This document shows, piece by piece, positions 1-64,000 of a DNA stretch of 64,000 bases. The notes below the pieces were generated by a model. The model was not told the DNA's origin. It did not search any database and saw nothing but the letters and a program-made list of their open reading frames with translations. Both the position numbers and the translations under genes were made by a program. Position 1 is the stretch's first letter. The number at the start of each line of letters is the position of its first letter. Source of the DNA: Candidatus Geothermocultor quzhuomuensis (GTDB lineage: Bacteria; Actinomycetota; Aquicultoria; Geothermocultorales; Geothermocultoraceae); the NCBI GenBank assembly GCA_015711795.1, contig JACVJC010000004.1, positions 36,692 to 100,691 of the forward strand, given 5' to 3'.

Positions 1-637
1 TTGTATTTGTATCTGTTATTGATTGACCAAACCTTGTTCCCACTGATACCCTCTTTTTTAAAAAGAAAATGACAATTAAACCAACGGTAATAACAGCTAA
101 AGCCATTTGCCAAGAGATAAAAAGAGCCAATGCTAAATATACGATAATCACACTCATAATGTTCAGTGTTAAAATTAAGTAATGGTATGCGTTACCGGCA
201 CGAGATGCTTCCACAGTAAGAGCATTCACTAATCTCCCAGCTTTTTCTTTAAAAAAGAAAGGCCATTCAGCATCAAAAATATTTTGATAAAGCTTTTTCC
301 GAAGATTTGCTTCAAAGCTAAAAATTGAACCTAAGGAAAGCTTTTGAGAGGCTAAAACAACTAGCTGTTCAGCAATAACAAGAATTAAAATAAAAGTTAA
401 TACCGTAACAATATTAAAAGAAAGATTAAAAAGAGCAATAATCTTAGCAACAATTTCTCCAATTGTTCCAGGAGATACAGCTACCTTTTTTCCAGAAGCA
501 ATAAGCTCAAGAAGAGGAACAAGAGCTGCTACGCCAAATCCTTCCAATATCCCTGCTAAGCTGAGAGAAGCCACAACTAAGACAAATCTTAAAGGTTGTT
601 CCTTTAATAATCGACGGATAAATAACAAAATTTGCAC
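1..637 (-). CDS. ABC transporter transmembrane/ATPase protein, N-terminal part (truncated by window edge)
   Basis: Minus-strand reading from GTG at 637 gives MQILLFIRRLLKEQPLRFVLVVASLSLAGILEGFGVAALVPLLELIASG..., multi-pass ABC exporter TM domain, open to position 1; not in the ORF track. Confidence 0.7.
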   Translation of the reverse strand, partial: MQILLFIRRLLKEQPLRFVLVVASLSLAGILEGFGVAALVPLLELIASGKKVAVSPGTIGEIVAKIIALFNLSFNIVTVLTFILILVIAEQLVVLASQKLSLGSIFSFEANLRKKLYQNIFDAEWPFFFKEKAGRLVNALTVEASRAGNAYHYLILTLNIMSVIIVYLALALFISWQMALAVITVGLIVIFFLKKRVSVGTRFGQSITDTNT

Positions 638-664
638 TATTTTCCCTTACTAAATTTTTAAAAC

Positions 665-1315
665 TTAAAAAACTTTCCCAATTAAACTATATATTTTTCC
701 TCTATACTTACAATTTCGCAGCTCTCTTTTAAAAAATTTGCGCTCATTTTCATTTAATTCAGTACAAACAATAAGAGCATCTGGTTTAGTGCTTTCCAAA
801 ATCTTCATACCACCTACAGGTATGCCAAGGAAGCTATTTCCCATGTATGAGTTATCATTTTTAATAATACCTTTTATCTCTATATTATTCTCAGGAGCAA
901 CTATTGCTGTAATCTCTGAAAGCTCGTTAGCACCATATAGAACAATAGTTCTAACACCCTCTTTCGCTAAATTTTCTAGTTGTAAAGCAACTTGCCTTCG
1001 TGCCTGCCGATAAAAATCAATTGTATTTTTTGTCCACTCCATCGCTAACTTACTTTTATGAAGTAAGCCTCGCTTAGTTAGGTGGTATGTTATGCTTCGA
1101 TTATTGTCCCCCCTGATTTTTATTAATCCCTTTCTTACTAAAGCATGAATACAAGAGTTAGCAATTCCAAGAGCAACTCCCAACCTTTTAGCCAGAGCAC
1201 GCTGGGAAAGGTTGGAATCCTTTTCAATCTCCTCTAATACTTTCAAATCGCGCCATGCATCTGCTTCTTTAAAAAAGGAGTTTCCCCCAACCACTTCATC
1301 ATCTCCACTAATCAA
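665..1315 (-). CDS. Winged-helix (MarR_EPS-like) transcriptional regulator fused to a nucleotide-sugar-sensing/Rossmann-like domain
   Basis: N-terminal NLSQRALAKRLGVALGIANSCIHALVRKGLIKI HTH; C-terminal VRTIVLYGANELSEITAIVA... GIPVGGMKIL. Confidence 0.65.
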   Translation of the reverse strand: MISGDDEVVGGNSFFKEADAWRDLKVLEEIEKDSNLSQRALAKRLGVALGIANSCIHALVRKGLIKIRGDNNRSITYHLTKRGLLHKSKLAMEWTKNTIDFYRQARRQVALQLENLAKEGVRTIVLYGANELSEITAIVAPENNIEIKGIIKNDNSYMGNSFLGIPVGGMKILESTKPDALIVCTELNENERKFFKRELRNCKYRGKIYSLIGKVF

Positions 1316-1379
1316 TTATTGTTCAATATTTGAACAATATCTTAAACTTTTTCAAGCCACTTGTCAAGCAATCGAATTG

Positions 1380-1850
1380 ACTCACCGAAAATCTACTTGA
1401 AATCCTATCGTTGCCTCAAACAAAAATCTACTTGAAAGGAGGGTAAGAATCTAGTTACCTTCAAGTAAACCAAAAGCCTGTCCAGACAGCAGGGAGGTAA
1501 AGGAGGCACTTAAATGGCGCTCACAATGAGAAAGAAAAAAGAGAAGAGAAAGGTAGGAAAAACATTGGGCTATTAAAGATTTGATACTTAAACGAGAGCT
1601 TAAACTCTTAAAATGAGCTTTATAGCTACTTAAGGCTTTATACCACTTCTTTCAGCCACAGATGAAGTTTAACCTTTAAAGAAAGATCACCAGTATCCAA
1701 AACAAACTTTTGAAAGTAGCCAGCCTAAAGAAGGAACTAGCTTTAAAGGATTTCGAGTATATTTTTAATGAGGCAACAGGTTGAAGAAGATTAATAGAAA
1801 AGCTGTGTTCATGCGCCTGAGTAGTTCACTAATAATTTAAGAAATCGATT
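1380..1850 (+). mobile_element. Degenerate transposase remnant (integrase-core ISNCY/IS481-like), with flanking short repeats
   Basis: MALTMRKKKEKRKVGKTLGY* at 1514-1576 resembles transposase N-termini; downstream broken frames (LYHFFQPQMKFNL..., LKKELALKDFEYIFNEATG) resemble a C-terminus; TTGCCTCAA and repeated AAAATCTACTTGAAA upstream. Confidence 0.4.
1388..1437. repeat. 15-bp perfect direct repeat AAAATCTACTTGAAA (1388-1402, 1423-1437), with an inverted core TTCAAGTA at 1460-1467
   Basis: Direct reading. Confidence 0.8.
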
Positions 1851-1889
1851 TTCCAATTCTTTAAAAGAAGAAGTTATAAAACATGTATG

Positions 1890-2771
1890 CTATCTGTTAC
1901 CAATAAGGATAAAACTTTGGAACTTTGATTTAAAATTCTTGACGTGCTTAATCGTAAATCTAAATTTCGAGAACATTAGATTATATTCCTTAATAGAATA
2001 AAAATGGTCGCCTGAAATCGGGTCTGTTGGAAATAACTCAGAGAATTTTGGACATAATTTTGGAAAGCTTTTAACTTCAAATGTTCTGCCGAATAATCTA
2101 TGCTGAATTTTATCAGGCACTAATCTTGAGATGAAGAATTTGATAAAGTACTTAGGATAAGTTTTCCAGTACCCCGCAACAGGCTCGCCGATTATAATAA
2201 CTATTCCATTAGGATTCAAAATCCGCCTAATCTCAGAAAGAAGCTTCTCTGGTTCCCTAGCGTGATGAAGGGCTGAGCTAAGAAATACAAAGTTTAAAGA
2301 ATGATCTTTCAGTTTTATATCATAGAAATTGCCTAAAACTAGAACTACCTTTTCTTTAGGAACTTTATAGTGCTTTAAAACTTCAGGCCCAATCTTAAGA
2401 AGTCTGTGCTTGGAGTATTCTAAACAATATAGTTTATCGATTTTTCCCAATTCCAATAAATATGGAACAGCCCATAGGTTGCCTGCTGCTAAATCAATAC
2501 CCGTACCAGTCAATTCTCGATTAAAATCGGTTTTTAATTTTTTAACACATTGTTTAAGGTTCTTTACTAAACCTGTTTCTTGGAGATATCTTTCCATCTT
2601 AGAGAAATTGCCATCCAAAATATACCATTCCTTGTTTAATTCCTCTTTTTCGTCATTCCAGTAGCTTGAATATTCAACCTTTTTTATCTCAGATTCACTT
2701 AGCCAGCGCTCAACCTGATAAAAAATAGTAGTACAGTTATGCTCAATTTGCTTGGAAGAATTTTCCATCAT
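1890..2771 (-). CDS. SAM-dependent class I methyltransferase
   Basis: GTGIDLAAGNLWAVPYLLEL ... LNFVFLSSALHHAREPEKLLSEIRRILNPNG. Confidence 0.8.
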   Translation of the reverse strand: MMENSSKQIEHNCTTIFYQVERWLSESEIKKVEYSSYWNDEKEELNKEWYILDGNFSKMERYLQETGLVKNLKQCVKKLKTDFNRELTGTGIDLAAGNLWAVPYLLELGKIDKLYCLEYSKHRLLKIGPEVLKHYKVPKEKVVLVLGNFYDIKLKDHSLNFVFLSSALHHAREPEKLLSEIRRILNPNGIVIIIGEPVAGYWKTYPKYFIKFFISRLVPDKIQHRLFGRTFEVKSFPKLCPKFSELFPTDPISGDHFYSIKEYNLMFSKFRFTIKHVKNFKSKFQSFILIGNR

Positions 2772-2905
2772 AAACGCCTCTCCATTTTAATACTATTCAA
2801 TTATTAATGATACCTTTTAAAATTCTCTTTCTCAACAGGTAACATAAACATAATCAAATTAAATCGATTCCTTTAAGTTAAAGTCAAAGGGCGAATTAAA
2901 ACAAT

Positions 2906-3607
2906 TTATTCGCCGGTCAATTTAATTAAGACCCGAATTGTTTTCCATAATATTGAAAGGTCAATTAAAATTATTTTCCAAGGGGGAAGGGTGCGACATT
3001 TTTGAATATAATCTATGTCTGCTTTTAATTCATCTTCATAGGTTCGCTTAGTGCCTTTCATTATTTGGACTGGTCCGGAAAGGCCAGCTCTAATTACTTT
3101 TCGCCGATAGATACCTTTAGCAATTTCTTCTCGATATTCAGTAACGGGTTTAGGGCGTGGTCCGACAAAACTCATATCACCTTTTAGGATATTCCAAAGC
3201 TGAGGAATTTCATCGAAGCTCGTCTTCTTCAAGAGCTTCCCTACCCGAGTTAAATTCTCAGGTTGATTTTCAACCTCCTTAGGCTTTAACTTCTTTTTTA
3301 ATATTTCTTCTTCAATTGATTGAAACTTAAGTATTCTAAACTTAAGTAACTTAAAAACTTTGCCTTGAGAGACTCTTTCTTCTGAGTAAAAAATAGGTCC
3401 TTTGTTTTGAGGTTTTAAAAAACCATCAAGTTTAATAGCTAGAGAAATTATTAAACTGAGGGGGAAAGTGAGGAGTAATAAAAAGAGAGATAAGAGTTTA
3501 TCGAAAAAAACTTTAAGCCAGGGAAGATTCACTTCTTCCAAAGAAAATAACTCCTTTTTCTCTTCAATCTTTAGAAAATTCTTTTTCTTGTTATTTCTTT
3601 TCTCCAT
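2906..3607 (-). CDS. Bacterial sugar transferase (WcaJ/RfbP/PglC-type initiating phosphoglycosyltransferase)
   Basis: FFDKLLSLFLLLLTFPLSLII..., LLKKTSFDEIPQLWNILKGDMSFVGPRPKPVTEY, RAGLSGPVQI. Confidence 0.9.
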   Translation of the reverse strand: MEKRNNKKKNFLKIEEKKELFSLEEVNLPWLKVFFDKLLSLFLLLLTFPLSLIISLAIKLDGFLKPQNKGPIFYSEERVSQGKVFKLLKFRILKFQSIEEEILKKKLKPKEVENQPENLTRVGKLLKKTSFDEIPQLWNILKGDMSFVGPRPKPVTEYREEIAKGIYRRKVIRAGLSGPVQIMKGTKRTYEDELKADIDYIQKCRTLPPWKIILIDLSILWKTIRVLIKLTGE

Positions 3608-3643
3608 CTTTTCCTTTAAAAAACTCTCTCTTAAAACTCATTA

Positions 3644-4375
3644 TTAAGCTTTCTTTGCAACCATCATTATAGAAACCCCAAATGGTGGCTTAATGAAAGG
3701 TGCAGACCAGACATCGAGTGAAAAGATAATCGATAAGATAAAATTAAGAACAGGGGTATTGAGCTCATTTTCGCTTTTTATCTGGATTTTTAGCAACTTG
3801 ATTATCCTTCTTCCTAACCAAATTGGAATGAAAAGTAAATAATTAAAATAAAAACTTTTAAAGCAAGATAAACCAGCCTTTACCACTTTCCTCTTTAATT
3901 CCTTTTTTCTGTATCTTCTTTTGTGATAACTCACTTCATCCTGAAGACCCCAGAGAAAATTAAAGGCTGGAACGGTAATAATAGCTACACCACCAGGGCG
4001 AAGGACTCTCTTAACTTCAGATAAAGCTCGCACATCGTCATCGACATGTTCAATGATGTCTGTAGCCAAAACAAGATGAAACTGGTTGCTAGGAAAAGGT
4101 AAATTGCAAATATCTCCCTTGCTCACTTTTTCAAACCCCTTTTGTCGACAAAAATTAATGGCTTCCTCACTAATATCGACTCCACAAAAGTTTTGATAAC
4201 CAAGGCTTTTTAGTGAGTGGAGGTTAGCGCCGCTGGATGTTCCAATGTCAAGGATAGAGGCATCAATGGGAATATCAAGTGAAGAAATTATCCTTGCTAT
4301 AAGTTTTCTTCTCCCCACAAACCACCAGTGGCTTTCTTCAATCTCAGCTTCAATTGAATATACAGAGCTTTCCAT
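3644..4375 (-). CDS. SAM-dependent methyltransferase; start likely at the internal MESSVYSIEAEIEESHWW
   Basis: ASILDIGTSSGANLHSL, ATDIIEHVDDDVRALSEVKRVLRPGG; the longer ORF start (4435) overlaps asnB. Confidence 0.8.
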   Translation of the reverse strand: MESSVYSIEAEIEESHWWFVGRRKLIARIISSLDIPIDASILDIGTSSGANLHSLKSLGYQNFCGVDISEEAINFCRQKGFEKVSKGDICNLPFPSNQFHLVLATDIIEHVDDDVRALSEVKRVLRPGGVAIITVPAFNFLWGLQDEVSYHKRRYRKKELKRKVVKAGLSCFKSFYFNYLLFIPIWLGRRIIKLLKIQIKSENELNTPVLNFILSIIFSLDVWSAPFIKPPFGVSIMMVAKKA

Positions 4376-4398
4376 GATCCCCACTCTTTTTATTAAGC

Positions 4399-6294
4399 TT
4401 AGAGAGCAGTGGTTTTTAAATATTTTTCCCGCCAAAGTTCAAAAATAAAAAGAGTCCAGAGCAATTTTCGATTATCTCTTTTCCCTTCAAAATGTTCTTT
4501 TAAAAGCCTCTCAATATATTGAGGATTAAAATAACCTTCTCTTTTAATCTTTGAAGATTCAAAAACATCTAAAACTAAATTTTTTAATTCTTTTTTAAAC
4601 CACCGAGCCACTGGAATGCCAAATCCTTTCTTCTTTCTCTGAGCAATTCCTGGCGGAAGTTTTTGTTCCATTGCCTTTTTTAAAACATATTTCATGGTAA
4701 AACAATTTAACTTCAGATTAACGGGAAGGCTAGTAACAAAGTTAACAAAGGTATAATCTAAAAATGGTGCCCTCACCTCAAGAGAATTAGCCATGCTTGC
4801 TCTATCCACCTTAACTAGAATGTCATCTTGAAGATACATTTTCATATCTAAATAAAGAATCTTTTCCAAAGGCTCCTTAGTCTTAACTGATTTAAGATAA
4901 AATTTAACAATTTCAAAAGTGTCTTCCTTAAGAGCCCCCTTAACTGAAGGAGTTAATAGCTCCTCCTTTTCTTGAGGGGTAAATGAACCAAGCCAAATTG
5001 AGTTTCTAATTTCAGGGGAATAATTAAGCCCTAAGATAAACCGCTTGGCTCGAAAATCCAAACTAATATTAGCAGTTGAAACTGGAAGAGCATTAACAGC
5101 TGGTTCAATTAAACCCTTCCTTAAGAACTTGGGAATTTTTAAGTAATAATCGGCCAATTTGAAAGCTTGATAAGTGGGATAACCAGCAAAGAGCTCATCC
5201 CCTCCATCCCCTCCTAAAGCAACTGTGACATGCTCCCTTGTAAACCGGGAGAGAAGATAAGTTGGAATAATTGAAGCATCACCTAAAGGCTCATCTAAAA
5301 AATTAGCTACTTCTGGGATCAATTTCAACATTTCATTAGGGTGAAGGGTCATTTCATAATGGTCAGTGCCGAAATATTTAGCTACTTTTTGAGCATAACT
5401 CGACTCGTCAAAAGATTTATCCTCAAAACCAACATTAAATGTCTTTATATCACCAACAGAAAGCTCTCTCATCATTGCCACTATTGAGCTTGAATCAATG
5501 CCCCCACTTAAAAAAACACCAAGGGGAACATCACTAATTAACCTTTTTTTAACCGCTTCTTTAAAGCGCTCTCTTAACTCCTCTCTTATCTCATCCTCCC
5601 TTACCCCACTTAAACTAGCAAAACTAATATCCCAGTATTTTTTTATTTGGCAACCATCCTTGGAAAAAGTAAGGTAATGACCAGGAAGAAGTTTTTTAAG
5701 GCCCTTAAAAATAGCATAAGGAGCAGGAACAAATTCAAAGGTGAGATACATATTTAAGGAATCAAAATCAAGTTCCCGCTTGAAAAAAGGATATTGCAAC
5801 AAAGATTTAATCTCAGAAGCAAAAATTAAAGTATCGTTTAAGATACTATAATAAAGGGGTTTCTTTCCTAATCTATCCCGAGCCAAAAACAATCTTTGCT
5901 TATCTCTATCCCAAATAGCTAGGGCAAACATTCCATTTATCTTTTGAAGAAAGCCTTCGCCTAAATCTTCGTAAAGATGAACAAGAACTTCAGTATCGGA
6001 CTTAGTGTAGAAGTTGTGACCCTTTTTCTCTAAAGCATCTCTTAATTCTTGGAAATTATAAATTTCGCCATTTAAAATTATCCAAATCCTTTTTCCTTCG
6101 TTATGAATTGGTTGCTTACCTGTGACAAGGTCGATAATACTTAAACGGCGCATTCCCAATCCAGCATGCTCATCGAAGAAAGTTCCTTCATCATCAGGTC
6201 CCCGATGAATCATTACATTTCTCATTCGCCTAATTGTTTCCTCACTAATTACTTTAGAATTACTAAAGGAAACAACACCACAAATTCCACACAA
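4399..6294 (-). CDS. asnB: Asparagine synthase (glutamine-hydrolysing)
   Basis: MCGICGVVSF N-terminal amidotransferase, GVFLSGGIDSSSIVAMM PP-loop. Confidence 0.93.
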   Translation of the reverse strand: MCGICGVVSFSNSKVISEETIRRMRNVMIHRGPDDEGTFFDEHAGLGMRRLSIIDLVTGKQPIHNEGKRIWIILNGEIYNFQELRDALEKKGHNFYTKSDTEVLVHLYEDLGEGFLQKINGMFALAIWDRDKQRLFLARDRLGKKPLYYSILNDTLIFASEIKSLLQYPFFKRELDFDSLNMYLTFEFVPAPYAIFKGLKKLLPGHYLTFSKDGCQIKKYWDISFASLSGVREDEIREELRERFKEAVKKRLISDVPLGVFLSGGIDSSSIVAMMRELSVGDIKTFNVGFEDKSFDESSYAQKVAKYFGTDHYEMTLHPNEMLKLIPEVANFLDEPLGDASIIPTYLLSRFTREHVTVALGGDGGDELFAGYPTYQAFKLADYYLKIPKFLRKGLIEPAVNALPVSTANISLDFRAKRFILGLNYSPEIRNSIWLGSFTPQEKEELLTPSVKGALKEDTFEIVKFYLKSVKTKEPLEKILYLDMKMYLQDDILVKVDRASMANSLEVRAPFLDYTFVNFVTSLPVNLKLNCFTMKYVLKKAMEQKLPPGIAQRKKKGFGIPVARWFKKELKNLVLDVFESSKIKREGYFNPQYIERLLKEHFEGKRDNRKLLWTLFIFELWREKYLKTTAL

Positions 6295-6360
6295 AGGTAA
6301 TCACCATTCCTTAATAAATTTAAATATAATAACCTGGAACATAACTCTAATAATTCAATG

Positions 6361-6460
6361 TCTCAAATTTCAAACTCCATAAGTTTGATCCTTTAAAGCA
6401 TTAGAATTTCAAATTTTTTTGAATTTCTATTTCGTGCTTGGGATTTTAACTTTAGCTATC
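6361..6460. repeat. AT-rich intergenic repeat unit related to 42280-42405
   Basis: Shares TTTGAATTT... and GTGCTTGGGATTTTAACTTT with GTGCTTAGGATTTTAACTTT downstream. Confidence 0.6.
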
Positions 6461-6519
6461 TTCCCCTTGTTTAAAGACATGTTATAACAAAGAGCCCATT
6501 TGCCTTAGGAGTTTATCAT

Positions 6520-7482
6520 TTAAATGTTAATCTTTTCTTTAATAACAAAAGGCTTCTTGTCTAAAGATTCATAATAAACGCGGACAAGGAGTTCAGCCAG
6601 GAGGCCCATTAAAAGCATTTGAAATCCTAAGGTGATTAGTAAAGCAGTTAAGTGAAGAAGAGGAGACTGAATCATATAAACTCCTTTAAAAAGCTTGAGG
6701 TATATTAAAACTGAGCCCGAAACAAAACCACCTAAAAGAAAGATTGCCCCACCACCACCAAAAATATATAAAGGTTTAGTTGAAAAGCTACCTAAAAATT
6801 TAACCGTTATTAAGTCGAGTAAAACTTTAAAGGTTCGAGTTATGCCATACTTTGATTTACCCCTAATACGTGGACGATGATTGACAGTTAGCTCAGTAAT
6901 TCTTGCTCCTTCCCAAGCAGCATAAGCTGGAATAAAACGATGCATTTCCCCATAAAGCCGGATTCTTTCAATTGCTTCACGGCGGTAAGCTTTAAGGGTG
7001 CAACCATAATCATGAAGCTTAACCTTAGTTATTACTGAAATAAGCCAATTAGCAATGCTAGAAGGAATTTTCCTAGTCAAATAAGGATCTTTTCTATTCT
7101 TGCGCCAGCCACTTACAACATCGTATCCCTCTTCCAATTTAGCTAAAAGTTTAGGGATATCGTTAGGGTCATTTTGTAAGTCACCATCCATTGGAATAAC
7201 AACTTCCCCTTTAGAAAACTCTATACCTGCTGAAAGAGCAGCTGTTTGCCCAAAATTTCTTTTAAATTGAATTACCTTTATCCTTTTATCTTTGGCTACT
7301 AAATTCTTCAAAATTTGAAAACTTTTATCGGTGCTCCCATCATCAATAAAGATAATTTCACCTTCTCTTCTCAAATTCTTAAGAACATGAGATATTTCCT
7401 CATAAAGTGGTAAAATATTTTCCTCCTCATTATAAAGAGGAATAACAATTGAAAGATAAGGTTTTTTACTTAAAAGGGCCAT
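6520..7482 (-). CDS. Glycosyltransferase family 2 (polyprenyl-phosphate sugar transferase type, two C-terminal TMs)
   Basis: LSIVIPLYNEEENILPLYEEI, FIDDGSTDKSF, MDGDLQNDPNDIP, C-terminal TM pair. Confidence 0.9.
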   Translation of the reverse strand: MALLSKKPYLSIVIPLYNEEENILPLYEEISHVLKNLRREGEIIFIDDGSTDKSFQILKNLVAKDKRIKVIQFKRNFGQTAALSAGIEFSKGEVVIPMDGDLQNDPNDIPKLLAKLEEGYDVVSGWRKNRKDPYLTRKIPSSIANWLISVITKVKLHDYGCTLKAYRREAIERIRLYGEMHRFIPAYAAWEGARITELTVNHRPRIRGKSKYGITRTFKVLLDLITVKFLGSFSTKPLYIFGGGGAIFLLGGFVSGSVLIYLKLFKGVYMIQSPLLHLTALLITLGFQMLLMGLLAELLVRVYYESLDKKPFVIKEKINI

Positions 7483-8420
7483 TAAATTAACTCCTCAAGC
7501 CAACTTATTTCTGCTTGAAGTCCATCTGCCAAGCTAACCTTAGGCTTATACCCTAATTTTTGAACCCTACTTACTTCAGCTAAAGTGTGAGTAACATCAC
7601 CTAATTGTTTTTCCTTATATTCAATCTTTAACTTCTTTCCAAGTAATTGCTCAAGTACTTTAAAAACTTGGTTAATTGAGACCTGATTACCCCCTCCGAT
7701 ATTAAAGATCCCACCCGCTGATGCTGAAAGAGCTAAAATTGTTCCTTCAATTGCATCATCGATATAAGTAAAATCTCTAGTTTGTTTCCCATCACCATAA
7801 ATATAAAGAGGTTCATCTTTGAGAGCAGCCTTTATAAAACGATGAAAAGCCATATCAGGTCTTTGTCGAGGTCCATAAACAGTAAAATAGCGCAAGCTAA
7901 CAACAGGTAAATTATAGTTGCGCCAATAAAGATAGCTAAGATTTTCAGCAGCTAGTTTAGTTACCCCATAAGGGGAATAAGGTTTAAGCAAAGATTCTTC
8001 CCTCATTGGCAAATCAGAGGTATCACCATAAACCGAAGAAGATGAAGCAAAAATAAACTTTTTAATAGGAAAATCTTTGCATGCCTCAAGTAGTTTTTGA
8101 GTAGCTAAGATATTATTTTCGAGATAAACCTGAAAATTATTTCCCCAACTACCTCTTACCCCTGGTTGAGCTGCGAGGTGAAAGACATAATCTACCCCAG
8201 TAAGGATTTCTCCAAGAGAAATTTTTAAAAGATCTCCTTCAATAAAAGAAAACTCCCTCCTATTCCTTAAGGATGCCAAGTTTCTTTCTTTATCTTCACG
8301 AGGGTAATAATCAGTAAAAGAGTCAAGGCCTATAACTTGAAAACCATCATTAATTAAACGTTCAGATAAATGAGACCCAATAAATCCAGCTGCTCCCGTA
8401 ACAAGAACTTTTCCCATCAT
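7482..8420 (-). CDS. NAD-dependent nucleotide-sugar epimerase/dehydratase
   Basis: VLVTGAAGFIGSHLSERL, SSSSVYGD, YSPYGVTKLAAE. Confidence 0.88.
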   Translation of the reverse strand: MMGKVLVTGAAGFIGSHLSERLINDGFQVIGLDSFTDYYPREDKERNLASLRNRREFSFIEGDLLKISLGEILTGVDYVFHLAAQPGVRGSWGNNFQVYLENNILATQKLLEACKDFPIKKFIFASSSSVYGDTSDLPMREESLLKPYSPYGVTKLAAENLSYLYWRNYNLPVVSLRYFTVYGPRQRPDMAFHRFIKAALKDEPLYIYGDGKQTRDFTYIDDAIEGTILALSASAGGIFNIGGGNQVSINQVFKVLEQLLGKKLKIEYKEKQLGDVTHTLAEVSRVQKLGYKPKVSLADGLQAEISWLEELI

Positions 8421-8475
8421 TTATGCCTTTATCAATTCGGACTTTTCTGTAAGCAATCTCAATTGCAACAACCTT

Positions 8476-9339
8476 TTACTTATTGATTTGCTTTAAATAT
8501 TTTTTCAAGCCTTCTTTTAAATCCTTTCTATCTAAAGCTAATTCAATGTTAGCAATAAGCCAGTCAAGTTTTTTCCCAATATCATACCGACGCCCCCTTA
8601 CTTGATAAGCGTAAATTGACTCTTTCTTAAGGAGAAGACGCATGGCATCAGTAAGTTGAATTTCACCACCTCGCCCAGGAGGAGTCTTTTTGAGGCATTC
8701 AAAAATTGTCGGGGTTAAAATGTAGCGACCAAAAATAGCTAGGTTAGAGAAAGCTTTTTTCTTAGAAGGTTTTTCCACCATATCCTCAATTAAGAAAACC
8801 TCTTTCTCCACGAGCTTTCCTTTGATGATTCCATACTGTGAAACCTTTTCCCAAGGGACCTCCTCAACTGCAATTACTGAAGCCTTATACTTCTCGTAAA
8901 TTTGCCAAAGGCGCTTAGTGCAAGGAATATCAGTTAATGTAATAGTATCACCTAAGAGAACAGCAAAAGGCTCATTACCAATATGCTTCTGAGCACAGTA
9001 AATGGCATGACCTAAACCTTTTGCTTCCTTCTGCCGAATATAGTGAATATCAGCTAAATCTGCCAATCTTAAAAGCTCTTTTAAAAATTTCTGGTCATTT
9101 TTTTGTATAAGGTACGACTCTAGCTCAACTGAGCGATCAAAGTGGTCTTCAATTGCTCTTTTGCCTCGGCCAGTAACAATTAAAATATCATCAATCCCTG
9201 ATTCAACCGCCTCTTCAATAACATATTGAATCGTTGGTTTGTCAACCACTGGAAGCATTTCTTTAGGTTGAGCTTTAGTCGCTGGTAAAAACCTTGTTCC
9301 TAAACCAGCAGCCGGTATTACAGCTTTCATGTTTGACAT
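8476..9339 (-). CDS. galU: UTP--glucose-1-phosphate uridylyltransferase
   Basis: MKAVIPAAGLGTRFLPATKAQPKEMLPVVDKPTIQYVIEEAV. Confidence 0.95.
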   Translation of the reverse strand: MSNMKAVIPAAGLGTRFLPATKAQPKEMLPVVDKPTIQYVIEEAVESGIDDILIVTGRGKRAIEDHFDRSVELESYLIQKNDQKFLKELLRLADLADIHYIRQKEAKGLGHAIYCAQKHIGNEPFAVLLGDTITLTDIPCTKRLWQIYEKYKASVIAVEEVPWEKVSQYGIIKGKLVEKEVFLIEDMVEKPSKKKAFSNLAIFGRYILTPTIFECLKKTPPGRGGEIQLTDAMRLLLKKESIYAYQVRGRRYDIGKKLDWLIANIELALDRKDLKEGLKKYLKQINK

Positions 9340-9441
9340 TGCTGTTTTATTATATCTTATTTCAACTTTGAGAAAAAAATTTGCAAGGTCATTGATTTTA
9401 ATAATAAAATGCTACTTTAGAAAGACGCAAGGGAACTTAAA

Positions 9442-10872
9442 TTGAAAAGAAAAAAAAGTAAGGAAAAGACAAAGAAACATCTAAAAGAAAAAAAGAAACA
9501 AATAGAGCCAAGCTGGATTCCTTATTCTAAATCAATCATTCTTGGATTTCTTTTTATTGGGGCACTCGCAAAAACAGTGCTTTTTTCTCCCCATATTGCT
9601 TTTCTCTTTCTTGGATTTTTTGTTTCTCTCTATTTTTATGAGTTCGCTTCCTCGATAATTGTCTCAATAAGCATTGCTTTTTTAAGTACACTGATTGCTC
9701 AAGCTAGAGGAGCTAATATCCAACTAACTCAAATTTTCTTTGTCTTTCCCTTTTTCTCCTCCCTAGGGGCTCTAGTTGGTGAAATATCAAAAAAATTTTT
9801 TAATCGAAAACATCTCGCATTTTTTCTCCTCTTTTTAATTTCCCTTAATTTTCTTTTTCAGGGGTTTTTAATCTCCAATCAATATGATATTTTAGTTAAA
9901 GCTTCTAAAGAGCCCCCAGCGGAAAGTTACGGTTTTGACCCTATATTTTTTATAAAAGTTTACTACTTAATGAAAGGAGGAAAAAGTTTTTATCAGGCTT
10001 ACGACGAGGGATTCCGTCAAGACTCCCGATTTGACAAACCCTATGCAATCTTATCTGGGTGGCGGTCTCCAGTCGCTTTCTGGATATGGTCAAAACTTTT
10101 CCCTTCTGGAGCTGAAATTGTCTACGCTTTTATCTTTCTCTCACTCCTTGTAATGTTGGCTTCTTATTATTTGTCAATGAAAATATCTGATGAAGTAAGT
10201 GGCTTAGTTGCTCCCGCTCTTTTGGGAACTTATTACCTCTATGCCTTACCTTCTTGGTGGTTTATGGAACTTGAATTTTGGGCAACCTTCTTTGCTGTTT
10301 TTTCCCTCTTTTTCTTTCAAAAAAAGAAGGAGGAGCTCAGTTTAGGATTTGCTCTCCTAGCTGGAAGTATAAGGGAATGGTTAGTTTCATCTGTTCTTGG
10401 AGGTTTGCTCCAAAAAGTGCTAGGAAAAGAGGGGGGGAAAGCTATAGCCTGGTCATTATCCTTCATTCTCATAGTAGGACTATACATAATTAACTCTATC
10501 CTGGTGGGAAAATATTTAAAAAGCATAGGGCTTAAACCTACTTTAGGTTCACAAAAAATGAGTGGTGGGGGTGTCAATTTTATCTTATACACCCTCCAAT
10601 TCTGCTCTCAATTCCTTTTAAATCCCGGAATAATCCCCTACTTAACCCTATTTCTTGCTTTAGTTGGGGCAGTATACCTTATTAAGGAAAAAAACTATTA
10701 TCCTTCCTTTTTACTTATTCTTCCCCTCATCGCATTTCTTTTTGTTGGCTCGGATCGAGGGTTAGGCGACCCGCCTGGATTTAATGATTACTATAATGGG
10801 AGCTATATGCCTTTTGCTATCATTATCGCCCCTAGTTTTTGGAAAATTTTTTTGTTAAAGGGAAAGGGATAA
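9442..10872 (+). CDS. Multi-pass membrane protein, GT-C glycosyltransferase-like
   Basis: Lys-rich N-terminus then about 10 hydrophobic segments; no diagnostic motif; preceded by AAGACGCAAGGGAA upstream region. Confidence 0.5.
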   Translation: MKRKKSKEKTKKHLKEKKKQIEPSWIPYSKSIILGFLFIGALAKTVLFSPHIAFLFLGFFVSLYFYEFASSIIVSISIAFLSTLIAQARGANIQLTQIFFVFPFFSSLGALVGEISKKFFNRKHLAFFLLFLISLNFLFQGFLISNQYDILVKASKEPPAESYGFDPIFFIKVYYLMKGGKSFYQAYDEGFRQDSRFDKPYAILSGWRSPVAFWIWSKLFPSGAEIVYAFIFLSLLVMLASYYLSMKISDEVSGLVAPALLGTYYLYALPSWWFMELEFWATFFAVFSLFFFQKKKEELSLGFALLAGSIREWLVSSVLGGLLQKVLGKEGGKAIAWSLSFILIVGLYIINSILVGKYLKSIGLKPTLGSQKMSGGGVNFILYTLQFCSQFLLNPGIIPYLTLFLALVGAVYLIKEKNYYPSFLLILPLIAFLFVGSDRGLGDPPGFNDYYNGSYMPFAIIIAPSFWKIFLLKGKG

Positions 10873-10878
10873 GAAAAG

Positions 10879-11754
10879 ATGTCAACAATAAAAGCTATCT
10901 TTCAATCAATGAGACCTAAGCAATGGACAAAAAACCTCATTATTTTTGCTGCTCTCCTCTTTTCACAAAATATATACCGCTTTGAGCTATTAATTAAAGT
11001 TGTCTTCGCCTTCTTACTCTTTTGTCTTCTCTCAGGTTCAGTTTATATCCTTAATGATTTAAAAGATATAGAAAAAGACAAAACCCATCAAAATAAAAAG
11101 AAGAGACCTCTCCCTTCTGGCAAACTCAACCCCAAAATAGCTCTTGCCACATCTTGCATTCTTGTTACCTTCACTTTTGGTATTTCTTACCTTTTAAAGC
11201 CACTTTTTACTTTAGTCGCTTTTTTATATTTCCTTCTTCAAATGACTTACATTTTCTACTTAAAAGAAATAGTTATCCTAGATGTGATAACTATTGCAAC
11301 GGGTTTTGTCTTAAGAGCAATAGCCGGAGCAGTGGTTATCTCAGTAAGTTTTTCCCCATGGCTCCTTCTTTGTGCAAGCCTCCTTGCCCTTTTTCTTGGG
11401 CTTGCCAAACGACATCATGAACTTATCGTCCTTGAAGAAAATGCTTATAGCCACCGCCCCGTTCTTAAAGAATATTCCACTGCTCTTATCAGCGAAATGA
11501 CTTCTATGGTTACTTCTGCCACCATTGTTACTTATGCTCTTTACACTTTTTTCTCTAAAACAGCAGCAAAGACTCACTACCTCATGATGACTATTCCATT
11601 TGTTATTTATGGCCTTTTTCGCTATCTTTATCTTATGCATCAGAAAAAATTAGGAGGCAGTCCAGAAGAAATCTTACTTAGCGATAAACCTCTTATTGTT
11701 GATATAATTTTATGGCTTTTAACTATTACTATTGTTTTATATTTATTGAAATAG
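10879..11754 (+). CDS. UbiA-family prenyltransferase, decaprenyl-phosphate phosphoribosyltransferase-like
   Basis: MRPKQWTKNLIIFAALLFS and NDLKDIEKDKTHQNKKKRPLPSGKL (NDxxDxxxDxxH...KxRPxxxG). Confidence 0.8.
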   Translation: MSTIKAIFQSMRPKQWTKNLIIFAALLFSQNIYRFELLIKVVFAFLLFCLLSGSVYILNDLKDIEKDKTHQNKKKRPLPSGKLNPKIALATSCILVTFTFGISYLLKPLFTLVAFLYFLLQMTYIFYLKEIVILDVITIATGFVLRAIAGAVVISVSFSPWLLLCASLLALFLGLAKRHHELIVLEENAYSHRPVLKEYSTALISEMTSMVTSATIVTYALYTFFSKTAAKTHYLMMTIPFVIYGLFRYLYLMHQKKLGGSPEEILLSDKPLIVDIILWLLTITIVLYLLK

Positions 11755-11764
11755 GAGTTTATAT

Positions 11765-12844
11765 ATGCCAAGTAAAGTTGCAATCTTAAAAACAAAACCA
11801 AAGACAATTCTTCAAGATATTGAAAGAATAATGAAGCTGGCTGGGTTTGAAGAATTCTTATCCAAAAACAGCCCTACCATTCTTAAAGACAATATTTCCT
11901 GGCACTTTCCTTACCTCTCATCCAACACTACTCCTTGGCAGTTAGAAGGAGTAATTCAAGCTCTTCAAAAGGCTGGTTTTAAAGATATTGTTGCTGTTCA
12001 TAACAACACGGTAGTTACTAACCCCTTTAAAGGAGGAAAATTAAACAAGCTGGACAAAGTCTACCAAAAATATCAAATCGATGAACTTTATAACTTTATT
12101 CCAAAACAAATTAAATGGATTCCCTATAAACCTAAAGCAAAAATGATTGCCCTTGACAAGATTTTTCCTGAAGGCATTAGGATTCCAGAATTTTTCATTG
12201 GTAAAAACATAATTCACCTACCAACGGTAAAGACTCACATTTACACAACTACAACAGGGGCAATGAAAAATGCTTTTGGTGGGCTTCTAAACACTAAACG
12301 TCATTATACCCATACTTGGATTCATGAAACTTTGGTTGACCTTCTCTCAATTCAAAAAGAAATCCATAAAGGAATTTTTTGTGTTATGGATGGAACAATA
12401 TGCGGGAATGGTCCGGGGCCAAGAACAATGATTCCAGTCGAAAAAGACTATATCTTAGCTAGTGCTGACCAGGTGGCAATTGATGCTATATCAGCCAAGA
12501 TGATGGGCTTTAACCCAATGAGTATTAAGTATATCAGATTGGCTCATGAAAAAGGGCTTGGAATAGGAAATCCCTCAGAAATTGAATTGATTGGTGAAGA
12601 TATCACTAATGTTAACTTTGGCTTTAGAGTCGGGAAAAACCTCGTCTCCCGTATTGGTCATGGATTTTGGTTTAGCCCCTTAAAATTTTTTCAATATCTC
12701 TTCTTAAGGACCCCACTTGTTTATATTTTTGTTTTTAGTTCATATATCTATCACGACTATATCTGGTGGCCCCTTAAAGGTAAGTGGATACAAAAAAAGG
12801 TAAGAAAGGAAACTAAATGGGGAAAGCTCTTTGAGAGCTATTGA
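11765..12844 (+). CDS. DUF362 domain-containing protein
   Basis: IIHLPTVKTHIYTTTTGAMKNAFGGLL, VMDGTICGNGPGPRTMIPVEKDYILASADQVAIDAISAKMMGF. Confidence 0.85.
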   Translation: MPSKVAILKTKPKTILQDIERIMKLAGFEEFLSKNSPTILKDNISWHFPYLSSNTTPWQLEGVIQALQKAGFKDIVAVHNNTVVTNPFKGGKLNKLDKVYQKYQIDELYNFIPKQIKWIPYKPKAKMIALDKIFPEGIRIPEFFIGKNIIHLPTVKTHIYTTTTGAMKNAFGGLLNTKRHYTHTWIHETLVDLLSIQKEIHKGIFCVMDGTICGNGPGPRTMIPVEKDYILASADQVAIDAISAKMMGFNPMSIKYIRLAHEKGLGIGNPSEIELIGEDITNVNFGFRVGKNLVSRIGHGFWFSPLKFFQYLFLRTPLVYIFVFSSYIYHDYIWWPLKGKWIQKKVRKETKWGKLFESY

Positions 12845-13689
12845 TTGCTTTTAAGGACACTTAAGAATTCCTTTAAAGCACTTTTCCAGTCTCTTAGGAG
12901 AGGCAACCCCTTTAGTTTCAAGGAATAATTTTCTAAAACAGAATAAGATGGTCGCCGAGCTGGTCTATTAAGCTCTCTGCTTTCGATGGGAATAATTCTT
13001 ATTCCCTTTAAACTTAAGCCTCCAATAATTTCCCGTGCGAACTCAAACCAAGAGCAGAAACCTTGATTAGTTATGTGATAAATACCGTAATAAGGAAATT
13101 CAATAAGCTCGGAAATTTTTTGGGCTAAATCTAAAGTATAAGTTGGTGAACCTACCTGGTCGTTAACTATTTTAAGTTCCCTTTGGTTTTGGGCTAAATT
13201 TAAAATGGTTTTAACAAAGTTTCTGCCTCTTTTGCCATAAAGCCAAGAAGTTCTAATGATAAAGAATTTTTTTAAGAGGCTTTGAACAAATTTTTCTCCT
13301 TCTAGCTTTGACTTTCCATAGACATTTATAGGATTTACAACATCACTTTCAAGATAAGGTTGACTTTTTATCCCATCAAAAACATAATCGGTGCTAATAT
13401 AAACCAAAGGAATCTCACTTTCCTGACAAGCTAAAGCAACATTTTTCGTTCCCAACGCATTAACTCGATATGCCTTTTCAGGGTTAAGTTCGCAACCATC
13501 GACATCGGTATAAGCAGCAGAATGAATGACAATATCGGGTTTAATTTCATTAACTATCTTAAGGACTTTATGTGGCTTAGTAATATCAAGTTCTTGATGG
13601 GAAAAACCAAAAACATCATTTTCCCTAATTAAGACATCAACCAAATCTGTTCCTAACTGACCTCTTGCACCAGTCACCAAAACCTTCAT
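12838..13689 (-). CDS. rfbD: dTDP-4-dehydrorhamnose reductase
   Basis: VLVTGARGQLGTDLVDVL, HSAAYTDVDGCE, STDYVFDG. Confidence 0.93.
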   Translation of the reverse strand: MKVLVTGARGQLGTDLVDVLIRENDVFGFSHQELDITKPHKVLKIVNEIKPDIVIHSAAYTDVDGCELNPEKAYRVNALGTKNVALACQESEIPLVYISTDYVFDGIKSQPYLESDVVNPINVYGKSKLEGEKFVQSLLKKFFIIRTSWLYGKRGRNFVKTILNLAQNQRELKIVNDQVGSPTYTLDLAQKISELIEFPYYGIYHITNQGFCSWFEFAREIIGGLSLKGIRIIPIESRELNRPARRPSYSVLENYSLKLKGLPLLRDWKSALKEFLSVLKSNQ

Positions 13690-13702
13690 TCGTGCCTTTC
13701 AC

Positions 13703-14686
13703 TTATCTTCTTTGATCTTCAGTCTCCTCTCTAGTTTTCAAGGGTTTCCACCACCACTCATTTTTCAAATACCAATCAATAGTTTCCTTTAAAGCTTCTT
13801 GAAACTTATGACTTGGATACCAACCAAGGGCTCTTATTTTGCTTGTATCAATTGAATATCTTCGGTCATGTCCTGGCCTATCTTTAACAAACTCTATCAA
13901 ATCCTCAGGCTTCCTTAAAATTTTAAGAATTTCCCTGACCACAGTTATATTTTCAAGCTCATTTCCCGCTCCAATATTATAAATTTCCCCTTCCTTCCCC
14001 TTTTGAAAGACTAAGTCAATAGCTGAACAGTTATCCTCAGTAAAAATCCAATCTCTAATGTTTTTCCCATCACCATAAACTGGAAGAGATTTGTCTTCAA
14101 AAGCATTGGTTATCATTAAAGGAATAAACTTCTCTGGGTATTGATAAGGACCAAAATTATTGGAACTTCTAGTAATAATCACAGGAAAACGATAAGTAAC
14201 AAAATAAGATAAAGCTAATAAGTCTGCCCCTGCTTTTGAGGAAGAATAAGGACTACTGGGTTTAAGGGAATCGCTTTCTTTAAAAGAGCCTTCCGAAATT
14301 GAGCCATAAACTTCATCGGTTGAAATTTGAATAAACCTCTCGACTCCTCTCTCTTTAGCTGCTTTAAGAAGAGTATTAGTGCCAACAACATTGGTCACAA
14401 TGAAATCATCAGGTGATAAAATTGATCGATCAACGTGGGTTTCAGCCGCAAAATTAAAGACAACATCAACATTTTCCAAAACATCAAGAACTAATTCTTG
14501 ATCACAAATATCCCCTTTAACAAAGTGATAATTGGGATTTCTCTCAATATCACGCAGATTTTCGAGGTTACCAGCGTAAGTCAACTTGTCTAAATTTACA
14601 ATTTGATAATCGGGATATTTATTAATTATATAGCGAATAAAATTACTTCCAATAAAACCAGCTCCTCCAGTAATCAAAACTCTCAT
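13703..14686 (-). CDS. rfbB: dTDP-glucose 4,6-dehydratase; start likely MRVLITGG at 14686 rather than the ORF start at 14773
   Basis: MRVLITGGAGFIGSNFIRYI, STDEVYGS, SSPYSSSKAGADLL, GDGKNIRDW. Confidence 0.94.
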   Translation of the reverse strand: MRVLITGGAGFIGSNFIRYIINKYPDYQIVNLDKLTYAGNLENLRDIERNPNYHFVKGDICDQELVLDVLENVDVVFNFAAETHVDRSILSPDDFIVTNVVGTNTLLKAAKERGVERFIQISTDEVYGSISEGSFKESDSLKPSSPYSSSKAGADLLALSYFVTYRFPVIITRSSNNFGPYQYPEKFIPLMITNAFEDKSLPVYGDGKNIRDWIFTEDNCSAIDLVFQKGKEGEIYNIGAGNELENITVVREILKILRKPEDLIEFVKDRPGHDRRYSIDTSKIRALGWYPSHKFQEALKETIDWYLKNEWWWKPLKTREETEDQRR

Positions 14687-14787
14687 CTTACCCCCGTTAG
14701 TGCTTGCGGTTTGTAAATCAGGTCTCAACGCACTAATTTTTAAATTCAAAACTCTAATGTTTTGAAAATCCAAACTTCAGCCTTAGT

Positions 14788-15243
14788 TTAACCATCTTTT
14801 CTCGCCCAATCATAAGGGATGTCATTTTTATATGGGTCAATTCGATACTCATCAGGTTTTTCCCGATTATAAACTTCAGTTGGAATATTAACAATAATTG
14901 CTTCTTCTTGACTGATGCATTTAAATCCGTGATAAACACCATTAGGAATTTGAATTAAAGAAGGATTATGAATACCAATAAAAAATTCATTTATCTCGTT
15001 TTTAGTGGAGGACTCAGAGCGAGGGTCATAAAGAACTATTTTAGCCATGCCTTTAAGAACGGTAATATTGTCAATTTGCTTTTGATGGTAGTGCCAAGCT
15101 TTAACTACACCTGGGTAGGCAGTTGTTATATAAACCTGACCGAACTTAATAAAAATCTCGTCGTCACTTCGGAGAATTTCCATTAACCTTCCGCGCTCAT
15201 CAGGAATCACCTTTAATTTTTTGACTTTAACCCCCTCAATCAT
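14788..15243 (-). CDS. rfbC: dTDP-4-dehydrorhamnose 3,5-epimerase family (short cupin form)
   Basis: PDERGRLMEILRSDD, AWHYHQKQIDNITVLKG, PNGVYHGFK; located between rfbA and rfbB. Confidence 0.8.
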   Translation of the reverse strand: MIEGVKVKKLKVIPDERGRLMEILRSDDEIFIKFGQVYITTAYPGVVKAWHYHQKQIDNITVLKGMAKIVLYDPRSESSTKNEINEFFIGIHNPSLIQIPNGVYHGFKCISQEEAIIVNIPTEVYNREKPDEYRIDPYKNDIPYDWARKDG

Positions 15244-15291
15244 CTTTATTCCCCTTTACTTTAGTTGTTAGTTTTTACAAGCCTCAGCTCT

Positions 15292-16353
15292 TTAGTAGAC
15301 TTCGACATGGCTTTGGTCACCAAGCATAAAACGATAAGCCTTAGGCTTCCTTTTAGATTTTGTTACCTCAACATCCCTTCCAATCAAGCTATCTTCAACT
15401 CGACTTATATTTCTTATCTTTACTCTCTCCAAAATAACTGAATGTTCTATTTCACTATTTTCTACCAAAACATCGTAATAAATTGAGGTGAATGGACCAA
15501 TATAAGAGTTTAAAATCTTACTTTTCCTTCCAATAATAGCTGGTCCTCTTATGACGCTACCTACTATTTCTGCTTCTTCATCAATGGCTACCCGCCCAAT
15601 AATTTGTGATTTTTTATCAACTCTCCCTTTTAAAAAGGGCTCCAAACCTTCTAACATAATTCGATTGGCTTCTAAAATATCTTCAAGTTTCCCTGTATCC
15701 TTCCACCACCCTTCAATTATATGAGGCTCTACTCTATAGCCCTTATCAATTAGATATTGAATGGCATCAGTAATTTCTAACTCTCCCCGCCAAGAAGGTT
15801 TGATTTTTTCAACTGCCTCAAAAATATTCTTATCAAACATATAAACACCAACTAAAGCCAAGTTGCTCGGTGGTACTTTTGGTTTCTCAATTAATCTGAC
15901 AACTTTTCCGTCTTTGAGTTGAGCTACACCAAACCTCGCAGGATTCTCAACATTAGCTAAAAGGATTTGGCAATTTGGTTTATTTTTCTTAAAATCTTTA
16001 ACTAAATTATTTATCCCATCCTTAACAATGTTGTCACCTAAAAACATGACAAATTCATCATCACCTAAAAAATCTTTAGCTATTTTAACGGCGTGGGCTA
16101 AACCAAGAGGAGCTTCTTGTTCAATATAGGTAATTTTTACCCCAAATTCCTTCCCATCACCTAAGGCTTCTCTTACCTCTTTACCAGTTTCACCGATAAT
16201 GATACCTATATCCTTCACCCCTGCATTTCTGACTGCTTCAATAGCATAAAAAAGGACTGGTTTATTAGCGATTGGAATAAGTTGTTTGGCTGAAGTGTGA
16301 GTTATTGGTCTTAAACGTGTTCCTGTTCCTCCCGATAAAATTAAACCTTTCAA
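15292..16353 (-). CDS. rfbA: Glucose-1-phosphate thymidylyltransferase, long form with C-terminal left-handed beta-helix
   Basis: MKGLILSGGTGTRLRPITHTSAKQLIPIANKPVLFY; hexapeptide-like C-terminus. Confidence 0.92.
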   Translation of the reverse strand: MKGLILSGGTGTRLRPITHTSAKQLIPIANKPVLFYAIEAVRNAGVKDIGIIIGETGKEVREALGDGKEFGVKITYIEQEAPLGLAHAVKIAKDFLGDDEFVMFLGDNIVKDGINNLVKDFKKNKPNCQILLANVENPARFGVAQLKDGKVVRLIEKPKVPPSNLALVGVYMFDKNIFEAVEKIKPSWRGELEITDAIQYLIDKGYRVEPHIIEGWWKDTGKLEDILEANRIMLEGLEPFLKGRVDKKSQIIGRVAIDEEAEIVGSVIRGPAIIGRKSKILNSYIGPFTSIYYDVLVENSEIEHSVILERVKIRNISRVEDSLIGRDVEVTKSKRKPKAYRFMLGDQSHVEVY

Positions 16354-16497
16354 CTAATTTGCCCTCCTTTAGTAATTTAAAGACTACAATTTTTTAAATT
16401 TGAATATCAAAAATCTCATTTCTAATTTTCCAATTTTTCAAACAAAAGATGTTTGATTTTTAAGACATTGTAATTTATTATTTCAAATTTGCTCTTC

Positions 16498-17790
16498 TTA
16501 ATCCTTAATCCTTTCAAAGACTTTTTGGGCTGCTTCAACTGTTCTTTCAATATCTTCCTCATTATGAGCTAGAGAAACAAAAGCTGCTTCAAACTGAGAA
16601 GGTGCAAAGTAAATTCCCCTTTCAAGCATTTGCCAGAAAAATTGAGCATATCTTTGAGCATCAGAACTAAGTGCAGTTTGATAATCTTGAACAGGCTGAT
16701 CGGTAAAGAACATGCACATCATGGAACCAACTCGATTAAACCAGGTCTTTACATTAAAATCATCAGCTAATTTTTTTAAGCCTTCTTCTAACTGAGCTGA
16801 TTTTTCCTCCAAAACTTGGTAGATATTACTATTTTGAGCTAAGATTTTTAAAGTTGCTATTCCAGCAACCATAGCTACTGGATTTCCCGATAAAGTTCCA
16901 GCTTGATAAACAGGGCCTAGAGGAGCAATCTTTTCCATTATTTCTTTCTTCCCACCAAAAGCTCCAACTGGGAAACCCCCACCAATAATTTTTCCTAAAC
17001 AAGTTAAGTCAGGTTTAATTTGGTAAAGACCTTGAGCCCCGCTAAGAGCAACTCTAAAACCTGTTATCACCTCATCAAAAATAAGAAGAACACCATATTC
17101 TTTTGTTAATTTTCTTAAGCCTTCCAAAAAACCTGGAAGAGGGGGGACAACCCCCATATTGCCAGCTATTGGTTCTAAAATAATCGCAGAAATCTCCTCA
17201 TGTTCCTTAACAAGAACCCTTTCAACAGCTTCTAAATCATTAAAAGGTAAAAGAATTGTATCCTTTGCTGTTCCTTCTGTAACACCAGGAGTCCCTGGAA
17301 TTCCCAAGGTTAAAACGCCTGAGCCAGCTTTAACTAAAAGACTATCGGAATGACCATGATAGCAACCCTCAAATTTGATAATTTTTTCTCGGCCAGTATA
17401 ACCTCTAGCTAATCTGATAGCACTCATCACTGCTTCTGTCCCTGAACTAACCATCCTAACCATCTCAATTGAGGGAAAAATCTCCACAATCAAATGAGCC
17501 ATCTCCACTTCAAGCTCAGTTGGAGCTCCAAAACTTGTTCCCTTCTCTATAACTCTTTGAACTTCACTAACAACCTCCGGGTGAGCGTGACCTAAAATCA
17601 AAGGTCCCCAGGAGCAGACATAATCAATATATTCATTCCCATCTACATCAAAAATCTTTGAGCCTTTTCCTTTTTCTATAAAAAGAGGCTCCCCTCCAAC
17701 CCCTTTAAAAGCCCTAACTGGACTGTTAACCCCACCAGGAATAAACCTTTGAGCTTCCTCAAAAAGCTTTCTCGACCGTTCCCTTTTCAT
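16498..17790 (-). CDS. hemL: Glutamate-1-semialdehyde 2,1-aminomutase; start probably MKRERSRK at 17790
   Basis: [46 protein letters not shown]. Confidence 0.95.
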
Positions 17791-17947
17791 GCATCCCCCT
17801 TTCCAGAGAGTTAACATTTAGGAATGAGCAATTAACAGCAAATCTTCAATCCTCCTATTTGCTCTCTGCTCACTTATTATACCTTATCTCCCCTCTTTTC
17901 ATCAGAAGAATTTATTAATTGCACATCTAGACTACTTTGTTCAGTGT

Positions 17948-19801
17948 TCAGTCCTTCAATCTTAGCTCTCTTAAAAGATTTAAAGCTCTTTGGTTTTGAG
18001 GGTCATATTTTAAAATCTCCTTTACCTCAGAAAGAGCCTCTTTTTTTCTATCCCCGCGCTTATAAGCCTCAATTAAATCAAAGTGAGCTTCCAAAAGTTC
18101 GGGTTCCATCTTAATTGCTTTTTTAAGCCAGTAAATTGCTTTCCTTAAAGCCTTTTTCTCGTAGTCCAAGCCAAAAAAGAGATAAGCCTCTCCCATTCCT
18201 AAATAGTTAAGTGGCTCATAAGGATTTAATTCAATTGCCTTATTTAAAGTTTCTAAAGCAGAAAGGTAATAAACTTGACCACTCCTTGCTTTAGTTGAAG
18301 TTCTTAAATAGGAAGCGGAGAGAACCCGATAATATAAGTCTTCACTTGGATTTTTCTTAATTGCTTGTTGTGCCTGAAAAATAGCCTTTTCCGGCAAATT
18401 TTGATTGATGTAAAAGTATGACCAAACAAGATTCTCATCAGCCAAAATAACCTTTATTCCTTTTGCTGCAGCCAAAAGGAAAATTAAGATAAAGAAAAGA
18501 TAAAGAGGAAACTTAAAACTAGGTGAAGATTTAATTTTTATTCTCTTCAGCTTCCCCAAAGTAGCCATCATTAAAGCAATAAAAGTCCAAAAAAGAGGGG
18601 ATACTGATGGTTGAGTAAAATTAAACTGAAGCCAAATGAAAAAAGATAAAATACCGGTAAAGATTGCTATTAAAAGAGAGTTTTTCTTTAAAAATGAGGG
18701 AAGTAAGCGCCAGAGAATTACCCAAATCCATAAATAAAAAGCAAGGCCTATAAAACCATTGGTCGTTCCCACTTGTAGAAAATCATTGTGAGCTTTATCG
18801 GTCGTTCGCCATTTCTCAGCTACTTCTTTCAACCATCTTTCCCCCTTATATTTTGGGAAAGCTATTCCAAAAGCATCTTGCCCAATCCCTAAAGGTTCAG
18901 CCTTTAAAATTTTAAGAGAGACCTCCCATATTTTTATTCGGTCAGAGAAGATTAAGCTAAAAAGAACTGATTTAATCTTTTCCTTTACCAAAAAATTTAA
19001 AGAGCTAAGGAAAATAAGAAAAATCAAAAGACTTAAAAGAACCATAAGATAAAATCTCTCTCGCCAACCTTTTAAGCCATAAAAGAAAAGAAAAGAAAAT
19101 CCAATAAAAGCAGAAAGCCAAGCCGAAAAAGTTTGAGTCAAAACCAAACCAAAACTGATTAATAAAAAAGATAAAGAAAATAAAACAAAGAAAAGAGGCT
19201 TAAGCTTCCTCAATCCCTTAAAAAAAATTAAATTAAGGGGTAAAACCATCACTAGGAAAACCCCTAAAAAAGTGGGGCTTTCAAAAGTCCCATGGAAACG
19301 ACCAGGAGCATTTAAAATAACACCCTTAGAAAAAGGGTCATATCCAAAGAATTGAACAACTGTATAAATTGAGATTAAAGTTGCAGAGATAACCAACCCA
19401 TAAGCTATTTTTTTAATTTGTTCATCCTTCCAAGTAAAGCAAGAAACTAAAAAATAAAGGAAAGAATAAGAAAGAAAGGTTAAAAAGCCATCATAGCGCA
19501 TTTTAACTCCATAAAAGCTAGTGTGGAAATGTTTTGAGAAAAGAGTAGTAAGAAAAGAAATAAAAACTAAAGAAAGGATGGGAATGGTTAAAGGAGTCCA
19601 GTTAAAACTTATCTCCTTTTGCTCAAAAGATTTTATTAAAAAGAGAAAAAAAATTAATAGGGTGAAAATTCTTAAAAATATCACTTTTGGTAAAAGATAT
19701 TGGTCGTAAATATTAGGAATAAATAATAAGGGCAAAAAGAAAATTAAAGAAAAAATTCCCACTCTAATAAGTTTATCGGTCATTTCTGCAAGTTTATTCA
19801 T
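17948..19801 (-). CDS. O-antigen ligase/polymerase-like membrane protein with C-terminal TPRs
   Basis: Multi-pass TM, AHNDFLQVGTTNGFIGLAFYL ligase motif, C-terminal TPR repeats. Confidence 0.85.
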   Translation of the reverse strand: MNKLAEMTDKLIRVGIFSLIFFLPLLFIPNIYDQYLLPKVIFLRIFTLLIFFLFLIKSFEQKEISFNWTPLTIPILSLVFISFLTTLFSKHFHTSFYGVKMRYDGFLTFLSYSFLYFLVSCFTWKDEQIKKIAYGLVISATLISIYTVVQFFGYDPFSKGVILNAPGRFHGTFESPTFLGVFLVMVLPLNLIFFKGLRKLKPLFFVLFSLSFLLISFGLVLTQTFSAWLSAFIGFSFLFFYGLKGWRERFYLMVLLSLLIFLIFLSSLNFLVKEKIKSVLFSLIFSDRIKIWEVSLKILKAEPLGIGQDAFGIAFPKYKGERWLKEVAEKWRTTDKAHNDFLQVGTTNGFIGLAFYLWIWVILWRLLPSFLKKNSLLIAIFTGILSFFIWLQFNFTQPSVSPLFWTFIALMMATLGKLKRIKIKSSPSFKFPLYLFFILIFLLAAAKGIKVILADENLVWSYFYINQNLPEKAIFQAQQAIKKNPSEDLYYRVLSASYLRTSTKARSGQVYYLSALETLNKAIELNPYEPLNYLGMGEAYLFFGLDYEKKALRKAIYWLKKAIKMEPELLEAHFDLIEAYKRGDRKKEALSEVKEILKYDPQNQRALNLLRELRLKD

Positions 19802-21728
19802 TCTTGTTAACTCTTTTTAAGCCATCAAGAGCTGGCTCAAAATTTGGTTTCAAAATTAAAACCTTTTGAAAAGCCTCTTTTGCTTTAAGGAGAAATCCAT
19901 TTTCTTCATAAAAAAGACCAAGATTGAAAAGACCCTCGTAAAAATTGGGGTCTATCATGAGAGCTAATTTAAATTCCTCTTCAGCCTTCTCAAATAAACC
20001 TCTCCGAGCATACAAAACACCTAAGCGGTTTTTAATTTCAGGTTGGTAAGGATTGTCTTGGTTAGCTTTTTGGCACCAGAAAAGAGCTTTTTGCAACAAT
20101 TTCTCATCCCCAAAGATTTTACTCCCCTCAAGATAAAGGTCAGCTAATTTGAGTTCAGCATCCCAGCTATTCATTTTAAGCGAATCAAGAAAAACCTTAA
20201 CTCCCTTTTCAAAAAGTTTTCTATTTCTTTCATCAAAGGCTTCTTTTAAATAAGAAGAAGCTAAAAAGCGCTGATAAAAATAGTCATTGGAAAGATGATT
20301 CGCCATAAGAAGATATTCTCTTGTTTTCTTTGAAGCGACATTTCCTTCCCTTAAACCACTAGCGGTATAAGTATCAGCTAAAAGTGACCTTGGAGTGAGA
20401 AAAACTCCAACCAAAAAAACAAGCAAAATGAAAAAAATTAAAAAAGGCTGGAATGGCTGAAAAAATTTCATATCTTTAAATTTAAAATCCACTTTCTCCC
20501 TGGTAAATAAGAAAGTAGAGAGCCCAAGGAGAACCCAAAAGACTGGTGTGACCTCTACAGTAGTAAAACTAAATTTAAGAGTAGTTAAATAAGAAATAAA
20601 AGAAGCTAAAAATCCAATTTCTAAAGAGGATTTCATCTTTTTCAATAAAAAAAGTAATAAGCTAAGGTAAAACCAAAAATAAGCAAGAATGCCTAAAAGT
20701 CCAGAGGATATTCCATTTTCTAACAAATCATTATGCACTCTCCCCCCAGCACTATATTTTTCTGGGTCATGTTTAACCCAATTAATACTCCTTTCTTTGT
20801 AATATAAGGTCCAAAAAGAGCCAAGTCCAAAACCCAAGATAGGTTTTTTTGCTATCAGCTTGGTAGCAATTTGATAAAGATAAAGGCGGGCTTCCTTCTC
20901 CCAATCTCTAAGAGAAGTGACTCGCTTTATTAGGTCACTTCGAAAAGGAAATAAAAGTAAGAAAATTAAAACAAAGGTGAGAAAAAGCCAAAGGAGTTTC
21001 TTTCTTTCCTTTTTAAAAAGAAAAAAAACAAAAATTCCAACTATCGTGCCAAGCCATGCCGCCCGAGAAAAAGTCAAAGAAAGAGCTAAAAAGAGAATTA
21101 AAATTGAGAGAAAAACTAAATATTTAAGGAAACCCCCCTCTTTAATCCAAAAATGAAAAAAAAATCCAATCAAGAGAGGAATAACTAAAGAAAGAAAGGC
21201 CCCAAAATAGGTAGGATTGCCCATAGTTGAAAAAGCCTGATAATTAAGGGATTTCCAGTTTAAAAAATCAATTTTAAAATACTGAAAAATTCCATAAACC
21301 GAAGCTAAAACCGAAGAAAAAAGTAAAGCTCTAAATAATCGGTTAATTTTGCTTTCATCAAAAGAAGCCTGACTAACCAAGAAAAAAAGCAAAAAATAGA
21401 AAAAGAAAGTGAAAAATCCTTCCCGATACTGATAGACATCGAAAAGACTCCGGTAGAGGTCAATTGAAAATAAGGTTGAAAGTAAAATTAAAGAAAAATA
21501 AAGAAAAAAGGGGGAAATGAGAGGAGTTTTAAAAAAAATAATTTTCCCTTTAAGGAGTGAAGATAAAAGAAAGAAAAGTATCAAAATAAGACAAGTTAAA
21601 GCTAAAAAAGTAAGCTTGGGAAGATTAAAAATATCCATCCCCCACGGATTTATAATTAAAGGAAAAAGAAGGAAAAAAAGAAAGATTACCCAGAAAGAAG
21701 TAGTATCATATGAGTTTACCCATCCCAT
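19794..21728 (-). CDS. O-antigen ligase/polymerase-like membrane protein with C-terminal TPRs (tandem paralogue)
   Basis: VHNDLLENGISSGLLGILAYFWF, C-terminal TPRs (ARRGLFEKAEEEFKLALMIDPN). Confidence 0.85.
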   Translation of the reverse strand: MGWVNSYDTTSFWVIFLFFLLFPLIINPWGMDIFNLPKLTFLALTCLILILFFLLSSLLKGKIIFFKTPLISPFFLYFSLILLSTLFSIDLYRSLFDVYQYREGFFTFFFYFLLFFLVSQASFDESKINRLFRALLFSSVLASVYGIFQYFKIDFLNWKSLNYQAFSTMGNPTYFGAFLSLVIPLLIGFFFHFWIKEGGFLKYLVFLSILILFLALSLTFSRAAWLGTIVGIFVFFLFKKERKKLLWLFLTFVLIFLLLFPFRSDLIKRVTSLRDWEKEARLYLYQIATKLIAKKPILGFGLGSFWTLYYKERSINWVKHDPEKYSAGGRVHNDLLENGISSGLLGILAYFWFYLSLLLFLLKKMKSSLEIGFLASFISYLTTLKFSFTTVEVTPVFWVLLGLSTFLFTREKVDFKFKDMKFFQPFQPFLIFFILLVFLVGVFLTPRSLLADTYTASGLREGNVASKKTREYLLMANHLSNDYFYQRFLASSYLKEAFDERNRKLFEKGVKVFLDSLKMNSWDAELKLADLYLEGSKIFGDEKLLQKALFWCQKANQDNPYQPEIKNRLGVLYARRGLFEKAEEEFKLALMIDPNFYEGLFNLGLFYEENGFLLKAKEAFQKVLILKPNFEPALDGLKRVNKNE

Positions 21729-21731
21729 TGT

Positions 21732-22313
21732 TCATCTTTTATCTCGAATCAAACTCATTGCTTCAGCTCTAGTTGCCTCATTCTTCTTAAAAATTCCCCT
21801 GACTGCAGAAGTTACAGTGATTGAACCTGGCTTATTGACTCCCCTCATGCTCATACAAAGGTGTTCTGCCTCAACTACTACAAGAACCCCTCGAGGATTT
21901 AGCGCTTTAACAATAACTTCAGCAATAGCAGTAGTAAGCCTCTCTTGAACTTGTGGTCTTTTAGCAAGAATATCCACTACTCTAGCTAGTTTACTTATCC
22001 CAGTTATTCTCCCATCTTTAGCCGGAATGTAAGCCACATGAGCCTGCCCAATAAAAGGCATTAAATGATGTTCACAAACTGAATACAAAGGGATATTTTT
22101 AACTAAAACCATTTCATCATGATTTTCAGCAAATTTGGGCTCAATAATTTGGAGTGGGTCTTCGAAAAGTCCACCAAAAATCTCTTCGTACATATTAGCA
22201 ACGCGTCTTGGAGTATCCTTTAAGCTAGAGCGGTTTATGTCTTCTCCAATTCCCTCGAGAATAAGTTTTACTCCTTGCTCAATCTTTTCCTTATCCAAAA
22301 AAGTACTCTCCAT
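21732..22313 (-). CDS. folE: GTP cyclohydrolase I
   Basis: [32 protein letters not shown]. Confidence 0.96.
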
Positions 22314-22364
22314 CCATTAAAAGTATAGGACTAAAATAAGGGGAAAGGTCAAAAAAATAGTTTA

Positions 22365-24278
22365 TTAATTTTCAGCAGGTCTTAACTCTCCCGGTATTTT
22401 CTCAATTTTTTTCTTCCTCTCAAGTTGTAGCTCAGTTTTCTCCTCAACCTCAACTGTTTTCTCTTTAACTTCTTTGGAAATGTATCCTTTTTCTAAAAGT
22501 TCTTCAAGCTCCTCCTTATCAAGGGTTTCTTTCTCCATTAAATATTTAGCAGTTAAGTCTAACTTTTTCTTGTTTTCTTCTAAAATATTTTTAGCCTTCT
22601 CAAATGCTTCATCAACAATTCGTCTAATCTCCTTATCTATTTCAAAAGCTATTTCAGGACTGTAGTCAGGTTGAGCTGCCAAATCTTTCCCCAAAAAAAC
22701 GAGGTCTTGCTTTTGACCCAAAGTTAATGGGCCTAGTTTATCACTCATTCCATACTCACAAACCATTTTTCGAGCAATCTTAGTTGCTCTCTCCAAATCA
22801 TCTTGAGAGCCAGTGGTAACATCATTAAAAATCATTATTTCCGCTACTCTTCCCCCAAGAAGCATTGCCAACTCATCCATTAGTTCAGAACGAGAAACCA
22901 AATAACGGTCTTCAGTAGGTAAAGTCAATGTATAGCCAAGAGCCCTCCCTCTTGGAATAATAGAAATTTTATGAACTTGATTAGTATGAGGTAAAATATG
23001 AGCAACTAATGCATGGCCAGATTCATGGTAAGCAATAATCTCTTTTTCCTTTTCACTAATGATTCTAGTTCTTCTCTCAGGACCTGCTAAGACGCGATCA
23101 ATTGCCTCTTCCATTTCAACCATATCAATTTGTTTCTTTCCATGACGAGCAGACAAAATAGCTGCTTCATTGACCATATTTGCTAAATCAGCCCCAGTAA
23201 AGCCAGGGGTTCTTCTGGCTAAAACTTCAAGGTCAACAGTTTTATCTAAAGGTTTGTCCCGAGTATGAACTTTTAAAATGCCTTTTCTCCCTTCAAGGTC
23301 AGGTCGATCAACAACAATGTGACGATCAAATCTCCCAGGTCGCAAAAGGGCTGGGTCTAAGATATCTGGTCTATTAGTAGCAGCTATTAAAATAATATTG
23401 TCCTTTACATCAAATCCATCCATCTCAACTAAAAGCTGGTTAAGTGTTTGCTCTCTTTCATCATGCCCACCTCCAAGTCCCGCTCCTCGATGCCGCCCTA
23501 CCGCATCAATCTCATCGATAAAGATAATACAGGGAGCATTAGCTTTAGCCTGGTCAAATAAGTCTCTAACTCGTGAAGCTCCTACGCCAACAAACATTTC
23601 AACAAATTCAGAGCCACTAATTGAGAAGAAGGGTACTTTTGCCTCTCCGGCTACAGCACGAGCTAAAAGAGTCTTGCCAGAACCAGGTGGACCATAAAGA
23701 ATCAACCCTTTGGGTATCCTTGCACCCATCGATTGAAATTTTGCTGGATTAGAAAGGTATTCCTTAATTTCCTGGAGCTCCTCCACCGCTTCATCAAGCC
23801 CTGCTACATCTTTAAAAGTCACCCGAGGATAATCTTTCGTTGCTTTTCTAGCTCGACTTTTGCCAAATGACATTACCTTATTACCACTCCCCTGAACCTG
23901 CTGAAACATAAAAATCCAAAGAAGAAAAATTAAACCAAAAGGAAGGAGATTAATTAAAATCGAGAGCCACATAGTATTTTGAGGGTCAATTTCAATCTTA
24001 ACACCATGTTTCAGAAGTTTATCTGCAATATCATAAGTTTCAACATAGTTGGTCTCAAATAATTCACCATTTTTATATTTCCCTTTAATTAGATGGTCTC
24101 TCTCTAAAATCTTAGCTTCCTTGACTTGCTTTGACTCTACCGCAGCCACAAACTTGTCAAAAGTCACTTTTTTATAAGAAGGTGAATTAAAGAAACTATT
24201 GCGAGCAAGGAACAAAATCAAAATAACAATCAAAAAGTAAAAAGCAACATTCTTTAATTTCTTTTGCAAAGTAAACAC
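22365..24278 (-). CDS. ftsH: ATP-dependent zinc metalloprotease FtsH
   Basis: [38 protein letters not shown]. Confidence 0.97.
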
Positions 24279-24329
24279 TCCCTTAAATTTCTAGCCTAAA
24301 TATTATCACAATTTGGAGAAAGGAGCAAT

Positions 24330-24872
24330 TTAACCTTCTGAAATAGCCTCTTCCTTGAGGAAATAAATGTCAGGAAGATTCCGGAATTTCTCATTAAAAT
24401 CTAACCCATATCCAACAACAAAACAGTTAGGAATACTAAAGCCCAAATACTTAATCTCCAAAGGGACTCTTTGTTTGCCTTCCTTACTTAATAAAGCACA
24501 TACCTCTAAACTAGCTGGATTTCTAGCTTTTAAATTTCTTATTAAATAATTTAAGGTCAAGCCAGTGTCAATGATATCCTCGACCAAAAGCAAATGACGA
24601 TTCTTAACATCTTGGTCTAAATCCTTTAAAATTCTAACTATCCCTGAAGTTTTAGTCGATGATCCATAACTCGAAACAACCATAAAGTCAATTTCAAGTG
24701 GGATTTTCAACTCCCTGACTAAATCAGCTAAAAAAATTATTGCCCCGCGCAAAATCCCAATAATTAAAATAGATTTCCCCTTATAGTCACGGGAAATTTT
24801 CTCTGCTAGCTCTTTAACCTTCTCCTTAATTTGTTTTCGATTAATAACTATCTCACCTAGATATTTTTCCAC
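24330..24872 (-). CDS. hpt: Hypoxanthine phosphoribosyltransferase
   Basis: FMVVSSYGSSTKTSG, LLVEDIIDTGLTLNYL. Confidence 0.95.
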   Translation of the reverse strand: MEKYLGEIVINRKQIKEKVKELAEKISRDYKGKSILIIGILRGAIIFLADLVRELKIPLEIDFMVVSSYGSSTKTSGIVRILKDLDQDVKNRHLLLVEDIIDTGLTLNYLIRNLKARNPASLEVCALLSKEGKQRVPLEIKYLGFSIPNCFVVGYGLDFNEKFRNLPDIYFLKEEAISEG

Positions 24873-26301
24873 TTCTCCCTCTTTTTACCTCTTTGGCCTC
24901 GAGGATAAGAACTTCGGATGTTTCATCAGTTACTTTAAATTTTTCACTAATTCGATATCCAACCACCCAAACTATTTCACCATTCGATTCTACTAAAGGA
25001 ATTTGATCCCGCACCCTAAAAGGAACTTTATTATCAACTAAGAAATCTTGAAGTTTTTTTTCCTTATCCATACCCAAAGGAACAAATCTATCGCCTGGAA
25101 GTCGACTCCTCAAAATAAGAGGTAATTTAACCTTATCAGCATCAAGGTAAGCTTTTGATGACTTTTTGCTGATTGATAAGTCTTTAGCAGATTTAACTTT
25201 AGCATGAATACTAATATTTAAATCACTAAGCTCGACTGAGCCAGGCACTTTAATTTCAATTGGTTGGATGATTTTTTTTCTTAAACAATCTTTTCGAGCT
25301 ATTATTATATTACCATATTCCCCAATAGCCACTAAATTTGATGGTAAATCAATCTGGAAGTGAGAAGAAGGTTGAGAAAAAGCAGTTAAAATTGATTCGA
25401 TGTGTTTAAACTCTATCCCCTTCAAATCCTCTTTAAGTGCCTTGATTATGTTTCTTAAAATTCTTCTCTGGATTGATTTGGTAAGTTTTTTGAAAGGGGA
25501 GATGGAAATTTGATAAAAACCTTCTCTTTCCTTAACCACTTGGTATTGTTTTCTTTTGGCAATCTCCTCTAAAAAATCTTTCTCTTCGGAGATAATTTCC
25601 ATTGTTTGAGAAAGATTCTTCTTAAAATTGGGATTGTAAGCAACAAGGTATGGAATTAAATAATAACGAATCTTACTTCTCAAGTTTGAACTGCTAAGAT
25701 TAGTTTCATCAATCCGATAAGAGATTCCTTTCCTGCGACAATATCTTTCAATCTCTATTCGCTCCATCTCAATCAAGGGTCTGATAATTTTGCCTCTCAC
25801 TGGAGGTATTCCAACCAAACCATCCGTTCCTGTTCCTCGAATTAACCTCATTAAAAAAGTTTCTATTTGGTCATCCGCTTGGTGACCTAGAGCAATTTTA
25901 GTTGCTTTAAGCTCATTAGCAGTTTTACTAAGGAGTCTGTACCGAGCCAACCTCCCTGCTTCTTCTAGAGACAAATGTTTTCGTCGAGCAAAAGCTGGGA
26001 CATCAAAAGAGAAAATGCTTTTGGGAATCCTCAACTTATCAGCTAAAGCACTAACAAAAAGAGCATCTTCCTGAGAGCTCTCACCTCTGATTTTATGGTC
26101 GAGGTGAAAAAGGTGAAGTGAGTATTTAAGAATGGGGGCTAAAGCATCAAGAACATAAAGAAGACTGGTTGAATCAGGACCTCCGGAAACAGCAATTAAA
26201 ACATAATCACCTTCCTCAATCATCTTATGCTTTTTTATGGTCGCCAGAACATTTCTCTCAAACTCATCTAATTTTTCTGCTACCATCCCCATCCTCATCA
26301 C
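24853..26301 (-). CDS. tilS: tRNA(Ile)-lysidine synthase
   Basis: YVLIAVSGGPDSTSLLYVL; C-terminal TilS domain; adjacent to hpt. Confidence 0.95.
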   Translation of the reverse strand: MMRMGMVAEKLDEFERNVLATIKKHKMIEEGDYVLIAVSGGPDSTSLLYVLDALAPILKYSLHLFHLDHKIRGESSQEDALFVSALADKLRIPKSIFSFDVPAFARRKHLSLEEAGRLARYRLLSKTANELKATKIALGHQADDQIETFLMRLIRGTGTDGLVGIPPVRGKIIRPLIEMERIEIERYCRRKGISYRIDETNLSSSNLRSKIRYYLIPYLVAYNPNFKKNLSQTMEIISEEKDFLEEIAKRKQYQVVKEREGFYQISISPFKKLTKSIQRRILRNIIKALKEDLKGIEFKHIESILTAFSQPSSHFQIDLPSNLVAIGEYGNIIIARKDCLRKKIIQPIEIKVPGSVELSDLNISIHAKVKSAKDLSISKKSSKAYLDADKVKLPLILRSRLPGDRFVPLGMDKEKKLQDFLVDNKVPFRVRDQIPLVESNGEIVWVVGYRISEKFKVTDETSEVLILEAKEVKRGRSGKISR

Positions 26302-26399
26302 TATTGAGTATAAGTATTCAAAGGGAAAAGTTCAACGAAGCCAAAAATAGAATTTTAACTAGCTTTGTTTGGAACTCGGTCACGAAAAAATTTAAAAAA

Positions 26400-27506
26400 T
26401 TAATCTCCCAAACTTAAAAATTTTAAGATGCCCTGAGCTATCCCTTGCGCAATCTTCCTCTGAAAATCAGGTTGATTTAATAATCTGTCCTCTTCAGGAT
26501 TGGTTAAAAAGCCAACTTCTACTAAAATAACAGGCACCCTTGACCAATTAAAGCCTGAAAGGTCGGAACGAGCAACTAATCCATTATCTTTTAAACCAGT
26601 AGACTTAACTAACTCACTTTGAACAAGTTTAGCTGCCTTAAAGCTCGCCTGATAAAACAATTCAGTCCATTTGTTTCTAGCTGGATATAAAGTTGAGGCA
26701 CCTCTTTGAGATGAATTAAGGCTACCGTCAGCATGTATCCTCACAAAGATTTGAACTCTATGTTTATTTGCTATGGCGGCTCTTTGAACATTGCTCAAAT
26801 TGACATTATCAGAAGTTCTAGTCATCACTACCTTAACCTTTTCCCTTTCTAAAACCTCCTTTAGCTTTAAAGCGATTTCCAAATTCACTTGAGATTCAGG
26901 TTTTTTAGTTAAAACTCCTTTCGTTCCCCCTCGGCATTTTTCTTTCATAACAGGGGAACCTGGACCTATTGGTTCAAGTTCCAAATTAGCCTTTCTTTGA
27001 TGACCGGGGTCTAAGCAAACAACATATGAGCTTTTCTTTTCTCTAATTTTTTCCTTTCTTACCTTCTCAAAAACCATTTTCTCATTGGAAGTATCACTAT
27101 CAGGAATGGTGACGCTAGCTCTAACTTTAATCTCGCTTTCTTCCCCAATTATCCAAACTACCCATCCCTCTTTAACTAACTCACCTGAAGAAGGCATCTG
27201 CCAAACAATTAAATGACTCTCCCGCCCCAAGTTTTCTTCCCACTTGAGCTTTAAATTAAGGTCTTTACAAATAATTTGAGCTTCATTTAATGTCTTACCT
27301 AACAAATTAGGCATAGGGAAATATCCCTTTTTTAACTCCTCTTCCTTTTTTTCTTTAGCTTCCTTTAATTCTTCTTTTAAAAAAGGTTTCCTTTGCTTAC
27401 CAGCACAAGCAAAAGATAAGAAAAAAAAGAAGAGAAAGAGAATAAAAAAGAAGAGAAATCTTTTTGTTGTTTTAAAAAAAATGAAAGAACTAGTTTTTAC
27501 CCTCAT
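26400..27506 (-). CDS. N-acetylmuramoyl-L-alanine amidase (Amidase_3) with N-terminal PASTA-like domain
   Basis: Lipoprotein-like/TM N-terminus, MPNLLGKTLNEAQIICKDLNLKL PASTA, VVCLDPGHQ..., IHADGSLNSSQRGASTLYP, VILVEVGFLTNPEED. Confidence 0.88.
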   Translation of the reverse strand: MRVKTSSFIFFKTTKRFLFFFILFLFFFFLSFACAGKQRKPFLKEELKEAKEKKEEELKKGYFPMPNLLGKTLNEAQIICKDLNLKLKWEENLGRESHLIVWQMPSSGELVKEGWVVWIIGEESEIKVRASVTIPDSDTSNEKMVFEKVRKEKIREKKSSYVVCLDPGHQRKANLELEPIGPGSPVMKEKCRGGTKGVLTKKPESQVNLEIALKLKEVLEREKVKVVMTRTSDNVNLSNVQRAAIANKHRVQIFVRIHADGSLNSSQRGASTLYPARNKWTELFYQASFKAAKLVQSELVKSTGLKDNGLVARSDLSGFNWSRVPVILVEVGFLTNPEEDRLLNQPDFQRKIAQGIAQGILKFLSLGD

Positions 27507-27847
27507 CTTAAATAATAATCAAAAGCATTCTTCAAGATAAGAACCGTTGAGAGAGAACCACTAACAGAAATTTTCCTTTGAAAAAAAAGGGGATCAAAAT
27601 CTAAAAAACCTAAATAAAGCAGCAAAAACCTCAAACCAGAACCTGAAAAAATTACCCTTGGCTTTGCATCAAACACTCTTGATAGCCCTCCTTTTTCAAT
27701 TTTAAAATAAAACAATTGAGATGAGCCTTTAAATGAAAAAGCTAAAACTTCCCCCTCAATTAATTGCAAATTCTTACTGAAATCTTTATTCTTATTAAGA
27801 GATGAGATAGCAAAAAGAACTAATTTTTCTCGTAATTTTTCAATCAT
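27503..27847 (-). CDS. SCP2 sterol-binding domain protein, UbiT-like
   Basis: LFFQRKISVSGSLSTVLILKNAFDYYL resembles the SCP2/UbiT C-terminal signature; overlaps the U32 gene. Confidence 0.7.
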   Translation of the reverse strand: MIEKLREKLVLFAISSLNKNKDFSKNLQLIEGEVLAFSFKGSSQLFYFKIEKGGLSRVFDAKPRVIFSGSGLRFLLLYLGFLDFDPLFFQRKISVSGSLSTVLILKNAFDYYLR

Positions 27848-28712
27848 ATTTCCTTACCATTGGTTGAGATTTTAACTTCTTGTTGCTTAAAGAAAAAAGA
27901 ATTTTTTTTGCTTTGCTTAAAGGAATTTTTTTACTAATAGCACCATCAATAGTTTCAACTATCTCTCTTACCTTTTCTATTAAGGGGTAAACTCTAAGAT
28001 ATTTTATCCCTAGTGCTTCTATCTCTGGTAAGTGTGATAAAAGAGAAAAAACTTTGCCACTATAAATAACCGTTCCATTGACTAAAAAAAGAGTTTTTCT
28101 CTCTAAGTTTTCTAATAACATCTCTTTAACTTTATAACAAGCAAAGCCACAAGTTTTTCTTTCTCTCCCAAAAGCTTTGGCCGTAAAACAGCACCAAGAA
28201 TAAGCTAAAGGAAAATGCCCATAAACAGGCAACTCCAAGGGAACTTTTAAAGATTTTGCTACTTTTTTTAAAGATTCAAAATTAAGGTCAAAACCTAAAA
28301 CTACTTGACTCGCTCCCCAACTTGCTAAAATTTCAGCATCGATGGGATTATAAATATTCAAAGTTGGACCTATAGTCAAAGGCATTTGGTAATACTGCCT
28401 TTGAATAAAATTTAAAAAACCAAGGCTGTTGACTTCTACTCCATCCGCTAGTTTCATAAGTCGGTTATTTCTTTTAAAGTCTTCTTTTGTGGTAGCCAAA
28501 ACTTGAGTTGAAAAAATAACCTCTTTACCTCCTCTCTCTAAGAAATCTCTTATTCTTGAAAAAAGTTTTCTATCTAAAACCTCCCTCTTGCTACAGCCAA
28601 TCTCACCAACATAAACTCTTCCAACTTGAGGTAAAGAGGCAACTTCTTGATAAAAATGGATTAACTTTTCCTCCCCAAAATTGGTGGGAATAGGACCAAT
28701 TGATATCTTCAT
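27840..28712 (-). CDS. Peptidase U32 family protein, UbiV-like
   Basis: VYVGEIGCSKREVL and WCCFTAKAFGRERKTCGFACYKV (C-X12-C-X3-C) U32 Fe-S cysteines. Confidence 0.8.
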   Translation of the reverse strand: MKISIGPIPTNFGEEKLIHFYQEVASLPQVGRVYVGEIGCSKREVLDRKLFSRIRDFLERGGKEVIFSTQVLATTKEDFKRNNRLMKLADGVEVNSLGFLNFIQRQYYQMPLTIGPTLNIYNPIDAEILASWGASQVVLGFDLNFESLKKVAKSLKVPLELPVYGHFPLAYSWCCFTAKAFGRERKTCGFACYKVKEMLLENLERKTLFLVNGTVIYSGKVFSLLSHLPEIEALGIKYLRVYPLIEKVREIVETIDGAISKKIPLSKAKKILFSLSNKKLKSQPMVRKYD

Positions 28713-29713
28713 TTAGTTAAAAAACAACCTAAAGTAAATTTTTCTCGGGCAAAAAGGGCATCAAGCCTTTTTTGCCAAACTTCCTCCACCTTATAAGTAG
28801 CAGGGTTATCAAAGTAAACTTTGAGTGCTTGCTGAAAAATAAAGGTAGATTCTTTAATGAACCTTTTTGAGCCTTGGCGACCCTCAATAATAACAGTGTC
28901 AATCCCTGTTTTAATAAGTTGAGGAAAGATAGATAAAGCATTAAGCAAAAGAGGACTTTGAAAAGAATAACCCTTTTCACCTGTGAAAAGATTGAAATAT
29001 TTTCCCCGACAGGGAGTTGGATAATAACAAAGTTCTTCAGGTGAAAGTTCATTTAAGAGATAGCCATTAAGTCTCATTTTTAAAATCCCATCTTCATTCC
29101 CTAATTCAACTAACTCAGTAGGAGAACAAAGACTTAAACTATTATCAGAAATATTTGTGAAATAAGAAGAAAGAAGACATCGGCCTTCATAATTAATACA
29201 AATAGGACCAAAAACAAATACTTCTAACTCAAGATTGGAAAAGTCTCTAATTTCTTTAATTTCATCAAGGGTTAAAACTTGTGGAAGAATAACTCCTTTA
29301 ATCTTAAACTTTCTCTCAAATAACTTTATCGATTCTAAATTAGAAGCTCCAGCCCGAGCGCTAAGCCAAATAGGTAAGCTGGGAAAATTCTCCGAAGTAT
29401 ATTTGAGAAGAGCTAAATCAGCTAGGATAATTCCATCCATTTTTAGATGATAAGCTGTTTCAATAGCCTTAAAACACTCATCAATTTGGAGAAATTGGGG
29501 GAAAAGGTCAAGGATAAGGCAAATTTCAACCTTTTTTGAATGAGCATAATCTATCCCTGCTTTGAGATCACCTAGCGAGAGTTTCGAGCCAGAGAAATGG
29601 TAAATACTAATTGGCAAACTTAAACTAGTGTAAACACCATCAACCCCTTGTTCAACAGCTTTTTTTAGACTTGGAAGACCGCCTGTGACTACCTTCAGCT
29701 TTGTCTTCTTCAT
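28709..29713 (-). CDS. Peptidase U32 family protein, UbiU-like
   Basis: VFVFGPICINYEGRCLLSSYFTNISDNSLSLC...PTPCRGKYFNLF; IEGRQGSKRF. Confidence 0.85.
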   Translation of the reverse strand: MKKTKLKVVTGGLPSLKKAVEQGVDGVYTSLSLPISIYHFSGSKLSLGDLKAGIDYAHSKKVEICLILDLFPQFLQIDECFKAIETAYHLKMDGIILADLALLKYTSENFPSLPIWLSARAGASNLESIKLFERKFKIKGVILPQVLTLDEIKEIRDFSNLELEVFVFGPICINYEGRCLLSSYFTNISDNSLSLCSPTELVELGNEDGILKMRLNGYLLNELSPEELCYYPTPCRGKYFNLFTGEKGYSFQSPLLLNALSIFPQLIKTGIDTVIIEGRQGSKRFIKESTFIFQQALKVYFDNPATYKVEEVWQKRLDALFAREKFTLGCFLTK

Positions 29714-29800
29714 TCACTAACGGAGCTCCTATCCATAAGCGAGATGGCAATTCCTCAATAAAATTAATGAAGAAGAAAGGAATTGTCAAGGAAGAGAAGG

Positions 29801-30286
29801 TTAAATCTTTCCAATCTTCTTTATTTCACCTTCTTTTAACTTGAGTTCCATTGCTTTTTGGACTAATTTTTTTTCAAAGGGAGACAACTTTGGAGAAAAA
29901 ATTTCAACTAGAGGAAGAAGAACAAAACTCCGTTTAAATAAACCAGGATGAGGAAGAGCTAAATTTTTTTCATCAAGAGATAAATCTTCATAAAGTAAGA
30001 TATCAATATCGATAAGGCGAGGTCCCCAGCGAATAGTTCTTTGACGTCCCATTTTTTTCTCAATCTTTTGACAAAGCTTTAAAAGTTCTTGAGGTGAAAG
30101 GGAAGTCTCAACTTTAATAACAATATTGTAAAAGTCTTCCTGCTCAAGACAACCATAAGGTTTTGTTTGATAAAGAGAGGATTTTTTCTCTATCTTGATT
30201 CCTGATTGAGAAAGAAGCTCAAGAGCTTTCTTTAAATTTCCTTTTTTATCTCCTAAATTTGACCCTAACCCTAAATAAATTCCCAC
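29801..30286 (-). CDS. folK: 2-amino-4-hydroxy-6-hydroxymethyldihydropteridine pyrophosphokinase
   Basis: YLGLGSNLGDKKGNLKKAL, RWGPRLIDIDILLYED, LPHPGLFKRSFVLLPL. Confidence 0.96.
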   Translation of the reverse strand: MGIYLGLGSNLGDKKGNLKKALELLSQSGIKIEKKSSLYQTKPYGCLEQEDFYNIVIKVETSLSPQELLKLCQKIEKKMGRQRTIRWGPRLIDIDILLYEDLSLDEKNLALPHPGLFKRSFVLLPLVEIFSPKLSPFEKKLVQKAMELKLKEGEIKKIGKI

Positions 30287-30317
30287 CGCACTCGCCTCAC
30301 CGACTTACCACTTTCCT

Positions 30318-31238
30318 TTATCTTCTCCCATGACAGCTCAAACAATATGAAGACTTGTGACACAAAAGACAATGAGAATTTCCTATTCTCCCAACCGTGC
30401 GTCGATGGACGCTTCGCCACGACTCTCTCTTCGGGTCATAACCTGGATGATGACACTTCTCACAATAATAAGGGTCGGGGTGGCACTTCTTGCACAAACC
30501 AAATAATCTCTTTTCTCTTTGGTGTAAACGAATCCAATTAGAAATATGAGGCATTTCCATCCCGTGACAAGCTAAACAATCTTTTTTCTCATAATGACAA
30601 AAAAGACAAGGTTTGTCATCTTTCTTAGCTTTCTTCCCATGTTTTCTTCTCCAATCTAAGATATCATGACTCTTAGGTGTAATTTTAAATTCCGAAGTAT
30701 GACAAACATTACATTCCCGAGGAGCCTTTTTCCCATCATGACATTTCATACACTCACTCATTTTCATCCGATTGTAATAACCATCCATCCCAGGATGACC
30801 CACTCGATTATGGCAATAAGCACAAGTTAACTTACCCTTATGAGCATCGTGGTTGATAATCATCCCTTCCCGGGGAGTTACTTTAACAAGAGAGTGGCAA
30901 TTAAGACAGTTATTCTCAGGTAGTTTCTTACTAAGTTCACTATTTTTATTTATTGGTTCTTCAAAACCTCTAAAATGATTATAAAGTTCTTTAAGGGTCG
31001 CCAGTTTGTGAATCAATAAATTTAAAACTCCTGGCTCAATATGACAGGAAACGCAATTAATCTCTTGGTGGGAAGAGCTTTCCCAAGCTTGATAATCTTT
31101 CCTCATTTCATGGCAGGTATTGCAGAAAGAAGATTGCATTGTATATAAAATTACTCCAATCGATAAGATTAAAGCAAAAAGGATAAAATAAAAAAGAAGA
31201 CAAAACTTTTGAAAAAGATTAAGTTTCTCCATTCCCAT
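30318..31238 (-). CDS. Membrane-anchored multiheme c-type cytochrome (NapC/NirT-like N-terminus), 12 CXXCH motifs
   Basis: One N-terminal TM then CNTCH, CVSCH, CLNCH, CAYCH, CMKCH, CNVCH, CLFCH, CLACH, CKKCH, CEKCH, CLLCH, CLSCH. Confidence 0.93.
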   Translation of the reverse strand: MGMEKLNLFQKFCLLFYFILFALILSIGVILYTMQSSFCNTCHEMRKDYQAWESSSHQEINCVSCHIEPGVLNLLIHKLATLKELYNHFRGFEEPINKNSELSKKLPENNCLNCHSLVKVTPREGMIINHDAHKGKLTCAYCHNRVGHPGMDGYYNRMKMSECMKCHDGKKAPRECNVCHTSEFKITPKSHDILDWRRKHGKKAKKDDKPCLFCHYEKKDCLACHGMEMPHISNWIRLHQREKRLFGLCKKCHPDPYYCEKCHHPGYDPKRESWRSVHRRTVGRIGNSHCLLCHKSSYCLSCHGRR

Positions 31239-31422
31239 AATTTCCCATCAGAATTTTGTATCAATTTTACCTTCTTGAAAAATTAATGACAAACTATTAG
31301 CCAAAATGTTAATATTCAAAAAGCTAATAATAACTAATTAATTAATCATAAATCCTTAGAATAAGGTAAAGCTTTTAAGATAAAGCGATTTTATGAGAAA
31401 ATAAGAAGGAATTCTAAAGAAA

Positions 31423-33141
31423 ATGGAAGAACTTCTCCTTGGGCGTTATCGAATATTAAGTAAGATCGGTGAAGGAGCTTCAGGGAAAGTTTTTAAGGCT
31501 TTCGATAATAAAATTGGACGTGAAGTTGCTATTAAAGAAATTCCTGCTACTCCCGTGACTGCTCCTAGGGTCTTAAGAGAATTACGAACTATTGCTAATC
31601 TTAATCATCCCAATATCGTTACGGTTTATGAATTTGAAGAAACGGAAAAAAACTACTACATTATTATGGAGTTCCTTGATGGAATTACCCTTCGTCAAAT
31701 TTTAAAGAAACAACCTTTAACTCTCTCCCAAATATTAGCTATTGCGATTCAAGTTTGTGATGCCCTTGATTACGCTCACTCCTTTGAAATCATTCATCGA
31801 GATATTAAGCCTGAAAATATTATGGTTTTAAAGGATGGGAGAGTAAAATTGACAGATTTTGGTATTGCTCGTTTAATTAGTCGGAGTATTCATGAGAGAA
31901 GAATCGTTGGGACTCTTGGTTATATGTCCCCAGAACAAGTAACAGGAAGATTCGTTGATGAAACAACTGATATTTTCTCCACTGGCGTTGTCCTTTATGA
32001 AATGTTAACAGGTAAAAATCCGCTTTTTGCTGAAACCTTAAAAGAAACAGCCATGAAAATTTTAAACTTAAACCCACCTCCCCCTAGCACAATTAATCCT
32101 TCTATCCCTCAAGAGTTAGATAGTCTTATTTTAAAATCAATCGCTAAAGACCCTGACACAAGATTTCAAACTGCCCGCGAGTTTAGAGAAAAACTCGAAG
32201 ATTTTCAGATAAAAAGTGGTTCTTTTGAAGATATTTTAAAACCAGTTATTGAAATTTTCCCAGGTGAAGAAGTTGTCTTAAAAGAAGAAAGAACACCATT
32301 TGAAGAAATGCGTCTCTCAGTAAGCAAGTTTTTAAGGAAAAGGGAAAGATTACTTAAAAATCTTTTCCTTGCCATTTCTCTTGCTTTAATCTCTTTTACA
32401 GGATTGCCAAAAACTGCTTTTTATCCTAAAGAGCTTAACTATCTTATTCCTGCAACCCTTTTTTCTATCTCACTTTTTTATCCCATTGCAGCTCTTTGGC
32501 TTACAGCTGCTTCCTTTCTTCCTCCCCTTTTTTCCCAATCACTTCTTTATGGAATCTTAGGAACATTTTTGCTTTTTCTTTATTGCGCCATTTTCACTGA
32601 GGAAGAACCATCTTGGGCTGCTCTTCCTTTCCTTTCTTTCCCTTTCTCCTCATTAAAACTTGACTTCTTTTTTCCATTTCTTATTGGGCTTATTTGTTCA
32701 CCAGGAATTGCTTTTCTCCTCGGAGCCTTCGGCATCCTCTTTACTGAAATTTTTGACTTACGGTTAGCTCAAACTCTTCGCTATATACCCCTTAAAAACA
32801 ATTTCTTAGGATACCCTAAGTTAAATCCTCAAATGAGTATCTTTGAGAGCTTTAAAGTTTTAATTAAGCCTTTTATTAAAGAACCCCTCCTTTGGAGTCA
32901 AATTCTCCTTTGGGCTTTAGCAGCAGCTTTAATTAGTTTACCAGCTACTATAATGAAAAGAAGGTGGTTGGGGCGGCTTGTTGGAGTAATCTTGGGAATC
33001 TCTCTCCTAGTAGGTGGGTATTACCTCATCTTCTCTTTTCTTAAAATAACTCCTTTCCCTTGGAGAAAAATAGTAAAAAGATTACTTCTCCCCATTACTT
33101 TAGCTTTTTTGCTTATCCCTATCCTGGAGGTAAAGAAATAA
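31423..33141 (+). CDS. Serine/threonine protein kinase with C-terminal multi-pass membrane domain
   Basis: IGEGASGKVFKAFD, VAIKEI, IIHRDIKPENIMVL, LTDFGIARL, GTLGYMSPEQ; several C-terminal TM segments. Confidence 0.92.
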   Translation: MEELLLGRYRILSKIGEGASGKVFKAFDNKIGREVAIKEIPATPVTAPRVLRELRTIANLNHPNIVTVYEFEETEKNYYIIMEFLDGITLRQILKKQPLTLSQILAIAIQVCDALDYAHSFEIIHRDIKPENIMVLKDGRVKLTDFGIARLISRSIHERRIVGTLGYMSPEQVTGRFVDETTDIFSTGVVLYEMLTGKNPLFAETLKETAMKILNLNPPPPSTINPSIPQELDSLILKSIAKDPDTRFQTAREFREKLEDFQIKSGSFEDILKPVIEIFPGEEVVLKEERTPFEEMRLSVSKFLRKRERLLKNLFLAISLALISFTGLPKTAFYPKELNYLIPATLFSISLFYPIAALWLTAASFLPPLFSQSLLYGILGTFLLFLYCAIFTEEEPSWAALPFLSFPFSSLKLDFFFPFLIGLICSPGIAFLLGAFGILFTEIFDLRLAQTLRYIPLKNNFLGYPKLNPQMSIFESFKVLIKPFIKEPLLWSQILLWALAAALISLPATIMKRRWLGRLVGVILGISLLVGGYYLIFSFLKITPFPWRKIVKRLLLPITLAFLLIPILEVKK

Positions 33142-33951
33142 TTAAAGAGGCCCGCGGGCAACTTCCTTGATGATTTTAATAAGCTGACCTAAGTCCAAGT
33201 TAGCCAGAGGTAAAAGTAAACTTAAAATTTTATCATGCTTCAAATAACCGCTCTCTTTTAAAAGTACAAGTTGACGCAAATCTTTATAAGAAATCACATT
33301 AACCCGATGCTGAACCTGGGACTTTCTAATTGCTGCAACAAAAATACCTTCTTGTGAAGGTGTAGGAACAACCATTAAAGCTGTAACTGGTTCAGAAAAT
33401 GATTTTAAATTCTCTGACAGCTTAGAAAGAAAAGTCATTGCTTCTTCAAACTCAAAATCTTTAAGAAGAGGTCTTACCCATATCTTTCGAGCATTCCTTG
33501 CTATCCAGAAACCCGCTTCTACCTCAAAGCCAAGGCTCTTACCTAAGGAATCAATGTAAGAATTATATTCTTCCTCAGATTTCAATTCAGTAATTGAGGG
33601 GATTTCGCCAATGTCACTGGGGAGTGGGGCTTTCTCTTTTCTCCGACTTATCTGAAAGTTACCGGTTAAGGCATCCTTAATATCCATTGAAAGAATATCA
33701 GTCCACCCTCTTTTTTTAACTTTAAGTTTTACTCCAAAAACATTAACTGTTTTTAACTCTTCTTTTTCTTCTCTTCCCGCATTAGAGGTTGAAGGTAAGG
33801 AATCAAGAGATAAAGAAGGCTCAGTCAATGGAGTTTCGGTTAGCTTCTCTTCTGCTTTAGGAGATTCTCTTGACTCAACTACATAAAAGCAAAAGGGGCA
33901 AAAATTTTTTTCTTCCTCAGGAATTGGGGTACCACACCGAGGGCAATCCAT
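33142..33951 (-). CDS. Zinc-ribbon domain protein
   Basis: N-terminal MDCPRCGTPIPEEEKNFCPFCFYVV double CXXC; rest unassigned. Confidence 0.6.
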   Translation of the reverse strand: MDCPRCGTPIPEEEKNFCPFCFYVVESRESPKAEEKLTETPLTEPSLSLDSLPSTSNAGREEKEELKTVNVFGVKLKVKKRGWTDILSMDIKDALTGNFQISRRKEKAPLPSDIGEIPSITELKSEEEYNSYIDSLGKSLGFEVEAGFWIARNARKIWVRPLLKDFEFEEAMTFLSKLSENLKSFSEPVTALMVVPTPSQEGIFVAAIRKSQVQHRVNVISYKDLRQLVLLKESGYLKHDKILSLLLPLANLDLGQLIKIIKEVARGPL

Positions 33952-34067
33952 CTTAACCTCTCTCCTTTAACTATTTTCCTTAATTATATCACCTACTCAC
34001 TCATAAAACAGGATCAAATAAGAGTTAAGAGATAGGAAATATTTATTTTTATCCTACCTGTTACTTG

Positions 34068-35273
34068 TTACCTGCTTCTCAAGATGGCATCAGCCATTCT
34101 AGCAGCTCGTACTCCTTCCTTAACGTCGTGGAGTCTTAAGATGTTTGCACCTTCCCAAATTGCCAAGGTTGATACAGCAATGGTTCCTTCCAATCTCTCC
34201 TCGACGGGAAGGTTTAGAGTAAAGCCAATGAAAGATTTTCGAGAAGGCCCAACTAGAATAGGTTGCCCCAAACTTTTAAATTCAGATAATCTTCTAATCA
34301 GCTCTAAGTTGTGCTCTTTTGTTTTGCCAAAGCCAATACCTGGATCGATAATAATACTTTCCTTTCTAACTCCTCCATCAGTAGCCTTCTTTACTTGGTC
34401 GCTCAGAAAGCGATAAATCTCAGAAATAACATCTTCATAAACTGGATTTTGTTGCATATCTTTGGGTGTCCCTTTCATATGCATAATCACAATAGGAACT
34501 CCTTCTTCTGCTACCAGCTCAAGCATCCTTGGAAACCTTAAACCATAAATATCATTAATCATCGAAGCTCCAGCCTCAAGGGCAGCTTTGGCAACTTCAG
34601 GCTTATAAGTATCGATAGAGATAGGAATCTTTTTTGACTTTCTAATTCCTTCGATTACTGGAATAACTCGATTAAGTTCTTCATCTAGGGAGATAGGTTC
34701 TGAGCCAGGGCGAGTTGATTCTCCACCCACATCGATGATGTCTGCTCCTTCTTCAGCCATCTCTAAGCCATGCTCAATTGCTAAATTTTTCGAGAAAAAC
34801 TTTCCGCCGTCAGAGAAAGAATCAGGGGTAACATTTAAAATCCCCATTATGTATGTTTTTTTAGAAAAATCAAATTTAAAACCTTTTCCTTTTAAAGGTG
34901 AAGGAAAGTTAGCAAAATTTTTAAGGGCATTTTTTATCTCCAAAGCCAGAGTGGGAAGGTTAAAATATTGCCCACTTAACTTTTCACAAAGATTCTCAAG
35001 TTGAGTTAAAGTGCCGAGTAAAAGAAGATCAGTTTTCTTTTCTTTAAGAGTAAAAGTTCCTCGTGAAATAGCAGCTTCTCCACCACGAGCAAGCATTTCT
35101 TGTTTAAGAATGAGAGCAGCCTTTATATCAAGAGCTTCTACTTTAATCGCTCGGAAAATCCCTTTCCGAGACATAATCTCAATTCCTGGAGCATCAACTT
35201 TAATCCGAGATAACTCTTTTTTAATCTCAGCTTCACTATCAACCTTTACCACCCGTGGATAATGATTCATCAA
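34068..35273 (-). CDS. folP: Dihydropteroate synthase with N-terminal extension
   Basis: IMGILNVTPDSFSDGGKF, DVGGESTRPGSEPIS, DPGIGFGKT. Confidence 0.95.
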   Translation of the reverse strand: MMNHYPRVVKVDSEAEIKKELSRIKVDAPGIEIMSRKGIFRAIKVEALDIKAALILKQEMLARGGEAAISRGTFTLKEKKTDLLLLGTLTQLENLCEKLSGQYFNLPTLALEIKNALKNFANFPSPLKGKGFKFDFSKKTYIMGILNVTPDSFSDGGKFFSKNLAIEHGLEMAEEGADIIDVGGESTRPGSEPISLDEELNRVIPVIEGIRKSKKIPISIDTYKPEVAKAALEAGASMINDIYGLRFPRMLELVAEEGVPIVIMHMKGTPKDMQQNPVYEDVISEIYRFLSDQVKKATDGGVRKESIIIDPGIGFGKTKEHNLELIRRLSEFKSLGQPILVGPSRKSFIGFTLNLPVEERLEGTIAVSTLAIWEGANILRLHDVKEGVRAARMADAILRSR

Positions 35274-35293
35274 CCCTCTCCAAGCTAAAGAAC

Positions 35294-36280
35294 TTAAGTT
35301 TGAACCTTCAAAAACAAAATTTCACCAGCTATGCCTAAAAGAATTATCGCTCCTAAGATGCCAATTGCTTGAAGCAAACTAGCCGAAGCTAAGACAAGAG
35401 CAAGGAAGCCAAGGCTCCCCGCCACAAGATAAAGAATAGAAACTGCCTGCCACTCTTTTAATCCCAAATTAACTAAGCGATGAGAACAGTGGTCTTTACC
35501 TCCCTCGTAAATTGATTTGCCCTTTAACTTTCGGGAAAAAGTTACTAAAGTAGTGTCAAAGATAGGCACTCCCAAAACGAGGATGGGAACACCGAAGGTA
35601 ATTAAATTGATATTAGAAAACCTAAGCTTAATTCCGATTACAGCTAAGATTAATCCTAGAAACATGCTTCCTGCATCACCCATAAAGATAATAGCTGGTT
35701 TAAAGTTATATTTTAAAAAAGCCAAGCTAGCTCCGCATAAAGCAGCTGAGAGAGTAGCAACCAAATATTGTTCATTTAAAGCTGCGATAAGGAAGAAAAA
35801 AAATGAGGCAATAGCTGAAATACCTGCTGAAAGCCCGTCCATATTATCTAAAAGATTTAAAGCATTTATTATCCCGACAATCCAAAAGAGAGTTATGAAA
35901 AAATCCAAGAGCCAGAAATTAAACAACCGAACTTTGATTCCAAGAAAATAAATGCCACTAGCCACGAGAATTTGAGAAACTAATTTTAACTGTGGGTTTA
36001 TTGGTTTATAATCATCAATTAAGCCAATAATAGCAATTATCATCCCTAAGGCTAAAATCATTGAAAGCTCAAATAAAGGTTTAAAAGAAAAAATAATGGC
36101 AAAAATTAATGATATTGCAATAGCCATTCCCCCAAGGTAAGGCATTGGGTCAGTATGAATTTTTCCATTAGCTGGGTGGTCAAGAATCTTTAATTTGAGA
36201 GCAATTTGACGGGCTATGGGAGTAGTTATATAAGTTAATAAAAAAGTTAAGAAAAAAGCTAAAAAGTATTGCTCAATCAT
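35294..36280 (-). CDS. MraY/WecA-family glycosyl-1-phosphate transferase
   Basis: IIGLIDDYKPI, NALNLLDNMDGLSAG, FMGDAGSMFLGLIL, HCSHRLV. Confidence 0.92.
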   Translation of the reverse strand: MIEQYFLAFFLTFLLTYITTPIARQIALKLKILDHPANGKIHTDPMPYLGGMAIAISLIFAIIFSFKPLFELSMILALGMIIAIIGLIDDYKPINPQLKLVSQILVASGIYFLGIKVRLFNFWLLDFFITLFWIVGIINALNLLDNMDGLSAGISAIASFFFFLIAALNEQYLVATLSAALCGASLAFLKYNFKPAIIFMGDAGSMFLGLILAVIGIKLRFSNINLITFGVPILVLGVPIFDTTLVTFSRKLKGKSIYEGGKDHCSHRLVNLGLKEWQAVSILYLVAGSLGFLALVLASASLLQAIGILGAIILLGIAGEILFLKVQT

Positions 36281-36285
36281 CGAAG

Positions 36286-37263
36286 CTATCCTTGCTCAAA
36301 AAGTTCTTTCCTTTTCTCTTCAACCATTATCTTAATTACCTCTTCCAAATTAACGGTTGGTTGAAATCCTATTAAGCTTCGAACCCGAGAAATGTCCGGT
36401 ATTCTCCTTTCCATATCCTCAAAACCTTCTTCATAAGCTTCTTCGTAAGGAACATATTTAATTTCTGAGTTACTCCCCACAATCTCTATTACCTTCCTAG
36501 CCAAGTCTTTAATTGAAATCTCTTCTTGACTTCCTAAATTAAAGACTCCTCCTACTGCTTGTGGGTGCTCCATCAGCTGTATTAACCCTTTAACCGCATC
36601 ACTAACATAAAGAAAACATCTTGACTGTTCACCGCTACCATAAACAGTTAAAGGCTCATTTTTCAGTGCTTGCTCAACAAATCGAGGAACAACCATTCCA
36701 TAAGCACCTGTTTGCCTCGGACCAACGACATTAAAAAGCCTAACAATAACGGTGGGGAGATTCATTTCCTTCCAATAAATATAAGCTAAAATTTCATCCA
36801 CCGCTTTTGAGGTCGAATAACTCCAGCGGCTTTTTAAGGGAGAACCTAAAATCCGATCGTCATCTTCTTTTAAAGGACCTTGGGTATTTTTCCCGTAAAT
36901 CTCAGAGCTAGAAGTAACCAAAACTTTTTTTCGATAGCGGTGAGCCATTGAAAAAACAATTTCACTTCCTTTAATATTGGTTGTCATTGATTCTAAAGGA
37001 TGCTCAACAATTAATTTAACCCCAACCGCTGCAGCTAAATGATAGATAATATCGCACCTCTCAACTAGCTTATCAACTAAAAACTCATCAAGGATTGAAC
37101 CAATAACCAATTGAAAAGAGGAGTTGCCATCAAGATGTTTAACGTTTTCAATTCGACCAGTTGAAAGATTGTCTAAAGCAATTACCGAGTGACCTTGAGC
37201 AATTAAAGCTTCAGCTAAATGAGAGCCGATAAAGCCAGCTCCTCCAGTTATCAAAACTTCCAA
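36286..37263 (-). CDS. NAD-dependent nucleotide-sugar epimerase/dehydratase (UDP-glucuronate decarboxylase-like)
   Basis: VLITGGAGFIGSHLAEAL, SSSEIYGK, YSTSKAVDE. Confidence 0.85.
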   Translation of the reverse strand: MEVLITGGAGFIGSHLAEALIAQGHSVIALDNLSTGRIENVKHLDGNSSFQLVIGSILDEFLVDKLVERCDIIYHLAAAVGVKLIVEHPLESMTTNIKGSEIVFSMAHRYRKKVLVTSSSEIYGKNTQGPLKEDDDRILGSPLKSRWSYSTSKAVDEILAYIYWKEMNLPTVIVRLFNVVGPRQTGAYGMVVPRFVEQALKNEPLTVYGSGEQSRCFLYVSDAVKGLIQLMEHPQAVGGVFNLGSQEEISIKDLARKVIEIVGSNSEIKYVPYEEAYEEGFEDMERRIPDISRVRSLIGFQPTVNLEEVIKIMVEEKRKELFEQG

Positions 37264-37384
37264 GATTTACCTCTTTTCAAGATTTATATAAAATAAACTA
37301 AATTTGCTTTTTAAATTCTATCTAAACTCTTTGATAACCGTCAAACATTAAAAACTGTAAGCACTTAGCGGTAAAAAACAAGTT

Positions 37385-39484
37385 TTAGCGCTTTAATTGA
37401 TAAAGTTTTTCTTGAGCTTCTTTAAAATTAGGATTAATAGCTAATGCTTTCTCAAGATTTTCCTGAGCTTTCACTTTCTCATTGAGACCAAGATAAGCTA
37501 AGCTTAAATAATAATACCCTTCTGCTTTTTGGCTAATTTTTAACAAATTCTCAAAGTCGCTTTTCGCCTTTTCATACTCCCTTCTTTTTAAATAAATTTT
37601 ACCCCTTCCCCAAAAGCATCCTCCAACATCATTGAGGATGTTACGGACAACTCCTGACCAAAATTCTTTGTACTTTAAAAGTTTTATCCCTTCACTATAA
37701 GCTTTTATTGCTTCTTCCTCCCTCCCAATTGAATCATAAAAATCAGCTAGCCAAAGAGAATATAAAGGGTCATTAGGGTAAAGAGATCTTGCCATTATTA
37801 GCTCTCTCTCCGCTTCATTCAACCGTTGAGCAGTAGCATAGTGGATACCCAACTTCAAATGATATTCAGGTTCGAGTGGGTCAAGAGCAACAGCCTTTTC
37901 CAGCAAATAAATTGAAGAATAAAGAAAGGAAGGATCATTCGAGGACTTTCCTAAGCGAAAATATGTTTCAGCTAAATCTACTTTATATCTGGTATTAATT
38001 GGATTAAGCTGAATTGCTTTTTCTAAAAGTTTCTTTGCTTCAACAATTCTTCCTCCTTTTAAAAAACTTCGACCTCTTCGCCCATAAAGCTCTGCTCGAA
38101 AGGAAGAAAAGAAAAAGAGAAAAACCAAGAAGCCGACAAGAAAAGGAATAGCTGATAAACGCCTTTCTTTTAGCTTACCTTTTACTTTGATAAGTCGATA
38201 AGGCTGGGTTTTTTCTTGAAGCCAGCTTAAAGAAGCAAACTGCCCTAAAATTATCCAAAAAACAATACCAACCGCTGGGATGTAAAGACTTGAGTCATTA
38301 AAGTTATGAAAGGAAAAACCGACAATGCTAGCTAAAAAAGCTATTGCTAATTGATATTCTTTCCCTCTTTTCTTTAAACTCCAAAGATTAATTCCTTTTA
38401 AAAAGATTAAAAAAAGAAGAGATAAAAACCCTATTCCACCAATAACTCCCGTTTCAGCTAAGATTTGGAGATAAGTATTATGTGACCACCGTGAATATGC
38501 TCCTTGAAATTGATAAAGAGGTAACAGTCGAGCAAAAGTCCCAATTCCCCCTCCAATTAAAGAATTGTGGGAAATCATCTTAAAAGCCCCTAGCCAAAGG
38601 AAAAGACGATGTTTAACACTCGAATCGAGAGTTAAAGAAAAAATTTTTAAAAAGCTTGGTTGAAATGCGAAATAAGTTATTATGAAGCTAAGAAAAATGG
38701 GGGAGAAAAAAATTAAAAACTTTGTCACTTTACCTTTATTTGTCTTTTTAAAAGTGACACTAATTAAAAAGATAAAAAGACTAATGGTAAAAGAAATATA
38801 GCCACCTCTCGAAAAAGTCAAAACTAAACCAAGGAATAAGAGAAAGAAAGCTAGAGCAAAAAGAATTCTCTCAACCTTCGTTTCTCCATTTAAGCAAAGA
38901 AATAAGCTCAAAGGAATGATTAAAATCAATAAGGAAGCAAAATTATTTGGATTGGTGAAGATAGCAAAAGCTCTTTGGGAAACTTCAAGATGAAGCCTCT
39001 CTCGAACGAAAAAGTCATAAAGATAGTCTATTTGATTATTTTTTTGATAAAGAGAGACAAAAACTAGAAAAAGCCCTAAAGAAGTCAAAATTTTCAAGAA
39101 AAACTTGCTTTCCTCATAATTTTTGAAGAGAGCAATGCCTAAATAAAAGATAGCAAAGTAACTTAAAAAAAGAAAAAAGCCATCAAGTTTAGAGCTTGTG
39201 CTAGATAAAGAAAGGAAAGAGAGGAAAACTGCAATAAGAAAAAGGGAAATGGGGAATTCAAGTCCAGTTTTCCTCAAGGGAAATTCTCTTCTCAATTGAG
39301 AAATTGCCAACCACAAAGTAACCAAAAAGGTTAAACTGAAATATAAAATAGCTCGAGTAAGATAATAATCACCTCCCCCAGCATTGAAAGGAGACAGCAT
39401 AAAAACAAAAAGGAGAAAAAAAAGATACCTAAAGGTTTTCTCGAAGGTAATTCTTTCACTCAACTTATTCACCAATCTATTCAT
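37385..39484 (-). CDS. O-antigen ligase-like membrane protein with C-terminal TPRs
   Basis: WSHNTYLQILAETGVIGGIGFLSLL; C-terminal TPR array. Confidence 0.87.
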   Translation of the reverse strand: MNRLVNKLSERITFEKTFRYLFFLLFVFMLSPFNAGGGDYYLTRAILYFSLTFLVTLWLAISQLRREFPLRKTGLEFPISLFLIAVFLSFLSLSSTSSKLDGFFLFLSYFAIFYLGIALFKNYEESKFFLKILTSLGLFLVFVSLYQKNNQIDYLYDFFVRERLHLEVSQRAFAIFTNPNNFASLLILIIPLSLFLCLNGETKVERILFALAFFLLFLGLVLTFSRGGYISFTISLFIFLISVTFKKTNKGKVTKFLIFFSPIFLSFIITYFAFQPSFLKIFSLTLDSSVKHRLFLWLGAFKMISHNSLIGGGIGTFARLLPLYQFQGAYSRWSHNTYLQILAETGVIGGIGFLSLLFLIFLKGINLWSLKKRGKEYQLAIAFLASIVGFSFHNFNDSSLYIPAVGIVFWIILGQFASLSWLQEKTQPYRLIKVKGKLKERRLSAIPFLVGFLVFLFFFSSFRAELYGRRGRSFLKGGRIVEAKKLLEKAIQLNPINTRYKVDLAETYFRLGKSSNDPSFLYSSIYLLEKAVALDPLEPEYHLKLGIHYATAQRLNEAERELIMARSLYPNDPLYSLWLADFYDSIGREEEAIKAYSEGIKLLKYKEFWSGVVRNILNDVGGCFWGRGKIYLKRREYEKAKSDFENLLKISQKAEGYYYLSLAYLGLNEKVKAQENLEKALAINPNFKEAQEKLYQLKR

Positions 39485-40643
39485 AATATTCCTTTGAATC
39501 TAACAAAGATTGATAAAGCTTCTTTATATTAGAGATAAGTTTTTTAATATCGTATTTTTCCAAAGCAATTTGACGCCCTTTTTTCCCCATTTCTTTTCTA
39601 ACTTCAGGATTATCAAGCAAAAAGTTAATTGCTTTAGCCATTCCATCAATGTCAAGAGAATTAACTAAAATTCCTGTTTCTTGGTGCACTACGACATCAG
39701 GAACCCCTCCAACCCTAGTTGCAACCACTGGTTTAGAAGAAGCCATTGCCTCAATAATTGAAACTGGTGTCCCTTCATTAAGAGAAGAAACAACAACAAT
39801 GTCTAAGCTCGAATATATTTGCGGAAGATCACTGCGCCAACCAGTAAAAATAACATTTTCTTCAATTCCCAAACTTTTAACATATTCTATTAGCTCTTCC
39901 CTTAACTCACCATCACCTACCACCACAAATTGAGCTTTTGGAAAACTCTCCAAAACCTTCCTAGCTGCATCAAAAAATAACTTGTGGTTTTTTACTGGTG
40001 TCAAGCGACCAATAATTCCAATGAATGGGACTTGGGGCGAAATGTTAAGCTCATCCCGAAATTGGTCTTCACCTGACTTAAGGAATTTCTCAAGCTCAAA
40101 GCCGAGAGGAATAACTGCTATTTTCTTCGCGGGAGCAATATTAAAACTGACTAACTCTTTTTTTATCCCTTTACTAACTGTCACAACCTTATCAGTAAAA
40201 CAGCTTAAAAACTTTTCAATCAAAATAAAAACCTTCGTCTTAAAAGGGTTAAAATAACTATGAAAAACGTGGCCATGAAATGTATGAAGAATGATAGGAA
40301 CACCAGCTAATTTAGCAGCCAGTCTCCCTAACACTCCCGCCTTAGCGGTATGGGTATGAACAATTTGAGGCTTCTCCTTCTTGATGAGATGATAAAGTTT
40401 AAAAAATGTGATAAAATCCCTTAAAAAATTAATTTCCCGGCCTAGCTGAGGTATTAGTATTGGTTTTACTTTCTTTTCTTTCATTAATTCGAGCATATTT
40501 CCTTCATAAGGAGCCTCCACGCCCGAAACAAGCACCGATTTAAATTTCTCATTTAACCTTTCAGTCAAAAGAACTACATGAATAGCAGGTCCTCCAATAT
40601 TAAGTCGGGTAATAATCCTTATCACTTTTATTTTATCCATCAT
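39477..40643 (-). CDS. Glycosyltransferase family 4
   Basis: IGIIGRLTPVKNHKLFFDAA, VVSSLNEGTPVSIIEAMASSKPVVAT. Confidence 0.92.
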   Translation of the reverse strand: MMDKIKVIRIITRLNIGGPAIHVVLLTERLNEKFKSVLVSGVEAPYEGNMLELMKEKKVKPILIPQLGREINFLRDFITFFKLYHLIKKEKPQIVHTHTAKAGVLGRLAAKLAGVPIILHTFHGHVFHSYFNPFKTKVFILIEKFLSCFTDKVVTVSKGIKKELVSFNIAPAKKIAVIPLGFELEKFLKSGEDQFRDELNISPQVPFIGIIGRLTPVKNHKLFFDAARKVLESFPKAQFVVVGDGELREELIEYVKSLGIEENVIFTGWRSDLPQIYSSLDIVVVSSLNEGTPVSIIEAMASSKPVVATRVGGVPDVVVHQETGILVNSLDIDGMAKAINFLLDNPEVRKEMGKKGRQIALEKYDIKKLISNIKKLYQSLLDSKEYYE

Positions 40644-40765
40644 AACATCTTATATCTCTTTTGGCTGTTATGATTAAGCGCTCAATTGCCTGCTTGCAAG
40701 CAGATGGGCCTGTCGCTTATTTGCCTCCACTCGAGCACAAGGAGACCTGTCAAGGGCTAGATTAG

Positions 40766-41713
40766 TCAGCCCCAGTCTCCCTTTTCCCTTCGGTACCACT
40801 CCACTGTTTTTCTTAGCCCTTCTTCAAAATCAACCTTTGGCTCATACTTTAAAATTTCTTTAGCTTTGGAAATGTCAGCTTGAGAATGTCTCACATCCCC
40901 CGGGCGAGGGTCAGAATAAACTGGCTTGATTTTAGTTCCTAAAATCCGATTCAAGTTACTAACTAATTCCCTTAAGCTATATCGCTTGCCACAAGCAATA
41001 TTAAAAATTTTGCCAGCTGCTTCTTTTGCTTCTACCGTTAATAAATTAGCAATTACAACATTGGAAACATAAGTAAAATCGCGTGACTGTAATCCATCGC
41101 CAAAGATGCAAGGAGGTTTTCTTGCAAGCATAGCTTTAATAAAAAGGGAAATAACCCCTGAATATTGTGAAGTTGGATCTTGATGAGGTCCAAAAATATT
41201 AAAGTAGCGTAAACATACAGTCTCCAAGCCATAAAGAGCATAGAAATTTCGGCAGTAGTATTCACCAGTGAGCTTGGATATTGCATAAGGAGAAAGCGGT
41301 TTTGGCTCCATTTCTTCAACCTTTGGTAAAAGAGGGTTATCTCCGTAAATTGAAGAGGAAGAAGCATAAACGACCCTTTTGACCCCCTCTTCCTTAGCCA
41401 CTAAAAGAAGATTTAAGGTTCCAGTGGCATTAACTTCATGAGTTGCTTTAGGATTTTCTATGGAGCGAGGGACAGATGGTAAAGCAGCTTGGTGTAAAAT
41501 GTAATCTATCCCCTTAACTGCTTGATGAAGTTGGTCAATGTTTCTCAAATCTCCCTCAAAAAGCTCAATTTGATCAAGAAATTGAGCAATATTTTCCCTC
41601 TTACCAGTGGAAAAATTATCAAAAACTCGAACTTTTTCTCCTCTTCTTACAAGTTCAGCTACGATATTGGAACCAATAAACCCTGCCCCACCAGTCACTA
41701 AATAAAATGCCAT
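40766..41713 (-). CDS. NAD-dependent epimerase (UDP-GlcNAc/UDP-glucose 4-epimerase-like)
   Basis: YLVTGGAGFIGSNIVAELV, ASSSSIYGDNPLLPKVE, SPYAISKLTGE. Confidence 0.87.
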   Translation of the reverse strand: MAFYLVTGGAGFIGSNIVAELVRRGEKVRVFDNFSTGKRENIAQFLDQIELFEGDLRNIDQLHQAVKGIDYILHQAALPSVPRSIENPKATHEVNATGTLNLLLVAKEEGVKRVVYASSSSIYGDNPLLPKVEEMEPKPLSPYAISKLTGEYYCRNFYALYGLETVCLRYFNIFGPHQDPTSQYSGVISLFIKAMLARKPPCIFGDGLQSRDFTYVSNVVIANLLTVEAKEAAGKIFNIACGKRYSLRELVSNLNRILGTKIKPVYSDPRPGDVRHSQADISKAKEILKYEPKVDFEEGLRKTVEWYRREKGDWG

Positions 41714-41802
41714 CCTATCTCCTCTCTAGAATCCTGCGCCTGCAATCTAGTCAGTATAATCAGTAATGAAAATGATACTAAATTTATCTTCAACTTCCTT
41801 AT

Positions 41803-42095
41803 ACCTTATATAATCTTTTATCACCAGTAATAAAGGGATAATGGTAACATTTGAGCATAGCTAAGGTAAAAAGAACCATAAACAGAATTATTAAATTACG
41901 TGCTCTTTGAACTGCTCCTCTTATTATCTCTTGGGTTATAGGTTGCAAAATTCTCATATCAAAAATACTTTCAACAAATTGGATAACAATATCTCGTCTA
42001 GACTAGTTTTATACCACAACACATTAGCTAACTCTTTAACAAGTAACTCCACTGTTAATAAACAATATGCTACTTTAAATAGTCTTCCCTAATCT
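41803..42095 (-). pseudogene. Eroded PIN-domain (VapC-like) toxin remnant
   Basis: Minus strand: VELLVKELANVLWYKTSLDEILLSNLLKVFLI* ... LAMLKCYHYPFITGDKRLYKV* in broken frames; resembles PIN motifs (ELANVLW, FITGDKRLY). Confidence 0.5.
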
Positions 42096-42279
42096 CAAGG
42101 TAGCTAAAACATCTTTTCTTTTTTTCTGATTCTTTGACAAATTTTCCCTCCACCTTTTTGAAGCTAGTTACATTTTATCTTTTTCTCCCCTTTTTACAAT
42201 ATAAATTACTCTCTAAAAAGAATTATAAAAATATATCTAATTATAGGTGAGACATAATTCTAAAATGCAAATTTATAAG

Positions 42280-42405
42280 TCCCTGCTCGCAAATCCAAAA
42301 ATTCTAAATTCAAATGTTCCAAACCTTGTTTTGAATTTCGGTTATTTGAATTTTGCACTTGTTTAGAATTTGGTGCCTAGTGCTTAGGATTTTAACTTTG
42401 ACCAA
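42280..42405. repeat. AT-rich intergenic repeat unit related to 6361-6460
   Basis: AATTCTAAATTCAAATGTTCCAAACC...TTGAATTTCGGTTATTTGAATTTTGCACTTGTTTAGAATTTGGTGCCTAGTGCTTAGGATTTTAACTTTG. Confidence 0.6.
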
Positions 42406-42600
42406 CTGCCTTTCCTCCAGCTTGCTGATCTGAAAAGCAAGCCCAATTTGTAAAATCCACCTTCCATGTCACTTTTAGCATGCTCAAGGTCACCTTCCGC
42501 TTCATCTTGCCAATCTTCACTCCGTTCAACCCCGATTTCCTCCTTAGCGATTTATAGTATCCTATAACGCCTCTAAAAGGAAACAACATCCAGAATCGAC

Positions 42601-43266
42601 TCAAAGGTGAATGAAATACTTAAAGAAATAAAGCCCAAGTTTAATATATTCATTATTGAGATCAATCAAATCTTCTTCTCTCGTCCACCAGTTTTTTAGT
42701 GCTAGATTTTTCTCTTTCGAAGGACTCATCATGAGCTTTACATCTTTACCCCGAAAAACAAATCTAAATGTGAGGATAGCTCTCCGGCTGTGAAATGGAG
42801 AGGTAACAATTATTGCTGATTTGTAGTTTCGCCTAGTCATTAAATCTTTTATAGCTTGTGCTTCTTCAAATGTGCTTGTCCCTTTATTCATTAAAATAAT
42901 CAATTTCTTAGGAACTCCTTTTGAAACCAGCACATTTCTCGAAAGCTCTGCTTCAGTTAAAGATAAACCAACTGCTCTTATCTCATCAGGAACCAGCTCT
43001 CCCGATACTAATACTCTTTTGGAGAAACCTGATTTAAAAAGTTCAGCAGCATGACTGGCTCTTTCAAAAGCTTTTCCTCCAAGGACCACAATTAAATCAG
43101 CCTTTTCCACCTTATCTTCAACTATCAAAAAACCACCAATTGTCCTTAGCCAAAAAGAGTAAGTTAAAGCAAAAAAAAGGAAAAGAACAAATAAAATTAA
43201 AAGAATTACTTTAAGATTAATGAGCTTTTTGATGGCAAATTTCCCTTTTCGCCTCACAAAAATCAC
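42601..43266 (-). CDS. YdcF family (DUF218) membrane-anchored protein
   Basis: LIVVLGGKAFERASHAAELF, NKGTSTFEEAQAIKDLM, SAIIVTSPFHSRRAILTF. Confidence 0.85.
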   Translation of the reverse strand: MIFVRRKGKFAIKKLINLKVILLILFVLFLFFALTYSFWLRTIGGFLIVEDKVEKADLIVVLGGKAFERASHAAELFKSGFSKRVLVSGELVPDEIRAVGLSLTEAELSRNVLVSKGVPKKLIILMNKGTSTFEEAQAIKDLMTRRNYKSAIIVTSPFHSRRAILTFRFVFRGKDVKLMMSPSKEKNLALKNWWTREEDLIDLNNEYIKLGLYFFKYFIHL

Positions 43267-43396
43267 CTCTACCGCTCAAGTGTTTTTCTCTGCCATGTCT
43301 TCTCTTGCTCAACCAGCATGCTGATAAGCAAACCAGCCTAATAGTCAAACCTTAAGAATAAAAGAGAATAAAACAAATTAAGTAAGTCTTAGTTTC

Positions 43397-45310
43397 TTAT
43401 ACAATCAACGGGCCAGCCAAGTTAGCTCTGTCAATAAAAGTTTGGTGCCAAAGCTCTAAAACAAGAAGAGCCCAAATTCGATTTCCGTGGTCAATCTTTC
43501 CCATAATATGCTCTTCTAAAAGCTGCTCAATAAATTTGGAGTTAAAATAGCCTCTTTTCCTTGCCCGTTTATCGAGTAAAATCTGATAAGCAAATTCTTT
43601 TAATTCTTCTTTAAACCAAACACCTATTGGTACCCCAAAACCAGCTTTTCCTCTTGAAATTATCTTTTGAGGCAACAAATTCTTCATTGCTTTTTTTAAA
43701 ATATATTTGGTAGTCATTCTTTTAAGTTTTAAATTGTGAGGGATAGCTGCAGCAAACTCCATAACCTTATGGTCAAGGAAGGGCGAGCGGGCTTCTAAAG
43801 AGTGTACCATACTCATCCTGTCCATTTTAACTAGCAAATCGTTGGGTAAGTAAGTAACCGTATCAACATAGAGAAGCTTATCTAAAAAATCACCTGCTTG
43901 AGCAGATTCAAAAGCTTTTTTTAAAAAAGAACTAGAATTAACATGGCTCAGATTCTCCTTTAATTCACTGGTGTAGAGAAAAGATTTCATCTCATCACTA
44001 AAGGTAGTCATCCATTCAGTGTATCTTTCCTCTGAAGGTAAACCAGCTGCTTTAACAAATCTTTTTAATCGCTTAAAAAAGCCCTTTTTAGCTGTTGATT
44101 CAGGCAAATTCTTAACTAACTGCTCGATTACATTTTCCCGCAAAGCTGCAGGAATTAAGGAGTAGTAGTCAGCTAACCTTGAAGCAAAATAACGTTCATA
44201 ACCAGCAAATGCCTCATCCCCACCATCCCCATTTAAAGCAACAGTTACATGCTGACGGGTCATCTTAGCAACATAGTAAGTGGGAATAGCTGAAGAATCA
44301 GCAAAGGGCTCATCAAAATACCAAATTAATTCAGGTAAAATTGTTAAAGCATCAGGTTTGACTATAAATTCATGGTGGTCAGTCCTGAAATGTTTAGCAA
44401 TTAGCTGTGCATATTTAAGCTCATCAAAAGATGCTTCTTTAAAACCGATAGAAAAAGTTTTAACGGGCTCAGATACTAACTGGCTCATTAAGGCAACCAC
44501 TATCGAAGAGTCAATCCCTCCACTCAAGAAAGCCCCTAAAGGAACATCGCTTATCAATCGAATCTTCACTGCCTCCTTAACTAGTTCATAAACTTGCTCA
44601 ACAATCTCTTGCTCAGTTAAATTTATTTTTTTAGTAAAATTTAAATCCCAGTAACGCTTAAGTCTTAACCTACCTTTTTGAACAATCAGAAAATGAGCTG
44701 GTGGCAACTTCTTTATCCCTCTAAATATTGTCTCTGGGGCTGGGATATATCCATAGGTCAAATAAGAGTGAAGAGATTCCAAACTTACTTCTTTCTTAAT
44801 CAAGAGGTCTTGAAGAATTGATTTAATCTCTGAAGCAAAAATAAAAGTTTTATTGGAAAGGGTATAAAAGAGGGGCTTCTTGCCAACTCTGTCTCTAGCT
44901 AAAATTAACTTCTTTTGGCCCTCATCCCAAAGAGCAAAGGCAAACATACCCCTTAATTTCTTGATGCAATTCTCTCCTTCTTCTTCATAGAGATGAACAA
45001 TTGTCTCAGTATCGCTTTTAGTGTAAAATTTATGTCCTTTCTTCTCAAGAAAAGAACGAAGCTCTAAAAAGTTGTAAATTTCTCCATTAAAAACAATCCA
45101 AATTGATTTATCCTCGTTATGAATAGGCTGTTTGCCTGTAGCGAGGTCAATAATGCTTAAGCGCCGATGCCCCAATCCAATGTTTCTATCAACATAAATT
45201 CCCTCGTCATCAGGTCCCCGATGAACAAGTGTCTGGCACATCCGCTTAATAAGCTCTTCTTCAACCCGCTTGTCTTCTTGAAAATAATACTTGCCACAAA
45301 TCCCACACAT
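43397..45310 (-). CDS. asnB: Asparagine synthase (glutamine-hydrolysing), second copy
   Basis: MCGICGKYYF, GAFLSGGIDSSIVVALM. Confidence 0.92.
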   Translation of the reverse strand: MCGICGKYYFQEDKRVEEELIKRMCQTLVHRGPDDEGIYVDRNIGLGHRRLSIIDLATGKQPIHNEDKSIWIVFNGEIYNFLELRSFLEKKGHKFYTKSDTETIVHLYEEEGENCIKKLRGMFAFALWDEGQKKLILARDRVGKKPLFYTLSNKTFIFASEIKSILQDLLIKKEVSLESLHSYLTYGYIPAPETIFRGIKKLPPAHFLIVQKGRLRLKRYWDLNFTKKINLTEQEIVEQVYELVKEAVKIRLISDVPLGAFLSGGIDSSIVVALMSQLVSEPVKTFSIGFKEASFDELKYAQLIAKHFRTDHHEFIVKPDALTILPELIWYFDEPFADSSAIPTYYVAKMTRQHVTVALNGDGGDEAFAGYERYFASRLADYYSLIPAALRENVIEQLVKNLPESTAKKGFFKRLKRFVKAAGLPSEERYTEWMTTFSDEMKSFLYTSELKENLSHVNSSSFLKKAFESAQAGDFLDKLLYVDTVTYLPNDLLVKMDRMSMVHSLEARSPFLDHKVMEFAAAIPHNLKLKRMTTKYILKKAMKNLLPQKIISRGKAGFGVPIGVWFKEELKEFAYQILLDKRARKRGYFNSKFIEQLLEEHIMGKIDHGNRIWALLVLELWHQTFIDRANLAGPLIV

Positions 45311-45338
45311 AATTTTTAGAAATTTAGTATTAAACTTT

Positions 45339-47074
45339 TTAAATTATAAATTTTTCTTTGTTATCTTCATAACTTAAAAGATAATTGCCTACAGCTAAAT
45401 AATCTACACATCCTTGAGCAAAAGCATTTAAAGCATCTTCTGGAGAACAAACAATGGGTTCTTCATGCATATTAAAACTAGTATTGAGAACTATATAATT
45501 AATAACCAGTTAAATCTCCTATTAATTTAACTAATCGATAGTAAACTGGGTTTTCATCACTAGATACAGTTTGAGGACGAAGAGTTCCATCAATATGAAT
45601 AACAGCAGGAAATTTATCAACATATTGGTTTTTTACTATAAAAGTTTCTGTCATATAAGGGGCTTTCTTTCCATTTGCCAAATATTCATTAACTGCGTAC
45701 TTCTCTAGAATAGAAGGGGCAAATGGCATAAATTCATCTCTTTTGAGCCTGTCATTCAGGATACTCTTAATTTCAAGTCTAAAAGGAAGAGCTAAAATTG
45801 TCCTACTCCCTAACGCTCTAGGTCCAAACTCCATCCTCCCTTTAAACCTTGCGACAATAAATCCATTTGCAACGAGATTAGTAATTTTTTTGTCTATATC
45901 TTTATAAAAGCGGTACTTTAGTCTTTTTTTATCTATTGCCTTTTTAATTTCTATATTCGAATATGTTGGACCCAGAAAAACATCAGCTAATCTTGAGTTT
46001 TTTAGCTCTTTTCCATTTGACTTTGAAAGTCGATAATATACCGCTAAAGCGGCGCCGGCGGAAAGACCACCATCTGTCATATTTGGAAAGATGTATAAAT
46101 CTTCAACGCAATTTAACTCTCGGATACGCTGATTCATTTTCACATTCATCGCAACTCCACCATTTAAAACCACTTTACCGACTCCTGTTTTTTTAACAAA
46201 ATGTCTTACTATTTCCTCCATTATTTCTTCGAGTAACCTTTGAGTAGCAGCTGCTATATCTTCCCGCTTATATTGCTCGGCGTATTTTCTTATCTTTCTA
46301 GCAAAACTGTTTCCAATTAAATCAACAGTATGACGAAACTCTAATTTATCAATATCTCTAATCCTTAAAACATTTCTTATCTCATTAAAAAATACATCTG
46401 AGTTTCCATAAGCAGCTAAACCCATAACTTTTCCTTAACCACTTAATTTTTTGAAACCCAATCCTAAAGTAACATTAGTATAAAATTTTCCTAAAGATGC
46501 TTTTTCAGATGCCCCAGCTAAAAAAGTTAGTCTCCCGTCCCTCCCCAAATAAATAGTTGTTGAATAACCATCACCTGAACCATCAACTGCAAAAACTAAT
46601 GCCTCTTTAAATCCGCTTGTATAGTAGCCCGAAGCAACATGTGATAAGTGATGGTCAACAAAAAAATTCTTTCTTCTGGGAAATCTATCAATTTACGAAT
46701 TTTCGAGATAATTATTTTCCTATAAAATACTTTTCAAATAACCCCACTAAGGGAAATTGTCTGAGAAGATAAATAGCTCTCCAAATAAAATATTGGATTC
46801 GCCACTTAAGGTTAATCTCTCTTTCAAAGCGAATTTTCCCCACCTTCCATCTAAACAGGAAAAAAGGGTCTCTCACGCCAGCAACAGCTATAGCATCGAT
46901 ATCTTTCCAAGAAGACTTAGATAATTCCATTACCATTCGGACAGAACATTCAGGAAAACCAAATTCAATTTTGTTTCTAGAAATTCTCTCTTCTTCAATT
47001 GCAGCTAGAATTTTTCCATCTTCAACAATGGTAGCACCGCAGTTATGTGAATCGTAAATTCCTAAAACTTTCAT
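45339..47074 (-). pseudogene. Carbamoyltransferase (NodU/CmcH-like), interrupted by stops and frameshifts
   Basis: N-term ORF 46712-47074 (MKVLGIYDSHNCGATIVEDGKILAAIEEERISRNK), internal FVDHHLSHVASGYYTSGFKEALVFAVDGSGDGYS...GFKKLSG*GK, ORF 45499-46425 (MGLAAYGN...), C-term fragment IVLNTSFNMHEEPIVCSPEDALNAF in another frame. Confidence 0.85.
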
Positions 47075-47077
47075 AAT

Positions 47078-47527
47078 TTACGCCTTCTTTTTAAAAACAT
47101 ATAAATTATTTAAGAAATAAAAGAAATGAGTAGTCCTTTCTAAAACAAAATTGCTCGATAAAAAATATTTTTCCAATTCTTTTTTCCTCATCCCTAATTT
47201 TTCTCCTGACTTCATTCCCCTTTTTTTGTGTTCCCCCCACCAAATAAATTTATGAGCGATAAACCCTATAAGAGGATTTATCATTGTTAATAGAACCTGA
47301 CCATCTTTTTTTAACAAACGATTGACTTCTTCCACTACTTCCTTCTTGTTTGGAATATGATTAAAAGAAGCCAAAAATGTTATTGTCTCAAATTCCTCAT
47401 TAGGAAAAGGAAGTTTAGCGCTATTCTTAACAATCAATGCACCGCCGCCCCAATCATATATATCTACGCCAATCCCATTTTTATATCTCTTTACCAATTC
47501 GTTATCACCAGCTCCAATATCTAACAA
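47078..47527 (-). CDS. SAM-dependent methyltransferase; true N-terminus probably extends upstream (to about 47670)
   Basis: LDIGAGDNELVKRY, FLASFNHIPNKKEVVEEVNRLLKKDGQVLLTM; upstream in-frame KIRKLGLLTTKEARLRAVLPFVRGKLLDIG. Confidence 0.7.
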   Translation of the reverse strand: MLDIGAGDNELVKRYKNGIGVDIYDWGGGALIVKNSAKLPFPNEEFETITFLASFNHIPNKKEVVEEVNRLLKKDGQVLLTMINPLIGFIAHKFIWWGEHKKRGMKSGEKLGMRKKELEKYFLSSNFVLERTTHFFYFLNNLYVFKKKA

Positions 47528-47678
47528 CTTCCCCCTAACAAAAGGTAAAACCGCCCGTAAGCGTGCTTCTTTTGTTGTTAGTAAGCCTAACTTTCTGATT
47601 ATTTTCGAATCTGGTGGAAAAAAAACTAAAAAAGGTGAAAAAAGAATATCTTTAATTTTTCTAAAGATGGTGGCGATT

Positions 47679-49112
47679 TTAACCTCCCTTAAGCTCTGGT
47701 TTAGAAAAAAATAACTTCAAACTTGCAAGAGCTTTCTGCTTAAATTCTTTAAAGGACTTTACTCGCCACAAACTCTTAAAGATATATCGAGAACGGAGAT
47801 AAAAAATTTTATATCCATAATTTAATAACTCCATCAGATCGTCTCTTTTAAGATTCTCTTCCCACAACTCAGGCACAAAATCTGTTCGAGGATTTTTCGC
47901 AAACTCTCTCCAATAATCTTTCTTAAAAATACCTTTCTTTAACCCTAGTTGATAAAGGTCAGTTGCAGGAAAAGGTGTGGTAACCGAAAGATGAATAAAA
48001 TCGGGATCGAGTTTTTTAGCAAATTCGAATGTTTCAAAAATTTGCTCCTTAGTTTCAGTAGGAGAACCAATCATAAAATATGCTAGAGTTATAATTCCCA
48101 ACTCCTTTGTTTTTCGGAAAATTTCTACTGCTTTATCAAGCTTTATACCCTTCCTTAAAACTTTAAGTATTTCGGGAGTTCCTGCTTCAACACCATAATG
48201 AATCCTTTCACATCCCGCCTGCTTCAAAATCTTGAGCATTTCTTCATCCACAGCATCAACCCTTGTTCGAATATCCCAACCTACTTCTAAACCTCTTTTT
48301 ATTATCTCTCGGCAAATTTCTATAGTTCTTTCCCGGTCGATGGTAAAAGTGTCATCATAAAAGAAAAACTCTTTAATTCCTATTTTGAAACACTCCTCCA
48401 TTTCATCAACAACATTCTTAGGACTCCTGGCTCTGAATTTCTTGCCAAGATGTGGACGGTCACAAAAAAGGCAACAGTAAGGACATCCACGACTACTTAT
48501 CATTGTAGTTATTGGCGAACGCCTCGCTAGAAGAGAGGAATATTTCTTGTAAGGAGTTAACTCCCTAGAAGGAAAAGGTAAATCATCTAAATTGTCGATA
48601 AAACCTCGTTTCCGAGTTTTAATTATTTGCTCCCCTCTTTTAAAAACTATTCCTTGCACCTTACTCAAATCTCCACCCTTATTGAGGGTATCCACCAACT
48701 CAGTAAAAGTAACTTCTCCCTCTCCTAAAGTAAGGGAATCGATTTCAGGAATACTAATACTTTCATCCGGGTAAATATTTACATGAGGACCGCCCAGATT
48801 GATATGAATGTGTTTGCCAACTCTTTTAACTGCCTTTGCGGTGTTAATTACATCAATAAGAGTGAAAGTCAAAGTTTGAATCCCGACTATATCTGGTGAG
48901 CGCCTTTTAACTTCTCTCTCAATTTCGTCAAAATCCAGTCGCTCTAAGTTAGCATCTAAAATATCTATTTGATAGTGGGTATGATTCCTAATATATGCAG
49001 CTACATAAAGTAAACCAAGAGGAGGGTAAAAACCTTTTTCTTGTTCAACAAAGGTAGGCACATTAGTTTTAATCATATTTTTTTCAGGAGGATATATAAG
49101 AAGAATTTTCAC
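47679..49112 (-). CDS. Cobalamin-binding-domain radical SAM protein; start likely GTG at 49112
   Basis: VKILLIYPPEKN, PPLGLLYVAAYIRN, ISSRGCPYCCLFCDRP (CX3CX2C); GTG overlaps the stop of the upstream GT2 gene. Confidence 0.88.
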   Translation of the reverse strand: MKILLIYPPEKNMIKTNVPTFVEQEKGFYPPLGLLYVAAYIRNHTHYQIDILDANLERLDFDEIEREVKRRSPDIVGIQTLTFTLIDVINTAKAVKRVGKHIHINLGGPHVNIYPDESISIPEIDSLTLGEGEVTFTELVDTLNKGGDLSKVQGIVFKRGEQIIKTRKRGFIDNLDDLPFPSRELTPYKKYSSLLARRSPITTMISSRGCPYCCLFCDRPHLGKKFRARSPKNVVDEMEECFKIGIKEFFFYDDTFTIDRERTIEICREIIKRGLEVGWDIRTRVDAVDEEMLKILKQAGCERIHYGVEAGTPEILKVLRKGIKLDKAVEIFRKTKELGIITLAYFMIGSPTETKEQIFETFEFAKKLDPDFIHLSVTTPFPATDLYQLGLKKGIFKKDYWREFAKNPRTDFVPELWEENLKRDDLMELLNYGYKIFYLRSRYIFKSLWRVKSFKEFKQKALASLKLFFSKPELKGG

Positions 49113-49972
49113 TTGATTTCTCTCCGAAGAGCAGAAATTTGATCTGCTAAAAGACCAAAGCAAAAAATTAGCAAGCCAGAAAATATTAAAAGTAAAGCGG
49201 ATTTAGAAACACTGGTATAAAAAATAAGATAATATAAAGCATCTAAACTCCCTACTCCTAAAAATAATAAGCTAATAGGTAAAAAAACCTTTAAAGGATC
49301 AAACAATACTATTGTTCTTAAGATAAGTAAAATAAATTCAAAACCATTCCTGAAAGGCTTGAGTTTGCTTTTTCCAATTCTTTTAACTGCTTGAACAGGA
49401 ACATACTTAACATTATATCCATCCTTTAATAAAGCTAAAGTAATCGTGGTTGTAAAAGAAAAGGTATTAGGTAAAATATGCATAAATTTAAGAGCTATGT
49501 CCTTCTTTATTGCTCTAAATCCTGAGTTAAGGTCTGGAATTTTAGTATTTGAAAGATAATTTGCCAGCCAAGTTAAAACTCTTTTCCCCATTTGCCGGAA
49601 AAAAGAAATTTGAGAATCTTTTGAGCGAGCTCCCACAACCATGTCATAATCACCAATCAAGCTGACAAGTTCTTTAATATATTTGGGATTGTGCTGCCCG
49701 TCTCCATCCATTAAAACAACAGTTTGATAAGCTGCATTCCTAATTCCTGTCTTAAGAGCAGCGCCATACCCTTTATTACAAGGATGCCTTATTACTTTAA
49801 TACCCTTAATTTTTTTAACTATCTGATTAGTATCATCTGTTGAACCATCATCAACTAAAATTATCTCCTGATTTGAATAATTTTTTTTGACCTCGTTGAT
49901 TACACTCTTTACAATTTCCCCTTCGTTGAAGACAGGGATAACAATTGTGAACTTATTTCTCATTTTATCCAT
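49109..49972 (-). CDS. Glycosyltransferase family 2
   Basis: FTIVIPVFNEGEIVKSVINEV, LVDDGSTDDT, MDGDGQHNP. Confidence 0.92.
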   Translation of the reverse strand: MDKMRNKFTIVIPVFNEGEIVKSVINEVKKNYSNQEIILVDDGSTDDTNQIVKKIKGIKVIRHPCNKGYGAALKTGIRNAAYQTVVLMDGDGQHNPKYIKELVSLIGDYDMVVGARSKDSQISFFRQMGKRVLTWLANYLSNTKIPDLNSGFRAIKKDIALKFMHILPNTFSFTTTITLALLKDGYNVKYVPVQAVKRIGKSKLKPFRNGFEFILLILRTIVLFDPLKVFLPISLLFLGVGSLDALYYLIFYTSVSKSALLLIFSGLLIFCFGLLADQISALRREIK

Positions 49973-50067
49973 TAATTTTTTACTCCTTAAACTTTTCTCT
50001 TTTTTGCTTTATTCTATATCAACAAGCACCTTTTAAAAAAGACACCCTTAAATGAAAATGTATTGAA

Positions 50068-51615
50068 ATGAAGAAAAAAAAGAACAAAGATTTCATATTT
50101 AATTACAATCACCTTTTCAATTTTACTCTTGTGCTTCTTTTTATTTTAAGAACTTTAATGCTTTTAGGTTTCTTTTATGGATATCCTCACTTAAAAGACA
50201 GTTTCGGGTGGTATTTTTATCATGGGGGTGACGAGAGACAATACTTTGCAATAGCATATAACTTTTCTCATTTTCACCTTATTCACTTTAAAACTTCTGC
50301 TATTATTGGATTTCCTCTTTTACTTACTCCTTTAGTATTCATCTTCCAAGCAGAAAAACTGACCCAACTGCTCCCTGCTTTGGTAATTATTCAAGGAGTC
50401 ATCTTATTCGGGACTACCCTTTTCTTACTCGCTAAAATTGCCAGAAGAGTTACAAAAAATATAGGTGTTTCTTTGCTTACCACTTTTATCTGGACAATTT
50501 TCCCTTACATTCTACTTTATGGTGGGCGAGGAAATTGGGAACAAGTTCATGTTGATGTTTCCTACCAAACTTGGACTCAAATGTTAACCGAGCCTTCCTC
50601 AGCCTTTTTTGTAATTTTAGGATGTTATTTATTCCTTACCTCCTTAGAGAATGAAAGTTGGCACTTCCCCGCTTTAACTGGTATTACCATCGGGATTGCT
50701 ACCTTAATTAGATTGCAAAATATGATAATGATTGGACTAATTTTCCTTGTTTTTATGTTTTATAAAAAACCAAAAAAGGCCACCCTTTTCATATTAATGG
50801 CACTCTTTGCCTTTACCCCTCAACTTATTTACAACTGGAAAGTGTGGGAATCTCCTCTTGCTTTCAGCTATACCCAGGCACTTCAAAAAGTTGCTTCTAG
50901 AATAGAGAAAAGGCCATTTTCTATATGTTACATCTTGCCACTTTTGAGAGGACGGGTAAATCTCTACCCCTTCCTCCATCTCTTTCCTCCTCTCCTCGTT
51001 CTAGGCTTTGTAAACTTATGGAAAAGAGCAAAAAGAGAAACAATTTTCTTAACTATGTGGCAACTGAGTTATCTCTTCTTTTATGGAAGTTACTATAACA
51101 GTGTTTGGGGAATATCAAGATTTTTACTTCCCGCATTACCAGCTATTTTAATTATGACATCAAGTAGCTTAATTTCAATGGAAAACATCCATCCTTCAAA
51201 AAAAGATGATACTTCTTTTAAAAAAGAAAAACCATTAAAAGTCCTTATTATTAATATAATTTTTATTCTAAGCTTGCTAATTGTTTTCTTTTGGATGATA
51301 GTTATATCTCTAAGCAAGCCTTACCCAAAAGGAAAATGGCTTGATTATATCCGAGTTAATCCGAATTACAAACTTAATGTTTTAAATATTAAAAGCAAAG
51401 GATTACTTCTTAAGTGGAAAGATCCCACACCAACCAATAAAATAGCTAGATTCAACTGCTATAAAGTCTTTCGAAACGGCAAAGAAATTGGAATAACCTC
51501 AAACCAAAAATTTTTAGATAAAGAACCAAAAAAAGGAGTTCTAACTTATCAAATTGGAGCAGCTGTCATAGTCATTTTAGAATTTAGCAACGAAGTAAAA
51601 ATTAAATTCCATTGA
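50068..51615 (+). CDS. Multi-pass membrane protein, GT39/PMT-like, with C-terminal fibronectin-III-like tail
   Basis: Many TM helices, HGGDERQYFAIAYNFSHF; tail LLLKWKDPTPTNKIARFNCYKVFRNGKEIGITSNQKFLDKEPKKGVLTYQIGA. Confidence 0.6.
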   Translation: MKKKKNKDFIFNYNHLFNFTLVLLFILRTLMLLGFFYGYPHLKDSFGWYFYHGGDERQYFAIAYNFSHFHLIHFKTSAIIGFPLLLTPLVFIFQAEKLTQLLPALVIIQGVILFGTTLFLLAKIARRVTKNIGVSLLTTFIWTIFPYILLYGGRGNWEQVHVDVSYQTWTQMLTEPSSAFFVILGCYLFLTSLENESWHFPALTGITIGIATLIRLQNMIMIGLIFLVFMFYKKPKKATLFILMALFAFTPQLIYNWKVWESPLAFSYTQALQKVASRIEKRPFSICYILPLLRGRVNLYPFLHLFPPLLVLGFVNLWKRAKRETIFLTMWQLSYLFFYGSYYNSVWGISRFLLPALPAILIMTSSSLISMENIHPSKKDDTSFKKEKPLKVLIINIIFILSLLIVFFWMIVISLSKPYPKGKWLDYIRVNPNYKLNVLNIKSKGLLLKWKDPTPTNKIARFNCYKVFRNGKEIGITSNQKFLDKEPKKGVLTYQIGAAVIVILEFSNEVKIKFH

Positions 51616-51630
51616 GATAAGATATTATTT

Positions 51631-53244
51631 CTATTCCTCTAATTTATAGGCTTCGAAGTTCCAAGATTGTTCCCCTTTTAAACCAGAAACTAAGCGTAAA
51701 GTAACTATTCGATTTTGATTATCAATGACTGCAACTTTTGAAACGATGTTTGAAAGAGAAATGAGCTCGCCATCAGCGTTTAGTATCTGCATGCCCTTAT
51801 CGCCAGTAACTACAATTTCATCACCAGGGTATCTTTTGGAAATATCCTTTACAGCTAAGTGATGTGCCAAAACAAATTTTTGATCTCCAGGCTTATACTT
51901 CAGTGAAGTGATGACATGTGTCCAGAGATTATCGCCATTGTCATCGAAAGCAGAAACATTCCCGCTGGCAATTACCACCAGTTCTCGCTTTTTATCTCTG
52001 TCAAGTTGAGCAAGCTTCATGTCTTGAACATCAAAAAACCTAGTTCTCTTAAATGGAAGCTCCCAAATCACATTATTTTTAGTAAGTGTCCTTGCAACAG
52101 GTAGCAAATTTGTCACTAGGGTAATATCAACTGAATTATCAGGTAAATCTTTAAAATTCGTTATGCCACCATGCCAAGCTGACCAAATAAGATCAATCTT
52201 CCCATCAAAGTTTAAGTCTCCAGATTGGAGAAAGTCTATACTGCTATGTCTCCCAACCTCTCTATACCATCCATATAAATTCACCTTGTAGATAAGCTTT
52301 CCGTTTCCTTTCAAACAAGTTATATAACACCCGCAATCACCAACGAAAATCTCTTTCTTGCCGTCTCTATCTATATCTGCCAAGCTGAGTCCATGAACAG
52401 GAGCATTGATGTTGTAGCGCCATAACTCGTTTCCTTTGTTGTCTAGACAATACAACATCCCATTGCCTTGGTACTCTTGACTAACTATGCTCCCATAATC
52501 TCCACAAATAACTTCATTATCATCATTCCCACTAACATCACCAATTTCTAAATCTGCTTGATTAGCAAAACTGGCACGATTAAATGCCCAAAGGATTTTG
52601 CCATTGTCATCAAAAGCAACCACTAAAAGGTCATTTGTTCCAGCAACAAATTCGTCCTTATCATCGCTATCCAGATTGCCGCGAGCCAGATTGTCAAAGT
52701 AAGATATGGAAAATGGGATTTTTTGTGAAAGAATTTTTTTCAAACTTGCCATACCTGCTTTACGGGCCTCAATAATTTTAATTTGTCTAGTAAAGGTGGT
52801 CTTAAAGCTAATTATTAAACCTTTACGGATAACTTCAATTGTTAAAGGGTAATGTATTGCCTTTAAATTAGTTAACCTTATTGACACATTTACTAAAAAT
52901 TGACTCCCCTTCTGAAGCTTCGTTTCCCCCGTCAAGCTAATTTCTTTCTCAAGTTTACGATTATTCTTGAAAATGTGAAAAATTTTGATATTTCCCCAAT
53001 TTGAACAATCAGCTCTTATAGTAATTGGAAAAGTTACCTGGGAGTGAAATCTGCGTGGAACTAGTAAATTACCATATCTGCTTTCAGCAATTTCTATTCT
53101 TTCACTCCTGGTTAAAATGAAATCTGATATGATTAAAACTAAAAACAAAAAGGCAATAACGAAAATCGTACCAGATATAATTAGGTAAAGCTTTCTTTTT
53201 AAGGTTACTTTTAAACTTCCCATGTCCACTTTTCCATCAACCAA
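51631..53244 (-). CDS. FG-GAP/VCBS-like beta-propeller protein with N-terminal TM anchor
   Basis: N-terminal TM; repeated DxDxDG-type blades: NLDSDDKDEFVAGTND, DIDRDGKKEIFVGDC, DLNFDGKIDLIWSAW, QLDRDKKRELVVIASGN. Confidence 0.75.
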   Translation of the reverse strand: MVDGKVDMGSLKVTLKRKLYLIISGTIFVIAFLFLVLIISDFILTRSERIEIAESRYGNLLVPRRFHSQVTFPITIRADCSNWGNIKIFHIFKNNRKLEKEISLTGETKLQKGSQFLVNVSIRLTNLKAIHYPLTIEVIRKGLIISFKTTFTRQIKIIEARKAGMASLKKILSQKIPFSISYFDNLARGNLDSDDKDEFVAGTNDLLVVAFDDNGKILWAFNRASFANQADLEIGDVSGNDDNEVICGDYGSIVSQEYQGNGMLYCLDNKGNELWRYNINAPVHGLSLADIDRDGKKEIFVGDCGCYITCLKGNGKLIYKVNLYGWYREVGRHSSIDFLQSGDLNFDGKIDLIWSAWHGGITNFKDLPDNSVDITLVTNLLPVARTLTKNNVIWELPFKRTRFFDVQDMKLAQLDRDKKRELVVIASGNVSAFDDNGDNLWTHVITSLKYKPGDQKFVLAHHLAVKDISKRYPGDEIVVTGDKGMQILNADGELISLSNIVSKVAVIDNQNRIVTLRLVSGLKGEQSWNFEAYKLEE

Positions 53245-53459
53245 AAGCTGTTAAAGATATCTCTCAAAAAGTATTAATTGCCAAAAAACTATTACGAAAG
53301 AAAGCAACACTTTTCCAGTTTTTCATTGCTCCTTCTTTTGATTCTATTAATCAAAAGCACCAAGCTAGAACAAAGACAACTATGGCAAAAACTTTTCGAG
53401 CTTATAATATATCCCCGAAAAATATTCCTTATTATGATTAATGAACTCTCCATCAAGAT

Positions 53460-54156
53460 TCAAAAACTCCTCAAGTTTTCAAACCATTCTCTTAAAAATT
53501 CGTTTCTCCTATTCTTAATCTGATGGTTAGGAATCGTTTTTAAAAGACCTATGTTGTAAAACATCTTGTCTAAAACTTTAAGACGATACTTATTGAATAA
53601 CTTCTCGACTTCAAAATCATAGAGTTGGAACATCGTAATGTCTTTCATTCCCTATTAGGGCAAGGATTTTCTTAATTAGAATTTTAAAGAATTTTACTGG
53701 CTCTCTAAAGTGATATTTACCTGTAGGATAAGCAGAATCAAAAGTAAAAAAGATCCACCCACCTAGTTTTGCCACCCTAACAACTTCAGCTAAAAATTTA
53801 TCCAGATGAGCAATATGCTCTAAGACTTGAGTGGCAACAATAACGTCGAAATTCTCTTTTTCATACAAAGATTGCAAATCATATCCGCTTCCTGTTTGTA
53901 AGTGAACATTTTTCCAACCCCTTGTCTCAACTAAAGTTTTTGCTTTCTCAATCCCAACTACGTCAATACCATGTAGTTCAAAGTTTTTAGGATATTTCTT
54001 TAGTAAGGGCTCCCAGAATTGAAGAGGACTTGGGCCAACACATCCAACATCAAGAATCTTAACATATTTGTCCTTAACAATGCTGGAAAGCTCGCACAAA
54101 ACTTTTACCTTTGCTGTATTACCACCTATCTCGGTTGTTGTTTCAAAAATATCCAC
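53460..54156 (-). pseudogene. SAM-dependent methyltransferase with a C-terminal frameshift
   Basis: ORF 53617-54156 (ILDVGCVGPSPLQFW, ATQVLEHIAHLDKFLAEV) ends NERHYDVPTL*; ORF 53460-53648 continues YDFEVEKLFNKYRLKVLDKMFYNIGLLKTIPN in another frame. Confidence 0.65.
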
Positions 54157-55303
54157 TTCGACTCCCGAGTTTCTCCCTAACTACCAAATCATAGAGTGCT
54201 TCAGTCTCTTTAATCATTTTCTCTAGGCTAAATTTTTTCTCCAGCCTTTCACGTCCTTTTCTTCCCATTTCTGCAGCTAGCTTTGGATTTTTTAGCAGCT
54301 TAATAATAGCTTCAGCTAAAGCATTTGAATCTTTAGGTGGAACAAGCAGCCCTGTTTCTCCATCAATGACAATCTCTGGAATGGCACTGACCCTTGTGGC
54401 TACAATTGGCTTGCTAGCCGCCATTGCCTCTAATAAAACAAGACCAAAGCCTTCCCAGAGCGAAGGGAGCACAAGCAAATCCAAAGATTTCATAATGGCT
54501 TCAACATCGGAGCGAAATCCTGTAAAAATAACATTACGAGATAGCCCTAATTGAAAGGAGAGTGCTTCAAGTTCTTTTTTCAACCCCCATTCATCGTGAC
54601 CTACAACAACTAACTCGGCATTCGGAATAAATTGGGTTATCTTATGCATTGCTTCAATTAAATATTTGTGCCCCTTTTGAGGGGCTAAGCGCCCGATAGT
54701 ACCAATAAGAGGTGTTTTTGAATTAATTTGATACTCTTTCCTTAACTCATTGTTTTTTTCATCAACTACCTCGCCTATCTTAAGGCCATAATAAATCCGC
54801 TTTATCTTAGAAGGATGAATTCCAACTACCTTCATCATATATCTTCCAACAGAATCGGAAATAACAATCACTTTATCGTCAATCTTTGAGGAAAGTCTAT
54901 TTAAAAAGGAAAGAAAAAGATTTCTTAGAAACGGTTCCTCATTGTGAACGGTTGAAATAATGATAGGAACGCTGAAAAGCTTGCCAATAAAAGCACCTGC
55001 TAAATCAGAGCGGTATAAATGAGTATGAAGTATATCAGGCCTTTCCTTTCTTATTAACTTTGCCAGCCGCCAAAGCCCTCCAATATTAAAAAGGCTAACC
55101 ATCTTGAGGTCAACTATCTTAACACCCAAAACAGAAAAATCTCTCACCAATGAACGGGCTTCCCCGGCTTCCTCCTTTAGAAAAGCAACAACAATGTTAT
55201 ATTTTTCTTTATCAAGACCACTAACCAGCGAAAGTAGGTGCATCTCAGCTCCGCCAACGCTAAAAGTTGTAATAAGATAAAGTATCTTAATTTTTCTTTT
55301 CAT
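54143..55303 (-). CDS. Glycosyltransferase family 4
   Basis: YLITTFSVGGAEMHLLSLVSG, IGTIGRLAPQKGHKYLIEAM, LPSLWEGFGLVLLEAMAASKPIVAT. Confidence 0.93.
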   Translation of the reverse strand: MKRKIKILYLITTFSVGGAEMHLLSLVSGLDKEKYNIVVAFLKEEAGEARSLVRDFSVLGVKIVDLKMVSLFNIGGLWRLAKLIRKERPDILHTHLYRSDLAGAFIGKLFSVPIIISTVHNEEPFLRNLFLSFLNRLSSKIDDKVIVISDSVGRYMMKVVGIHPSKIKRIYYGLKIGEVVDEKNNELRKEYQINSKTPLIGTIGRLAPQKGHKYLIEAMHKITQFIPNAELVVVGHDEWGLKKELEALSFQLGLSRNVIFTGFRSDVEAIMKSLDLLVLPSLWEGFGLVLLEAMAASKPIVATRVSAIPEIVIDGETGLLVPPKDSNALAEAIIKLLKNPKLAAEMGRKGRERLEKKFSLEKMIKETEALYDLVVREKLGSRSGYF

Positions 55304-56179
55304 TTATTTTCCTTTTAACAACTTCAAATTAGCGTAATTTATTAATTCAATATTTTCTTCTTTAATTATCCTCTTTGTTTTAGGGTCTGTTAAAACTTTA
55401 AGCTCCTTTTCTCGTTGTTCACAAAGATGAGGAGAAAAAATTCTAAGCCTTTCATCCATATAGCCAGGATGGGTCATAAGTTCAGTTACACCATCTTTTA
55501 TATTCTTTAACAAAAGCTTGAATGTGCTTATCTTTATCTCTTGATTGGGAATAATCCCAAATATACTGGTGAAATAATCGGTAGTCAAAATTCCATGGAG
55601 TAAAAGGTGTGAATGAGCCCAATTGCATCTTACTTGAAGAAATTTTTTTTTCCAGTATTTAAAATAAAAGAAATTCAGAAACTTTCCTTTCACGAAATAA
55701 ATCTCTTCCGCAGGAAGTCGTAAAGGAACATTATAATCCTTGGCCAACCGAATAACGATAGGAAAAATGGCTGGATGAATATGAATATGTTCATGACTAT
55801 CGAAATGTGTTGGTGAAATCCCTGATTGAAGGCACTTTTCTATTTGAGCCTTAAGTTCCTTCTCGACTTCGCTTAAACGAATTTTTTGAAAGAAAAGTCT
55901 CCGAAGTAAGTGAGAGCGAGGAAAGAAAAATCCTTTCTCATCAACCAAGGTGGGAATAGCTTCCTTTGGCAATACAGATTTCCCACTGGTAAGAGTGAGA
56001 TGAACACCCACAGCTAAATTGGGATTTTTACAAGCTAAGCGAACTGCCTCTTCAAAAGCCCACATATTTACAATTATCGTTGAACTGGTAACGATACCTT
56101 TTTTGAAAGCTTCAATAATCCCCTGGTTGACTTGCTGAGTTAAACCAAATTCATCCGCATTAACAATTAATCTTTTCAA
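55304..56179 (-). CDS. ChbG/HpnK (YdjC) family polysaccharide deacetylase; start likely TTG at 56179
   Basis: KRLIVNADEFGLTQQVNQGIIEAFKKGIVTSST, HFDSHEHIHIHPAIF. Confidence 0.88.
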   Translation of the reverse strand: MKRLIVNADEFGLTQQVNQGIIEAFKKGIVTSSTIIVNMWAFEEAVRLACKNPNLAVGVHLTLTSGKSVLPKEAIPTLVDEKGFFFPRSHLLRRLFFQKIRLSEVEKELKAQIEKCLQSGISPTHFDSHEHIHIHPAIFPIVIRLAKDYNVPLRLPAEEIYFVKGKFLNFFYFKYWKKKFLQVRCNWAHSHLLLHGILTTDYFTSIFGIIPNQEIKISTFKLLLKNIKDGVTELMTHPGYMDERLRIFSPHLCEQREKELKVLTDPKTKRIIKEENIELINYANLKLLKGK

Positions 56180-57303
56180 AACAATCCTTTCCTTGATAAG
56201 CTTTCTAATTCTGCCAGAATTTTCTCTCTTTGCTTCTCCATTATATCTTGATGAGTGGGTAAAACTAAGATGTAACGAGAGAGATAATATGAATTGAGAA
56301 ATTCGTCTCTTGGAATAATTCCAGGTAAAACATCCCAAAATGTTCTTAAGTTAATCCCTCTTCGAAGCATTTCAATGCGAACTTTATCCCTATTTTTAAC
56401 TAAAATAGGAAAACCAAAGGGGCAAACTCCTCGAGGTAGTTCCCAAAAAATTGGTTGAGCGTTTCTTACTCTTCCAATTTCGCTTAAATAAAATTGGAAG
56501 TTGGCTATTCTCCTTTCAATAATCTCACTGAAATCAAAGCGAGAAATTAAAATCTGAGAGATTCTTGAGATTGCTTGAAGATTATCTCGCCACTTTTTGT
56601 CTTCAGCTTCCTGATAAAAAAGACGAATCTTATCTGACCTTAACAACAAAGGTCTTAGAGAAAAACCTAGCTTTATCTCAATAAAATTTGTCATCTCTTT
56701 TAAAAACCCTAAAAAGGATGAAAACTTACTGGCTTTTGCCAAAAGAACTTCCTTAAAAGCATTTCCTCTCCAAATAAGTAATCCCCCATCTGGTAAAGGT
56801 AAAGTTTTCCTTAGACTGAAAACTCCAGCATCTCCGAAACTTCCCAATGGCTCGTCGCCATTTCTGCTGAAGAGAGCTTGAGCACAGTCCTCCAATAAAA
56901 AGACACCTTTTGTCTGGCAAATCTTCCTGATCTCTTCAATTGGCTGAGGAAAACCAAAATAATGAATAATTAAAGCAAGCCTTGCTTGCTCATTAATCTT
57001 GGTAAGAAAATCGTCTAAATCTATCTCCAACAAGTTATTTACACGATAAAACTTTATTCTTACCCCGGCTTTTTGGAAAGGAAGAGCAACTGAAGTGCAA
57101 AGATAAGAAGGAAGTAAAGCAACCTGGCTAGCTGAAAAATTTAAGTTTTTAAGGAGAAAAAAAATAGCACTTCGAGCATTGGAAAAAAATGTTTTCGATT
57201 CAGCATTAAAAGGGAAAAATTCTTCCCAATCTCTTGTTCTCTTCTTTAAAAAAAACGCTGGGGAAAGAGTTTGTCTACCCGGTATATACATCTTCTCTCC
57301 CAA
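56176..57303 (-). CDS. DegT/DnrJ/EryC1/StrS-family aminotransferase-like
   Basis: ALLPSYLCTSVALPFQKAGV, LLEDCAQALFSRNGDEPLGSFGDAGVFSLRKTLPLPDGGLL. Confidence 0.78.
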   Translation of the reverse strand: MGEKMYIPGRQTLSPAFFLKKRTRDWEEFFPFNAESKTFFSNARSAIFFLLKNLNFSASQVALLPSYLCTSVALPFQKAGVRIKFYRVNNLLEIDLDDFLTKINEQARLALIIHYFGFPQPIEEIRKICQTKGVFLLEDCAQALFSRNGDEPLGSFGDAGVFSLRKTLPLPDGGLLIWRGNAFKEVLLAKASKFSSFLGFLKEMTNFIEIKLGFSLRPLLLRSDKIRLFYQEAEDKKWRDNLQAISRISQILISRFDFSEIIERRIANFQFYLSEIGRVRNAQPIFWELPRGVCPFGFPILVKNRDKVRIEMLRRGINLRTFWDVLPGIIPRDEFLNSYYLSRYILVLPTHQDIMEKQREKILAELESLSRKGLF

Positions 57304-57313
57304 AATATGCTGG

Positions 57314-58501
57314 CTAACTTTTCTTAAAAAATTTTAACTTACCCAAAAGGTTTTGCCTGATTAGCCTAAGAAATTTATATTTGCGAGCTCTTTGCCTCAA
57401 ATTTAAAAAGCCAAGATAAATCCAGTAAACAAGCCTAGAATACAAGTTTAAATTGGAAATAACAAATGCAAAATTCTGGCGTTCATGAGAGGCCCACCTA
57501 TATTTATAATCTTCTTCTCCCTTCATAAAATCAAACTCCTTTATGCCCCCTTTAAATGAATCCTTTAACAAAGACTTAAGAAGTAAAGCTCCAGGAGAAT
57601 AATCATAATATTCAGGGTCATAAGCAGGAATGTAATAATAAAATTTACCACCATAGATAAAAGAATAACTGGAAGCAACCACTTTATCATTCACTTTTAA
57701 AAGAGCTAAATCAAACCAGCCCTTTTTAGAAAAGACTTGAGCTAGCTCAGTATAAAATCGTGCTCCTTTTTCAGTTGAAAATACTGACCTTGTATATTTC
57801 TCCTTCCACCTTTTCCGATGAAGTTCAACCACCTCTTCTAAATTTTTTTCTAACCCATAGGGGAAAGAAATTCTTTCCAACTTCACTTTGCCAACCTCTT
57901 CCAATCTTCGCCAATTCCTCTGAAGGTTATAGCGGAATTTCCTCTTTTTTGCTCCAAAATATTCTTCCCATGAAGAATTAATTTTTAGATAAGGGGCTTT
58001 AGAAGAAACTAACCGCCGAAATGGAATTTTAAGTTGCATTAAGGCTTGTTCAATTAACTTTAGATTAGGAGAATCAGCTGGGATGTCTTGAAGCACAATC
58101 AAATTCCAGGATTTTATCTTACTCAGTAAATAAGAAAACATCGCCAATATAATTTCAAATCTAGGTTTAGGTAAAATAAAATCAAGATAATCTGCCTCAG
58201 GAGAACCTAAAAACTCAATTTTTCCTACAGCAAACGGCTTAAAGCCAATCGAGCTTAAAACTAGAGGAAAAAGAGCAACAATTTTACCATTTTCCTTAGC
58301 AACCAGAAGTTTTAACTCCTTTTTCTCTGGGAAATGCTTCCACCAAAGAGTCATCCAGTCAAAAGTTAAAAAAATATTGTCAGAACCACTTTCTTCTAAA
58401 GCTTTAGTCAATATAGTCTCATACGAGTTTAGTTCATCAAAAGTATTAATCTCTTCTATTTTCAACATACCGCTTAAGTTTTCCCTCATTTTATGGCCCA
58501 T
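57314..58501 (-). CDS. GNAT/FemAB-like acyltransferase (CelD/BcsL type)
   Basis: FLTFDWMTLWWKHF, KRKFRYNLQRNWRRLEE, FYYYIPAYDPEYYDYSPGALLLKSLL. Confidence 0.82.
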   Translation of the reverse strand: MGHKMRENLSGMLKIEEINTFDELNSYETILTKALEESGSDNIFLTFDWMTLWWKHFPEKKELKLLVAKENGKIVALFPLVLSSIGFKPFAVGKIEFLGSPEADYLDFILPKPRFEIILAMFSYLLSKIKSWNLIVLQDIPADSPNLKLIEQALMQLKIPFRRLVSSKAPYLKINSSWEEYFGAKKRKFRYNLQRNWRRLEEVGKVKLERISFPYGLEKNLEEVVELHRKRWKEKYTRSVFSTEKGARFYTELAQVFSKKGWFDLALLKVNDKVVASSYSFIYGGKFYYYIPAYDPEYYDYSPGALLLKSLLKDSFKGGIKEFDFMKGEEDYKYRWASHERQNFAFVISNLNLYSRLVYWIYLGFLNLRQRARKYKFLRLIRQNLLGKLKFFKKS

Positions 58502-59142
58502 ATCATGTAAGTGGAAGTGGTGCTTCTTGTCCGAAAAGCTTTATCTAAAAAGTTTATTATGGCGAGGAATGGTTGCCTTTGAAGAGCTTTCTCAATTCGA
58601 GATGGCATCAAGCTCCTTAAAGCAATAAATGCTCCTCCCGCCGCTCTGATTTCCACTTTCTCAAAATCTTTAAATAAAAAATTAATCCCATCTTGAGTAA
58701 ACCGCCAGTAGTCTCGATTCTTTTCCGATTGCGAACCATGATAAGGATGGATAAAGGGAACAGTTGCAAAAATCTTGCCTCCTTTCTTTAAAATCCGGTG
58801 CATTTCCCTCACTGCTTTTTGAGGCTCCGGTATGTGCTCGAGTACATCTTTACAGATGATGGCATCAATTTTTCCGCTCTTAAAAGGGAGTTCCATTATA
58901 TTTCCATCAACATTAGGTGTATATGGACCGTAATTCTTTGAAATTTTGTAATCCATTGAAAAATATTTTGACTGTTTAAACAAGTCTTCATATTTCTTTA
59001 GCTGTTTCCTGAAAGAATAAAATGTCCCCAAATCAAGTACAACTCTTTCTTTGGCAATTTTCTTAATGCACTGGTCAAAAAAACTAGAAGATTCGCCTTT
59101 TGGCTTCATTTTTTCCTCTCTGTTTGGCAAGCCCTCTTTCAT
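58486..59142 (-). CDS. SAM-dependent methyltransferase
   Basis: ICKDVLEHIPEPQKAVREMHRILKKGGKIFATVPF. Confidence 0.83.
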   Translation of the reverse strand: MKEGLPNREEKMKPKGESSSFFDQCIKKIAKERVVLDLGTFYSFRKQLKKYEDLFKQSKYFSMDYKISKNYGPYTPNVDGNIMELPFKSGKIDAIICKDVLEHIPEPQKAVREMHRILKKGGKIFATVPFIHPYHGSQSEKNRDYWRFTQDGINFLFKDFEKVEIRAAGGAFIALRSLMPSRIEKALQRQPFLAIINFLDKAFRTRSTTSTYMIWAIK

Positions 59143-60611
59143 ACTGAAAATTTATCTTCTGAAATTAGCGCCTTTTTACTAGCCACAGCCAACCCTAAGA
59201 GGAGCCAGAAAAGAGCTAAAGTTGTACTTCCTCCGAAGAAAACAGTATCAAAACAAAAGGCGATGTCTAAACCAAGAAAACCAAAAAAGAGAGCAAAATA
59301 AAATCGTTTAAAATATAGGTCTCTAACTTTTCTATAGTTTTGCCACAGGTAACCTAGGATAAAAACAAGGAAAAAAATAAAGGTAAGTAATCCAATAAAC
59401 CCCGTCTCCGAAGCTATTTGGATATATTGATTATGAGCATTACCTGAAATTTGAAAAGTTGTTTCAACTGGAAGACCACCCCTCCCTGTAACGTTTTCTC
59501 TCAAAGCAGTAGGAATAAAAATACGAGCAAAGCCTGACTCCATCCAACCTACTCCTAGAACTGGAAATTTCCTTATTAGCTCAAAGTGAAGGGACCACAT
59601 TTTTGCTCTAGAAGCTAATGAGCCAGTACCTGTGAGGAATTCTGTGAATATTGAAAGGACGCGAGCTCTAAAAGCTTGATTTAAAGAAACTCCCATAGCC
59701 ACTATGAGGAATGAAGGAATAAAAGCTTTTCTTTTCTTTGGTTGGGTAGAAGCATAAAAAAGTAAAACAACTACCGTTGTGATTAAAGGCCCTCGAGAAA
59801 AGGACAGTGTAGAAGCAACTAAAAGAAGAATAATGTTGAACACAAGAAAAAAGCGGCTCGATATGTTTTTCCTTTCAGGAATTAAACTTAAGGAAATTAA
59901 GATTAAAAACATTGAATAATAAACAAGATCTGCTGGATTACCCAACAGACCAGCTACTCGAATTGACCCCTCAGTTACTCCAAAAGGAGAAGATAGTGGA
60001 TAAGGCAAAGAGTAACCTAAACGAAAGGAAAAATATTGTTCTAGAGCTAAAAGAGCTTGAATAAAAGACAGAAACACCAGGAAAGAAACTATCTTTCTTA
60101 TCTGAGTTGTATTTCTAATTAAGTTTAAAATTAAAAAATAGATAAGAAAATACTCCCAGTATTTACCAAAAGAAATCACTCCTGCAAGAAAACTGTTAGA
60201 AGGAAAGAGGAAACTAGCGATAAATAAAGAAGTAAAACCAACTAAGAAAAAAAAGATGACAGAAAGATGAATTGGTTCTGAATAAATCTTTAAATCTTTT
60301 TTAATTGCACCTTTTGTGAACCAACTAAATAAGATTAAAACCAAAACAATATCTAACCAGCGAATTTCGATAGAGGCAACTGATGCTAAGGGTGAAGGGA
60401 AATTTGCTTCCATTTGAGCCATCAAAACCATCAACATTAATGCTAGCCAGGGCTTAGCAAACAAAAAAAGAGCAACAATGAAGGCAAATAAAATAAGTAA
60501 AAACTTTAGTAAACCTAAACCAGCACTTAAACCAATAAGAGTAGCCAATGCGAAGGAGATAAATATAAAAAGTTTATCTCTTTTATTCACTAAAAATGCC
60601 ACTATTCCCAC
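59139..60611 (-). CDS. O-antigen ligase family protein (no TPR)
   Basis: Multi-pass TM, GNAHNQYIQIASETGFIGLLTF. Confidence 0.88.
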   Translation of the reverse strand: MGIVAFLVNKRDKLFIFISFALATLIGLSAGLGLLKFLLILFAFIVALFLFAKPWLALMLMVLMAQMEANFPSPLASVASIEIRWLDIVLVLILFSWFTKGAIKKDLKIYSEPIHLSVIFFFLVGFTSLFIASFLFPSNSFLAGVISFGKYWEYFLIYFLILNLIRNTTQIRKIVSFLVFLSFIQALLALEQYFSFRLGYSLPYPLSSPFGVTEGSIRVAGLLGNPADLVYYSMFLILISLSLIPERKNISSRFFLVFNIILLLVASTLSFSRGPLITTVVVLLFYASTQPKKRKAFIPSFLIVAMGVSLNQAFRARVLSIFTEFLTGTGSLASRAKMWSLHFELIRKFPVLGVGWMESGFARIFIPTALRENVTGRGGLPVETTFQISGNAHNQYIQIASETGFIGLLTFIFFLVFILGYLWQNYRKVRDLYFKRFYFALFFGFLGLDIAFCFDTVFFGGSTTLALFWLLLGLAVASKKALISEDKFSV

Positions 60612-60693
60612 TACTCATTAAAAAAGTCCTTAATAGCTGAAACTTTATTATAGCACTAAGGGAATGTGGACAACTAAATAAATTAAAAAGAGT

Positions 60694-60720
60694 AAAGAGT
60701 ATAATTAAAGAGTATAATTA
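60694..60720. repeat. Overlapping direct repeat AAAGAGTATAATTA (period 13), upstream of the + strand GT gene
   Basis: Copies at 60694-60707 and 60707-60720, followed by AATATAATTAATAATTAAG. Confidence 0.8.
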
Positions 60721-60743
60721 ATAATATAATTAATAATTAAGAA

Positions 60744-61970
60744 ATGGTAAGAAATTTGAAATTGACCAAGAAGAAAATTAAAGTTTTGTTTTTAACAGCT
60801 ACCTTTCCGAGTTTAAAAAATCCAATTTCTGGGACATTTGTATACGAGCAAGCAAAGGCATTATCGAAATTCGTCCCAATTTTGGTATTAGCTTTGATTA
60901 GTCAAGCCTTACCTTTAAAAAGACACAGAGAATATAGAGTTCTTGTTTCCAAAATTCCTAAAAGAGAAACGAAAGGAAAGATAGAGATAAATTATGTTAA
61001 GTATCTCCAGATCCCTTCTTTCCTTGATTTTTTAAGCTCAATAACTCCTCTTTTATCAGTATTACAACAGGTAAAATTAAAAACCTGGAAAGAAATCGAC
61101 ATCATCCATACTCACATGGCAGGTTTAGGCTGGTTAGGAGTTAAGTTAGGTAAAATATTTAAAAAACCAGTCGTAATAACTTGCCACGGTTCTGATATAT
61201 ACATCGGGACACAAGATTTGCCAGAATATAGATGGAGAAGAAAAAGGATAATCTGGGCGTTAAAAAAATGTCAAAAGGTTATTGTTGTCAGCAATGCTTT
61301 AAAAGAAAAAGTAGTCGAACTGGGTATCTCTAAAGAAAAGGTAGAAGTTATTCCTAATGGTTTTGATAAGCAAAGGTTTTATCTAACTAATCAGGATGAT
61401 GCACGAAAAAAACTTAAACTCCCCTTAAATAAAAAAATAATCCTTTATGTAGGTAATCTTGTTCCTATAAAAGGAGTAAACTTTTTAATAGAGGCAGTTT
61501 CTTTCCTTACCCTAAAACGAAATGATTTTTTGTTAACTATAATTGGGGATGGTGAATTGAGAGAATTTCTTGAAAAACAAGTTAGAGAATTGAACCTCAC
61601 TGACTTAGTTAAGTTAATTGGTAAGCTCCCCCATAAAGAAATATCACTTTGGATGAATGCTTGTGACCTTCTTGTTCTTCCTAGTTTAAATGAAGGTTGG
61701 CCAACAGTCCTATCAGAAGTATTAGCTTGTGGTAAACCAGTTGTTGCAAGTAAAGTTGGAGGCATCCCTGAAATAATTAAAAACAAAAATTTAGGTTTAC
61801 TTGTCAAGCCTAGAAATTCAAAATCTCTAGCTGAAGCTTTAAATCATGCACTCAATTTAAGGTGGGACAGCAAATACATTGCCTCTCAAGTTCAAGAATT
61901 TTCCTGGGAAAGAATATCACAAAAAATATATGGTATTTACCAAGATTTAATAATAAATGAAAAACTATAA
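60744..61970 (+). CDS. Glycosyltransferase family 4
   Basis: LFLTATFPSLKNPISGTFVYEQAKAL, ILYVGNLVPIKGVNFLIEAV, LPSLNEGWPTVLSEVLACGKPVVAS. Confidence 0.93.
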   Translation: MVRNLKLTKKKIKVLFLTATFPSLKNPISGTFVYEQAKALSKFVPILVLALISQALPLKRHREYRVLVSKIPKRETKGKIEINYVKYLQIPSFLDFLSSITPLLSVLQQVKLKTWKEIDIIHTHMAGLGWLGVKLGKIFKKPVVITCHGSDIYIGTQDLPEYRWRRKRIIWALKKCQKVIVVSNALKEKVVELGISKEKVEVIPNGFDKQRFYLTNQDDARKKLKLPLNKKIILYVGNLVPIKGVNFLIEAVSFLTLKRNDFLLTIIGDGELREFLEKQVRELNLTDLVKLIGKLPHKEISLWMNACDLLVLPSLNEGWPTVLSEVLACGKPVVASKVGGIPEIIKNKNLGLLVKPRNSKSLAEALNHALNLRWDSKYIASQVQEFSWERISQKIYGIYQDLIINEKL

Positions 61971-62757
61971 CCCCTATGATGAACTTTATAGTCAGTTTAA
62001 TATGGGAAAAAATCCTTTTGGCTATTCGCTAGATTATTTTTACTGGAGAGAAAGTGAGTTAAAAAGTGAGATATCCAAATATATTACCGAAAGAGGAAAA
62101 GTATTAGATGGAGATGGCGGTACAGGTATACTCTATCAATTTATATCCGACACTATTAGTCAAAAAGATTATTTTAACCTAGACCACAGTTTTGAAATGC
62201 TTAAATACAGCCCCTACACAAATATTCAGTCTCCTGCCGAAAATCTGCCTTTTAAATCGGAAGTTTCTGACTATGTTGTCTGTAGCGAAGTTCTTGAACA
62301 TGTCAACGATAAAATAAAGGTGCTAAATGAATGTTACCGCGTTCTAAAAGATAGCGGTTTCTTTCTTCTCACCACTCCCCGAACTGGTTGGGTTGAAGAT
62401 TACAAAAGAAGTCCTTTTATTATATTTTTGTTTTTTCAAGAAATTAAATTTAAAATTAAAGAGTTAATTCCAAAAAGAATAAAGAATTTAATTAAAAAAA
62501 CTTTAAAAAGAAATAATCCTTCTTTGATAAAACCAGAAGGATTTCGGGACATCCCATCTGACGAGGCTTGGATGAAAAAAACGTTAGAAAAAATAGGCTT
62601 TAAAATAATAGAACAATATCGAATTGACAATCACTTCCCATTTGCCAAAAATTAAGGAGAGAGTAGGTTCTGGAGATGGTTTTCCGATACATTCGTTAAT
62701 CCGAAAAGGTTTGACCAGTGTGCCTTTATCTGGGCAAAGAAATATATTAAAAGATAA
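61957..62757 (+). pseudogene. SAM-dependent methyltransferase with an in-frame TAA near the C-terminus
   Basis: VVCSEVLEHVNDKIKVLNECYRVLKDSGFFLLTTPRTGW ... HFPFAKN*GESRFWRWFSDTFVNPKRFDQCAFIWAKKYIKR*, same frame across the TAA. Confidence 0.5.
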
Positions 62758-62779
62758 CTAAATGAATTTTGAGGTTTGA

Positions 62780-64000
62780 TTGAGTTTTAAAAAAGATAGT
62801 GTCATAACTTTTTTTACTCAAACCATCACCCTCTTTTTAGGAATTTTTACCTCTATTCTTCTTGCCCGCATTTTGGGACCGCTAGGCAAAGGAAAGTACA
62901 CCCTTATAATTTTATTACCCTCTCTGCTTATAGGAATTGGTGGGATGGGCATTGATTTCTCCACCGTTTATTTCGTTGGAAAAGAAAAAAAACGACTTGA
63001 TGAGGTCATCTCAAGCGCTGTTTTAATCACCATAATTTTAGGAACTATCTTAATGCTAACAGGAATTTTGCTTATTTCTATCAATTATATAAAGGCTTTG
63101 TTTTTTAAAGATATCAGCTTAATTTTTCTCCTAATCGGCATTCTCCTTATCCCACTGGAAATGTTAACTAAAACCTTAAGTTCTGTCCTCAGAGGAATGA
63201 ACAGATTTTATGAATTTAATTTAACCAATCTTTTTTCCAGCTTGTTTCAAGTTTCATTTCTAACAATTTTTCTACTTTTTCTTAAAATGAAATTGGGAGG
63301 AGCAATTTTCGCTTATGTTCTTAGCACTCTTTCCACATTACTCTTTTCCTCTATAATTTTAAGAAGAATAAAAAAAGTAAATTTTTTGCCCAAAATAAAA
63401 AGGATAAAAAATCTTTTAAGCTTTGGGCTCAAGGGGCACATAGGTAACTTAGTTCAATTTTTAAACTATCGGTTAGATATGTTCATAGTTGCTTTTCTCA
63501 CAAGCTCCATTGCTGTTGGGTACTACTCTATTTCAGTAATGATTGCTGAAAAATTGTGGCTAATACCTGGCGCTCTAGGAACTGTGCTTTTCTCACGTGT
63601 CAGCTCATCCAGTAAGGAAGAAATCAAACTACTAACCCCGAAGGTTTGCCGTCACACCGTCTTTTTAACATTAGTATCTTCTGTTCTTTTAGCCATGCTA
63701 AGCAGGTATCTTATCATTCTTCTTTTTGGACAAGCTTTTTTACCTGCCTTAATACCACTTTTACTTCTGCTTCCTGGCATTTTTACCCTAAGTATCGCTA
63801 AAATTTTGGCAAACGACCTTGCCGGACGAGGCTTACCCTTTCTTAATACTTATGCCGCCACTATCTCCCTTCTGGTTAATATCCCTTTAAATATCATCCT
63901 CATTCCCAAATATGGTATCTCTGGAGCATCTATTGCCTCCAGCATTGCTTACACTCTAACCTTTATCTTCACCTTATACAATTACTGGAGCGTGTCAGAG
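62780..64000 (+). CDS. Polysaccharide flippase/Wzx-like MATE-fold membrane protein (truncated by window edge)
   Basis: TTG start after GAGG; SFKKDSVITFFTQTITLFLGIFTSILLARILGPLGKGKYTLIILLPSLL...; open to 64000; not in ORF track. Confidence 0.85.
   Translation, partial: MSFKKDSVITFFTQTITLFLGIFTSILLARILGPLGKGKYTLIILLPSLLIGIGGMGIDFSTVYFVGKEKKRLDEVISSAVLITIILGTILMLTGILLISINYIKALFFKDISLIFLLIGILLIPLEMLTKTLSSVLRGMNRFYEFNLTNLFSSLFQVSFLTIFLLFLKMKLGGAIFAYVLSTLSTLLFSSIILRRIKKVNFLPKIKRIKNLLSFGLKGHIGNLVQFLNYRLDMFIVAFLTSSIAVGYYSISVMIAEKLWLIPGALGTVLFSRVSSSSKEEIKLLTPKVCRHTVFLTLVSSVLLAMLSRYLIILLFGQAFLPALIPLLLLLPGIFTLSIAKILANDLAGRGLPFLNTYAATISLLVNIPLNIILIPKYGISGASIASSIAYTLTFIFTLYNYWSVSE

Follow-up and report, generated by a model that had tools for sequence, protein, structure and literature searches.

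The window analyzed here is a 64,000-nucleotide stretch of the genome of Candidatus Geothermocultor quzhuomuensis. Positions 27503-29713 encode genuine relatives of UbiU, UbiV and UbiT. The first-pass annotation had reported three overlapping minus-strand ORFs of 334, 290 and 114 amino acids, and they lie exactly where it placed them, with overlaps of 4 bp (ubiU/ubiV) and 8 bp (ubiV/ubiT). The features of the region are listed below.

26400-27506, minus strand: N-acetylmuramoyl-L-alanine amidase, overlapping ubiT by 4 bp; this neighbor is conserved in G003, a genome of the same class and a different family
27503-27847, minus strand: UbiT-type SCP2 protein, 114 aa (ORF, Pfam, NCBIfam, fold)
27840-28712, minus strand: UbiV-type U32 protein, 290 aa (ORF, Pfam, NCBIfam, tree)
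28709-29713, minus strand: UbiU-type U32 protein, 334 aa (ORF, Pfam, NCBIfam, tree, fold)
29801-30286, minus strand: folK, between the cytochrome gene and ubiU, a neighbor only
30318-31238, minus strand: 12-heme NapC/NirT-type membrane cytochrome, heading the directon that contains the triad
34068-35273: folP, not adjoining the triad

The triad is flanked by folK upstream and by an amidase-tilS-hpt-ftsH-folE run downstream. Upstream of folK lies the cytochrome gene, whose product has a NapC/NirT-type N-terminus and 12 CxxCH motifs; by family, this cytochrome is a possible quinol-oxidizing partner. It had been named as a neighbor along with folK and folP; the cytochrome and folK are indeed upstream, but folP is not adjacent. 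No quinone genes adjoin the triad in the window. FNR-like sites are not enriched near the triad (88 two-mismatch matches in the window vs. 75 expected), and folding of the gap between folK and ubiU revealed nothing special.

Identity of the three proteins

The Pfam Peptidase_U32 profile matches both larger proteins (E-values of 9.9e-46 for UbiU and 9.8e-20 for UbiV), and the small ORF, annotated as an SCP2 protein, is detected as such by the SCP2 profile (E-value 8e-8). The best NCBIfam families for the three proteins are UbiU, UbiV and UbiT. UbiU scores 275 bits and UbiV 192 bits, below the curated cut-offs of 440 and 275, and UbiT scores 47.3 bits, marginally over its cut-off of 46.9. Relatives with intact UbiU sites likewise score under the UbiU and UbiV cut-offs.

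In an IQ-TREE phylogeny of 59 U32 proteins, the window UbiV falls inside the UbiV clade (100/99) and is grouped with its class relatives (100/98). The window UbiU groups with the proteins of G003 and G020 (96/86), within a clade that unites UbiU and a sister group (97/95) and is separate from TrhP and RlhA; its exact neighbor within the clade is less certain because of its long branch and unusual composition. AU tests reject joining either window protein to the RNA hydroxylases (p-AU 9e-6 and 3e-7), and the curated TrhP model gives the window set 122.6 bits, far under the cut-off of 534. An identity as a TrhP/RlhA-type RNA hydroxylase is rejected by the tree and the AU tests. Profile searches of the genome returned just one match to the UbiU model, one to the UbiV model and no TrhP-like copy.

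The [4Fe-4S] ligands of the E. coli proteins, established by experiment, are C169/C176/C193/C232 in UbiU and C39/C180/C193/C197 in UbiV (PMC6747719). Alignment places C172-X6-C179-X16-C196-X38-C235 of the window UbiU and C40/C175/C188/C192 of the window UbiV at these positions, so that all eight cysteines are present, four per U32 protein. The E. coli positions had been given correctly in the first-pass annotation, as had their match to the window proteins. One glutamate and two cysteines are essential in TrhP and RlhA (PMC6599085), and their counterparts in the window UbiU are E164, C172 and C179. The predicted fold of the window UbiU is a beta/alpha barrel with the U32 protein 5D88 as its best PDB match; searching the PDB by sequence with UbiU and UbiV gave no matches. 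The window UbiT keeps the DxD-x2-FFxR...KN motif, although at 114 aa it is shorter than proteobacterial UbiT. The seven best PDB matches to its predicted fold are all UbiJ-SCP2, a protein of ubiquinone synthesis. In combination, phylogeny, profiles and fold identify the proteins as true relatives of UbiT, UbiV and UbiU, where the annotation had spoken of a resemblance, and the tree puts both U32 proteins with UbiU and UbiV and not with the RNA hydroxylases.

Altered residues of the window UbiU

We took as a baseline the 49 alignment columns that are constant among 16 other UbiU proteins, with leave-one-out counts for those proteins. The window UbiU departs at 19 of the 49 columns, and the others at 0-8 each (none in the UbiU of G003 and G020, two to eight in the copies of G006). 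The window UbiV is changed at 4 of 23 otherwise invariant columns. At most of the changed UbiU positions, conservation extends to the RNA hydroxylases and the sister U32 pair. In E. coli numbering, with the window residue given last, these 14 sites are P6V, A7T, A21V, G27S, R35Y, N66D, A91G, H113W, R142Q, G191S, K270I, Y280F, D293K and Y326F. Most polar residues common to all compared U32 hydroxylases are gone, including those at Arg, His, Asn and Lys positions. In the predicted model, several altered residues (9-10, 30, 69, 145 and 275) are at or just past the C-terminal ends of barrel strands, which is where TIM-barrels have their active sites.

The annotation had taken the cysteine spacing to imply the same hydroxylase chemistry, and this lacks support in that form: the Fe-S ligands and the motif glutamate are kept, but the shared polar residues are mostly lost, and with 19 of 49 invariant residues changed cysteine spacing alone is no proof of such chemistry. 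The U32 hydroxylase family is reported to take its oxygen from prephenate (PMC11574389). Judged from its residues, unchanged prephenate chemistry in the window UbiU is doubtful, because Arg, His and Lys are missing from the shared site. The loss of residues common to all U32 hydroxylases could even mean that no hydroxylation whatever takes place.

Quinone genes in the host genome and in class relatives

The host assembly comprises 1.76 Mb in 38 contigs, with a marker completeness of 100%. MqnA, MqnD, UbiD and MenB went undetected in searches of this genome, and MqnC, MqnE and CofH gave nothing above cut-off. The UbiA family has three members here: a heme O synthase, a decaprenyl-phosphate phosphoribosyltransferase and a protein resembling MenA (89.9 bits, below the cut-off of 102), with neither a ubiquinone-type UbiA nor an MqnP-type prenyltransferase among them. 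No ubiquinone pathway was found in a search that consisted of UbiD and the UbiA assignments. Neither recognized menaquinone head-group route (Men or futalosine) was found in the genome. The locus had been described as standing outside an evident ubiquinone context, and the wider ubi/men/mqn survey bears this out. The genome does encode UbiE/MenG (above cut-off), complex I and a long-chain prenyl synthase. The synthase gene shares a locus, also conserved in G003, with genes for a B12 radical-SAM protein and an amidohydrolase. Complex I, the prenyl synthase, UbiE/MenG and the NapC/NirT-type cytochrome, read together from their sequences, make quinone use by the host likely. The host is an anaerobic bacterium, and no heme-copper oxidase was found in its genome.

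In G003 the gene order is UbiU-UbiV-UbiT-amidase-tilS-ftsH-folE, and the window has hpt in addition. Protein identity between the two is 34% for UbiT, 40% for UbiV, 43% for UbiU and 72-75% for FtsH and FolE. Judging from the gene order, the triad is vertically inherited, in place, since a related family has the same arrangement; operon and synteny are maintained across families, in line with the conservation that the annotation had proposed to look for. Among the 398 genomes of the phylum sample, strong UbiV matches occur in this class only, in six genomes from four families.

Several relatives link the triad or its kin to quinone genes. Futalosine genes were detected in G002, G003 and G020, and in G003 and G020 they occur together with the triad; the mqn genes of G003 form a single locus of about 10 kb. 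A TGA in the UbiU gene of G002 suggested selenocysteine, but no stable hairpin directly follows it (z +0.6). In G006, one strand encodes UbiD, an MqnE-like radical-SAM protein, UbiU, UbiV, a second MqnE-like protein, another UbiU and finally an MqnP-like prenyltransferase, while a further locus reads UbiD-UbiX-UbiU-UbiT-prenyl synthase; MqnA and MqnD were not found in this genome (89% complete). In other families of the class and in the phylum-mate G038, a UbiA-family gene, a UbiE/MpqE-like methyltransferase gene and two U32 genes are consecutive. The U32 proteins of these UbiA-UbiE operons are sisters of UbiV (100/100) and UbiU (97/95), and their cysteines align with the Fe-S ligands, the fourth UbiU-type cysteine being uncertain because it is unaligned in the wider alignment. 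G038 also encodes two WhiB proteins, which makes Actinomycetota the probable phylum.

Proposed function and comparison with known systems

We propose that this vertically inherited UbiU-UbiV-UbiT-type set works on a polyprenylated quinone that is not ubiquinone, or on the precursor of such a quinone, and put the chance that this is right at about even. UbiU and UbiV would pair as a heterodimer, each subunit carrying a [4Fe-4S] cluster, and UbiT would be the SCP2 carrier that presents the lipid. Ancestrally, the set in this class probably hydroxylated the ring of a (mena)quinone-type molecule without O2. The host set would be a derived version that keeps the Fe-S sites, the motif glutamate and the operon but has a rebuilt active-site face in UbiU; because of that rebuilding, a shift in its substrate or in its oxygen donor (prephenate in E. 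coli) is probable. We infer the quinone substrate from the relatives, and it is the altered UbiU residues that suggest altered chemistry. A different quinone job is probable, as the UbiU active site is altered and no recognized pathway to the ubiquinone or menaquinone ring was found in the genome. The annotation's suggestion that the set may hydroxylate another quinone survives in part: another quinone is the best reading, but the hydroxylase chemistry does not follow from the cysteine spacing.

Alternatively, the triad is a decaying relic of a lineage that lost quinone ring synthesis, with the unneeded proteins losing function, UbiU first. This would account for the 19 lost UbiU residues and the missing head-group genes, and the window branches are longer than those of G003 (1.96 vs. 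1.45 to GWC2 for UbiU, 2.95 vs. 2.26 to G006 for UbiV). However, the eight Fe-S ligands, the motif glutamate and the UbiT core motif survive, the frames are full-length and the genes still overlap in an operon, which is unlike drift, and we consider decay unlikely. As far as sequence can tell, the triad in this genome is either repurposed or decaying, and we favor repurposing, given that no cluster ligand has been lost and the operon has stayed whole.

A futalosine cluster could also have escaped assembly, which would make the host a menaquinone producer like G003 whose triad likewise modifies menaquinone or another quinone. With 38 contigs, an mqn locus the size of that in G003 could vanish in one gap, and the genome has kept UbiE and the prenyl-synthase locus. 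This is rather improbable, however, given the marker completeness and the joint absence of MqnA/D, MqnC/E, UbiD and an MqnP-type UbiA, and it leaves the changed UbiU site unexplained.

There is little to recommend RNA hydroxylation of the TrhP/RlhA kind, or a peptidase function, with an SCP2 gene adjacent by coincidence. In its favor, no further U32 protein was matched in the genome, so that an RNA role could have passed to UbiU, but the AU tests and the TrhP score oppose it, the residues lost from UbiU are those shared with the RNA hydroxylases, and the SCP2 gene overlaps within the same operon. An ordinary set serving a complete ubiquinone pathway is barely credible: the triad and UbiE are present, but the missing UbiD and the assignments of the UbiA-family proteins speak against such a pathway.

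Returning to action on another quinone, a bolder and more tentative extension, possible but doubtful, is that UbiUV-type Fe-S hydroxylases are not ubiquinone-specific. They and the sister pair would hydroxylate other quinones in this class, and the host quinone would come from a head-group route unlike known pathways, with a UbiU that has moved off the canonical site. Should the pair indeed act on other quinones, the hydroxylation of rings by U32 heterodimers without O2 may be older than ubiquinone and extend beyond it. Hydroxylated or otherwise unusual anaerobic quinones would then be expected, and are directly detectable by lipid profiling.

The closest characterized system is UbiU-UbiV-UbiT of E. 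coli (YhbU/YhbV/YhbT), which carries out O2-independent ubiquinone hydroxylation (PMC6747719, PMC10470549). The window set shares its three families, adjacent genes, eight Fe-S ligands, SCP2 core motif and motif glutamate. In contrast, the window UbiU is 33% identical to its E. coli counterpart and has lost most family-conserved polar residues, UbiT has only 114 aa, and no ubiquinone pathway was found. The triad shares its ancestry with UbiUVT, and its mode of action may be similar. We would not class it with the ubiquinone-specific system, because that pathway was not found, the UbiU active-site residues are changed, and UbiU and UbiV score below their curated cut-offs.

TrhP (YegQ) and RlhA (YdcP) are prephenate-dependent RNA hydroxylases (PMC6599085) that share with the window UbiU the U32 fold and the equivalents of the essential glutamate and two cysteines. 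They form separate clades and have no SCP2 partner, and the window UbiU lacks the polar residues they share. Among class relatives, G003, G020 and G015 fall in the same clades as the window proteins, and G003 has the same gene order and neighbors. G003, G020 and G006 differ from the host in keeping canonical UbiU residues and in having futalosine genes or UbiD/MqnP clusters.

UbiU-UbiV-UbiT outside Pseudomonadota is also found in the Desulfobacterota class GWC2-55-46, where, unlike here, the ubiquinone pathway is complete and was validated in E. coli (PMC13386864); the present case is in another phylum. A 2019 survey found ubiTUV to co-occur only in genomes with the potential for ubiquinone synthesis (PMC6747719), and a 2026 survey reported ubiquinone synthesis outside Pseudomonadota only in GWC2-55-46 (PMC13386864). 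Full-text searches of open-licence papers turned up neither a description of UbiUV in Actinomycetota nor one of a UbiA-UbiE-U32-U32 cassette. A triad in another phylum, accompanied by menaquinone-type genes or by no known head-group pathway, breaks the link between ubiTUV and ubiquinone, so that ubiTUV alone is unusable as a marker of ubiquinone.

UbiU loci and menaquinone genes in the class

Three UbiU copies surrounded by menaquinone-type genes were found in G006, a class relative (89% complete), on two separate contigs:

L021:5244-13333, all on the same strand: UbiD, MqnE-like, UbiU, UbiV, MqnE-like, UbiU, MqnP
L022:122-4688: UbiD-UbiX-UbiU-UbiT-prenyl synthase

A search of the same genome for MqnA/D found none. 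Elsewhere in the class (G002-G004, G009, G010, G016 and others), each genome encodes a single PF02621 protein and two MqnC/MqnE-family proteins. The lone PF02621 protein of G002 and G003 was judged by eye to be MqnA-like, and MqnD seems to be missing from these class genomes, with the remaining futalosine pathway present.

The UbiU gene of G002 has an in-frame TGA precisely where the codon for its first Fe-S cysteine is expected (C169 in E. coli numbering; L004:2044-2046, minus strand). The reading frame is otherwise intact, and the stretch after the TGA lacks a clear hairpin. The TGA is a candidate for a selenocysteine ligand, for inactivation or for a base error.

Prenyl and heme O genes in the window's genome

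A conserved long-chain prenyl synthase locus is common to the window's genome and G003, from another family of the class. It encodes a HepT-type synthase, a second prenyl-synthase-like protein (weak), a TIGR04190 B12 radical-SAM protein and an amidohydrolase. The features are:

L165:10415-15616, minus, and L167:6934-12603, plus: long-chain prenyl synthase locus
Window 10879-12844, plus: decaprenyl-phosphate phosphoribosyltransferase, then DUF362 protein
L040:7524-8387, minus: heme O synthase

The phosphoribosyltransferase-DUF362 pair sits within a large gene region for cell-surface polysaccharide. The heme O synthase of G000, apparently the window's own genome, scores above the family cut-off, and heme-copper oxidase had zero matches there.

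A second cassette with paired U32 proteins

A second cassette of four consecutive genes was detected in same-class genomes and one phylum-mate:

L147:6763-10434, plus: UbiA-family prenyltransferase, UbiE/MpqE-like methyltransferase, UbiV-like U32, UbiU-like U32
L149, L146, L148, L153 and L155 (minus): further copies

MqnA/D and MqnC/E are absent from the class genomes bearing it. The cassette looks like a hitherto undescribed operon for a quinone or prenyl lipid, and its two U32 proteins are sister to UbiV and to UbiU.
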